Positions 1 through 34,467 of a stretch of 34,467 nucleotides of DNA are shown here, piece by piece. Every line of letters starts with the position of its first letter. Position 1 is the first letter of the stretch. The translations under genes were made by a program, and so were the position numbers. This DNA is from a virus, in IMG/VR virus record IMGVR_UViG_3300021197_000128, positions 1 through 34,467 of that record. One strand, 5' to 3'. Below the pieces are notes generated by a model. That model saw nothing but the letters and a program-made list of their open reading frames with translations. It had not been told where the DNA came from and did no database searches.

Positions 1-54
1 AGCTGTTTGACTTTTGATTAATTCTTTAATTGAAAAATTATTTGATAACATCAT
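1..54 (-). CDS. M15 family peptidase (endolysin), N-terminal 18 codons across the circular junction
   Basis: This is the 5' end of the peptidase gene whose remainder is at 34467-34069. Two adjacent ATG codons (54-52 and 51-49) open a frame that runs off position 1 and continues without a stop or frame change at position 34467. The joined N-terminus contains NFSIKELIKSQTAERR, which is the typical N-terminal segment of phage M15_3 peptidases, so the join is biologically meaningful. The in-frame TGA upstream leaves only these two starts; a GGAG lies about 12 bases upstream of the first ATG. The full protein would have 150 residues. It follows the holin gene, giving a lysis pair. Confidence 0.85.
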   Translation of the reverse strand, partial: MMLSNNFSIKELIKSQTA

Positions 55-135
55 TTTGGCTAAAATCTCCAGGTCTAATCATACCAGGACAATTAGTTTC
101 ATTGCTCCTGGCGTATCTGAGAGCCTTGTTTTTTG

Positions 136-528
136 CTATTTTTTCTTAAACATCTTGGTAGCCTGGCCAACACCTTTAATACCAAAGCTTGCGCTGATCG
201 CTATGTATAATAAATATTGATACCATTCTGGCAATGTAGCTAATACTGCAAATCCAGATTCAACATGATCTCTCATGCCAGGAATGAATACAAGCACAGC
301 TGGTAACAGCAGCACGAATAAAGCAACTTCATCTTTAATTGAATCAGAAGTGGCATCAGCCATCTTGCCTTCCCATTCAACTTCACCAGCTGCGACTTTT
401 GTTGCGACAGTTGCCCTGGCTTTTGCTTCTGCTACTTTTGCTTGGCCATCTGCTTTTACTTTTTCAACTTTAGAACTCATCCAGGATGAAGCTAAGTTTG
501 CAATAGGACCTATCAATGCTGTAAACAT
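136..528 (-). CDS. Holin, GTA/3TM-holin type
   Basis: 130 residues. The N-terminal part (about 1-65) is amphipathic and rich in Ala, Lys and Glu; the C-terminal half carries hydrophobic segments around 68-86 and 103-122 and ends in a Lys-rich tail (MFKKK). This is the layout of the GTA_holin_3TM family, inner-membrane proteins that trigger lysis. It sits directly upstream of the M15 peptidase gene, the expected lysis partner. AGGA precedes the ATG at 528 by 7 bases. Right after the stop, the -1 frame stays open for 33 codons into the start of the peptidase gene (see findings). Confidence 0.75.
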   Translation of the reverse strand: MFTALIGPIANLASSWMSSKVEKVKADGQAKVAEAKARATVATKVAAGEVEWEGKMADATSDSIKDEVALFVLLLPAVLVFIPGMRDHVESGFAVLATLPEWYQYLLYIAISASFGIKGVGQATKMFKKK

Positions 529-542
529 TTACATTCCTTTCC

Positions 543-752
543 TTATTTTATTAACATCTCGTTAAGACCAAAACCCTCTAGTAAGACAAGCGTAAAAAAC
601 AAAAGCAAAATACCACCAGCAATAAGCTTACCGCTAAAGTTTGTTGATCCAATCTTAATTGCAACGAACTCATTACCCAGTATTCTTAATGAAAGCTCAA
701 AGCTATTTTGTCCTATATCTAAGTTTATTAGTTTCTTTTTTTCTTCTGTCAT
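543..752 (-). CDS. Small single-pass membrane protein of unknown function
   Basis: 69 residues: a charged N-terminus (TEEKKKLINL), a soluble segment, then one clear transmembrane helix at about 44-62 (AGGILLLFFTLVLLEGF) and a short tail. The ATG overlaps the stop of the upstream gene by one base (TAATG), so it is translationally coupled to it. Its place just upstream of the holin suggests a lysis accessory role, but no family was recognised. Confidence 0.6.
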   Translation of the reverse strand: MTEEKKKLINLDIGQNSFELSLRILGNEFVAIKIGSTNFSGKLIAGGILLLFFTLVLLEGFGLNEMLIK

Positions 753-964
753 TAGTAAACCTTAACTTTTTTTGGATCTACTTGAGGTACAAGTTTGCAC
801 ATACAATTATATGTTTGAGATCCATTTTCAGATTCTACTATTTGACCAGATAAATTTTCAGCGTAATATGTACAATCGTTTACGTTTTTAAAATAAATTG
901 ATCCAGATGGTGTGGACTTTCCATTAGCTAATTCTAGGAAACAAGCCAAAACAAATGCGGTCAT
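752..964 (-). CDS. Small cysteine-containing exported or lipoprotein-like protein
   Basis: 70 residues with a short hydrophobic N-terminus (TAFVLACFLELANG) followed by a polar domain with three cysteines (C31, C54, C56). The N-terminus could be a short signal sequence; VLAC resembles a lipobox, though no charged n-region precedes it, so lipidation is doubtful. ATGA overlap with the gene before it and TAATG overlap with the one after it show a tight operon. Position in the lysis-proximal cluster makes a spanin-like or envelope role possible, but this is inference. Confidence 0.55.
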   Translation of the reverse strand: MTAFVLACFLELANGKSTPSGSIYFKNVNDCTYYAENLSGQIVESENGSQTYNCMCKLVPQVDPKKVKVY

Positions 965-1701
965 TTTGCTATGCTCCTCAAACTTTCCATAACTTTATCG
1001 ATTGATGGCTCTGATCCATTAGGATTTAATTCACACTTAAAATTTTTTACACAACCAATTCTTACATCCTGGAATGACAGTTCAAATGTTTTGTTAGCAC
1101 CTTGATAAATGCAAGCAACTTTACCTTTGTAAACTTTCTGTTTTTTTAATCTGCATAAGACTAGCTTTGGCTCTTTTATCAAACCTTGATTAATCTTTTG
1201 TTGCCTGGTTAATTGTTTACTTTTGTACTCATATCCAAAAGCTTTAAATGTAACAACTAATCCGATAACAAAGACAGATATAACACAAAAGATAATCCCC
1301 ATAGTTTGCAAGGTATCAACTATCTCTTTTTGTTTCTGTCTGGCTTCTACTTTCTGTAATCTTACAGCTTCTTTTGCTTCATTTATTCGGTTGGCTCTTT
1401 CAGCAAGTATCTGATCCCAAGCTGTAGGGCCAAACCTAAGATTAATTATTTGTTTTAATTCGTTTCTTTTTTCTTCTAATAGTTTTCTATCAATAAAATC
1501 AGAAGCACTGGATTCAATACCAAACTGTTCTTTTATACCTAGTGAGCCACTTTTTTTGTTCATCTGGGATTCACCCTCAAAGAACCCATCTATCTGTTTA
1601 GCTATATCTTTTATATCATTGACTGTACCTATGTTGCTCTTTATGAAATCTACTGATTTTTGCACAAGAGCAATCCCAGTTAAGATCTCTGCGACAACCA
1701 T
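961..1701 (-). CDS. Membrane protein with N-terminal helical domain, unknown function
   Basis: 246 residues. The first 115 residues are helical and charged; a long coiled segment (about 90-125) leads into one transmembrane helix at about 130-150 (MGIIFCVISVFVIGLVVTF), followed by a basic soluble C-terminal domain of about 90 residues with four cysteines. Similar proteins occur near lysis genes of marine phages, but none has a function known to me. It could span the membrane with a cytoplasmic coiled coil. ATGA overlap with the next gene. Confidence 0.6.
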   Translation of the reverse strand: MVVAEILTGIALVQKSVDFIKSNIGTVNDIKDIAKQIDGFFEGESQMNKKSGSLGIKEQFGIESSASDFIDRKLLEEKRNELKQIINLRFGPTAWDQILAERANRINEAKEAVRLQKVEARQKQKEIVDTLQTMGIIFCVISVFVIGLVVTFKAFGYEYKSKQLTRQQKINQGLIKEPKLVLCRLKKQKVYKGKVACIYQGANKTFELSFQDVRIGCVKNFKCELNPNGSEPSIDKVMESLRSIAK

Positions 1702-1725
1702 CTTTTAATCTCTTATATGTAGTAG

Positions 1726-1896
1726 TTAGTTTTTTAAAATAATGCTTATGAGTAAAGCTATTGTTGTTGCAGCTGTACCGATTAGTACATTCTCTAATCT
1801 CTTTGTTCTATTAAGAAGCTCTATAAATCTTTCCTGGGAAAGCGCTGCTAGTGTATCTAGTTCAGCCTTAACAGATTGGATGCTTGGTTTAGCCAT
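1726..1896 (-). CDS. XhlA-like small membrane protein
   Basis: 56 residues. An amphipathic helix with many Glu, Arg and Leu (about 5-35, with LSQERFIELLNRTKRLENV) runs straight into a C-terminal transmembrane helix (about 38-54) ending in a single Lys-Asn. This resembles XhlA/hemolysin-type phage accessory proteins that associate with holins. The ATG at 1896 overlaps the stop of the upstream gene by one base (TAATG), which supports that it is a real gene despite its length. Confidence 0.6.
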   Translation of the reverse strand: MAKPSIQSVKAELDTLAALSQERFIELLNRTKRLENVLIGTAATTIALLISIILKN

Positions 1897-2132
1897 TAAC
1901 TTGCCTTTGTATTTTCCATAGCTTGTGTAGTTTCATCATTAGCTAAAGATGTTCTTAGCAAAGAATTAAAATGAGCTATTGCAATCTGTATTCTATCAGA
2001 TGCTTTCTTTAATTTACGAAGTTCTACCTGACATTCAGTTAGTTGTTCAATGCAATACTTTTGTTCTTCAGATAATTCTTCAGCTTTATATTCTTTATTA
2101 TCAATAAAGACCAAGTTTGTTTGTTCAGTCAT
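1896..2132 (-). CDS. Small coiled-coil protein, DUF6447-like
   Basis: 78 residues. It opens with a short beta-like segment containing DNKEYKAEELSEEQ, then a charged helix (about 22-62) with leucine spacing typical of a coiled coil. The pattern 'short strand - D/N-K-Y - LSEE - long helix' matches what I remember of the DUF6447 family in marine phages. Function unknown. Start coupled to the upstream stop by TAATG. Confidence 0.5.
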   Translation of the reverse strand: MTEQTNLVFIDNKEYKAEELSEEQKYCIEQLTECQVELRKLKKASDRIQIAIAHFNSLLRTSLANDETTQAMENTKAS

Positions 2133-2305
2133 TAATCTGCTTCCTCTATTGTGTTGCCTTCAGCTACCCATTCTTGGATTGCTTGGTAGTGTCTGTTAGC
2201 GGGGTCTAGTGGTACAAACATAATTTTACCATCTATTGTAGCTTCAATATTTTCATTAGCTGTATTATCACGATTTTTTGTATATTGTGCTGACGTAATA
2301 TTCAT
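2132..2305 (-). CDS. Small conserved phage protein, unknown function
   Basis: 57 residues from the ATG at 2305. A longer in-frame ATG exists at 2320 but lies inside the preceding fibre gene, whereas the ATG at 2305 has GGAG seven bases upstream and follows the fibre stop by one base, so the shorter start is preferred. The protein contains ATIDGKIMFVPLDPANRHYQ, a pattern (strand, basic turn, VPLDPAN, then a helix ending in acidic residues) seen in small proteins encoded beside phage fibre genes. Function unknown. Confidence 0.6.
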   Translation of the reverse strand: MNITSAQYTKNRDNTANENIEATIDGKIMFVPLDPANRHYQAIQEWVAEGNTIEEAD

Positions 2306-2306
2306 A

Positions 2307-3350
2307 TTATAACTCCGCATCTGCTGTATAGTGTGCTTGGACTAAACCTGCCGCTGTTCCAGTAGTTGAAATAATTTCCAATCCTCTTGATGATAAATTA
2401 GATGTATTAACACTTGAATTATGATACCTTGCAGTACCTGCCGCTAATCTAGTGCATTTACCTGAGTTACCAGAATAATCATAAATAGTCATAGTTGGTA
2501 TTGCTCTCATAATTTTTTCAAAATTTACTGTTCCTTCAATGTAGCCAGTTGTGGTTGCACCATTAGGACCACCAGTACTCCAACCTGCTAGTTGTGTTGA
2601 AGCACCAACAGCGGTTGCATATTCAAAAGATTTTTGGTAATACCTTTTACACAAATCATGCTCTTCCCCAAATGACCTATGCTGAAAAGGAGTAGCAACC
2701 GAACCCTCTTGTAACATTACTCCAGTAACACCCATAGTAAATGTACTTGTACCAGAGCATAAAATATTAAGTGAAAGACCATTTAATCCCCCTGATGGTA
2801 CAGTATATGATGCTGTGTATTTTACCCAATCAGATGTTAGATTACCTAAGTTTGTTTCTGTTATTGTTGTAGTTGCTCCAAAATTATCTGCACTATTAGC
2901 GTGTTGTAAACTAGCAAATAAGGTTGTTGCATTAGATATATTTTTTGCAAAAAAACTAGCTGTAACAACTTTGCCTGACAAATGTTGTACGTTTTTACTT
3001 TCAATTTTTTGTGATATTATTGGATTACCTGATGTAGCACTAACAGTAATAGCAGTTGGAAATTGAGTTGGTGTACTACTTGTTATTACAGCAGAAGCAC
3101 TACAACCTGACAATGTAAATCTATCAACAAAATATCCTGATGTAACTCCTGACGTAGCACCTCTTTGATTTATAGCCATATTTCCATTTAAAATCATGTT
3201 GTTAACTGCAAACTGACCACTATTCAAACTAGATGCAGTAATATCTCCAGTTAATGTGGCACTTGTTCCAGTTAAAGCACCACTAACATCTAATGTGCCA
3301 CTGATATTAGCATCAGTAAGAATTTTGGATATGTCTTTTGCTCTAGTCAT
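2307..3350 (-). CDS. Second tail fibre or adhesin protein
   Basis: 347 residues. The N-terminus (1-50) consists of short Gly/Thr/Ser-rich LTG- and ITA-type repeats, then VNNMILNGNMAINQRG, a signature familiar from marine phage fibres, a beta-rich middle resembling a carbohydrate-binding fold (about 75-220) and LQEGSVATPFQHRSFGEE near 225-240, followed by a variable C-terminal domain. It lacks the T7 gp17-type N-terminal anchor found in the upstream fibre, so it may attach to that fibre or be a separate receptor-binding unit. An AGAGG element precedes the ATG. Confidence 0.7.
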   Translation of the reverse strand: MTRAKDISKILTDANISGTLDVSGALTGTSATLTGDITASSLNSGQFAVNNMILNGNMAINQRGATSGVTSGYFVDRFTLSGCSASAVITSSTPTQFPTAITVSATSGNPIISQKIESKNVQHLSGKVVTASFFAKNISNATTLFASLQHANSADNFGATTTITETNLGNLTSDWVKYTASYTVPSGGLNGLSLNILCSGTSTFTMGVTGVMLQEGSVATPFQHRSFGEEHDLCKRYYQKSFEYATAVGASTQLAGWSTGGPNGATTTGYIEGTVNFEKIMRAIPTMTIYDYSGNSGKCTRLAAGTARYHNSSVNTSNLSSRGLEIISTTGTAAGLVQAHYTADAEL

Positions 3351-3352
3351 TG

Positions 3353-3700
3353 TTAGACCTCTTGGCTTTCCACGAATGTTTTGTAATTAGCTTTGACTGT
3401 ATCTGTCCAAACTGCATTGGCTACTGCTTGTACTTCGGTAGCTTCTGAACTTATGTCGGTGTCTGTGTGTGTCCACTGTTTTTTACCATTTGAATCTAAA
3501 TCAGGCTCTGCTACACCACCATTAACATCAACTTCTTTTGTTTTGTAAGCAGATAAAAAGGGTTGCAGACTGTGTCTATTCCTTGACCTACTAATCTCTG
3601 TGCCATCTTCTTTGATGACTGTATCAGTTGCAATCTGAATTGTCTTAAAATCACCTACAACTTCTATTTTTGCTATTATTGCTTCTTTTGTTATTGCCAT
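3353..3700 (-). CDS. Conserved phage protein between the two fibre genes
   Basis: 115 residues, soluble. The N-terminal part has alternating hydrophobic residues (strands) with IKEDGTEISRSRNRH; the C-terminal part is helical and ends in TVKANYKTFVES. Proteins of this form often lie beside tail fibre genes in marine podoviruses; roles as fibre chaperone or minor tail part are possible but unproven. AGGAG lies seven bases upstream of the ATG, a strong ribosome binding site. Confidence 0.6.
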   Translation of the reverse strand: MAITKEAIIAKIEVVGDFKTIQIATDTVIKEDGTEISRSRNRHSLQPFLSAYKTKEVDVNGGVAEPDLDSNGKKQWTHTDTDISSEATEVQAVANAVWTDTVKANYKTFVESQEV

Positions 3701-3710
3701 TTTTTTTCTC

Positions 3711-6488
3711 CTAAGAATCTGTTTGATAGCTACCTGAAATCATAATATATAAGCCACTTCCGTTTACAAATGTAGGACCATTAACTGAATTTTCTGTCAC
3801 CCAATTTCCAGTAGTACCGTTTATTGCTATATAACCACCACTACTATTCTGTATTGCAGTTCCATGAACATAATGAAAAAGTCCATATTGCAGACCGTTG
3901 TTTGATGCTTGAAAAGGTAAACCAGAAAACCCTGCTACTCCTGAAGCATTAGCTATATCAAATTGACCAGAATACCAATTAAAGAATACTTGTTGCCCAA
4001 TTTTGGTATAATAAGCAGTTGTATCAAGACCTCCAACATTGCACCCAGTTAAAGCTATTGTGAACGTGCCTTCTTCATAATCGTCTAAAAGTTCATGGGA
4101 TGTACCACTAACATTTCCAGTAGCACTAAAATCTATACCATGACCACTTGCAACTACAAGGTTGCCATCAGTTAGGGTTAGTCCATTGGCTACTGTTGCA
4201 GAACCATCTCCTTTTACAAGAAATAATTGAGTTCCCCCATCATGGGTTTTACATCTGAGTGCTTGGTCTGTTGAATTACTACCAGCATGAATATCTACTC
4301 CATATGACCGACTGTCTGTTGCTTCTCTGTTGTAGAATTTAGCTACATATATATCATCTCCAGATACCCCAGTACCATCAGTAGATGTTTCAACATGAAA
4401 AACTGCTGCACTTGGGTCAAGCCCTATTCCAACTTGATTATTTCCACCATTTATAAAAAACATATTTGCTGAATCGTTTGATTCAACTCTTAAGTCTACA
4501 TCAGCACTATCTTCATTAAAGACTGCACCACCTTTTGCAGATAAAGCACCAGTAGTAACAGCACCAGTCGTTGTAATCGTAGATGAGCCAGTATCGATAG
4601 AACCAAATCCACTGGTTATTGATCCTGAGTTTAATGCACCAGTAGATACAATGTTCGATACACTAAATGTTCCAAAAGCAACAATGTCAACCTCATCACC
4701 ATCAGCCAAAGCACTGGCAAAAGTAACTGTATCTCCACTTGTAATGGTAATGTCTGCTGTAGACATACGAACACCATTTACATATACATCACAAAACCCA
4801 GCATCATATGCCAAAGTATTACCATTAGCATCACTACCAGTTACACTTGTTACTGCACTACCTATATCATAGTGAAATCTTGCTGAAGTACCATTGACAG
4901 TAGAACCAGCTGCCGCCCAACCACTTGACTTGTAAACTTTTAATTCGTTAGCTGTTGTATCAAAGTATAGATCACCAACGTCTAAAGAACTAGATGGAGC
5001 AGAGCTTGCTACTCTATATCTATCTGCAAAACTGTTAACTCCAGATACATTAGTGGCTACTGTAGCTATATTAGTAACAACTCCAGAAGCACCTAATGTA
5101 GCCATGTTAGTTACGTTAGCTGAAGTAGCTAACAAACCCATATCTTCTATAACAGCAGTCGTTGCTAAAAGACCCATATCTTCTACTACTGCTGCTGTAC
5201 CTAACAATCCCATATCAGTAACTACTGCACTTGTGCCTAATAATCCCATTGCAGTTACGTTAGCAGACGTTCCTAGCAATCCCATTGCTGTAACATTAGC
5301 ACTTGTTGCTAATAAATTCATGTCTGTAACAATATCACTTGTAGCTAGTGTATTAAGATCAGCAATAATATCGCTTGTTGCAAGTGTTGCCATGTTTGTA
5401 ACATTATCAGACGTAGCCAATATACCCATATCTGTAATAACAGCACTTGCAGCCAAGGCAGAAATATTTGAGTTTGCACCAGCAACAGTATTAATGTTTG
5501 TTTGTTCTGAGCTTGTTGGTTTTATATCTTCCCAGGCAGATCCATTGTAAACCTTTAAACCAGAACCATCTGTCTTGAAGTACAAATCTCCAGCATCTAA
5601 ATTTGATGATGGATCAGAACTAGCTGCTCCGTGATATTGTCTTTGGAATGTTGTAAGCGTTGTTGCGGCATTGGATGCGCTTGTTAATGCTTCACTAGCT
5701 TTGGTTGTTGCGGTACTAGCACTTGAAGAAGCTTCACTAGCTTTCGTTGTTGCAGTCGTTGCAGAAGCCGCTGCTGATACAGCATCTACTAATAATTCAA
5801 AATGATCTGTGTCTGTTAGCGCATCACCTATTACTGAATCTGCTACACATATATATATGTTGTTTAGTTGTGCTGTGGTTGTAGCTTTGATTATATCTCT
5901 TTGAACAAATGCAGCTGTAGTTGTTGTTGCGCTATCACCTTTAAATGTTCCTAGTTCTTGTGTAACCGATAGCTCACCAGAACTATCAAATGCCAGGATC
6001 TTACTAGCTCTATCTGTTGCGCTAGTTGTAAATTCTGGTGAAGTCATAGTATTTGTTTTAGATAACTTAATAGTTCTATCGACTTCTTCTTGTAACTCTT
6101 GAGTTATAAAAGTTAATCTATCTAAAGCATCTTCATGGGATGTACTAGGAAATGGATCATTCTCAACATAGTCTGTTCCCTGGGATTTTGCCAAGGTCCT
6201 TAATATAACTACAGTTTCGCCATTAGCTGGTCTTTGATCTGTGGATGAAAAATGTGCATCTGAAGATGAGCCAGTATTAAACTTAAATAAAACATTACCG
6301 CCACTATCTGAACCAGCATTAGTTACAACATAATGTGTATTCAGTGTTTTAGTTGTTTCACCACCAGTTGCAGATCTTACGATAACAGTCAAATCAGCAT
6401 CAGCAAATATCTTAAATCCATAGGCAAAGCTATGTAGCGTACCATTTGCTGAATACGAATTTTTTGTGGTCGTTGTCGAAACTGTCAT
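3711..6488 (-). CDS. Tail fibre protein with T7 gp17-like N-terminal anchor
   Basis: 925 residues. Residues 1-150 match the T7 tail-fibre N-terminal domain (TLHSFAYGFKIF, DADLTVIV, DYVENDPFPSTSHEDALDRL), which attaches the fibre to the tail. Next come an Ala/Ser/Thr-rich helical stretch (about 235-275), a module with DAGDLYFKTDGSGLKVYNG, about eleven 12-residue repeats (type LLGTSANVTAMG), a second copy of the GDLYF module (LDVGDLYFDTTANELKVYKS), a beta-rich shaft, and a C-terminal domain starting LLDDYEEGTFT. The start overlaps the upstream stop as ATGA. The C-terminus probably contacts the receptor. Confidence 0.9.
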   Translation of the reverse strand: MTVSTTTTKNSYSANGTLHSFAYGFKIFADADLTVIVRSATGGETTKTLNTHYVVTNAGSDSGGNVLFKFNTGSSSDAHFSSTDQRPANGETVVILRTLAKSQGTDYVENDPFPSTSHEDALDRLTFITQELQEEVDRTIKLSKTNTMTSPEFTTSATDRASKILAFDSSGELSVTQELGTFKGDSATTTTAAFVQRDIIKATTTAQLNNIYICVADSVIGDALTDTDHFELLVDAVSAAASATTATTKASEASSSASTATTKASEALTSASNAATTLTTFQRQYHGAASSDPSSNLDAGDLYFKTDGSGLKVYNGSAWEDIKPTSSEQTNINTVAGANSNISALAASAVITDMGILATSDNVTNMATLATSDIIADLNTLATSDIVTDMNLLATSANVTAMGLLGTSANVTAMGLLGTSAVVTDMGLLGTAAVVEDMGLLATTAVIEDMGLLATSANVTNMATLGASGVVTNIATVATNVSGVNSFADRYRVASSAPSSSLDVGDLYFDTTANELKVYKSSGWAAAGSTVNGTSARFHYDIGSAVTSVTGSDANGNTLAYDAGFCDVYVNGVRMSTADITITSGDTVTFASALADGDEVDIVAFGTFSVSNIVSTGALNSGSITSGFGSIDTGSSTITTTGAVTTGALSAKGGAVFNEDSADVDLRVESNDSANMFFINGGNNQVGIGLDPSAAVFHVETSTDGTGVSGDDIYVAKFYNREATDSRSYGVDIHAGSNSTDQALRCKTHDGGTQLFLVKGDGSATVANGLTLTDGNLVVASGHGIDFSATGNVSGTSHELLDDYEEGTFTIALTGCNVGGLDTTAYYTKIGQQVFFNWYSGQFDIANASGVAGFSGLPFQASNNGLQYGLFHYVHGTAIQNSSGGYIAINGTTGNWVTENSVNGPTFVNGSGLYIMISGSYQTDS
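5038..5475 (-). repeat. 36-bp coding repeat array in the tail fibre gene
   Basis: About eleven tandem units of 36 bp encode 12-residue repeats of the form (L/T)LxTSxxVxxMx. Units are imperfect and degenerate at both ends; the best conserved lie in the middle (about 5190-5310). The period is a whole number of codons and the repeats are fused in frame with the fibre, so this is a structural protein repeat (probably trimeric coiled coil or beta-helix), not a CRISPR. Boundaries are approximate. Confidence 0.8.
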
Positions 6489-9466
6489 TCGTCAAGCTCC
6501 CTTTCTAAATCTTCTAGTTCTTTTACATATTCATCATTAACTCTATCTAATCTATCTCGGATAGAATCTGAAAATTCTGAATTGTTTATAATATCTATTG
6601 CAGCTTTCTGCCTTGATGCTGATAACAACAATGTTAGTTTGCTATCTAATATTTGCTGTGCATCCTTGTTTCCATTTCTAGCAACTCGTAAAAAGTCTTG
6701 AACATTACTTTGCTCAAAAAATCTTTCTGATTGTTCTAAAAAATTCTTTCCAGCTAGTTCATGGTACAAAGCCAGCTCTTTATTTGTTAGAGCTAGTTTT
6801 TGTGTTTTGTTACCGCTTAGTTGCGGAAATGTTTGTGGATGCCTGGATGGACCATACTTAATTGAGTTAAATATCTCATCCATTGCAAATGCTCTTTTAG
6901 CATAGTTTTGATCTGGAGCATTTTTGTTAACTCCATAAAAACTTCTATATATAGGACTTACTATATCTGGCCCTAAAGCATCATCAACAAAAATAGGTAT
7001 TCCCCACACATTACGTCTAGCTTCTAGTGTGGAACTTAGTCCTGGTATTTGCTGTCTAAAATTATCAATTAATGTTCTGCCTTCTCTTGCTACTGGATCT
7101 ATAACCTTTTCAACTTGTGCAACAATCCTTGGCGTAAAAGACCTTAGAAAGTTTTTGATAGTTGATTTAGTAAATCTAGTTGGATCACTTATTGTATTAA
7201 TTAAACTTGCAAAACCACTCATAAATGTTTTGTCTGTTATTTGATTAGACAGCACTAAGGAAACTTTATTAGCTATAGTTGTCCAATCTTCTATATCTAT
7301 ATCACCATTCAAACCAGCTTCGCCTAGATCCGCTGCTATGCCAACAATGGATGCAAAAGGTTCTGAAAATTGATAACTTACATATTCGAAGCCACCTTCT
7401 CCATCTGGCACTCTAAAACTATAAGGCTTCCATCCCAAACGCTTTTTTGTTTTTGCAAAATCTCTATCAGTAGGACCACCACCAGTTATATATCCCTGGC
7501 TTGCAAAGTAAGCAATCATAGCTGTTGTAGTAGATCCTAATGCAATTCTGCCTTTAGCTAAATCTGCTGCTGCCCTATCAGAACTTGTTGCTCCAGGAGC
7601 AGATCCTTTTTCTATGGCCCTTCTTGCATCACCAGCAATAATTCCTAATGGCGTTCTATCTAATAAAGCGTATTTAGTTGCATTATATGGCGTTTTAAAA
7701 AATGGTATAAAATATCTTATACCTGGGAATCTTCTTACTTTAGACAAGCTTTTTCCAGCTGAATCTAAATCACTTTGCAGTGTTACATATTTAGCGTGTG
7801 CTTCACCTCTCATAATCGCATTTTTTGGCGGATTAGTTATATATTCTGCAATGTACTCGGAAAGCGCATCACCAGTTTTTCCGTTCTGTGTACCAGTTCT
7901 ATAAGCATCTTGATACAAAGATTGCTTGTAGGCTATACCCTTAAAAAAAGCATCTTCAAATTCTAATGCTCTTGTTGGTATTCTATCTAAGGTCATAAAC
8001 CTACCTAGAATATCCACAGCTGTACCTATATTACCTTGCAGATCCATACCTTCTGCGCTAAATGCTTTTGCATTTCTTTTGCCTTTTTCTGGCTCAATCT
8101 TTGATCCTGGTAAAACTCTATCACCAGTTGCAAAACCTTTACCAGCAGCAGACCAGGCATCCTTTATAGACATTACAGTTGCAAACATAACAGCTTTGGC
8201 TTCACCAAAAGTCATGCCACCTTCGCCGCCTAGTGATCGTCTTACTGCGCCAGCTGTAGCACCAGCAAAAGTTTCTGGTACATGAGCAAAGGTTGTTAAG
8301 AAAGCACCTATTATATTCTTACTATGTGTAACTGGTGACGATAGTAATATGTTTATCCAGGCTTCATACACAGCATCAAAAGCTTTTCTTGTTCCAGAAA
8401 ACTTTCTAGCAAGATCTGCTTTTCTAATGTTATCACCTTCAGCAGCGCCTTGATTATAAAGCTTTGCCATATTTTTAATATCTTCAGATCCGCCATAATC
8501 TTCTAATAGACTTGTTAGATCTGGCCTAGACATATCAGCATCACCAGATCTTACTGGTATTCTAAACTGTGCTAATGCCCTGGCTATTTCTGTTTGGCTA
8601 CCTTTGATTTGTGCCTGGAGTTGACCAACCAACTCTAGTTGCGCTCTAAAAGCTAAAGCATCTGCATCTGTGCCATCTTCTGCTTTGTTTGCCAGACCAT
8701 CTAATATTTTAATTTCTTTTACTAATAATTCTCTTGCAGCCAGCATAGTTTCTGCCAGGCCAAAACCGCTTTGTGAATCTACAATTACAGATCCTTTTTG
8801 CCTACCAAGTATTAGGTTAGCTAACTTCCTAGGATTTGCGCCAACAAGATCCGCCAGATCTTCTGTGGCTTTTGCAGTCATTTTACCTCTATTTGCATCA
8901 GTAATTTGACTTTTATATTTTGTAGATATTGTTTCTATAGTTGATAAGATATTACCTTCGTCTGGTATCTTTGCATCACCTTTAGATCCAACAGCTCTAA
9001 AATCTGTTAGTAATCCAGATTCACCAACCGCTACTGGCTTCTTTATATCTTTTGCAACTTTAGCTGCATCTTCTACAGTTGGTCTTATATTAACGCCAGT
9101 TGTGTCTGGCTTTACTTTACCTGGTATATTGTTAGTTGCAGCTGCATCATCAGCGAAAGTAACTGGATCATTGCCTATTCGTAATGCTTTTTCTGCTTCA
9201 AGAATTTTAGCTTTTTTAGAAGCATCTGTTAGAACATTACCAAATAAACCCCTTCTTATTGAATCGCCTAATCCAGCAACCTTTATATCATTAAATGATG
9301 GTACAATTTGCGGCTTTACAATGTCATATTCTGAGCCTGGTAATAGATTTAAATTTAACTGATCTGGATCTCTGTAGTAAGGCTCGTTACCAGTTAAAGG
9401 TTTAGTTAACCCACCAGTAAGCAAGCTCTCTTGAGCTAGCTTTTCAGCTGCATCATCTATTGCCAT
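6485..9466 (-). CDS. Large internal virion (ejection) protein with LPD38-like C-terminal region
   Basis: 993 residues, in the position of T7 gp16. The second half contains a run typical of large phage polyvalent/ejection proteins: RYFIPFFKTPYNATKYALLD, then ARIALGSTTT-type small-residue hydrophobic helix, YITGGGPTDRDF, GWKPYSFRVPDGEGG, YVSYQFSEPFASIVGIAADL. I recall this as the LPD38-like region. The N-terminus is disordered and charged. No lysozyme or transglycosylase motif is visible, unlike T7 gp16. Likely packed in the capsid core and ejected with DNA into the envelope. The stop overlaps the tail fibre start (ATGA); AGGA lies six bases before the ATG. Confidence 0.75.
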   Translation of the reverse strand: MAIDDAAEKLAQESLLTGGLTKPLTGNEPYYRDPDQLNLNLLPGSEYDIVKPQIVPSFNDIKVAGLGDSIRRGLFGNVLTDASKKAKILEAEKALRIGNDPVTFADDAAATNNIPGKVKPDTTGVNIRPTVEDAAKVAKDIKKPVAVGESGLLTDFRAVGSKGDAKIPDEGNILSTIETISTKYKSQITDANRGKMTAKATEDLADLVGANPRKLANLILGRQKGSVIVDSQSGFGLAETMLAARELLVKEIKILDGLANKAEDGTDADALAFRAQLELVGQLQAQIKGSQTEIARALAQFRIPVRSGDADMSRPDLTSLLEDYGGSEDIKNMAKLYNQGAAEGDNIRKADLARKFSGTRKAFDAVYEAWINILLSSPVTHSKNIIGAFLTTFAHVPETFAGATAGAVRRSLGGEGGMTFGEAKAVMFATVMSIKDAWSAAGKGFATGDRVLPGSKIEPEKGKRNAKAFSAEGMDLQGNIGTAVDILGRFMTLDRIPTRALEFEDAFFKGIAYKQSLYQDAYRTGTQNGKTGDALSEYIAEYITNPPKNAIMRGEAHAKYVTLQSDLDSAGKSLSKVRRFPGIRYFIPFFKTPYNATKYALLDRTPLGIIAGDARRAIEKGSAPGATSSDRAAADLAKGRIALGSTTTAMIAYFASQGYITGGGPTDRDFAKTKKRLGWKPYSFRVPDGEGGFEYVSYQFSEPFASIVGIAADLGEAGLNGDIDIEDWTTIANKVSLVLSNQITDKTFMSGFASLINTISDPTRFTKSTIKNFLRSFTPRIVAQVEKVIDPVAREGRTLIDNFRQQIPGLSSTLEARRNVWGIPIFVDDALGPDIVSPIYRSFYGVNKNAPDQNYAKRAFAMDEIFNSIKYGPSRHPQTFPQLSGNKTQKLALTNKELALYHELAGKNFLEQSERFFEQSNVQDFLRVARNGNKDAQQILDSKLTLLLSASRQKAAIDIINNSEFSDSIRDRLDRVNDEYVKELEDLERELDE

Positions 9467-9516
9467 AATATTTCCTAGGATAGTTATTTATACTAAATTT
9501 TTAGGACATTGAAAAG

Positions 9517-12474
9517 TTAATTGTTATTTTCATTGTCCATTTGTTGTTTCGCTAAAGTTCCAGCACCGACTGTTGCGGCTATAGGTGTGAATAATGGCTG
9601 GCCTTTTGGCGCTTGATTTTTAATTGTATCAGTTATTTGTATAGCTAATGTATCTTGTAAATTACCATCAACATTAACTTTTATAACTTCTACTTTAGCT
9701 TTTTTATCTAATTTCTTTAAAACTTCTTTAGATGATTTAGGCAAAACTTTATCATAAAAATCAACAAGACCTTGTTCACCCCATCTGTCTAATTGTACTT
9801 TACCAGGTGTCCAGGCAACATAATCATATCCTTGTTCTGTTGCTTGCCTAATTAATCTCTTTAATGCCAGCTGTGTCCACTTAGGAGAAGTATCTACAAA
9901 TGGGCCTTTTGTTTCGCCACTAGATCCTTTTAGTTCTTTATAATTATCTCGTCTTTTTACAACTAATGGAATCAGCTCTTTTATAGTGTCAAATTGTTGC
10001 AAAAACTCTATAGGTGTTTCATCAACACCTCTATTATCACCAATACCTTTTAATAAAATTCTTATAACGTCATTAATATATCTATCTTCATCATCACCCT
10101 TTTCAAAAAATCTGTCTGGTGGTGTTCTTGTTGCATATATTGTGGATTGTTGATCTTGAAATTCTTTATTGTAATTAGAAATTCTTATTTCATTTAGCTG
10201 ATCGTCATTTAATAATCTAATTTTTTTTGTTATTTGTTCAATTATATTATTATTTTGATCTTCAATTTCTTTTTTAGGTCTTGCTTTGGGATTATAAAAT
10301 CCTTGTATTCTGCCACGCTGCGCCCAATCAGATTGTATTTCTTCAGCGTATAAAATCTTAGATGTTTTCTTGCCAAGTCCGTCTGGTCCTATGCCTTCTC
10401 TATCTGTAACTCTTACATGAGCAACAATATTTTCTTCATCAAAGTGTGAGCTATTAAATGTTCTTAATCTTTCTATATTTTTATCTCTAGTAATTTTATC
10501 TAATGATTTATCTTTATCTAACAAAAATCTTAATCTATCTCGCATTGCTGGAGTAAATTCTTTTTCTGCCATATCTGGTGTAAGTGTTTGTGCAAATTGT
10601 TTTTTAACATTTAGATCGTATATTTCTTGCACTTCTACATTTGGTAAATCAAATTTAAGTAAATCTGGATCACCTTTAAAGCCTGGATTGGCTAATAATA
10701 TTTCTCTATAATTGTCGCCGCCTGGTTGCTTGTAATCCATCCACCTTGTCGCACCTTCTCCTTCACCGCCAAGATAGCCATAATCCATAGCGTGTATTTC
10801 AACTTGAACCTTTGCTTCATCAAAACTGTAAACTTCATTAGAAGATATACTGTTGCCTTGAGGATCTCTGATTATGTAACCAATGTCATCATTACCATGA
10901 ATAGAGTAACCAGCGTTTCCTTCATACCACTCTTTATATGGATTTTGCATATAATCTTCATAAGCAACACCATCTAAAATGTTTTCAATACTCATTTTTG
11001 TATCTGATGGTAAGCTATCGTAGTCGTTATCAGCTATTTTTTGCTGTATATATTTTATATCAGCTTCAGTAGCATCTTGTTCTCGCAAGCCTTTAAATAA
11101 AGGTTCAAGTAGGTAATCATCAGCTTGACCTCTTTGTAAATCGTAAATAAAATCTTCTGTTCTATATATCCAGTTTTCGCTATTATCATCTACTCTACCT
11201 TCATCCCAAGACAAACGATCCATGCCGCCATCTGCATCTGGCTCTAAGGTAATTTCTTTAAGCTCTATTCTGTTTTCTTCTAAATGTTTTACAATCTCAT
11301 CTTTTGTAACTTTAGGTTTACTTAGTATTTCATCTAGGCCAGTCCATTTAATTTCATCTTCTTTTACACCCTGGTTAATAAGAATACCCCTTAGTTGTGA
11401 TCCCTGGCCAGAATTTTGCTTTAAATTTTTGGCTTGCTCTAAAGCGTTTGAGTAAAAACCTAGTTCATCCTGGTCAACTCGTTTATCTGTCAAAGCTTTA
11501 CCAGCAGCAGAAACAAGTGAATCAACAGCTGGCATAGGATCAACACCAGTATTAAGTGTAAAACTACCATCAGCTTTTCTTGCAGCTATTCTTTTATCAG
11601 CATCTTTACCTAAATTTCTTATACCTTCAGCAATAACTGGTGCAACTCTTTTAGCGCCTTCTATACCACCGACAATCGCACCACCACCAGCCAGGCCGAT
11701 ACCAGTAGATATAGCGCTTTGTAAATTATCAAATTCAGCTTTGCCAGTTCTAGGATCTGCAACATTAGATCTAATTTCTTTTTGCTGCCTTATATAATCT
11801 TCTGCTGCTGTATAACCACCAGCTTCATAAACAGTCAATAATCGTGGATCTAATGCTTTTTTAAGAAAATTAGTAATACCTTTTTTAGTTGTTTGTTTTG
11901 CGCCTTGCCTTCCAAGAAAACCCCAGCCAAGTGTACTTAGACCAACATATGTTGTTGGATCTGAAAACATACCAGCAAAAAATCTTTTTGTGCCATTCCA
12001 GGATATACCAAGTTTAGCGTATTCTTCTTGCAATGCTAATGATGCTACCGCTAATTGTGGATTGTCTTTTGCTAGTGTTCCAAGCTTACTAAAATTTATA
12101 GCTGCTTTCGGTAGATTATATTCTAGTGATCCCTGGTATTCTATACCCCATGCTGCATATTCTTCTGGTGTTTTTGGCGCTCTTTGCAATGCTGCTTTTT
12201 TACGCCTGGTCATAACACCAGATTTATTCTTATCACCTATCATAGCATTATATAAAAGCTCACTAGCTCGCTGAAAGCCAGGACTTGTAACTAATTCTGC
12301 ATCAGTTAGATCTGAGGTTTTAGGTAAATCAGTGACATTATTATCCAGGACAAATTCACTATCAAACTGAACGCCTTGCTCATTACCAGCTTCAAGCAGC
12401 TGTGCATAATCACCATTAACAAGTTCTGATCTTTGATTCCTCAAAGACCATCCTAATAACCATTCATTTTCCAA
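9517..12474 (-). CDS. Large internal virion protein with polyvalent-protein domain, TTG start
   Basis: 985 residues. The start is probably TTG at 12474, with AAGGA nine bases upstream and immediately after the previous stop; the next in-frame ATG is about 95 codons in. The N-terminal third is helical with Gly/Ala-rich hydrophobic stretches near 165-195 and 265-285. The C-terminal half has a conserved domain of large phage polyvalent proteins: FNSSHFDEENIVAHVRVTD, ILYAEEIQSDWAQRGR and, later, LALKRLIRQATEQGYDYVAW; it ends GQPLFTPIAATVGAG. The biochemical role of that domain is unknown to me. Position in the T7-like order and size suggest a core protein ejected into the host. Confidence 0.7.
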   Translation of the reverse strand: MENEWLLGWSLRNQRSELVNGDYAQLLEAGNEQGVQFDSEFVLDNNVTDLPKTSDLTDAELVTSPGFQRASELLYNAMIGDKNKSGVMTRRKKAALQRAPKTPEEYAAWGIEYQGSLEYNLPKAAINFSKLGTLAKDNPQLAVASLALQEEYAKLGISWNGTKRFFAGMFSDPTTYVGLSTLGWGFLGRQGAKQTTKKGITNFLKKALDPRLLTVYEAGGYTAAEDYIRQQKEIRSNVADPRTGKAEFDNLQSAISTGIGLAGGGAIVGGIEGAKRVAPVIAEGIRNLGKDADKRIAARKADGSFTLNTGVDPMPAVDSLVSAAGKALTDKRVDQDELGFYSNALEQAKNLKQNSGQGSQLRGILINQGVKEDEIKWTGLDEILSKPKVTKDEIVKHLEENRIELKEITLEPDADGGMDRLSWDEGRVDDNSENWIYRTEDFIYDLQRGQADDYLLEPLFKGLREQDATEADIKYIQQKIADNDYDSLPSDTKMSIENILDGVAYEDYMQNPYKEWYEGNAGYSIHGNDDIGYIIRDPQGNSISSNEVYSFDEAKVQVEIHAMDYGYLGGEGEGATRWMDYKQPGGDNYREILLANPGFKGDPDLLKFDLPNVEVQEIYDLNVKKQFAQTLTPDMAEKEFTPAMRDRLRFLLDKDKSLDKITRDKNIERLRTFNSSHFDEENIVAHVRVTDREGIGPDGLGKKTSKILYAEEIQSDWAQRGRIQGFYNPKARPKKEIEDQNNNIIEQITKKIRLLNDDQLNEIRISNYNKEFQDQQSTIYATRTPPDRFFEKGDDEDRYINDVIRILLKGIGDNRGVDETPIEFLQQFDTIKELIPLVVKRRDNYKELKGSSGETKGPFVDTSPKWTQLALKRLIRQATEQGYDYVAWTPGKVQLDRWGEQGLVDFYDKVLPKSSKEVLKKLDKKAKVEVIKVNVDGNLQDTLAIQITDTIKNQAPKGQPLFTPIAATVGAGTLAKQQMDNENNN

Positions 12475-12486
12475 TAGTTTGTGTCC

Positions 12487-14121
12487 TTAGCTTCTTGCTT
12501 GTATTAATTTATAATTTTTTAAAAAATGCTTGATAGTTTCAAATTCTATAGCTTTTTCTAATGCAGAAAAATTAGTTGTATCTTCTTCAATTTGCTGTTT
12601 AAGAACATTTAATCTTGTTCTTACTGCATCTGGACTCAAACCAATAAAGTTAAAATCATCTAATATTTCTCTTGATTTTGTATTTAGAGCTAAAAAGTTT
12701 TGTTCATTTTTAGTGTTATTAATTTGGTCAATAACTTCATTATAAACATCTCTTACATTTCTAACATTTCCATTTACATCTTTATCATCAATAAGTCTGT
12801 CGAATGTATCTAGGGCATCAGCGCCTAATAAATTATCCCTAACAGAACTTGCACCAGGCATAGCTATTCCAGATATACCAATACTTTGTTTTATAAGAGA
12901 TCTTAGTTTTTTAGTTTCTTTTGCTCTAGGTGTACTTGCTTTTTGATTTTCAGCAAATTCTGTAAGTGAAATAAAATCTTTTATGGCAATGTCTTTGCCT
13001 ATCCCAATTTTCTTTTCATATTTGTCAAGTATAGTATCTATTTCAAATTTATCTTCAGCATCATATATTTCATTTTTAAAATCTAATATTGTGCCTTGGT
13101 TACTTGATACCTCATCACCTTCAATAATGTTCGTGGTCAAAGTATTGTATTGGTTAGTATCTAATTTACCATCACCATACAAAGTCTCTATTTTCTGCAA
13201 AGTTACTGGATCTTTGTTTCTTATTTTCAATAAAAAAGTAGAAAATGTTTTGCGCTGTGTTTTTTTTATTAACTTATCATTTACTCTAGTTTGTTTTTCA
13301 GCAGCTCTTGCAGCCTGGTTAGTTAAACGATTAGAAAGTGTATTGGCTTGTCCTTGTAATATAACTCTTTCATTTTCTGATAAATCTGGATATTTATTAG
13401 CATCAAATAAATTATTAGCTATTTGACTTGCTGCATTTGCATCTTGTCCATATGCAGCCGCAGATAATTCTTTATTAACAGTTAGCCTAGCTGCTTTACT
13501 TTTAGTTGCTAATATTCTCTTTTGTGCCGCTTCTTGTGTAATAAGATTGTCACTTACCATAGAAGCGTATAAACCATTTTCTCCATATAATTGATCTGTA
13601 GCTTCTGCTAAAGCAGCACCAGAAGATGTAGATATTTTATCTATTAAAAGCTTTTCTTTTTTTACAGCTTGCGCTTTTCCATAATCTATAATTTGTAATC
13701 GTGATACTTTATTAAAATCATTTAGTGCAATTAATCTAAGATCAGTAAGCTTTTCTGTAACATTTGATCTTATAACATTATCTGAAATACCCTTAGTTGC
13801 TTTCATAGCAATAGGTGTCCATTTGTTTAAAAAAAATGTATTTGCTTCAGTTGTGTTTGTGAAATTTTTTGTTTGTGCTTCTCTTATAAGGCTTGATGCT
13901 TTTTCCCTTATACCATTTTCTCTTTTGTTTATTTCAGCAGTACGTTCCATCTTTAGCTGTGTTTCTAGGTAGTCTAAAGATATTTTCATACCCAAATCAC
14001 CAAGACCAGCCATAGCTCTTGATCCAGCTGATAACGCTCCAGGACTAGCTTGCACTGAAAAGTTTATTGCACCAGTTTTGGAAGTCATCTTGCTTTGACT
14101 TCTGTAAGTAGGAACTCTCAT
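12487..14121 (-). CDS. Internal virion protein, helical (gp15-position)
   Basis: 544 residues, almost entirely helical and rich in Ala, Asn, Lys and Glu, with heptad-like segments at about 45-110 and 285-330. The N-terminus (VPTYRSQSKMTSKTG ... PGALSAGSRAMAGLGDLG) is typical of internal proteins encoded next to the gp14-like gene in marine podoviruses. Starts with an ATGA overlap on the upstream stop. No enzymatic motif seen. Likely part of the ejected core that forms a channel across the envelope. Confidence 0.65.
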   Translation of the reverse strand: MRVPTYRSQSKMTSKTGAINFSVQASPGALSAGSRAMAGLGDLGMKISLDYLETQLKMERTAEINKRENGIREKASSLIREAQTKNFTNTTEANTFFLNKWTPIAMKATKGISDNVIRSNVTEKLTDLRLIALNDFNKVSRLQIIDYGKAQAVKKEKLLIDKISTSSGAALAEATDQLYGENGLYASMVSDNLITQEAAQKRILATKSKAARLTVNKELSAAAYGQDANAASQIANNLFDANKYPDLSENERVILQGQANTLSNRLTNQAARAAEKQTRVNDKLIKKTQRKTFSTFLLKIRNKDPVTLQKIETLYGDGKLDTNQYNTLTTNIIEGDEVSSNQGTILDFKNEIYDAEDKFEIDTILDKYEKKIGIGKDIAIKDFISLTEFAENQKASTPRAKETKKLRSLIKQSIGISGIAMPGASSVRDNLLGADALDTFDRLIDDKDVNGNVRNVRDVYNEVIDQINNTKNEQNFLALNTKSREILDDFNFIGLSPDAVRTRLNVLKQQIEEDTTNFSALEKAIEFETIKHFLKNYKLIQARS

Positions 14122-14615
14122 ACTGGTTTCATTGCAGCATAACTTGAAGCGCCAGATAACAAGCTACCCATAGCTTTAAATTTACCAGCTCTTGCAGCAT
14201 TTCTGCCATACATACGATTAAGATTTGCTTGCATCCTTTGTTGAACTCCTTGCTCTTTTAGTTCTTGTTTGCCTACTTTGGCATTATATCTCATGGTTGC
14301 GACTTCTTCATCTGCTTGTTGGGCGTTTGCCAGGGCAACTTTTAGCGGTGTACCAGTATCGGCCATCCAGCCATTATATCTAAAAGCTTGTGACGTAGAT
14401 GCTTGCAGATCATCAAAATCATTTCTAAATCTTTTTACATCTACTTCATTTTGTAAAACTAGCTGGTCTGCTGCCTGGTCATTCGCCTTGGCGTTTCTTT
14501 CATTTATTTGTGCATTATAATCGTAAGCTCGTTTTTGATCCTTACCAGCCTGGATAGCGCCTATAGCACTAACAGCAGTTGAAGCAATCAGTAAAGGTAC
14601 AGCAAATTGAGCCAT
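14118..14615 (-). CDS. Internal virion protein, T7 gp14-like
   Basis: 165 residues. A short N-terminal hydrophobic helix (AVPLLIASTAVSAIGAI, 4-20) is followed by a long charged helical domain with YNAQINERNAKAND and a MRYNAKVGKQE segment, then a Met/Arg-rich tail. This is the usual form of T7 gp14-type internal core proteins, ejected first to pass the outer membrane. The gene sits between the gp13-like and the large core protein genes, as in T7, and overlaps the next gene by ATGA. Confidence 0.75.
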   Translation of the reverse strand: MAQFAVPLLIASTAVSAIGAIQAGKDQKRAYDYNAQINERNAKANDQAADQLVLQNEVDVKRFRNDFDDLQASTSQAFRYNGWMADTGTPLKVALANAQQADEEVATMRYNAKVGKQELKEQGVQQRMQANLNRMYGRNAARAGKFKAMGSLLSGASSYAAMKPV

Positions 14616-15055
14616 TATTTTATCCTCGCCATTCTATAATAATCTTGTCCGTCTGGACCATATTTGCGCATGATGCCTTCATGCTCAAACCCTAAAAATT
14701 CAGCAAATCTTTTAGCTGTAGGCCAATCAGATCTAACCCCAGCTTGTACTCTTACTAAGCCATTATCTTGAATCATATTGTCAAAATTATCTTTTATCAT
14801 TCTGATAATAGTTATTTTTTTCTGTGGCATTTTACTTGATGCAACAAACCATCCTTCGCCTACACCTTTCCATAAAGGCTGCACACCACTACTAGCTATA
14901 AGATGACCATTTTCCACAGCAGTAAATGCCATTCCTGGTACATCTAATGATTGTGCAAAATCACCAGCAACACCAAAAGACTTTCTTGCCAGGTTGTCCA
15001 TATCACCAGCAAGCAGTTCATCTAGGTGTTCTGCCTTATAATTAATTAACCTCAT
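14615..15055 (-). CDS. GNAT-fold protein, T7 gp13-like
   Basis: 146 residues with the strand/helix order of a GNAT acyltransferase: FTAVENGHLIASSGVQPLW (strands 2-3 and turn), GEGWFVAS, a helix IIRMIKDNFDNMIQ, VRVQAGVRSDWPTAKRFAEF and the closing LGFEHEGIMRKYGPDGQDYYRM. T7 gp13 (DUF2833/Phage_T7_Gp13) shares this fold and location between tail tube B and gp14. The acyl-CoA loop (Q/RxxGxG/A) is not conserved, so it may be a structural relic and not an active enzyme. ATGA-type overlap with tail tube B. Confidence 0.75.
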   Translation of the reverse strand: MRLINYKAEHLDELLAGDMDNLARKSFGVAGDFAQSLDVPGMAFTAVENGHLIASSGVQPLWKGVGEGWFVASSKMPQKKITIIRMIKDNFDNMIQDNGLVRVQAGVRSDWPTAKRFAEFLGFEHEGIMRKYGPDGQDYYRMARIK

Positions 15056-17646
15056 TGATCGAATGTTTGTAGCCTTGGGAATATTGCTAATACAGTTAAT
15101 GGTAATGGTTGATCTTGCCTTACAAATACAAAACCATCATTATCATAACCACCTCTAAACTCGACTTCCTTATCTCCAGTAAACATTCCTAGAGCTTCCG
15201 ACATATCATCTGCTGAAGATCTAAATGGTATAAGATCTAGTTCTGCTTCTGAGCTACCTACCTTAACACCTACTGATTTATATAATCTTAATGTAATATT
15301 ATTTATTCTTTTGTTCTTGCCTTGTGATGTACCTTCTGTTCCGCCAGCATCTATTCTCATAGTTTGCAATGTTGACTTATAATTAAATCCTATATGTGCT
15401 TTTTGCACTGATCTAGCCAGTGTAATACCACCAGACGATACAGTTCTGTCTGGATGTGTTGCGCCATCACCCAGGACAACAATCTTTTCACCTTCTAAAT
15501 GTGTTAGACCAGATATAGATGTTGCTGCTGTGCCGCTATATGTAAGGCCACAATCAACAAAGTAAGCATCTTTTATATCTGTACCAAACTCATAGTTACT
15601 TAAATATTCTATATACCTTACAGTTGATCCATTCACAGTTCTCTTAACAATCATATAAAGATCATCTTCATCAGCTGTGCCAGGTATTGTAGCAATAGAT
15701 TCTACAACCGCATTACCCTGGTTTGTTGTTGTAAGCCTAGTTGGATCGCTAGTTTCTATTGTTGTATACCCAGTAGTTTCTGGATCTGTTTCTGTAATTG
15801 TAACAATAGCTGCTGAAGGATTAGCCACTGTAAAATCTGGATGAGCATTTATCCTGGTAAATATATTATCAGCTGTTGTGTTGTTATTTGTATTCGGTCT
15901 AAAACCAAATGTTGTATCAGCTGGATCAGAAGAACCAGCAGCTTCACTTACAAATGTAATTGTTTCTCCATCTGTTTTAGTAACCTTTATTGTTGTACCT
16001 ACAGCTATATTTGCATAATCAGACACAGTTATTGTTGCATCACCAAACCTACCGCCTAAAATATGTTCATGCCAGGCAACTACTTGTTCTTCTCGTCTAT
16101 ATGTCATACCGACAAGAAAACCATTTGTTAGTACACACCAAATCACATTATCTGGTTCTTGTTGCCAGGCCATTTCAACAATACCAGTTTCAGTAATATG
16201 TTCTGCAAGTATCGTTAAATCTGGTGCATTATAACTATCAGTATCAAAGTTAAATACTAATTCTCGTAATTTTCTCAAAGCTCGCTGAACGAACAATGTT
16301 ACTGGTCCTACATTTATAGGCTGTATATCTGCTGTTCCATAACTCGCTTGTCGTTTTATTTGTGCATTTGTCGGACTAAGTGGCTCGGCAGATCCACTAG
16401 CAGACACAGCAAATTCACCACCACTTGTACCAACTATTAACACCCTGGATGATGCCAGGTATCTTATAACATTGACCTGGCTAGATCCTATCGTATAACT
16501 CAAAGCATCCGCAGCATTAGTGCCATCTGCAAAATCTTCAAAGTCACCAGCCACAGAAAAGAACACTGTTTGTGGTTGTGTTGTTGTTCCAGCAAACACC
16601 AGGCGTTCTTCATAAAAACTTACACACGCTGGAAAACCAGTTGTTGTAGAAAATGCTCCCAGGCTAAAATCATCATCTGCTTCTAATACACCAGCAACAG
16701 TAATTGATTGACTTGCTGCTTCATCAACAACATCTACTGAAGGTGCAAATAACATTGTATCGTCTGTTACCTGGACAAGTAATGCAGAACTATTATTGTT
16801 TGCAGACGTACCAGCTCCAGTAATGACAACCTTTTGTCCTACCTTAAAACCTTCTTTTACAAAGTTTCCAGCACTATCAACTATTCTATCATTATGTTCT
16901 AGTCCAGTAGCGCTTGGATCTCCTTCAGCAAAACTTAATGTAGTTGCCGTCATACTTGGCATCAATTCAGTTCTGCCAGCTGTGTTTTCTTGCACAGTCG
17001 CAGTTACAGTTGTTGCATTAGTAAATGCAGTTATCTTTGCAAAACCATCATGCAGCTTAACTAATCTGCCAACATCTGTTGAAGCAAATAAATCAGCACT
17101 AGCTGTTATTGTTACACTACCAGTTCTACCATTAGCCGTTAATGTTGTTGCTGTGGTATTAGGATCTTGCATAGGACCACGCCTAAAATCAACAGCTGTA
17201 ATAGTCCATGCTGTGTGGCTTGTCCTGGTTATCTTATAAACTGGATGTGATGGATGTACCAAGTACATAACATCTGCGCTTTGTGTAAACTTTATCTGTG
17301 CAACTTGAGCTGAAGTATAAACAGTTGTTACTTCTACCGCAGATCCACCACTTTCTACAGTTCCGCCATCTTTATGTATTCTAAAATATTCATTGCCAAA
17401 TTCTAATATGTAAGCTTGTTCAACATTAAATTCAAAAGGTATTAACCTTGTTGCATTAGCGCTGGCTTTTACAGTGTTCACATAGATTGTGCCTGGTCTA
17501 CGACTAGCACCACCATGAGGATGTATAGTAAAATTCTGCATGGTTTTAGAACCATTAAAATATTTACTTATATCAGTTCGGCCATCTAGCCTTGGCGATA
17601 GTTCACCAGCTGTAAAGTTATTTAAGGTTGGTGAAGCCTTGGCCAT
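15052..17646 (-). CDS. Tail tube/nozzle protein B, T7 gp12-like
   Basis: 864 residues. The N-terminus (LNNFTAGELSPRLDGR, then NFTIHPHGGASRRPGT) is the hallmark of the gp12 nozzle family, which forms the hexameric lower tail tube. Several insertions of Thr/Gly-rich beta repeats occupy the middle. The conserved segments ACVSFYEERLVFAGTTTQPQ, SRVLIVGTSGGEFAV and ERLRELVFNFDTDSY-like (here RKLRELVFNFDTDSYNAPDLT) follow in the usual order. Coupled to the tail tube A gene by TAATG. Confidence 0.9.
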   Translation of the reverse strand: MAKASPTLNNFTAGELSPRLDGRTDISKYFNGSKTMQNFTIHPHGGASRRPGTIYVNTVKASANATRLIPFEFNVEQAYILEFGNEYFRIHKDGGTVESGGSAVEVTTVYTSAQVAQIKFTQSADVMYLVHPSHPVYKITRTSHTAWTITAVDFRRGPMQDPNTTATTLTANGRTGSVTITASADLFASTDVGRLVKLHDGFAKITAFTNATTVTATVQENTAGRTELMPSMTATTLSFAEGDPSATGLEHNDRIVDSAGNFVKEGFKVGQKVVITGAGTSANNNSSALLVQVTDDTMLFAPSVDVVDEAASQSITVAGVLEADDDFSLGAFSTTTGFPACVSFYEERLVFAGTTTQPQTVFFSVAGDFEDFADGTNAADALSYTIGSSQVNVIRYLASSRVLIVGTSGGEFAVSASGSAEPLSPTNAQIKRQASYGTADIQPINVGPVTLFVQRALRKLRELVFNFDTDSYNAPDLTILAEHITETGIVEMAWQQEPDNVIWCVLTNGFLVGMTYRREEQVVAWHEHILGGRFGDATITVSDYANIAVGTTIKVTKTDGETITFVSEAAGSSDPADTTFGFRPNTNNNTTADNIFTRINAHPDFTVANPSAAIVTITETDPETTGYTTIETSDPTRLTTTNQGNAVVESIATIPGTADEDDLYMIVKRTVNGSTVRYIEYLSNYEFGTDIKDAYFVDCGLTYSGTAATSISGLTHLEGEKIVVLGDGATHPDRTVSSGGITLARSVQKAHIGFNYKSTLQTMRIDAGGTEGTSQGKNKRINNITLRLYKSVGVKVGSSEAELDLIPFRSSADDMSEALGMFTGDKEVEFRGGYDNDGFVFVRQDQPLPLTVLAIFPRLQTFDQ

Positions 17647-18236
17647 TACAATCTCGCATTAATAAATGTATTAGCAGCTAATACTTCACTATCAGTTATG
17701 CTTGCTGTATTGATTGTGTTTCCTTCTGTTGCATCTACAAACCTAGCTTCAGTTAGTTTGTTTCTATAAAGATCATACATTGTTGCAGTTAATGTTGTAC
17801 TTCCTATCAAAGCATAGGCTATATCAGCAGCCATTGCCGCTTCTATTGTATTGATAAGTAATTGGTCATACTGGTTAGGATCTGTAATCCTGGCAACAAA
17901 TACTAGATTGACTGTAGATTCATCACATAAAAGCTTTCTGCCTTCTACCTCAAACTTAATTTCTGGATCTGAAAGTTTTAATACTCGCAGACAAAATGGA
18001 TCTGTCGGTAGTGTAAATTGACTAGAATATGTAAAACTAGGTGCTACTGAATCAGCTGCTAAAGTTTGCCTAGATATAAGAGCGTTCCAAGGATGCGCCC
18101 TAAAAACACTATCTCTAACAAATTCATATCGCTGATTGCATATTCTACCAGCCTTACTATCTTCTGATAATGCAAGAATAGTAGATGCGCCAATCATGTT
18201 TAGTGCTGAATTACATATATCAACCGCAGAAGCCAT
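17646..18236 (-). CDS. Tail tube protein A (gatekeeper/adaptor), T7 gp11-like
   Basis: 196 residues. The N-terminal helix ASAVDICNSALNMIGA, then CNQRYEFVRDSVFRAHPWN and LPTDPFCLRVL, are diagnostic of T7 gp11-type tail tubular protein A, which forms the dodecameric ring below the portal. AGGA lies seven bases before the ATG. The gene follows a strong terminator, so its transcription depends on read-through from the capsid genes or another upstream start. Confidence 0.9.
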   Translation of the reverse strand: MASAVDICNSALNMIGASTILALSEDSKAGRICNQRYEFVRDSVFRAHPWNALISRQTLAADSVAPSFTYSSQFTLPTDPFCLRVLKLSDPEIKFEVEGRKLLCDESTVNLVFVARITDPNQYDQLLINTIEAAMAADIAYALIGSTTLTATMYDLYRNKLTEARFVDATEGNTINTASITDSEVLAANTFINARL

Positions 18237-18249
18237 TATTAATTCCTAT

Positions 18250-18280
18250 AAAAAAGGACAGCGCATTGCTACGCTGTCCT
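18250..18280 (-). terminator. Rho-independent terminator after the capsid genes
   Basis: On the minus strand an 8-bp perfect GC-rich stem (GGACAGCG / CGCTGTCC, loop TAGCAATG) extended by an A-T pair is followed directly by six T residues. It lies in the 50-bp gap between the decoration-like gene and tail tube A. T7 has its terminator at the equivalent place, after gene 10, where partial termination raises capsid protein over tail protein. Confidence 0.85.
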
Positions 18281-18286
18281 GGTTGT

Positions 18287-18763
18287 TTAGTTTACAACGT
18301 ATTCGATTATGAATGACATTGAACCAGCAGTACCACCAGTTGCATTAAAAGTTACTGCAACATAGTAAAATCCGCCTGGATCAGTTGAATCACCAGCAAT
18401 CGTGTAAACCTTTTGACCGCAAGTAGTTATATCAGCAGCTTCAAAACGAACATCTGCCATTGCGCCAGCATCAGCGACACTGGTTGCAAAGCAATCTTCG
18501 TCTTTAACAACGCCAGCGCTAGTATACAAACCAACATTAAAAGTACAGCTACCACCGAAAGTGTCTGTACCTATCTTTAATGATGATATGCTAGCGTGTG
18601 TTGGTATTGGAGCAAGCATAACAATATCATTGTCTGTGCTATCTCCAGCAGCTAACTCTAACGTACCTTGTGCTATACGAGTTACGCCAGCAAGTAAACT
18701 TGCATCACTCATTGTATAGGTGGCTTCGAAATTGCCAACGAGATCAGAATTTAATGTAGTCAT
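18287..18763 (-). CDS. Capsid decoration-like or minor structural protein
   Basis: 158 residues, Gly/Thr/Ala-rich, with alternating strand pattern and no long helices; four cysteines. VTRIAQGTLELAAGDSTDNDIVMLAPIPTHA-type segment (about 25-55) and a FYYVAVTFNATGG segment near the C-terminus suggest a beta-sandwich. It lies directly after the major capsid gene and before the terminator, so it is likely made at high level together with capsid protein. A GGGAG site precedes the ATG by seven bases. Role as head decoration is inferred from position and fold. Confidence 0.6.
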   Translation of the reverse strand: MTTLNSDLVGNFEATYTMSDASLLAGVTRIAQGTLELAAGDSTDNDIVMLAPIPTHASISSLKIGTDTFGGSCTFNVGLYTSAGVVKDEDCFATSVADAGAMADVRFEAADITTCGQKVYTIAGDSTDPGGFYYVAVTFNATGGTAGSMSFIIEYVVN

Positions 18764-18776
18764 TTTCTATCTCCCT

Positions 18777-19640
18777 CTAAGCTGATTCATCACAAAGGAC
18801 AGAAACCACTTTTGCTTCTTCCATTCGTGTTGCACCAAATGTTGAACAATAAAAGACTTGAGTTGAGTAGGACTTATCTGCTCTCTCATCAATCTTTGCC
18901 ATTACGTCTTTGCCGACAGCAAGCTTCAATCCATCTTCCGCCCAGGCAAAGCAAGTTCTAATATTAGATGCTACGCTTAACCTTGTTGACATGATAAATT
19001 TGAATCCCATGAACGTATCCACCTCGCCTTGGACTAAACTTTTTATCGAATTAAAATCGCTCGAGGTGACTTGTGTAGTACCAAGTAAAGCTTCTACTTG
19101 AGCTGGAGCTACGGCAATATATCTTGGAATAGATGGATCAACAGAACCTTCATCCAAAATTTTCTTTGCACTTATTAGCTTTGCTATTGTTAGATCGGCT
19201 GATCCATGAGCAATAATATTACCAGCAACCATTGAAGTATCTGTGCTACCGCTTGATCCAGTTTTGGCTGTACCAGTTGCAGCAGTAATAATTGCATCAT
19301 CCATAGCTCTACCCATTGCCGCCGCCGCTGCTTGAGCATAAGTAGATGTAGGATCGATTAACATTCTTATTTTGTCAGCATCATCAATAAGATCTGCCCA
19401 CTCATAAGAATCCATAGTTACCATTCGTCTTGAATGAGGTGTATCAAGGATCTGTGTATCAGCGTGTCTGCTAGTTCGCTTAACAGCTGCAACACTTCCA
19501 ACTTGATCGAAAAATGCTTTCTCACCAGTTACGGATTCTTCTGATACAGAACCACGGAGCAAAGAACCTCTTTGCTGCGATAATAACTGTACGTTAGAAC
19601 TAAACTGATTAACGAAAGCTGTAGTGATTTGTGAACTCAT
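18777..19640 (-). CDS. Major capsid protein, HK97-like fold
   Basis: 287 residues. Characteristic features of the short podovirus capsid family: an N-terminal QQRGSLLRGSVSEES, DTPHSRRMVTMDSYEWADLI, then a helix DKIRMLIDPTSTYAQAAAAAMGRAMDDAI, an A-domain with RYIAVAPAQVEALLGT and SLVQGEVDTFMGFKFI, and a C-terminal ATRMEEAKVVSVLCDE strand. It follows scaffold and is headed by a GGAG site eight bases before the ATG. No N-terminal pro-domain or protease gene is evident; the separate scaffold protein takes that role. Confidence 0.9.
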   Translation of the reverse strand: MSSQITTAFVNQFSSNVQLLSQQRGSLLRGSVSEESVTGEKAFFDQVGSVAAVKRTSRHADTQILDTPHSRRMVTMDSYEWADLIDDADKIRMLIDPTSTYAQAAAAAMGRAMDDAIITAATGTAKTGSSGSTDTSMVAGNIIAHGSADLTIAKLISAKKILDEGSVDPSIPRYIAVAPAQVEALLGTTQVTSSDFNSIKSLVQGEVDTFMGFKFIMSTRLSVASNIRTCFAWAEDGLKLAVGKDVMAKIDERADKSYSTQVFYCSTFGATRMEEAKVVSVLCDESA

Positions 19641-19702
19641 TTCACTTTCTCCGTTAGTTTAAGATTAAAATTAAAACGCTACCTGGGGAATCCAGACGTA
19701 AG

Positions 19703-19900
19703 TTATTTGGTGTTGCGAGGGCCTTTGCTTATCTCGACTACTTTGCTAGTGCCTTTCTTGGAAGGACCATCTGGCTTATCTCCCTTTCCGCACCAATGCA
19801 AATACTTGTCAGCTCTTTCTAGTGGATCATCTATAATCCTACCAGATCCAGTTTCGAGTACCATTCTCAAAACTTCGAGCCTAAATTCTCTTTCATCCAT
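19703..19900 (-). CDS. Small protein between scaffold and capsid genes
   Basis: 65 residues: an acidic helical N-terminus (DEREFRLEVLRMVLETG), a middle with DDPLERADKYLHWCGKGD, and a basic disordered tail. It starts on a TAATG overlap with the scaffold stop. Function unknown; its position suggests a head assembly or minor head protein. Confidence 0.55.
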   Translation of the reverse strand: MDEREFRLEVLRMVLETGSGRIIDDPLERADKYLHWCGKGDKPDGPSKKGTSKVVEISKGPRNTK

Positions 19901-20736
19901 TACATCATTTCCCTATATCTCATAGCTTCATCAACGTAAAAGCTATGTTGTGGATGTTTGGCATCCCAATAAGGTGTACTTGGAGCTGTTAGTTCAGATA
20001 ATTTTTCTGAAACGTCACTTGGCGATAATGCACCAGTTGTTTTTACGCCAGCTAAAGTATCTTCACCCATTTTTTCTTTCATATACTGTCCAATATTAAC
20101 CATTGTTTTAATAATTGCTGGATGATCGCCTAGTTTCATCCCATTACTAAGTGTTAAATCTTCAAATTCTTCTACTGGAATAGCGCTAAAATTGTCTAAA
20201 ACACCTTTTCCTACAGCCATTCTATCGTCAAATGCCTGGCCATATTCCTTTTTTAGCTCTAATGATACCTGGTTTATTTGATCTTCAGTAACATTTGCTG
20301 ATTGTTGGACCTGGCTTCCACTAAATTCGTTATATTTATTCAGTAAATTCTGCGCCTGGTGAGGTAATAATCCCACTTCATGCGCTGTTTTCTTGAACCA
20401 ATTAACCATATCAGCGTTTTCTGCTTGGCCTTCGGCTAGTTTATTCTCTAATTGGTAATCTTCAGCGCTTGCTGGCCTACCAACTTTATCATAAAAACTG
20501 TTCCAATCATCTGATGTGGCAAACTTTCCAGGCTTTACAACCTTATCTGCACCTATCATGGACTGTGCATTAACATAAGATTTAGCTAATGATCCTACAT
20601 CCTGGATAGTTTCTAATGATTTATGACTTCTTATATCTTCTGGAATATCTGAGCGCCAATCATTCTGTACTGGCTGCGCAGACGGAGCTTGTCCAGCATC
20701 TACTGGAGCTTCCGCTACCTGGGCTTCTTCACTCAT
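19900..20736 (-). CDS. Scaffolding protein
   Basis: 278 residues, acidic, Gln/Ala-rich and mainly helical. It has DWRSDIPEDIRSHKSLETI and GSLAKSYVNAQSMIG near the N-terminus, YQLENKLAEGQAEN and WFKKTAHEVGLLPHQAQNLL in the middle: these are standard for podovirus scaffold proteins. The C-terminal helix probably binds the capsid protein. It lies between the portal region and the capsid gene as expected and is coupled to both neighbours by short overlaps. Confidence 0.85.
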   Translation of the reverse strand: MSEEAQVAEAPVDAGQAPSAQPVQNDWRSDIPEDIRSHKSLETIQDVGSLAKSYVNAQSMIGADKVVKPGKFATSDDWNSFYDKVGRPASAEDYQLENKLAEGQAENADMVNWFKKTAHEVGLLPHQAQNLLNKYNEFSGSQVQQSANVTEDQINQVSLELKKEYGQAFDDRMAVGKGVLDNFSAIPVEEFEDLTLSNGMKLGDHPAIIKTMVNIGQYMKEKMGEDTLAGVKTTGALSPSDVSEKLSELTAPSTPYWDAKHPQHSFYVDEAMRYREMM

Positions 20737-20954
20737 GTTTCTACTATGTCCTCTCTAGTTTTTGGTTCTTGCAGCATTGATAATAAAAATAAGACTACAG
20801 TTCGCTGCCCTTCTCTGTAGGCTGTTTCGTTAGGATCTTGTGAAAATGTAGATCCATTAATGTGATACCTGGCTTGCAGATCTTTCATTACAATCTGGCC
20901 ATCTTCTGTATTTAAAAGCGTTTTATAGGCTGCTCTTAAATCTTCTATGCTCAT
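20733..20954 (-). CDS. Bbp19-like small head protein
   Basis: 73 residues. The pattern YKTLLNTEDGQIVMKDLQ, then FSQDPNETAYREGQRTVVLFLL, matches the Bbp19-like family found next to portal and scaffold genes in many tailed phages. Function unknown. ATGA overlap with the portal stop and a short overlap with scaffold place it in the head cluster. Confidence 0.7.
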   Translation of the reverse strand: MSIEDLRAAYKTLLNTEDGQIVMKDLQARYHINGSTFSQDPNETAYREGQRTVVLFLLSMLQEPKTREDIVET

Positions 20955-22573
20955 TGTGCTTGCTCGGTTGTAGCGTTAACTGCTCGCAATGCTGGTGCTG
21001 CATTACCAGCTGCTTCTGCTGCTTGCTGCGCTTGCATCATTTCTGCTTGCTGTTGTTGTACTGCTGCCCTTCTTTGTCGTATCTCGGCAACTTCTTCATC
21101 ACCTCGAATAGCTGTAGCTGGTACAGATAAAGCTTTGACCATATGTTTGGTTAGGCCATCTGAATCTAAATAATCAATAATACTTGGATCTACACCTACA
21201 AGTGGCTGCATTAACTCCAGTAAACGTAGTGCTGATTGCACATCACCAGATCTTTGCGCTTTGGCTAGAGGTGATACATATTCTATTTCTATATCAATAT
21301 TCTGCATAAATTCTGGCGCAACCTCAAAAGCTTCTTGCCTAGCTAAAATATTATAACAACGAGTGATAAGTGGCTGTAGTAATTCAGCTTGCAATCTTCC
21401 TAATACTGGCCCTAACAATCTCATCTTTTCTTCAGTACGCTGGACAACTTCTGTTGCTGTCATCTGTGGTCCTTGACCAAGAATTAACTGGTCAACGTAG
21501 AAAGCCGATTGTATAGCTTTTCTACGCTGTTCTTCCATATTTAGACCTAATGGATTGTTTGCACCTATGTTTAATGGTTCTATTCTATCCCTTGATCCAG
21601 ACCTATAAAAGTTAAGGCCGCCTGGTATAGTTCTTATGGGGAGTATAAAACCATCATCTGGAACAAGAAGTGGAGGATCAACTTGTTTTTGGGCGGCCCT
21701 AATTGTTACTTCAGACATTTTATTTAACATTTTTATGTCTGGCAAAGCTGTCATGGCTGGTGATCTACCATAGCCAATTTCAAAACTAGCTTTTAAAAAT
21801 CTTGGTGCTGTATAGGGAAACTCATCAAATCCGCCTTCAGATAAAATTTTCTTTTCATCTGGATCTAAATAAACAGAAGCAAAAGGTTTATTTAGTGAAT
21901 CTATCCTGGTTACATCTCTTTCATCTCTTTTAAATACAGCATGAAGCAAAGTTATTTCTTCATAAGGATTCTTTTGCATTAACTTAGCCACACGCTGCGG
22001 CACAGCTGCTTCACCAAAACGAGCTATGGCTGCACGTGCTGGCATCTTAAATTTTCTATAAACTGTATCTACTCGCCCGTTTTCATCTTCAGATAAATAA
22101 CATTCTGATATATGCCTGGTCGAAAACTTTAGCTGAAACTCATCATCAGATTCAACAAACATAACACCAGTACCGAATGTAATGAGATCATGGTACAATT
22201 CATGTATCTGTTCTTGAAAGTTAGATCTCGAAAATGCCTGGTACATAATATCTTCAACGCCTTCAAGCCATTCTTTTGCCGTATCATCACTATCAAGAAA
22301 TCTGTCCTGGAAGCGCAAACTAAACCATTTTGTACTCGCATTAGTTAACATTCCATGAAGTGAAGCAGACATAAGTTCTGCTGCATGAATTGCTGTACCA
22401 TCAAATATAAGTTCTGTGCGCTTATCACCACCAGATCTAACTTTGGTTACATCAGCTTTTCTAGGAACAACATAATCGGCTATCTCTTGCCAATGGGATT
22501 CCCAGGTTGATCTCATATTTTCTAAACTACCAAATCGACTAAGTAGAATATGAGCTAAATCATTTTCTGCCAT
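20951..22573 (-). CDS. Portal (head-tail connector) protein
   Basis: 540 residues, the usual length for T7-like portals. Family signs: an N-terminal WESHWQEIADYVVPRKAD, LIFDGTAIHAAELMSASLHGMLTNASTKWF, a central YLDPDEKKILSEGGFDEFPY and FYVDQLILGQGPQMTATEVVQRTEEKMRLLGPVLGRL, all typical of the Head-tail_con family. The C-terminus is a Gln/Ala-rich helix that may form the barrel inside the capsid. Dodecameric ring through which DNA is packaged and ejected; binds TerL and tail tube A. Confidence 0.92.
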   Translation of the reverse strand: MAENDLAHILLSRFGSLENMRSTWESHWQEIADYVVPRKADVTKVRSGGDKRTELIFDGTAIHAAELMSASLHGMLTNASTKWFSLRFQDRFLDSDDTAKEWLEGVEDIMYQAFSRSNFQEQIHELYHDLITFGTGVMFVESDDEFQLKFSTRHISECYLSEDENGRVDTVYRKFKMPARAAIARFGEAAVPQRVAKLMQKNPYEEITLLHAVFKRDERDVTRIDSLNKPFASVYLDPDEKKILSEGGFDEFPYTAPRFLKASFEIGYGRSPAMTALPDIKMLNKMSEVTIRAAQKQVDPPLLVPDDGFILPIRTIPGGLNFYRSGSRDRIEPLNIGANNPLGLNMEEQRRKAIQSAFYVDQLILGQGPQMTATEVVQRTEEKMRLLGPVLGRLQAELLQPLITRCYNILARQEAFEVAPEFMQNIDIEIEYVSPLAKAQRSGDVQSALRLLELMQPLVGVDPSIIDYLDSDGLTKHMVKALSVPATAIRGDEEVAEIRQRRAAVQQQQAEMMQAQQAAEAAGNAAPALRAVNATTEQAQ

Positions 22574-23398
22574 TTATAATCCTAATAAAGTTTTTCTGCG
22601 GATAGGCGCACCACCAACAATACCTTGTGCTGATGTTAGAATTGTGCCTTTTGTTCGGCCACGCTTTCTTTCTTCTTCTTCTTCTTCATCACCAGCTCTT
22701 ACAACATCCCTTGGATTTGCAGATCCAGTTGTGTTATCTGGCTGATCTGATCCGCCGCCACTTGGCGGAATATAATCATCATTATCATCACCGCCTAAAT
22801 TATCGTCACCTTCTTCTGGTGGTTCGTATATATCCATACCGCCACCGCCAGCGCCTGGATCTCCACCAGGTTCACCGCCAATGTCCATGCCGCCATCACC
22901 TTGATTGGGATTGCCGCCCATACCTGGATCATCTGGTACTGGATCATCATCTATATCAACACCGCCTGGATCTGGATCTGTTTCTTCTGGTGTAGTTGGA
23001 TCGTCACCAACTATAGATTCATCTTCACCTATACCTTCATCCTGGTCAGTTCCATCTTCTGGTGTGTCTGATCCTGGTTGTCCAGTTTCTGGACTTCCAA
23101 TATCTGATCCACCGCCGCCGCCGCCAGGATCACCTGGTTCATTATCTTGATAACTATCGTCATCATCATCATTATCATCACCTGGGCCTGGACCTGGATC
23201 TGGACTGCTTGGTGGATCTGGATCATAGTCTGGATCTTCTTCTGGTGGATCATAACCGCCATCATCACCGCCGCCGCCGCCGCCACCGCCATCATCTCCT
23301 ATAAAACAGTATGTCGGATCGTTCCAGGGCAACATCTGGCCCAATATGTCCTTTTTTCTGTTTAGTTGGTCTATACCAATATCCAGTTCCAATTCCAT
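22574..23398 (-). CDS. Gly/Asp/Pro-rich acidic protein with TILTS...KTLLG tail
   Basis: 274 residues from the ATG at 23398; an alternative ATG at 23335 (residue 22) would cut the overlap with the acyltransferase gene from 107 to 44 bases, and neither has a well-spaced ribosome site. The middle (about 34-245) is almost only Gly, Asp, Pro, Glu and Ser with runs of up to eight Gly and several GGMDI-type segments, ending in an EEEEEE-like acidic patch and a basic RKRGRTKG. The last 25 residues (GTILTSAQGIVGG ... RKTLLGL) match the tail of the 76-residue protein encoded on the other side of the acyltransferase. The frame is confirmed by this motif. Likely a disordered minor head protein; function unknown. 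Confidence 0.7.
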   Translation of the reverse strand: MELELDIGIDQLNRKKDILGQMLPWNDPTYCFIGDDGGGGGGGGDDGGYDPPEEDPDYDPDPPSSPDPGPGPGDDNDDDDDSYQDNEPGDPGGGGGGSDIGSPETGQPGSDTPEDGTDQDEGIGEDESIVGDDPTTPEETDPDPGGVDIDDDPVPDDPGMGGNPNQGDGGMDIGGEPGGDPGAGGGGMDIYEPPEEGDDNLGGDDNDDYIPPSGGGSDQPDNTTGSANPRDVVRAGDEEEEEERKRGRTKGTILTSAQGIVGGAPIRRKTLLGL

Positions 23399-23738
23399 GT
23401 TCCTTATTAAAATATCGGACTGTATCTTTTACAATAAATGATACATGACCAAAGGGAGCAACAAACTCAGCCAGCCATAAATGATTGCCAGATTGCCACC
23501 AATCTTTCTCCATTGATGCGCCATCTCTTAGCCTGGTTAACACTTCGTCAGATACAAGCGCATACGAACAAAAGCCAACAAGCTTTTCATGTTTATTTCG
23601 CCAGTACCTATACTGATTAATCGTTAATGGTGTTTCAAAATTATCTATAAGTTTTCTTAACGTAACAGATCTGTGCAGCCGACTATGCCTTAGAAGCTCA
23701 ACAACCTCACCAAAGCTAGGACTTCTTAGTTGCACCAC
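23292..23738 (-). CDS. HlyC-like toxin-activating lysine acyltransferase
   Basis: 148 residues, GTG start. Resembles RTX toxin-activating acyltransferases (HlyC family), which move a fatty acyl group from acyl-ACP to lysine side chains. Seen: SRLHRSVTLRKLIDNF (HlyC has PLHRNW with catalytic H23; here H22), NQYRYWRNKHEKLVGFCSYALVSDE, then DWWQSGNHLWLAEFVAPFG, matching HlyC SGDRKWFIDWIAPFG. The catalytic Asp92 of HlyC is replaced by Glu91. Length is close to HlyC (170). No RTX toxin is encoded nearby; instead the gene lies between two late proteins that share a C-terminal lysine-containing tail. It overlaps both neighbours and is thus expressed with terminase and portal. Activity and substrate are inference. 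Confidence 0.75.
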   Translation of the reverse strand: MVQLRSPSFGEVVELLRHSRLHRSVTLRKLIDNFETPLTINQYRYWRNKHEKLVGFCSYALVSDEVLTRLRDGASMEKDWWQSGNHLWLAEFVAPFGHVSFIVKDTVRYFNKEHGIGTGYWYRPTKQKKGHIGPDVALERSDILFYRR

Positions 23739-23946
23739 CTAATAACGTCTTGTACGCCACTCCATCTTCTTCACCCAATACGCCTTGTGATGAAGTCATT
23801 ATGGTTTTTTTCCTAGACACTCTTTTAGGATCTTTCATTTTATTCTCTACCTCACTCCTCTTAGTCGGTGCTGGTACAGCTTGCGCTGGAGGTGGTGGTG
23901 GTGGAGGTGGTGGTGCTGGCTTACTGCCGCCGAATAATCCGCCCAT
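23716..23946 (-). CDS. Small polyproline protein with TIMTS...KTLLG tail
   Basis: 76 residues. MGGLFGGSK is followed by a run of ten prolines with flanking Ala/Pro, a basic linker (KRVSRKK) and the tail TIMTSSQGVLGEEDG..YKTLLGG. The same tail motif closes the Gly/Asp-rich protein encoded 300 bases downstream. Small proteins with a glycine-rich start, proline run and this tail are common between terminase and portal genes of podoviruses; their function is unknown to me. It starts one base after the terL stop, with AGGAG upstream inside terL. Confidence 0.7.
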   Translation of the reverse strand: MGGLFGGSKPAPPPPPPPPPAQAVPAPTKRSEVENKMKDPKRVSRKKTIMTSSQGVLGEEDGVAYKTLLGGATKKS

Positions 23947-23947
23947 A

Positions 23948-25234
23948 TTACATTGCTCCTATACTATTAAATGGATTATAACTACTATCTGCAATCGCTT
24001 GTGGTGGTCTTTCAAACCCTCGGTTTTCCCTTACACCCACAGCAAAATATCTCCAGGCATCAGCCGCATGGCTGGCCCAATCATGTACTGGACTATTCCT
24101 AAATGTCCTTAATCTTTCATTATACGCTCTATGGTACTGCCTTAACGCTTCTAATCCAGCTTTGCAGTTGGCTTGGTCAAACCAGCAACGGCTGAGAATA
24201 AGCTGCGCAGCGTGTATGCCATCTTCAACAGGCAGCTTTGGTACAACCCTAAAATTAATTCCCAAATCGTATGAGATCTCACGGCGGCTCTTGCCAGAGC
24301 CAAGCTCTCTAACCTCAATATCATGCGGCGCATTGTGACTTCCATAGTAATAGCCTTTATTCGTAAGTATCTTCGCATAGTGCGGCAACCCTTCATTCCT
24401 GGCTTCATAAAAATCTATAACATGAATGGCCCTACCAACACTTTGAGTAAACCATATAGCTGTACTATCACCTATACCAAGATCCCACCAGGTATCTACC
24501 TTGTGCGCCTGGTCATAGGGAACATTCCCTATGCGCCCAGTTTCCTGGACTACTTGCAACTCTTTTCCAAAAATAGCTCCAGGCACATTAGCAACCCAGG
24601 AACATTCAAACTCTTGTTCAAACTGGTCCTCGGTCATCATCAACCTGGCAGCTTCTAATTCTTCCTTATCAACAATATCAGTTTCACTAGCCTTATAAAC
24701 TTGTGTAAACCATTCATCAGACGTTGTAGCCGCTTCATATAAATCATAAAAAGCATTATGACCTCTAGGCGTTCCAATAAAAAAGGCCCATCCCTTCCTA
24801 TCAGACAATGCTGGTCTAATTACTTCTGGAAATAAACTTTCTGGAAGATCTGCCATTTCATCCAAGACAGTTCCATCTAAGTAGATTCCACGGAGTGAAT
24901 CATAATTTTCTGCTCCTAGCAGCTGTATCCTTGCACCATTCGGCAGATCACATCTAAGCTCCGTTTCATGGAATCTAACCATAGGAACTTTACCAGCAAA
25001 CTGCTTTAGATAATCCCATGCCACAGCTTTTGCCTGGCGGTATGTAGGCGCTATATAAGCGTACCTGGGATTAGTTTGTGCATTAAGTATTGCTGCCCTC
25101 AATAAATGGTTTATAGCCATCACAGTCTTGCCAAATCGTCTGTGACACACCACAACTCCCCAGCGCTTCATTGTCAGCTCGTTATGCAGTTTTGCCTGGA
25201 GTGGTCTAGGTGAATACGGAATCTCAATGTTCAT
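23948..25234 (-). CDS. Terminase large subunit
   Basis: 428 residues. The ATPase domain shows HRRFGKT (31-37) as Walker A, PTYRQAKAVAWDYLK as the Q/adenine-type region, and TVLDE (122-126) as Walker B with catalytic E126, then FFIGTPRGHNAFYDLYE (motif III). The C-terminal nuclease domain begins at DTWWDLGIGDSTAIWF, with its first metal-binding Asp, and ends with HDWASHAADAWRYFAVG containing another. It drives DNA packaging through the portal and cuts the concatemer. It lies 254 bases downstream of terS, an unusual gap for this operon. Confidence 0.95.
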   Translation of the reverse strand: MNIEIPYSPRPLQAKLHNELTMKRWGVVVCHRRFGKTVMAINHLLRAAILNAQTNPRYAYIAPTYRQAKAVAWDYLKQFAGKVPMVRFHETELRCDLPNGARIQLLGAENYDSLRGIYLDGTVLDEMADLPESLFPEVIRPALSDRKGWAFFIGTPRGHNAFYDLYEAATTSDEWFTQVYKASETDIVDKEELEAARLMMTEDQFEQEFECSWVANVPGAIFGKELQVVQETGRIGNVPYDQAHKVDTWWDLGIGDSTAIWFTQSVGRAIHVIDFYEARNEGLPHYAKILTNKGYYYGSHNAPHDIEVRELGSGKSRREISYDLGINFRVVPKLPVEDGIHAAQLILSRCWFDQANCKAGLEALRQYHRAYNERLRTFRNSPVHDWASHAADAWRYFAVGVRENRGFERPPQAIADSSYNPFNSIGAM

Positions 25235-25488
25235 GGCTTAGACACTCTCTAATTAGGATAATATACGTATTAGGAGAGGCGGCCATGTTTTTGGGCCGTA
25301 CCCACCCTTGCACAGAAAAAATGACGTTATACGAGTTAGCTACTCGTAACTATTTGTAAGCCAGGCAACAGACACAAAAGATCTAGTGACAAAAGTCTGT
25401 AGAATCTGTGCAATATTTAATTAACAAGTTAAAGGTATGCCTTGTGTGCGAGATCACTGCCAACACAAGACCATTCACACAGTAAACC
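25235..25488 (-). other. Non-coding gap between terS and terL, possible pac/cos or leader RNA
   Basis: 254 bases without a convincing gene in an operon whose other neighbours overlap or abut. It contains a perfect 7-bp hairpin at 25330-25348 (TACGAGT / ACTCGTA, 5-base loop), with six T residues 8 bases beyond it on the minus strand, and a second 5-bp GC-rich hairpin near 25281-25300 (CGGCC / GGCCG). A TGACG-N5-CGAGT sequence at 25323-25336 resembles half of the phage operator. A packaging site or a processed leader are possible; neither is shown. Confidence 0.4.
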
Positions 25489-25911
25489 TTACACGATCTC
25501 CAAGTTACCATTGGCCCAAGACAAAGTAACCTGGCCATTATTGCCAGCCGTCTTATCTTCTGCCTTATCCCTAACACCTAATGGCTGCATCTGCCTAATA
25601 TGTTTATCCATATGATCTGCTTCTAATCGTCTACGCTGCACTTCAGCCATTGCAAGCTTTGGATCATCTGGTAATGCCATCTTAACTAAGTCTAGTATCT
25701 GATCCCTCATAACCTCACACTGCAACGCTCTAGCTTTACGATACATAGTATGAGCTTCATCATTCTCTTGTACCCATCTAAGCACAGTACGCCAACTAGG
25801 CAATGTCTTAGTATTGTTACATATCCTGGTTAAGCTTTCACCTTCAGCTATACGCTCACAGATCTTTTCCATCTGTGGTTTTGTAACTCTTATCTTTATG
25901 ATCTTAGCCAT
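25489..25911 (-). CDS. Terminase small subunit, Sf6-like
   Basis: 140 residues. The N-terminal 60 residues form a DNA-binding helix-turn-helix (ICERIAEGESLTRICNNTKTLPSWRTVLRWVQEN), the standard start of Sf6-type TerS, followed by a helical oligomerisation region (MYRKARALQCEVMRDQILDLV, then AEVQRRRLEADHMDKHIRQM). It recognises the packaging site and loads TerL. The start at 25911 is preceded by GGGA; the leader contains a strong terminator (25921-25956) just before it. Confidence 0.88.
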   Translation of the reverse strand: MAKIIKIRVTKPQMEKICERIAEGESLTRICNNTKTLPSWRTVLRWVQENDEAHTMYRKARALQCEVMRDQILDLVKMALPDDPKLAMAEVQRRRLEADHMDKHIRQMQPLGVRDKAEDKTAGNNGQVTLSWANGNLEIV

Positions 25912-25920
25912 AATAATCCC

Positions 25921-25956
25921 AAAAAAATACCTGGCTACTTTGAGGAAATAGCCAGG
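25921..25956 (-). terminator. Rho-independent terminator in the terS leader
   Basis: On the minus strand, an 8-bp perfect stem (CCTGGCTA / TAGCCAGG, 25930-25956) can continue through three inner T-A pairs around a 4-base loop, and is followed two bases later by seven T residues. The run ends ten bases before the terS ATG. Transcripts entering from the right would stop here unless antiterminated; see findings. Confidence 0.8.
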
Positions 25957-26142
25957 CTTTATTTAACTAGTTGAGGTTTTGCAGCTCCCATATCTTATTT
26001 CGCAAATTACTACAAATCCTCGAAAGGAAGCAAAAAATGAACAACTAAAATGAGGTAACAAAGTTAGTTATTCAGATCTTATCAAAAACAGTAATATTTC
26101 TAGATCATTTAGTCAAGCACATTGATTAAATAATATTAATAC

Positions 26143-26171
26143 TTGACGTATAACGTCATACTAATTATTTT
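26143..26171 (+). promoter_or_regulatory. Promoter with TGACG operator upstream of the 61-residue gene
   Basis: TTGACG (26143-26148), a 17-base spacer and TATTTT (26166-26171) form a plausible sigma-70 promoter. The perfect inverted repeat TGACGTATAACGTCA (26144-26158) covers the -35 box and the spacer, so a bound repressor would block it. The same arm sequence occurs at 28197-28211. Confidence 0.6.
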
Positions 26172-26190
26172 AAAGTAAAGGAGTATTACA

Positions 26191-26376
26191 ATGACAGATT
26201 CAATAAGACTAAACAAAGATGATGCCCTGGCATTACAACAGCAATACCATGAAGCATTAGCAGCTGGTGAAAAACAGTTTGTATTTATGGATAGAGATAT
26301 ACTTACAGACTATGCAAAATACATGATAGAGTATCTAAAAACACAAGGCCTATTAGAAGAAGAAACTAAACACTAA
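26191..26376 (+). CDS. Lone rightward 61-residue protein, unknown function
   Basis: 61 residues, acidic, helical: DKDDAL-like start (LNKDDALALQQQYHEALAAGE), FVFMDRDILTDYAKYMIEYLKTQGLLEEE. No family recognised. It has an excellent ribosome site (AAGGAG seven bases before the ATG) and its own operator-bearing promoter. It is convergent with, and overlaps by four bases, the end of the DUF6362-like gene, and is divergent from terS. This isolated, repressor-controlled position would suit a regulator of late expression or a lysogeny/lysis switch factor, but that is inference. Confidence 0.75.
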   Translation: MTDSIRLNKDDALALQQQYHEALAAGEKQFVFMDRDILTDYAKYMIEYLKTQGLLEEETKH

Positions 26377-26756
26377 AGCCGATAATATAATCTAACCAAA
26401 GCATCTTTATATCTACGTTTCACAATCCTAGGATCATTAAGACCTAGGATTTTTGCTATCTTAGTCCACTTAGGACCTCTATCAGTAAATGCAGCTGAAT
26501 GAGCTACCGCCCAAGTAAGCCGTCTATCTTCGTCATCCATCTTTGTTAATGCTAAATCTATAGCTTTATCTAACCTAGTAATCTGATCTGGTGTAGCTTT
26601 TAACCTAGTAACGCCCATAGCATTGTAACCATAAGCAGACCATTCAGTAACATAATCTGGCCAGTTAACCATCTTCTGTTTCCTATAAGCACTAGGCAAC
26701 TTTCTTTCTGTTTCAGCAGCTTCAAAGAATAAATCATTTAACTGCGCTATATCCAT
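26373..26756 (-). CDS. DUF6362-like protein
   Basis: 127 residues. The sequence NWPDYVTEWSAYGYNAMGVTRLKATPDQITRLDKAIDLAL, then DRRLTWAVAHSA and GPKWTKIAKILGLNDPRIVKRRYKDALVRL, agrees with the DUF6362 family pattern as I recall it. The C-terminal part looks like a helix-turn-helix (KWTKIAKILGLNDPRIVKRRY), so it may bind DNA. Last gene of the leftward early operon, coupled to its predecessor by TAATG. Such a place before the late genes would suit a late regulator; unproven. Confidence 0.65.
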   Translation of the reverse strand: MDIAQLNDLFFEAAETERKLPSAYRKQKMVNWPDYVTEWSAYGYNAMGVTRLKATPDQITRLDKAIDLALTKMDDEDRRLTWAVAHSAAFTDRGPKWTKIAKILGLNDPRIVKRRYKDALVRLYYRL

Positions 26757-27133
26757 TACTTGCGCTCATTTCTAAGCTTGTCATCCATTTCTCTAAGCCA
26801 ATTAAGTTTATCAAATATGGGGATATGCTCTAGGTTAATTACTAGGTCCTTATAAGCATCTTCTGAATATCTTTTTCTTAGTTTAGATAATACTCGTCTT
26901 TGCATTTCATCAATGGGAAACTTTGCGCTACGATTTACTGCTGCTGCATAAGCTGGATTCTTTTTCTTAGCCATTAGCTTAGCTAAGCTCTTTAACTTAG
27001 CTAAGTTATTATTCTTAGCTAAGCTATCTAAGCTATTTTTTTTATTTAAAGGATTTAATTGAGTGCTAAGATGTGCGCTAAGCTTAGCTACATGATCTGG
27101 CTTAGAAAAAATTTTACTCTTATCACGATTCAT
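26756..27133 (-). CDS. Basic protein whose gene holds an iteron cluster; possible replication protein
   Basis: 125 residues, very Lys/Leu/Asn-rich in the N-terminal 65 residues, where LAK recurs (SLAKNNNLAKLKSLAKL). The C-terminal 60 residues (FPIDEMQRRVLSKLRKRYSEDAYKDL ... IFDKLNWLREMDDKL) are helical. No family recognised. The repeated LAK codons form palindromes at 18-bp intervals, next to an AT-rich tract, as in the lambda O gene. It overlaps the upstream gene by 11 bases and the downstream one by one base. A role in replication is inference from the DNA pattern only. Confidence 0.6.
   Translation of the reverse strand: MNRDKSKIFSKPDHVAKLSAHLSTQLNPLNKKNSLDSLAKNNNLAKLKSLAKLMAKKKNPAYAAAVNRSAKFPIDEMQRRVLSKLRKRYSEDAYKDLVINLEHIPIFDKLNWLREMDDKLRNERK
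26978..27060. repeat. Three 18-bp-spaced CTTAGCTAAG iterons plus AT-rich tract; candidate origin
   Basis: The 10-bp palindrome CTTAGCTAAG is present at 26978-26987, 26996-27005 and 27014-27023, start to start exactly 18 bp; a 9/10 match lies near 27083-27092. It adjoins a tract at 27035-27060 made of A and T with three G. Iterons beside an AT-rich segment inside a gene are the layout of the lambda origin. No binding protein is known. Confidence 0.4.
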
Positions 27134-27404
27134 CTGTCAACCCCCCAAATAAAAATAAGTAATTTGCACCATCATAAATGTTGTCTGGCGTAGGTTTGCC
27201 GCAATCCATTCTACCATTTTTTACTTCTGACATTCCCCTGGCTACATCAGCACCAACAAACTTTTCACCTGGTTTTAACTTATCTGCATAAACAAGATTC
27301 CACCTGGTTGCTATGTTATCAAATAACTTTGCATAATCACCATATGCCGTTCCCCTATCCTTCAAGATCTGTGCAGCTGTTTCAGCGTACTGGTGTGGCT
27401 TCAT
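27123..27404 (-). CDS. DUF6378-like protein
   Basis: 93 residues. ETAAQILKDRGTAYGDYAKLFDNIATRWNLVY, then KFVGADVARGMSEVKNGRMDCGKPTPDNIYDGANYLFLF, has the layout of DUF6378 proteins (R..xYG..xxN, DVA..M...K..R, DN..D...Y). The family is common in phage early regions and of unknown function. The ATG overlaps the preceding stop (ATGA), showing translational coupling. Confidence 0.7.
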   Translation of the reverse strand: MKPHQYAETAAQILKDRGTAYGDYAKLFDNIATRWNLVYADKLKPGEKFVGADVARGMSEVKNGRMDCGKPTPDNIYDGANYLFLFGGLTDES

Positions 27405-27562
27405 TTAACTATCCTATCAAAATGATCCACCTTTAACTCTTGTGCTTTCCATCCTTGTTTTTCAGCTTCAAGTTCTGCTGGCGTTAATGGCTTTTGTTTT
27501 TTCTTGAGTGCATTACAAATCATTCCCACATGATTAGCGCCAGTTCGATTCGGTTTTGTCAT
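27401..27562 (-). CDS. 53-residue protein in the early operon
   Basis: 53 residues, basic (KKKQKP in the middle) and helical in the second half (LTPAELEAEKQGWKAQEL). The start overlaps the stop of the VRR-NUC gene as ATGA, and its stop overlaps the start of the DUF6378-like gene as ATGA. These two exact overlaps make it a real gene in spite of its size. No family recognised. Confidence 0.7.
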   Translation of the reverse strand: MTKPNRTGANHVGMICNALKKKQKPLTPAELEAEKQGWKAQELKVDHFDRIVK

Positions 27563-27948
27563 ACTTGTTTCCCCCTTAGTTTTATTAATCCATTTAAATA
27601 TTCATGTACTTGTTCTACAGATTTGCACAGCTGCCAGAAGCAGCCAGCCAGCTCTAATTTATCTCGAATGATAGCCTGGTTTTCTGATAGCTTGCCGCCA
27701 TGCCGCTTAACCTCAATAAAGATAGAAATAGAGTTTCCAACCTTGGTTTGATCTCCAGGTACAAATATTTCTATGTCTGGCCAACCTGGTTTAGTTCCCA
27801 TCTTTTTCTGTTTGACTTTATAAGCCACATGACGTTTTCCTTCATTCGGTGAATGATGCCATATAGCGCCTGGTGGCAAGACTACATCAAGCCATTGTCC
27901 GATTCGCACATGAAGTTGATCTTCAGTTTCTACGGATGATAAAGTCAT
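27559..27948 (-). CDS. VRR-NUC domain nuclease
   Basis: 129 residues with the full VRR-NUC set of the PD-(D/E)XK superfamily: an N-terminal Glu (E9 in ETEDQLH), HHSPNEGKR (31-39), GTKPGWPDIEIF with P57-D58, FIEVKR with E79 and K81, and Q91 after LSEN. Stand-alone VRR-NUC proteins are common in phages and often act on branched DNA. It overlaps the end of the Cro-like gene by 26 bases, so both are co-translated. Likely role: resolving replication or recombination intermediates before packaging. Confidence 0.88.
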   Translation of the reverse strand: MTLSSVETEDQLHVRIGQWLDVVLPPGAIWHHSPNEGKRHVAYKVKQKKMGTKPGWPDIEIFVPGDQTKVGNSISIFIEVKRHGGKLSENQAIIRDKLELAGCFWQLCKSVEQVHEYLNGLIKLRGKQV

Positions 27949-28135
27949 TAGGCGTGACCGATCCCATAGTTACTTCAAGAATCAAGCTTAAATGCCTCGC
28001 AGATGGCGTGAGTGCTTGCTTATGCTGCTTTGGTAAGCACCATCTTCTAGCTACAGTAGCCTCTTTAAAACCAAGTTTTTCAGCTAATTTCTTGTAACTT
28101 AAATTTTTTTCTAATCTATATTCTTCTAATGTCAT
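27923..28135 (-). CDS. Cro-like helix-turn-helix protein
   Basis: 70 residues: LEEYRLEKNLSYKKLAEKLGFKEATVARRWCLPK forms the HTH, followed by ARHLSLILEVTMGSVTPNDF, a close with T-G-x-V-x-P-N-D-F found in many Cro/CI-type proteins. First gene of the leftward early operon and divergent from the larger HTH protein at 28366, the arrangement of a lysis-lysogeny switch. The leader is short: a TATAAT (28167-28162) lies just 27 bases before the ATG and no Shine-Dalgarno is evident. Confidence 0.8.
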   Translation of the reverse strand: MTLEEYRLEKNLSYKKLAEKLGFKEATVARRWCLPKQHKQALTPSARHLSLILEVTMGSVTPNDFIIRRN

Positions 28136-28161
28136 GTCTAAATTGGTAACATCACTTGTCC

Positions 28162-28167
28162 ATTATA
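28162..28167 (-). promoter_or_regulatory. Candidate -10 box of the leftward early promoter
   Basis: A perfect TATAAT on the minus strand, with start of transcription expected near 28155. No good -35 box is found at 16-18 bases (TCAAAT at 17), so the promoter may need an activator. The operator at 28196-28212 would be centred near -49. Confidence 0.45.
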
Positions 28168-28186
28168 GTCAATACCAAAAATTAAT

Positions 28187-28215
28187 TTGACATAGATGAC
28201 GTATATCGTCATAGT
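28187..28215 (+). promoter_or_regulatory. Rightward promoter with central operator in the immunity region
   Basis: A perfect TTGACA -35 (28187-28192), 17-base spacer and CATAGT (28210-28215) as -10. The spacer holds the perfect inverted repeat ATGACGTATATCGTCAT (28196-28212), arms identical to those at 26144-26158. It would drive the HTH repressor-like gene at 28366 with a leader of about 140 bases. A weak hairpin (TCACA/TGTGA, 28303-28318) followed by five T lies in that leader. Confidence 0.6.
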
Positions 28216-28365
28216 TAATGTTATGTAAATCAAGTTAGTTGACTAAATTAGCATATTTAGTAGGGGATCATTACCTTGATAACAAGATGTAGTTATTTTA
28301 AGTCACAATAAAATGTGATTTTTAAAATCCGATAAAGTGATTTAATAGAATTGAGGTAATATGAT

Positions 28366-29067
28366 ATGAACGTAGTAAGGCAAAATAAAGAACAAAACAA
28401 AACGAGTACAGTAAAAATGCCTAATAACTTGGATGCCATGATAAGAAGATCTGGTCTGCTAAATAGAGAAGTAGCAGAAAGAAAAGGTTGCCGCCCAGAA
28501 ACAGTATCAAGACAAATATCTGGAGCATTAGGATTATCAGTAAAAGATGCTGAAGAATATGCAGTGATCTTAGGCTGCACGGCACAAGATGTATTGTTCG
28601 TACAGAACGCTGTGCCTTTGTTTGGCACACTTGATGAAGATATTGTAACAGTTAGATCTATCACTGATAAAGGTATATCTTATTATATACCCTATCCATT
28701 ATCTGATGATAAAAGAATTGTATTAGCTGAACATACTGCGCAAAATAAACGCTGGGCCAATGGCAGAATGTATATATTCAGTAATCTGTGTATTGAAAAA
28801 CAAGCTGTAGATGAAAACTGTTTTATGAGATTATCTATAATGAAAATCAAAGGTGAAGAACTTGTCCGATTCGGTGTTTGTTATCCAGAACCAGGCGGAA
28901 CATTCTCTGTTGGATTTAATTCTGATACTCACACGACAACAGACCAGGGCAAATCAAGAACATTAACAGAAAATGATATAAGGCGTGGATTACACCTAGT
29001 TTGGGCCACACCAATATTATCGTGTATATTCCAGCCAGATCTATTAGATATACAAGAAAAAAAATAA
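28366..29067 (+). CDS. XRE-type HTH repressor-like protein
   Basis: 233 residues. An N-terminal HTH (about 20-75: LDAMIRRSGLLNREVAERKGCRPETVSRQISG) is followed by PLFGTLDEDIVTV, which resembles the entry to an S24/LexA-like C-terminal domain, and beta-rich segments (RIVLAEHTA, RFGVCYPEPGGTFSVG). I see no Ser-Lys dyad of the self-cleaving kind (no GxSM-like segment), so induction by RecA-stimulated cleavage is doubtful. GAGG lies nine bases before the ATG. Divergent from the Cro-like gene. Probable lysogeny repressor acting on the TGACG operators; assignment of the operators to this protein is inference. Confidence 0.7.
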   Translation: MNVVRQNKEQNKTSTVKMPNNLDAMIRRSGLLNREVAERKGCRPETVSRQISGALGLSVKDAEEYAVILGCTAQDVLFVQNAVPLFGTLDEDIVTVRSITDKGISYYIPYPLSDDKRIVLAEHTAQNKRWANGRMYIFSNLCIEKQAVDENCFMRLSIMKIKGEELVRFGVCYPEPGGTFSVGFNSDTHTTTDQGKSRTLTENDIRRGLHLVWATPILSCIFQPDLLDIQEKK

Positions 29068-29081
29068 ATACGATCAACCCT

Positions 29082-29100
29082 CTTGACTAAATCGATCAAG
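29082..29100 (+). promoter_or_regulatory. Operator-like inverted repeat before the nuclease operon
   Basis: CTTGACTAAATCGATCAAG: CTTGA/TCAAG arms around nine bases, containing a TTGACT that may be a -35 box. It has the same length and arms as the inverted repeat on the integrase promoter (33108-33126), with 12 of 19 bases identical. A clear -10 at normal spacing is not seen (TACTAG at 15). Confidence 0.4.
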
Positions 29101-29109
29101 CAATACTAG

Positions 29110-29135
29110 GATCTTCTAATTAATATTAGGAGATC
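29110..29135 (+). promoter_or_regulatory. Hairpin sequestering the nuclease ribosome site
   Basis: Two 11-base arms (GATCTTCTAAT and ATTAGGAGATC) with a 4-base TAAT loop pair fully in RNA, with one U-G wobble. The second arm contains the AGGAG (29129-29133) that serves the ATG at 29138. In the folded mRNA the ribosome site is buried, so translation of the nuclease may be conditional. Confidence 0.6.
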
Positions 29136-29137
29136 AC

Positions 29138-30085
29138 ATGGCGTTTACATCAACACCTAGCTTTGCATCAAGATTTAATTATCTGTGGCACTCAAACCCT
29201 AAATCAAAACTAAAATGCAAAGCCTTATTTGACAAAGTTCATGTAAGGCCAATGGTGTCTGATGCCTGGGATATTTACAAAGACACATCTATTAGCCAGC
29301 ACTTGCGAGATAAAGCCTGGACAGTAATAGAAAAATTTGAATCTAAATTAAATGGACAAGATAACGCTGCAATGGCTGGTGGGCGCACAGTTCAAGAAGC
29401 AGCTGATGCTATACTGATAGATAACATAGATCCTGGAGAAGCTATTGAGCAAGCTATACAAAGCTATAATAAATTTAAAGCTCGCACCTGGGATGATGGA
29501 ACAGATGCTAATAAAAAGATTAAGTATGTAGATGAAATAGAAGCCGTAACTAAAAATGCCGTTGCTGGCTTACAAGAAGCCATGCAAAGAGATAATCAGA
29601 TTGTCGGTGAAATAGAATACATAAAAAACTTAGCTGGTTGTGAGCTACCACATAACACAAGACCAGATTATAATAGGCGTGGAGATCTGAAAACTAAATG
29701 GTCCAGGATAAGTAAAACATCTAAGTCTGGTTTTGCAGCTGCAAGCTTACCTAAAACATTAACTGGTCCTTTTGAACAAGCAGCTTTGTACCAGGTAGCT
29801 GGATTCTGGGCGTGTAATGGCGGCCTACCGCCCTTCCTTATATATGCTAATGCTTCAGACTATAAAATCTTTGACCAGGATAACACACCAGAATTACAAG
29901 ATGATTACTTAGCCGACATAGTACAAACAATCACCAGATCACATAAAGCTACAGAAGAATTACTGAAGGTAGCCAAAGACAAAGATCATTTATTTAAATT
30001 AATAGAACCAGACTTTACGAATATCTGCTGGTCTGAACCACCAGTAATTATTGATGAAGCAAAAAAACTATGGGGGATCAAGTGA
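29138..30085 (+). CDS. PD-(D/E)XK exonuclease of the recombination module
   Basis: 315 residues. GGRTVQEAADAIL (81-93) looks like the first helix motif of RecB/Cas4-type nucleases; RRGDLKTKW (180-188) gives D183 and K185 of the D..(D/E)xK centre, and GPFEQAALYQVAGFW (about 213-227) the Q-x(n)-Y motif. Together with the annealing protein encoded next this makes a two-part recombinase, like lambda Exo/Beta or RecE/RecT. The start is controlled by an 11-bp hairpin over the ribosome site. Nuclease assignment is from motifs only; substrate and polarity are not known. Confidence 0.75.
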   Translation: MAFTSTPSFASRFNYLWHSNPKSKLKCKALFDKVHVRPMVSDAWDIYKDTSISQHLRDKAWTVIEKFESKLNGQDNAAMAGGRTVQEAADAILIDNIDPGEAIEQAIQSYNKFKARTWDDGTDANKKIKYVDEIEAVTKNAVAGLQEAMQRDNQIVGEIEYIKNLAGCELPHNTRPDYNRRGDLKTKWSRISKTSKSGFAAASLPKTLTGPFEQAALYQVAGFWACNGGLPPFLIYANASDYKIFDQDNTPELQDDYLADIVQTITRSHKATEELLKVAKDKDHLFKLIEPDFTNICWSEPPVIIDEAKKLWGIK

Positions 30086-30192
30086 AAGATCCCTGGTTGT
30101 GGATAAGTGAGTTTATTGGCGCTGTAACTATATTCGCATTTTTTTATTTTTTGATTTGGATTTTAGCCATTTTATTTCCAGGAGCTATGTAG
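30082..30192 (+). CDS. 36-residue single-pass membrane peptide, GTG start
   Basis: GTG at 30082 overlaps the nuclease stop (GTGA), with GGGGGA four bases upstream; the stop TAG is immediately followed by the ATG of the next gene. The peptide has a short polar start (KDPWLWISE) and one hydrophobic helix of about 22 residues (IGAVTIFAFFYFLIWILAI). Exact fit between two genes and a good ribosome site support it. Function unknown; a membrane effector is possible. Confidence 0.6.
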   Translation: MKDPWLWISEFIGAVTIFAFFYFLIWILAILFPGAM

Positions 30193-30528
30193 ATGCAAGA
30201 TATATTACAAACACCACCAAACATACATAAACACGCCAGGGAAACTGAACAACTAGCCTTGGAGTTTATACTTCCCAAAGTAAAAAAAATGCGCCTGGCA
30301 GTTCTTAAATCGATAGCAAGCGCTGGCTGGACTAGAGGTAAAACTGGATCTGAAGTTGTTAAGGATATTGACGGCTACATTGTATCAGTAAGGCCCAGGA
30401 TCACAGAACTAAATGAGTATGGATTAATTATACCAGGTGAAAAAAGAAAGAACGCTAGAGGATCTTATGAGCTGTCCTGGTTGATAACAAGTAAAGGCAA
30501 ACAAGTTGCGGAGTTGAATGATGAGTGA
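30193..30528 (+). CDS. Winged-helix DNA-binding protein
   Basis: 111 residues. After a helical N-terminus, residues 34-105 form a winged helix: VLKSIASAGWTRGKTGSEVVKDI (helices 1-2), VRPRITELNEYGLI (recognition helix), then the wing GEKRKNARGSYELSWLITSKGKQ. Typical of phage proteins annotated as MarR-like or 'winged helix'. It may regulate the operon or assist replication. AGGAG lies eight bases before the ATG. Overlaps the next gene by 11 bases. Confidence 0.75.
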   Translation: MQDILQTPPNIHKHARETEQLALEFILPKVKKMRLAVLKSIASAGWTRGKTGSEVVKDIDGYIVSVRPRITELNEYGLIIPGEKRKNARGSYELSWLITSKGKQVAELNDE

Positions 30529-31261
30529 ACTAAAAGATGTAATGGCTGCGGTCAATGACATAAATCAATTACATGGCGTTACACAAAAAGGCGGCAAAAA
30601 ATACACAGAAGTTTCTAAAAGAGTAGAAGCGTTTAGAACACATTTTGGACTAAAATATGGAATCACAACAAATATAATAGTTGATGATGGCATAAGAGTT
30701 TTAATTAAAGCGCAAGTTTATGACCTGGCTAATACAACAATACCAGTTGGCGAAGGATATGCTGAAGAATTAAGAGGTGTAGGACATTTTGCAAAAGGCG
30801 ATAAACGAAATGTTAATACTGGCGCTGCTATAGAAAACTGTGAAACATCTGCAATAGGTAGAGCATTAGCAAGCCTTGGTTTGCATGGTGGTCAATATGC
30901 TTCAGTTGATGAAATTCAAAAGGTTAATAGAAATAATGAAATTATAGAACAAAACAAAGAAACGCCCAAAGAAGAAAAAAAATTAACCCTAGATGAAACA
31001 ATAAAGAAAACTGAACAAGACAGAAAAGATATAGCTAATGGTAAATATCCGCCAGCAACAGAAACAAAAAGCCAAGCTGATTGGGAAAAAATACACGCTA
31101 CTTATATGAAAAACATAAGTACATTTCCATCACAAAGTATGTGTCATTTTTGGTTTAACAAACAAAAAGATATTTTAAAAGATATGAAAACTGCTGTGCC
31201 TAGAATGTATGGCGAAATTGAAGAACATTACACTAAAAAACTAAACTCATTACAACCATAG
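30518..31261 (+). CDS. Erf/Rad52-like single-strand annealing protein
   Basis: 247 residues. The N-terminal domain (about 1-125) has GKKYTEVSKRVEAFRTHFG, VLIKAQVYDLANTTIPVGEGYAEE and ENCETSAIGRALASLGLHGG with YASVDEIQ, the pattern of Erf-type and Rad52-like phage annealing proteins. The C-terminal half is charged and helical, ending in a likely protein-interaction region. Paired with the upstream nuclease. A second ATG at 30521 has better spacing to GGAG (7 bases) than 30518 and may be the true start. Confidence 0.8.
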   Translation: MMSELKDVMAAVNDINQLHGVTQKGGKKYTEVSKRVEAFRTHFGLKYGITTNIIVDDGIRVLIKAQVYDLANTTIPVGEGYAEELRGVGHFAKGDKRNVNTGAAIENCETSAIGRALASLGLHGGQYASVDEIQKVNRNNEIIEQNKETPKEEKKLTLDETIKKTEQDRKDIANGKYPPATETKSQADWEKIHATYMKNISTFPSQSMCHFWFNKQKDILKDMKTAVPRMYGEIEEHYTKKLNSLQP

Positions 31262-31270
31262 GAGCAAAGC

Positions 31271-31615
31271 ATGGGAAACTCACCACAATTTTCTAATACT
31301 AATATAAAATTTCAAAGAGCATTGTCTGCAAGTGAAGATAACCCTGGTCAAAAAGTAAAGATAAGTGTTTGGCTAAACTTTGATAATGGCTGGGATGAAG
31401 AAGCAAAACGCCCTTTTCCACCTACAGAAAAACAACAACAAAGTATTGAAGATATACATAGGCAGATAAAAGACCTGGGAATGGAGCTGTCGTTGCAGCT
31501 GCAAGACTTTGATAGCAAAATGAATATAGCTAGAGCTAGAGTCTTTTGTAATGATTTACGATACGACACAAGCCATGCAAACAATGGAGAAGTAAATGGT
31601 TTTGACGATTTATAA
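31271..31615 (+). CDS. Possible single-strand DNA-binding-like protein
   Basis: 114 residues, follows the annealing protein with AGGAG six bases before the ATG. It has strand-like segments (NIKFQRALSA, KVKISVWLNF, MNIARARVFCNDLRYD), a helix (EKQQQSIEDIHRQIKDLG) and an acidic/hydrophobic C-terminal tip (NGFDDL), reminiscent of SSB tails that recruit partners. No OB-fold family was recognised with confidence; the SSB idea comes from the tip and neighbours. Confidence 0.5.
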   Translation: MGNSPQFSNTNIKFQRALSASEDNPGQKVKISVWLNFDNGWDEEAKRPFPPTEKQQQSIEDIHRQIKDLGMELSLQLQDFDSKMNIARARVFCNDLRYDTSHANNGEVNGFDDL

Positions 31616-31853
31616 TAAAGCTTTATTCAGTATGCACGAAGCATCCATAATATTGTTTGGACCATGTTCGACAAGAAGCACACAGTACAATAGAACAAGA
31701 CGAATGTGTAATAATGGAGCTTTAGATTATATTGTTGATGGTGATAAAAAATATATCAAAAGAAAAACATTAGAAGATTTAATGGGATCTGAAGCATTAA
31801 ATGAAGCTCTACAAAATTTAGATAATGTAGTAGAGCTTCATCCTGGTAATTAG
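31596..31853 (+). CDS. Excisionase-like HTH protein
   Basis: 85 residues. The core (about 13-65) reads ASIILFGPCSTRSTQYNRTRRMCNNG, then IVDGDKKYIKRKTLEDLMG, like excisionase/MerR-type winged helices (helix, short turn, YI-R wing). Its end overlaps the convergent integrase gene by four bases, the right place for Xis. Start at 31596 is preferred because GGAG stands 6 bases upstream; the internal ATG at 31632 lacks a ribosome site. Probably promotes prophage excision. Confidence 0.65.
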   Translation: MVLTIYNKALFSMHEASIILFGPCSTRSTQYNRTRRMCNNGALDYIVDGDKKYIKRKTLEDLMGSEALNEALQNLDNVVELHPGN

Positions 31854-33073
31854 AAGTTAATACTATTCATGTCATCATGCAGTTTTTGTTTCTTAGCTAA
31901 GTCTGTAAGCCAATGGCCATAAACTTTTTGAGTAATATCTATACTGCTATGGCCCATGAGGTTTGATACTGTCCAAACATCATCATAATATTCAAGACAT
32001 TTACTAGCATAATAATGTCTAAGGTCATGCCATCTCATATGCTTTTCACTAATCTTAGAAACAACCTTTTGTAACTGCTCTTTCCAATGGCTTCTACCAA
32101 CCATAGTATTGTATTTAGTTCCAAAAACAAAGTGTGATCCGTCTGGTCTGCCTTTTTTAATATACAGCTCTTGCAGCTCCCTAATCAAATCACCACGAAT
32201 AGGCACAGTTCTATTAGATGTATCAGTTTTAACTTTACCAACACTATTCTTTACGACTTCATTATTTATAACAACTTTTAACTTAGCGCTTTTAGAAACT
32301 AAAACTTCAAATGTTTTAAAATTAATTTTATCCCAGGTTAAAGCTCGTTGTTCTCCAGATCTTAGACCAGTTCTGCAAGCAAACTTATAAGCAAGCTTCA
32401 TAGATTTAGGTAAATTTTGCTCAATCTCATGTATAAAATCAGTAGATAACTTTTCTAAAGGCATATCGTCATCAATAACTGGCTTCTTAAATTCAGCATC
32501 AAGCATAGGATTTTGAGCTAAACAGTTTCTACTTTTACCAAAAGCTAAAAGCTTATTCAGACATGATCTCATTTCTTTTACAGTCTTATAGCTTCTCTTA
32601 CCCCTTCTGCCGCTATTAAATAATGTAGGTAGTATGTAAGTTTCACAATGCTCAACAGTAAGATCCCTGGGCCTTAGTTCGCCAACAGATTTACCGCCAA
32701 CTTTAATTGCTAACATAGTGTCAAACTGATATTTGTATTTATCGAAATAGTCTGGCAGCGGTTTGCCACCTTTCATGTTTTTATATTCTCTATAATAAAA
32801 TGTTCTAAGAGGATCATTGTTTTTTATTCTTTGATCCCATTCATACATCATATCTTCATCTGGAAAATCACCAAGTAAATCTTTGATACTCCAGTTATCT
32901 GAGTCCTCTACTTTTTGCTTTTCTAACTTTGCAAAACTTTCAAGTTCTTTTTTAGCCTGGCTAAATGTTTCATAAAATTTAGTGCCACCACCGAAAGAAC
33001 GTAGATCTAAACGCCATGAATTTATTTTTAAACTTAACTTTTTTTTGTCTTGTTTTATATATTTCTGAATCAT
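31850..33073 (-). CDS. int: Tyrosine-type integrase
   Basis: 407 residues. The catalytic domain shows RTGLRSGEQRAL (R238), the beta-hairpin lysine VKTDTSNRTVPI (about K282), HDLRH (H349, R352), MGHSS (H375) and the nucleophile in VYGHW (Y385). The N-terminal 80 residues are a basic arm-binding-type domain followed by a SAM-like core-binding domain. It recombines the attP-like site upstream with a host tRNA gene. AAGGAG seven bases before the ATG. The promoter overlaps an operator-like inverted repeat. Confidence 0.95.
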   Translation of the reverse strand: MIQKYIKQDKKKLSLKINSWRLDLRSFGGGTKFYETFSQAKKELESFAKLEKQKVEDSDNWSIKDLLGDFPDEDMMYEWDQRIKNNDPLRTFYYREYKNMKGGKPLPDYFDKYKYQFDTMLAIKVGGKSVGELRPRDLTVEHCETYILPTLFNSGRRGKRSYKTVKEMRSCLNKLLAFGKSRNCLAQNPMLDAEFKKPVIDDDMPLEKLSTDFIHEIEQNLPKSMKLAYKFACRTGLRSGEQRALTWDKINFKTFEVLVSKSAKLKVVINNEVVKNSVGKVKTDTSNRTVPIRGDLIRELQELYIKKGRPDGSHFVFGTKYNTMVGRSHWKEQLQKVVSKISEKHMRWHDLRHYYASKCLEYYDDVWTVSNLMGHSSIDITQKVYGHWLTDLAKKQKLHDDMNSINF

Positions 33074-33096
33074 TAACTTACTCCTTATACATTATT

Positions 33097-33126
33097 TATA
33101 TAATGAGCTTGACGTAAATAGTCAAG
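33097..33126 (-). promoter_or_regulatory. Integrase promoter with operator-like inverted repeat
   Basis: On the minus strand TTGACT (33125-33120), a 17-base spacer and TATATA (33102-33097) form a good sigma-70 promoter about 24 bases upstream of the int ATG. The -35 box lies inside the inverted repeat CTTGACTATTTACGTCAAG (33126-33108, perfect 6-bp arms), so a bound regulator would shut integrase off. Confidence 0.7.
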
Positions 33127-33140
33127 TGGCTTGCAGATTT

Positions 33141-33162
33141 AGAAACAAATAAAACTCGTAGG
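33141..33162 (+). repeat. Integrase arm-type site candidate, copy 1
   Basis: A 22-bp sequence beginning AGAAACAAAT and ending ACTCGTAGG. It matches the copy at 33389-33410 in 20 of 22 bases, in the same orientation; the two flank the tRNA-like core. Arm-type binding sites for the integrase N-terminal domain are arranged this way. Confidence 0.6.
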
Positions 33163-33239
33163 TATTTACAAGTTTCGTTTCTGGCTTGTTTCTGAAAACC
33201 AAAAAACTAAGAACTATCTAACAATATCAATGAGTTAAG

Positions 33240-33263
33240 TGGTGATCCCTACGAGATTCGAAT
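33240..33263 (-). other. attP core: 3' end of a tRNA gene
   Basis: On the minus strand the sequence reads as the last part of a tRNA: T-loop TTCGAAT, T-stem 3' arm CTCGT, acceptor 3' arm AGGGATC, discriminator A, CCA. The bases 5' of the T-loop do not pair with the T-stem arm and no other tRNA arms follow, so it is only the tRNA end carried by the phage to restore the host gene on integration. The isotype cannot be told from this part. Confidence 0.75.
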
Positions 33264-33388
33264 CCCTATGAAATGATCTACCAGTGTCGTTGAGTATTGC
33301 TAACTGTTGCTCACATTAAGATTATAAACAATGAACAACATATGTCAACACTCGTAAACAGTTGTGGTTGTTTCTGGGATTGTTTCTG

Positions 33389-33410
33389 AGAAACAAAATA
33401 TACTCGTAGG
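33389..33410 (+). repeat. Integrase arm-type site candidate, copy 2
   Basis: The second copy of the 22-bp direct repeat (20/22 identical to 33141-33162), 126 bases beyond the core on the other side. GTTTCTG motifs cluster just before it (33368-33390). Apart from these the interval 33270-33500 holds no gene; a 6-bp inverted repeat AATCGC/GCGATT lies near 33462-33477. Confidence 0.6.
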
Positions 33411-33503
33411 GCGTGTTTTGGTGGGATCGTTTAAATGTGGGGAAACGTCATAATCGCATATATGTTAATGGCGATTTAAGAGTCATACAGAAGCGAAAAC
33501 AAT

Positions 33504-33530
33504 TCTAGGTTAAATCATACCTAGACTTTT
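33504..33530. terminator. Bidirectional terminator at the end of the late operon
   Basis: A perfect 7-bp stem TCTAGGT/ACCTAGA (33504-33510 and 33519-33525, 8-base loop). On the plus strand it is followed by CTTTTTTC; on the minus strand by ATTGTTTTC. The stop codon of the last late gene lies in the stem. It separates the late operon from the att-int region. Confidence 0.65.
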
Positions 33531-33664
33531 TTCTTTTTCTTAGGAAACCCAGCTTTCATGTTCGCATAAGCCTTAGAACTGATGGTACTTTTCTTTTTAC
33601 TGCGAGAAATACCTTTCTTTTTTCTTGCATTTATATTTGCATATAGTCCAGGTTTTTTAGCCAT
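33521..33664 (-). CDS. Small basic protein, 47 residues
   Basis: 47 residues, one third Lys or Arg: AKKPGLYANINARKKKGISR ... AYANMKAGFPKKKKK. Proteins starting MAKKxGLYANIxAKRKR are familiar from marine phages and have no known function. TAATG overlap with the preceding small basic protein gene supports it. Last gene of the late operon; its stop lies in the terminator stem. DNA or RNA binding is likely from charge. Confidence 0.65.
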   Translation of the reverse strand: MAKKPGLYANINARKKKGISRSKKKSTISSKAYANMKAGFPKKKKKV

Positions 33665-33819
33665 TATACCATCCTCTTTTTTTTCTTCATTACCTTTTTA
33701 GCTGTAGTAGAATTACGTAATTTCTTAAAATCTGGTTTATCAATCTTGTTTTTATTACCAGCCATACCAGCAATCTTTTTTTGCTTTGGTGATAATTTCT
33801 TTCCATACATTCCAGCCAT
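33664..33819 (-). CDS. Small basic protein, 51 residues
   Basis: 51 residues, strongly basic: AGMYGKKLSPKQKKIAGMAGN, then KKLRNSTTAKKVMKKKKR. It lies between two other basic protein genes in the same orientation; its start is two bases after the previous stop (33822) with an AAAAGGAC-type site upstream. Function unknown; possible DNA-packaged basic protein. Confidence 0.6.
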   Translation of the reverse strand: MAGMYGKKLSPKQKKIAGMAGNKNKIDKPDFKKLRNSTTAKKVMKKKKRMV

Positions 33820-33821
33820 AC

Positions 33822-34079
33822 TTATGTCCTTTTCTTGTTTTTGTTTGCAAAGTTTTTAGCTGCGGCCACAGATCCAAATCCCCATTTCTTTAATGCCAAA
33901 GCTTTCCTAGTTGGTCTGCCTTTAGCATCTTTCATAGGACCTTTCATTCCAGCGAACCTTGCAGCAAAAGATATTCGCCTTGGATTTGTTCCTTTATTAA
34001 CTGGAGCTTTCACACCAAAGTGTTTCCTTCCAGCAGCATTTAATCCACCTTTTGGATTTTGATATTTTTTAAGAGTCAT
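33822..34079 (-). CDS. DUF6321-like basic protein
   Basis: 85 residues from the ATG at 34079 (a TTG at 34082 is also in frame). PKGGLNAAGRKHFGVKAPVNKG, RRISFAARFAGMKGPMKDAKGRPTRKALALKKWGF: this is the form of a small basic protein family (DUF6321 as I recall) widespread in marine T4-like and T7-like phages. Function unknown. It overlaps the end of the M15 peptidase gene, so it belongs to the late operon. Confidence 0.7.
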   Translation of the reverse strand: MTLKKYQNPKGGLNAAGRKHFGVKAPVNKGTNPRRISFAARFAGMKGPMKDAKGRPTRKALALKKWGFGSVAAAKNFANKNKKRT

Positions 34080-34467
34080 CAATCAAGCCTTTGCGATAAC
34101 CATTTTTTCTATCGAATGTAAGTAATTCACCTCTAGGATCATCAGCTATAGAACAATGCACCCAGCCACTATTACCGCCAGTAAAACACTCAAGGATCAG
34201 CTGATCGTATTCCAGGTTATCTTTTATGTAATGACAAAGATCCCAGTTAGATATACCAGGAACTTCAAAGTCTGCTGCCTGGCCTTTGCAATGCTGGCTT
34301 TTCTTAGAGCTACCTATAGCAATAGATAATTCTGGACAACGATAACCAGAACTAACAGTAAAAGGTATTTTGTAATGATCTCTTACTGGTTGCAAAATCT
34401 TTTCAGCCAGGATCTTCATGTTATAAATTTCATCTGCACCAGGATTATTATTTATATCTCGGCGTTC
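34069..34467 (-). CDS. M15 family zinc peptidase (endolysin), main part; continues at position 54-1
   Basis: Peptidoglycan-cleaving endopeptidase of the D-Ala-D-Ala carboxypeptidase-like M15_3 family, expected to cut the cell wall at lysis once the holin opens the membrane. Numbering on the joined 150-residue protein: the zinc motif SQHCKGQAAD gives H77 and D84, and GWVH gives the third ligand H122; SSGYRCPEL is the usual preceding segment. The frame is open up to the window edge, so an internal ATG at 34419 is not the start; the real N-terminus is on the other end of the window. The stop overlaps the start of the next late gene (34079). Family assignment is confident; the exact bond cut is not known. 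Confidence 0.9.
   Translation of the reverse strand, partial: ERRDINNNPGADEIYNMKILAEKILQPVRDHYKIPFTVSSGYRCPELSIAIGSSKKSQHCKGQAADFEVPGISNWDLCHYIKDNLEYDQLILECFTGGNSGWVHCSIADDPRGELLTFDRKNGYRKGLIDDS

Follow-up and report, generated by a model that had tools for sequence, protein, structure and literature searches.

The marine podophage contig analysed here (the window, 34,467 bases) carries a strong, genome-wide excess of the pentamer CCWGG, which occurs 146 times where about 25 sites are expected from composition. The 131 sites in coding sequence compare with 46.2 ± 3.4 in 200 synonymous-codon shuffles, the highest of which reached 58, with 59–62 in codon-usage shuffles that forbid 46 avoided words, and with 54 under a null preserving protein, codon usage and codon-junction dinucleotides. 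Applied to two relatives (G007 and G008), this last null gives 161 against 433 observed, the z-scores of 25 for the window and 48 for the relatives relating to the null named and not to all conceivable nulls. The 4.5 kb of non-coding DNA hold 15 sites, against 2.7 by composition. Chance and codon usage are excluded as the source by the codon-shuffle and codon-junction nulls, and that the statistical preference is real is near certain. Ranked by enrichment, CCAGG/CCTGG stands first among 512 pentamers in seven groups of the family, the window's own and six more, whose GC content spans 0.35–0.58; in T7, HMO-2011 and one relative (L044) it ranks 511–512.

Control words lie near expectation in the coding sequence of the window (GGWCC 19/18 observed/expected, GCWGC 94/79, CTWGG and CCWAG together 98/80). 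An earlier note, made from the sequence alone, had claimed the excess and proposed codon-shuffled genes and CCSGG as controls. The excess proves wider than it had claimed, and the codon shuffles do not reproduce it. CCSGG shows no equal excess (count 0), but it is an unfair control and therefore uninformative, because CCGG is entirely missing (0 against 22 in coding sequence). A mild preference also exists for GATC, itself a frequent methylation target (164/127, z 5.9).

The window is a distant relative of the Pelagibacter phage HTVC010P, with a T7-like head-tail connector, terminase and integrase. Its nearest cultured phages are HTVC010P-type Pelagibacter podophages, with TerL identity of at most 57%, and its close relatives are metagenomic contigs only. 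Identities to HTVC010P of 55–57% in TerL, about 60% in the portal and 67% in the capsid, together with shared tail proteins, place it in the HTVC010P-like pelagiphage family. The tyrosine integrase gene predicts a temperate capacity, and beside it lies a sequence, TTCGAATCTCGTAGGGATCACCA, that is probably the attP core and the end of a tRNA gene; at least 10 relatives carry an identical or near-identical copy next to their integrase. The tRNA it resembles is possibly tRNA-Glu, to which the match is weak. The core had no exact match in 385 alphaproteobacterial genomes and none with up to one mismatch in 349 Pseudomonadota genomes; one order yielded only a different tRNA end, TTCGATTCCCCTAGGGGTCACCA. 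Close to its portal gene the window also encodes an HlyC-like lysine acyltransferase (23292–23738; Pfam PF02794, 1.6e-21), adjoining a Gly/Asp-rich ORF (22574–23398); no such acyltransferase was found among the relatives compared.

Table 1. Positions of the features discussed in the text.
Feature	Position	Strand	Basis
CCWGG sites, whole window	1–34467	+ (as read)	55 CCAGG, 91 CCTGG
Longest CCWGG-free stretch, tail-fibre region	1838–5531	.	Site positions
Tail tube B-like gene	15052–17646	-	PHROG 376 tail protein, 7e-224
Major capsid gene	18777–19640	-	PHROG 3437
Terminase large subunit gene terL	23948–25234	-	Pfam Terminase_6N, 1e-13
Tyrosine integrase gene	31850–33073	-	Pfam Phage_integrase, 1.2e-17
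attP-like core TTCGAATCTCGTAGGGATCACCA	33240–33262	-	Resembles tRNA gene 3' end

The gene-by-gene counts given by eye in the earlier note were accurate. The terL gene has exactly 11 CCWGG sites, where one or two had been expected, against 1.5 in codon shuffles and 2.2 when shuffling within the gene; four fall in Gln, three in Arg, three in Trp and one in Pro-Gly contexts. The tail tube B-like gene has 14 against 2.6 in codon shuffles, and the major capsid gene, said to have few, has one against 0.4. The excess is common to most larger genes of the window, and terL is not special; per-gene expectations indicate that the proteins of the tail-fibre region allow few sites.

The cleanest test of how synonymous positions behave is tryptophan, with its single codon TGG. 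Preceding codons for Ser, Pro, Thr or Ala are shifted strongly towards those ending in C (observed/expected: NCC 20/2.2, NCT 5/12.3, NCA 4/12.6, NCG 0/1.9), as they are in three relatives, G007, G008 and L095, taken together (NCC 53/8.5, NCT 19/32, NCA 6/31.5, NCG 0/5.9), while usage before T-starting codons other than TGG is normal. CATGG is low in one frame only, that in which CCWGG is its synonymous alternative (4/11.8), and normal in the remaining two (9/8.0 and 6/7.0). Arg, Gln, Leu and Trp contexts all show the preference, the changes falling at different places within the pentamer, and it acts site by site, about equally for transitions and transversions. From the NCx-TGG counts the odds ratio for CCWGG before Trp is about 27; a simple balance of mutation and selection would translate this into scaled selection of about 3 per site. 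A preference at the level of the DNA drives both synonymous and intergenic positions to CCWGG. The earlier note had remarked that the codons CTG, CAG and AGG, rare elsewhere, appear just where they complete the word. The two strings it quoted exist. Of the three codons only CTG is rare, at 64 of 780 Leu codons; CAG makes up 129 of 407 Gln codons and AGG 102 of 476 Arg codons. The placement itself stands for CAG: of the 36 CAG codons that precede a G and follow a codon that can have C as its last base, 35 come directly after a C.

These contexts bear on whether mutation or biased gene conversion, without any effect on fitness, could have produced the excess, for example through very-short-patch repair after cytosine deamination, a cause suggested in the earlier note. 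Such a bias would fit the independence of the sites, their fast turnover and the fact that a single CTWGG or CCWAG step accounts for some of the CCWGG differences among relatives, and Dcm with very-short-patch repair involves the very same word. This repair, however, acts on T:G only, its sole product being T-to-C changes (CTWGG to CCWGG), so that CTWGG and CCWAG alone would be depleted in exchange for CCWGG, whereas here they are not depleted and every synonymous alternative is, NCA and NCG before TGG as strongly as NCT. The CATGG frame test and the Trp-context counts together exclude both very-short-patch repair and avoidance of the alternative words. With the preference visible at different word positions in four amino acid contexts, conversion bias of any kind appears improbable.

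The window also avoids some 46 words. Its coding sequence lacks CCGG, CGCG, CATCG, ACGCA, GAGGC, GACGC and 36 of the 64 palindromic hexamers, and CAGG outside CCAGG is nearly missing ([AGT]CAGG or CCTG[ACT] 16 against 149). Avoidance of this breadth is ordinary in kind, since T7 and HMO-2011 avoid words to a similar extent. That the CCWGG excess is a by-product of avoiding many restriction-like words, chiefly CAGG outside CCAGG, is very hard to credit: while such avoidance accounts for CCAG outside CCWGG (284 observed, against 294–303 in shuffles forbidding the 46 words), the same constraint yields fewer than half of the coding CCWGG sites, the NCx-TGG contexts are free of CAGG outside CCAGG, and two relatives (L025 and L040) combine a 3-fold CCWGG excess with normal VCAGG (44/45 and 124/145). 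CAGG avoidance outside CCAGG is a separate effect that does not explain CCWGG. Across the window and relatives L001–L023 there is almost no ACAGG, GCAGG or TCAGG, and the three words vary between relatives independently of one another, as would be expected were three distinct pentamer specificities avoided; a single enzyme for CAGG that spares CCAGG is for this reason unlikely.

Comparison with relatives, whose gene calls are mechanical and whose contigs are often fragments and not mutually independent, shows that the preference is switched on and off between close kin. Under our own cut-offs for the excess and neutral classes, 41 loci of the TerL family have a CCWGG excess, 42 are neutral and four (L042, L044, L045 and L047, the only ones below expectation) have no site where 10–49 are expected. 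The TerL tree requires at least 12 changes between excess and the rest, against a mean of 23.5 for shuffled labels, the exact number being soft because of borderline loci; the state is thus clustered yet labile. At equal divergence from the window, its CCWGG sites are kept in 21 of 32 cases in G007 and 25 of 33 in G008 (66–76%), whereas none of 19 shared sites is CCWGG in a relative with its own C5-methyltransferase (L096/G012). Positions that could be CCWGG but are empty in the window are occupied in G007 and G008 in 24–33%. Occupancy did not depend on the distance to the next site, and no effect of even spacing or density-dependent placement was found. A lineage-specific positive preference for CCWGG is well supported. 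One relative (L097 and L098, G014) favours CCGG (76/55), of which the window has none, as well as GATC (153/93), and in a GC-richer group (L099 and L040) GCWGC (446/276) and GGWCC (76/44) are also favoured.

A preference that is palindromic, genome-wide, set at the DNA level and independent of reading frame might be expected if a phage or host protein active in condensation, replication or packaging used CCWGG as a binding or structural site. Relatives whose TerL is 79–91% identical nevertheless have no CCWGG, neutral counts or up to a 5-fold excess, a result that makes the packaging signal suggested in the earlier note unlikely; none of 32 window genes is found in all excess genomes and only there, and five base pairs at such a density are short for a specific binder. 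We consider a binding site of this kind distinctly improbable.

Our best guess, to which we give a probability of roughly 0.35, is that host cytosine methylation at CCWGG serves as a protective self-mark. In the hosts of the excess phages a Dcm-like cytosine-5 methyltransferase would act on the word, and progeny DNA packed with 5mC would be better tolerated by a host system sensing missing methylation. Such a system would respond to the lack of methylation and not to one particular cut site, so that every added methylated site would bring a small advantage. Relatives in hosts that cut CCWGG would purge the word, and a neutral count would be expected where a relative encodes a C5 methyltransferase itself or lives in a different host; the three states within one family are consistent with such a dependence on hosts. 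DISARM, which marks self by methylation (CCWGG in class 2), is proposed as a sensor that 5mC would quiet: it is described as methylation-repressed, with 5mC DNA lowering DrmAB ATPase (PMC9142583), and its methylation of CCWGG is a reported self-mark (review PMC12926258).

We count for the methylation mark the first rank of CCAGG in seven groups, the survival of the excess in avoidance-constrained shuffles, the Trp-context and CATGG-frame results, the lack of spacing dependence, the mild GATC preference and the state of relatives with a methyltransferase. Neither the window nor any of the excess relatives searched yielded a C5 methyltransferase (PF00145), and the four records that have one, two of them nearly identical and many records being fragments, are all near neutral for CCWGG (G012 23/18, G021 60/38, L054 27/26, L058 33/35); these being predicted enzymes of unassigned specificity, the association is suggestive only. 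In two such contigs (L214 and L215, groups G012 and G021) the methyltransferase gene lies near a VRR-NUC gene and near a protein with a by-eye likeness to PAPS reductase (ISFSGGRTSG).

Several points weigh against the methylation mark. The link of DISARM and Dcm to these phages is an inference, and a version in which CCWGG shields its surroundings fails, as the avoided words find no relief beside it. Part of the GATC excess could reflect compensation for hexamers that are avoided. Restriction by the Serratia DISARM reportedly rises when plasmids carry unmethylated cognate sites, so that extra CCWGG sites would be penalised on entry. Phage lambda grows on Dcm+ E. coli and has a CCWGG deficit (61/103); with T7 (2/52) and HMO-2011 (0/50) it bears out, for the phages compared, the earlier remark that phages usually avoid this site.

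Alternatively, CCWGG may have a Chi-like role, being recognised by a host end-processing recombinase of the RecBCD or AddAB type, with dense sites protecting phage DNA ends or recruiting recombination, and with lineages that inhibit the recombinase avoiding the word. In lambdoid phages Chi is likewise over-represented in some and purged in others, at 3.1 times expectation in those without recombinases and 0–0.3 where recombinases and RecBCD inhibitors are both present (Bobay et al. 2013, PMC3784561), a two-sided pattern resembling the 2–5-fold or zero counts here, and the enrichment in non-coding DNA and on both strands fits. Chi is, however, eight bases long and asymmetric, with about 0.2 sites per kb, whereas CCWGG is a palindromic pentamer at 3–7 per kb, with no known enzyme, whose excess is established against several codon nulls. 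Known Chi sequences are asymmetric. One Chi motif does not explain why other words are favoured too, GATC among them and, in individual lineages, CCGG, GCWGC and GGWCC; an EcoRII-like enzyme would explain complete avoidance of CCWGG equally well; and the alphaproteobacterial fragments sampled show no CCWGG excess. Bacterial genomes with the largest excess of ACCWGGW over the reversed word owed it to scarce GGWCC and not to CCWGG. Of the causes suggested in the earlier note, host methylation and a recombination signal are the two leading hypotheses, and we rank the Chi-like role, which we consider rather doubtful, below the methylation mark.

Avoidance of restriction sites by phages is textbook knowledge, and restriction enzymes cut CCWGG. 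As described for prokaryotic viruses (Rusinov et al. 2018, PMC6286503), the present genomes likewise avoid CCGG, CGCG, CTGCAG, TGATCA and many more words, and some relatives purge CCWGG entirely, but in the window a classic restriction and methylation word is favoured, the opposite sign, with the coding count far above the 46–62 expected. Our literature search found no report of phages systematically accumulating such a word while sister lineages purge it. Tentatively, some phages may gain fitness by carrying more host methylation sites, host-made 5mC labelling them as self towards a methylation-sensing defence; the accumulation of sites might then be a camouflage, mirroring the avoidance of restriction sites. 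Should methylation prove to be the cause, the phages would have a passive counter-defence that can be read from sequence alone, and the host epigenomes of uncultured phages would be predictable; should CCWGG instead act like Chi, it would indicate which sequence serves as Chi in a large group of marine hosts.

Follow-up and report, generated by a model that had tools for sequence, protein, structure and literature searches.

The origin of replication of phage lambda lies inside gene O. Dimers of the O protein bind four inverted-repeat iterons there, bend the DNA, and open an AT-rich region of 40 bp; transcription across the origin is required, and DnaA sites are located near its promoters (according to PMC5043065 and PMC3985674). 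Iterons can also shape the protein: as stated in PMC7466680, the O proteins of Stx phages are 13 residues longer because the gene contains six iterons and not four. An origin without an initiator gene has been reported for mycobacteriophages, whose RNA-based prophage origins need a region expressing a noncoding RNA (PMC7157519). For the Skadi phages, a lambda-like helicase loader was reported, and helicase, primase, and DNA polymerase were stated to be absent (PMC10504331). In the open-access literature searched, no description of an origin was found for the HTVC010P-type phages. Together with their relatives, these pelagiphages belong to the common viruses of the sea.

The DNA analyzed here, referred to as the window, is a virus contig of 34,467 bases (IMG/VR record IMGVR_UViG_3300021197_000128, positions 1 to 34,467). 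Its portal protein shares 63% identity with that of Pelagibacter phage Lederberg and about 59-63% with those of other HTVC010P-type pelagiphages. Adjoining the portal gene, a 274-residue protein consisting mostly of Gly, Asp, Pro, and Glu is encoded (22574-23398, minus strand). A repressor-like (CI-like) gene at 28366-29067 gave weak matches to repressor families. The window also has an integrase-like gene (31850-33073), assigned by reading the sequence; the report on the Skadi phages (PMC10504331) does not mention an integrase. The gene order on the minus strand is cro-like, VRR-NUC, DUF6378, the gene carrying the repeat array, DUF6362 (Q-like), and terminase, with the following features:

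27923-28135, minus strand: cro-like HTH gene (open reading frame and family search)
27559-27948, minus strand: VRR-NUC gene (open reading frame and family search)
27123-27404, minus strand: DUF6378 gene (open reading frame and family search)
27111..27140, minus strand: promoter-like sequence TTGACA-N18-TAAAAT (11/12 consensus bases), overlapping the start of the 125-codon gene and conserved in relatives
27065..27088, no strand: promoter-proximal half of the array, GCTAAG and GCTAAGCTTAGC (27077-27088), with codons nearly fixed across 18 proteins
27032..27062, no strand: AT-rich tract between the array halves, a candidate unwinding region with largely conserved sequence
26978..27032, no strand: three CTTAGCTAAG palindromes at 18-bp steps, plus CTAAG at 27028
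26756..27133, minus strand: 125-codon gene carrying the array, with a variable, repeat-encoded N-terminus and a conserved helical C-terminus
26373..26756, minus strand: DUF6362 gene (Pfam DUF6362), predicted fold nearest antiterminator Q21
25929..25957, minus strand: intrinsic terminator, a 12-pair stem followed by ATTTTTTT, just ahead of the terS gene
25489-25911, minus strand: small terminase (terS) gene (open reading frame and family search)

According to the open reading frames, their families, and the Q21-like fold of the next gene, the array is located within the cro operon and upstream of the Q-like gene. Between a cro-like and a putative Q21-like gene, it would occupy the position of O and the origin in lambda. 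No polymerase, primase, helicase, or initiator was recognized among the 12 early-region proteins scanned or in the ORF lists of relatives. A helicase loader (P) gene was likewise not found among these 12 proteins; the gene after the array gene is DUF6362. The cumulative GC skew of the window has its minimum near 28 kb, where the gene direction switches, and its sign is flipped by the integrase gene; because the skew tracks the coding strand, it says nothing about the position of an origin.

The unit of the array, CTTAGCTAAG, is a perfect palindrome of 10 bp, identical to its own reverse complement. Exact copies are located at 26978, 26996, and 27014, at the exact 18-bp steps claimed in the preliminary description, and the fourth near-copy mentioned there, 69 bases on, was found to be CTTAGCTACA at 27083, inside GCTAAGCTTAGC. 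The adjoining AT-rich stretch was confirmed as well: the tract (about 27032-27062) reaches up to 31 A/T per 36 bases, a value attained by 0.4% of the 36-base windows of the genome. When up to one mismatch was allowed, CTTAGCTAAG occurred at six sites in the window compared with 2.04 expected, and four of the sites were exact. The half-sites CTTAGC/GCTAAG are grouped near the three palindromes of the array. Of all 380-base stretches in the window, those richest in CTTAG/CTAAG pentamers lie over the 125-codon gene (15 of 72 pentamers). The array, about 120 bp including the AT tract, occupies a single place in the genome. The fourth exact copy, overlooked earlier, is isolated at the 3' end of the integrase gene (31892-31901), where it is also read as LAK; it is probably a chance occurrence, the L160 integrase having LAR there.

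Within the array gene, the repeats encode LAK, and it had been proposed from the identical codons that the conservation is at the DNA level. This proposal was supported both by codon randomization, which failed to reproduce the array, and by the fixed codons of diverged relatives. The gene has 15 pentamers, more than any randomization gave: 20,000 random synonymous draws using the codon usage of the window yielded 2.56 on average and at most 9, and permuting the gene's own synonymous codons yielded 5.78 on average and at most 13. For three full decamers in the gene, codon-preserving randomization gave a P of 0.00035. Pentamers or half-sites are present in all three reading-frame offsets, and the CTTAGC/GCTAAG hexamers of the gene all fall within the stretch for residues 13-56 (10/10). 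Relatives of the 125-residue protein were obtained in two IMG/VR scans (7, then 30 loci, down to 57% identity), and the LAK codons were read in 28 of the 30 loci and the window, which together represent 24 distinct genes. Relatives keeping LAK with different codons would speak against a constraint on the DNA. This did not occur: the LAKs of the repeat region were encoded by TTA GCT AAG in 58 of 60 cases, with one TTA GCA AAG and one TTA GCT AAA, and those of the C-terminal part by CTG GCA AAG in 5 of 5. Among columns with a conserved amino acid in 18 distinct proteins, codon heterozygosity was 0.078 in the array (17 columns) versus 0.400 in the rest (35 columns; P 3.4e-5). On these comparisons, the array is conserved at the DNA level. 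The copy number of the 18-nt unit differs among relatives, so that the linker of the protein follows the DNA, and its length variation resembles that of Stx-phage O, in which the iteron number is reported to set the protein length (PMC7466680). With a repeat-length statistic by which the lambda iterons are recovered, P was only 0.087 for the window gene, since a repeat in the protein brings DNA repeats with it; the evidence that counts here comes from the motif and codon tests.

The preliminary description had also considered the gene holding the iterons as a possible initiator. This suggestion was unsupported, since the element is kept in 11 representatives of the locus without the gene (see below), the protein matches no initiator family, and its repeat-encoded part was modeled with the low confidence that disordered stretches give. 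The AlphaFold model of the 125-residue protein had a mean pLDDT of 65.8, with values <60 in the N-terminal half and mostly 80-90 in the C-terminal helices; a fold search with this model returned no chain at Z 5 or above. Pfam gave no match, and the sole match of the protein was phrog_15467, to which no function is assigned. Searches of a phage collection with this protein and, in two queries, the DUF6362 protein gave no matches. In a scan of genome contigs, one relative was detected, L114 (PKDT01000065.1), on a contig in a Flavobacteriales MAG. Because of this placement it gives no host, and the contig is probably that of a phage, misassigned to this MAG during binning. The 125-residue protein may be accessory to the origin. 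Its N-terminus would be a by-product of the DNA sites, growing and shrinking by six residues because these sites sit within the gene.

A model of the neighboring DUF6362 protein built from 44 sequences (mean pLDDT 80.6, pTM 0.76) had three Q21 entries as its top PDB matches, followed by sigma region 4; the Z scores of 8.2, 8.0, and 7.8 are near the range of common helical arrangements. The best match, 6p1c (Z 8.2, VIA-align), covered residues 1-126, and the top matches extended over 108 residues with an rmsd of 3.2-3.3. The predicted fold and the gene position ahead of the terminase are thus like those of antiterminator Q21, whereas the identity is only about 11% and Pfam reported DUF6362 without any Q-family match. 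Q proteins are described at equivalent positions in phage genomes (PMC7171158), and the antiterminator GafZ of Caulobacter GTAs is a related alphaproteobacterial case (PMC11150451). The predicted terminator between the DUF6362 gene and terS fits a late operon under Q control. A function in late-gene antitermination is likely on the basis of the predicted fold and the gene position; no paper naming DUF6362 was found in the open-access literature.

For a comparison of the locus beyond the relatives of the 125-residue protein, DUF6362-anchored relatives were collected (the best 80 of 156 and the best 80 of 280), of which 104 loci with sufficient upstream sequence yielded 55 representatives. In the window, TTGACA-N18-TAAAAT is the best site of the scanned region and the only one with at most one mismatch in the 34-kb record. 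TTGAC with a −10 box of at least 5/6 heads the element in 43 of the 55 representatives, at a spacing of 18 in 33 and of 16 in 10. The density of this promoter-like sequence is 72 times that elsewhere, and it is also present where the neighboring gene differs. In most representatives a gene is present that spans 89-131 codons, and its product varies at the N-terminus but is conserved in the helical C-terminal part. In 11 (L106, L109, L110, L112, L113, L119-L122, L126, and L127), promoter, repeats, and hairpins cover about 200 bases, and no protein of the 125-residue type was seen. The pairing of the hairpin 3' of the repeats is kept in these gene-less representatives through changes on both sides, and two of the sequences, folded singly, had a stability above that of shuffles. 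Outside the window clade the arrays are weak: the repeat statistic reached P<=0.05 in 21 of 54 elements versus 2 of 54 and 1 of 52 controls. The enrichment tests on the representatives treat related loci as separate and ignore shared ancestry, so that the significance is overstated.

Several variants of the element were observed. In L091-L102, most of the array precedes the main ORF (by about 80 bases), and it is read by a short leader ORF of about 20 codons that ends just before a shortened protein gene. A dyad with a 3-base loop follows the −10 box directly in L106, L109-L110, L112-L113, and L115-L127, with changes in step on both sides (e.g., CGGC-GCA-GCCG, CGAC-GAA-GTCG, TGGC-GTA-GCCA). 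It is also found in with-gene loci such as L075, L128, and L131 and is absent from the window clade; it might represent an operator or a stable DNA hairpin.

Exact DnaA boxes (TTATCCACA) were concentrated in the element of relatives. The 11 gene-less representatives contain 16 in 2.7 kb of element versus 6 in 55.7 kb of flank, and the 44 with-gene representatives 5 in 18.6 kb versus 1 in 207.8 kb. An exact box is present in the element of all 11 gene-less representatives (11/11) and of 4 of the 44 with the gene (L131, L133, L143, and L144). The boxes are located at different positions in different groups, which argues for their repeated gain. In each gene-less element, the right-hand box shares bases with the GTG start codon of the Q-like gene, so that the conservation of this box may be partly coding. 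The other box is located upstream, ahead of the promoter; in L155 it lies just beyond the stop of the upstream gene, and in L153 it is covered by an opposite-strand ORF that is probably spurious. This upstream box is exact in 6 of 13 aligned rows and has one or two mismatches in the other 7. In 8 of the 13 rows, at least 8 consecutive T stand directly before the right-hand box, and a T run next to a DnaA box is an order like that of oriC. With TTATCCACA or near-matches at both ends and the T run, the gene-less relatives resemble DnaA-dependent origins of the oriC type, unlike the window clade, which has no such boxes. No exact box was found in the element of the window or its close clade, where the nearest sites have two mismatches and are as frequent as elsewhere; this is the main weakness of the origin reading for the window. 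The only exact TTATCCACA of the window is located between two early genes at 30098-30106 (minus strand), 3 kb from the array.

In cultured relatives (HTVC010P and nine other isolates, 10 of 19 matching records), the corresponding place ahead of terS is occupied by a gene whose product has about 212-232 residues and is annotated either as hypothetical or as a transcriptional regulator. HTVC010P gp57 weakly matched the replication initiation O-like phrog_678 (E 4e-4). In the linker region of this O-like gene, the longest direct repeat is at 22 nt in 8 of the 10 phages and at 21 in HTVC034P, and HTVC203P lacks such a repeat. A 22-nt step does not keep the reading frame, which makes this repeat a DNA feature. 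For nine phages the repeat-length statistic lay between P 0.002 and 0.147, and it failed for HTVC203P (P 1.0); applied to lambda O, it recovered the annotated iterons (P 0.010; NC_001416, 39034-39118). The window array lies in the same place, between the cro-like gene and terS, and shares with the O-like gene and its AGATAGCCG repeats the property of intragenic DNA repeats in different reading frames. However, the repeat sequence and spacing differ, and the cultured phages encode a winged-helix O-like protein, to which the 125-residue family showed no significant relationship: a single stretch (K..N..Y..A[IV]) was aligned, with an hhalign probability of 10%. In L035 (31592-32278) and L162-L169, out-of-frame 22-nt repeats in the O-like gene form a candidate origin that is not annotated in the records.

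The lambda comparison drawn in the preliminary description holds by layout and gene order. Like the lambda origin in gene O, the window has inverted-repeat, candidate initiator sites that follow one another at intervals of about 18-24 bp within an early gene between cro and Q, an adjoining AT-rich stretch (about 40 bp in lambda), and an array through which transcription would pass from the promoter-like sequence upstream. The boxes of the relatives correspond to the DnaA sites that the sources place near the lambda origin promoters (PMC5043065, PMC3985674). The window differs from lambda in its sites, which flank the AT tract on either side and are perfect palindromes of 10 bp, in the promoter-like sequence of its own directly ahead of the array, and in the gene after the array gene, which is not a helicase loader. 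The array gene itself is not O-like, so that the locus would work like the lambda origin and not be a member of its family. With the RNA-based origins of mycobacteriophages it would share a phage origin without an initiator gene; unlike these prophage-plasmid origins, which PMC7157519 places beside parABS, the window has an integrase, and relatives carry DnaA boxes on either side of the element.

From the DNA-level constraint, the conserved architecture with its promoter-like sequence, the location, and the box enrichment in relatives, we infer an origin function that would involve site binding by an initiator, melting, and replication. We put the probability that array and promoter form a replication-origin module working like the lambda origin at roughly 0.5. 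The argument is carried by the qualitative points, namely the differing box positions, the loss of the gene with the element kept, and the same place as the repeat-bearing O-like gene of cultured relatives. The persistence of promoter and repeats with covarying hairpins in the gene-less representatives, the exact DnaA boxes concentrated in the element of relatives, the conservation of the array DNA, the lambda-like order cro-Q-terS, and the fact that no polymerase, primase, helicase, or initiator was recognized among the proteins scanned also speak for an origin. The box-free element of the window clade, the weak arrays outside this clade, and the lack of a candidate initiator protein speak against it, and palindromic sites beside a promoter would also fit repressor operators.

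This last point leads to the main rival, a regulatory module in which an internal promoter of the early operon and operators bound by the cro-like, CI-like, or Q-like protein or by host DnaA would time the Q-like gene and hence the late genes. The promoter-like sequence at the head of most elements, the palindromic half-sites, the Q-like next gene, and the operator-like dyad straight after the −10 box, which changes on both sides in gene-less relatives, agree with such a module. We nevertheless consider it less likely than an origin, since phage operators usually also flank the repressor gene and the array is found in a single place, its extent of about 120 bp with an AT tract is unfavorable, and an operator needs neither DnaA boxes nor an AT-rich tract. 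A Q-dependent promoter with its own terminator was dropped as a candidate: under strict criteria, a terminator-like site followed the Q-like gene in 6 of 46 representatives, and none of the 46 elements contained one, which argues against a Q-type promoter-terminator unit.

A structured leader RNA, either a put-type antiterminator or an RNA acting as replication primer or regulator, is improbable. It could fold through pairing of neighboring palindromes in the window (leader z-score −3.2) or through the long hairpins of the gene-less relatives (z −2.9), whose changes on both sides recur in several sequences. Perfect palindromes fold trivially, however, no Rfam match was obtained for four sources, nothing corresponding to the long hairpin exists in the window clade, and the number of 18-nt units, and hence the fold, varies among relatives. 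Repeated sites also occur in cos and pac regions, and the terminase genes start about 1 kb downstream of the array. A packaging site bound by the small terminase is still rather less probable than a leader RNA, because the promoter, the DnaA boxes, and the position ahead of the Q-like gene would be unexpected and because the terminal repeat of the Skadi phages, as given in PMC10504331, holds terL and not the array locus. Hardly credible is the reading that the repeat only encodes a disordered linker and that its DNA has no role. The repeats do encode six-residue LAK units, and their copy number variation resembles slippage; the fixed codons, the occurrence in three reading frames, and the element kept where the gene is absent contradict this explanation, the simple form of which was ruled out by the codon tests.

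If the locus is an origin, the promoter (27140-27111, minus strand) would drive transcription through the palindromic sites flanking the AT-rich tract, and an initiator on these sites, aided by transcription, would melt the tract, onto which host helicase and polymerase could then be loaded. In relatives with DnaA boxes, host DnaA would be the likely initiator. Because promoter and repeats outlive the gene, the binder would not be the 125-residue protein, at least in the gene-less group. Tentatively, three interchangeable replication starts might be distinguished at this one locus of an abundant marine phage group: an O-like initiator gene with iterons in the cultured pelagiphages, a noncoding origin with DnaA boxes but no phage initiator in the gene-less relatives, and an iteron array in the gene of a small non-O protein in the window. 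The initiator would be swapped, and the position, preceding either the Q-like gene or the terminase genes, would be kept. The Skadi phages are reported to have no DNA polymerase of their own (PMC10504331). With a defined origin locus, it could be asked how pelagiphages take over host replication, and such a locus would show how an origin changes its initiator without moving.
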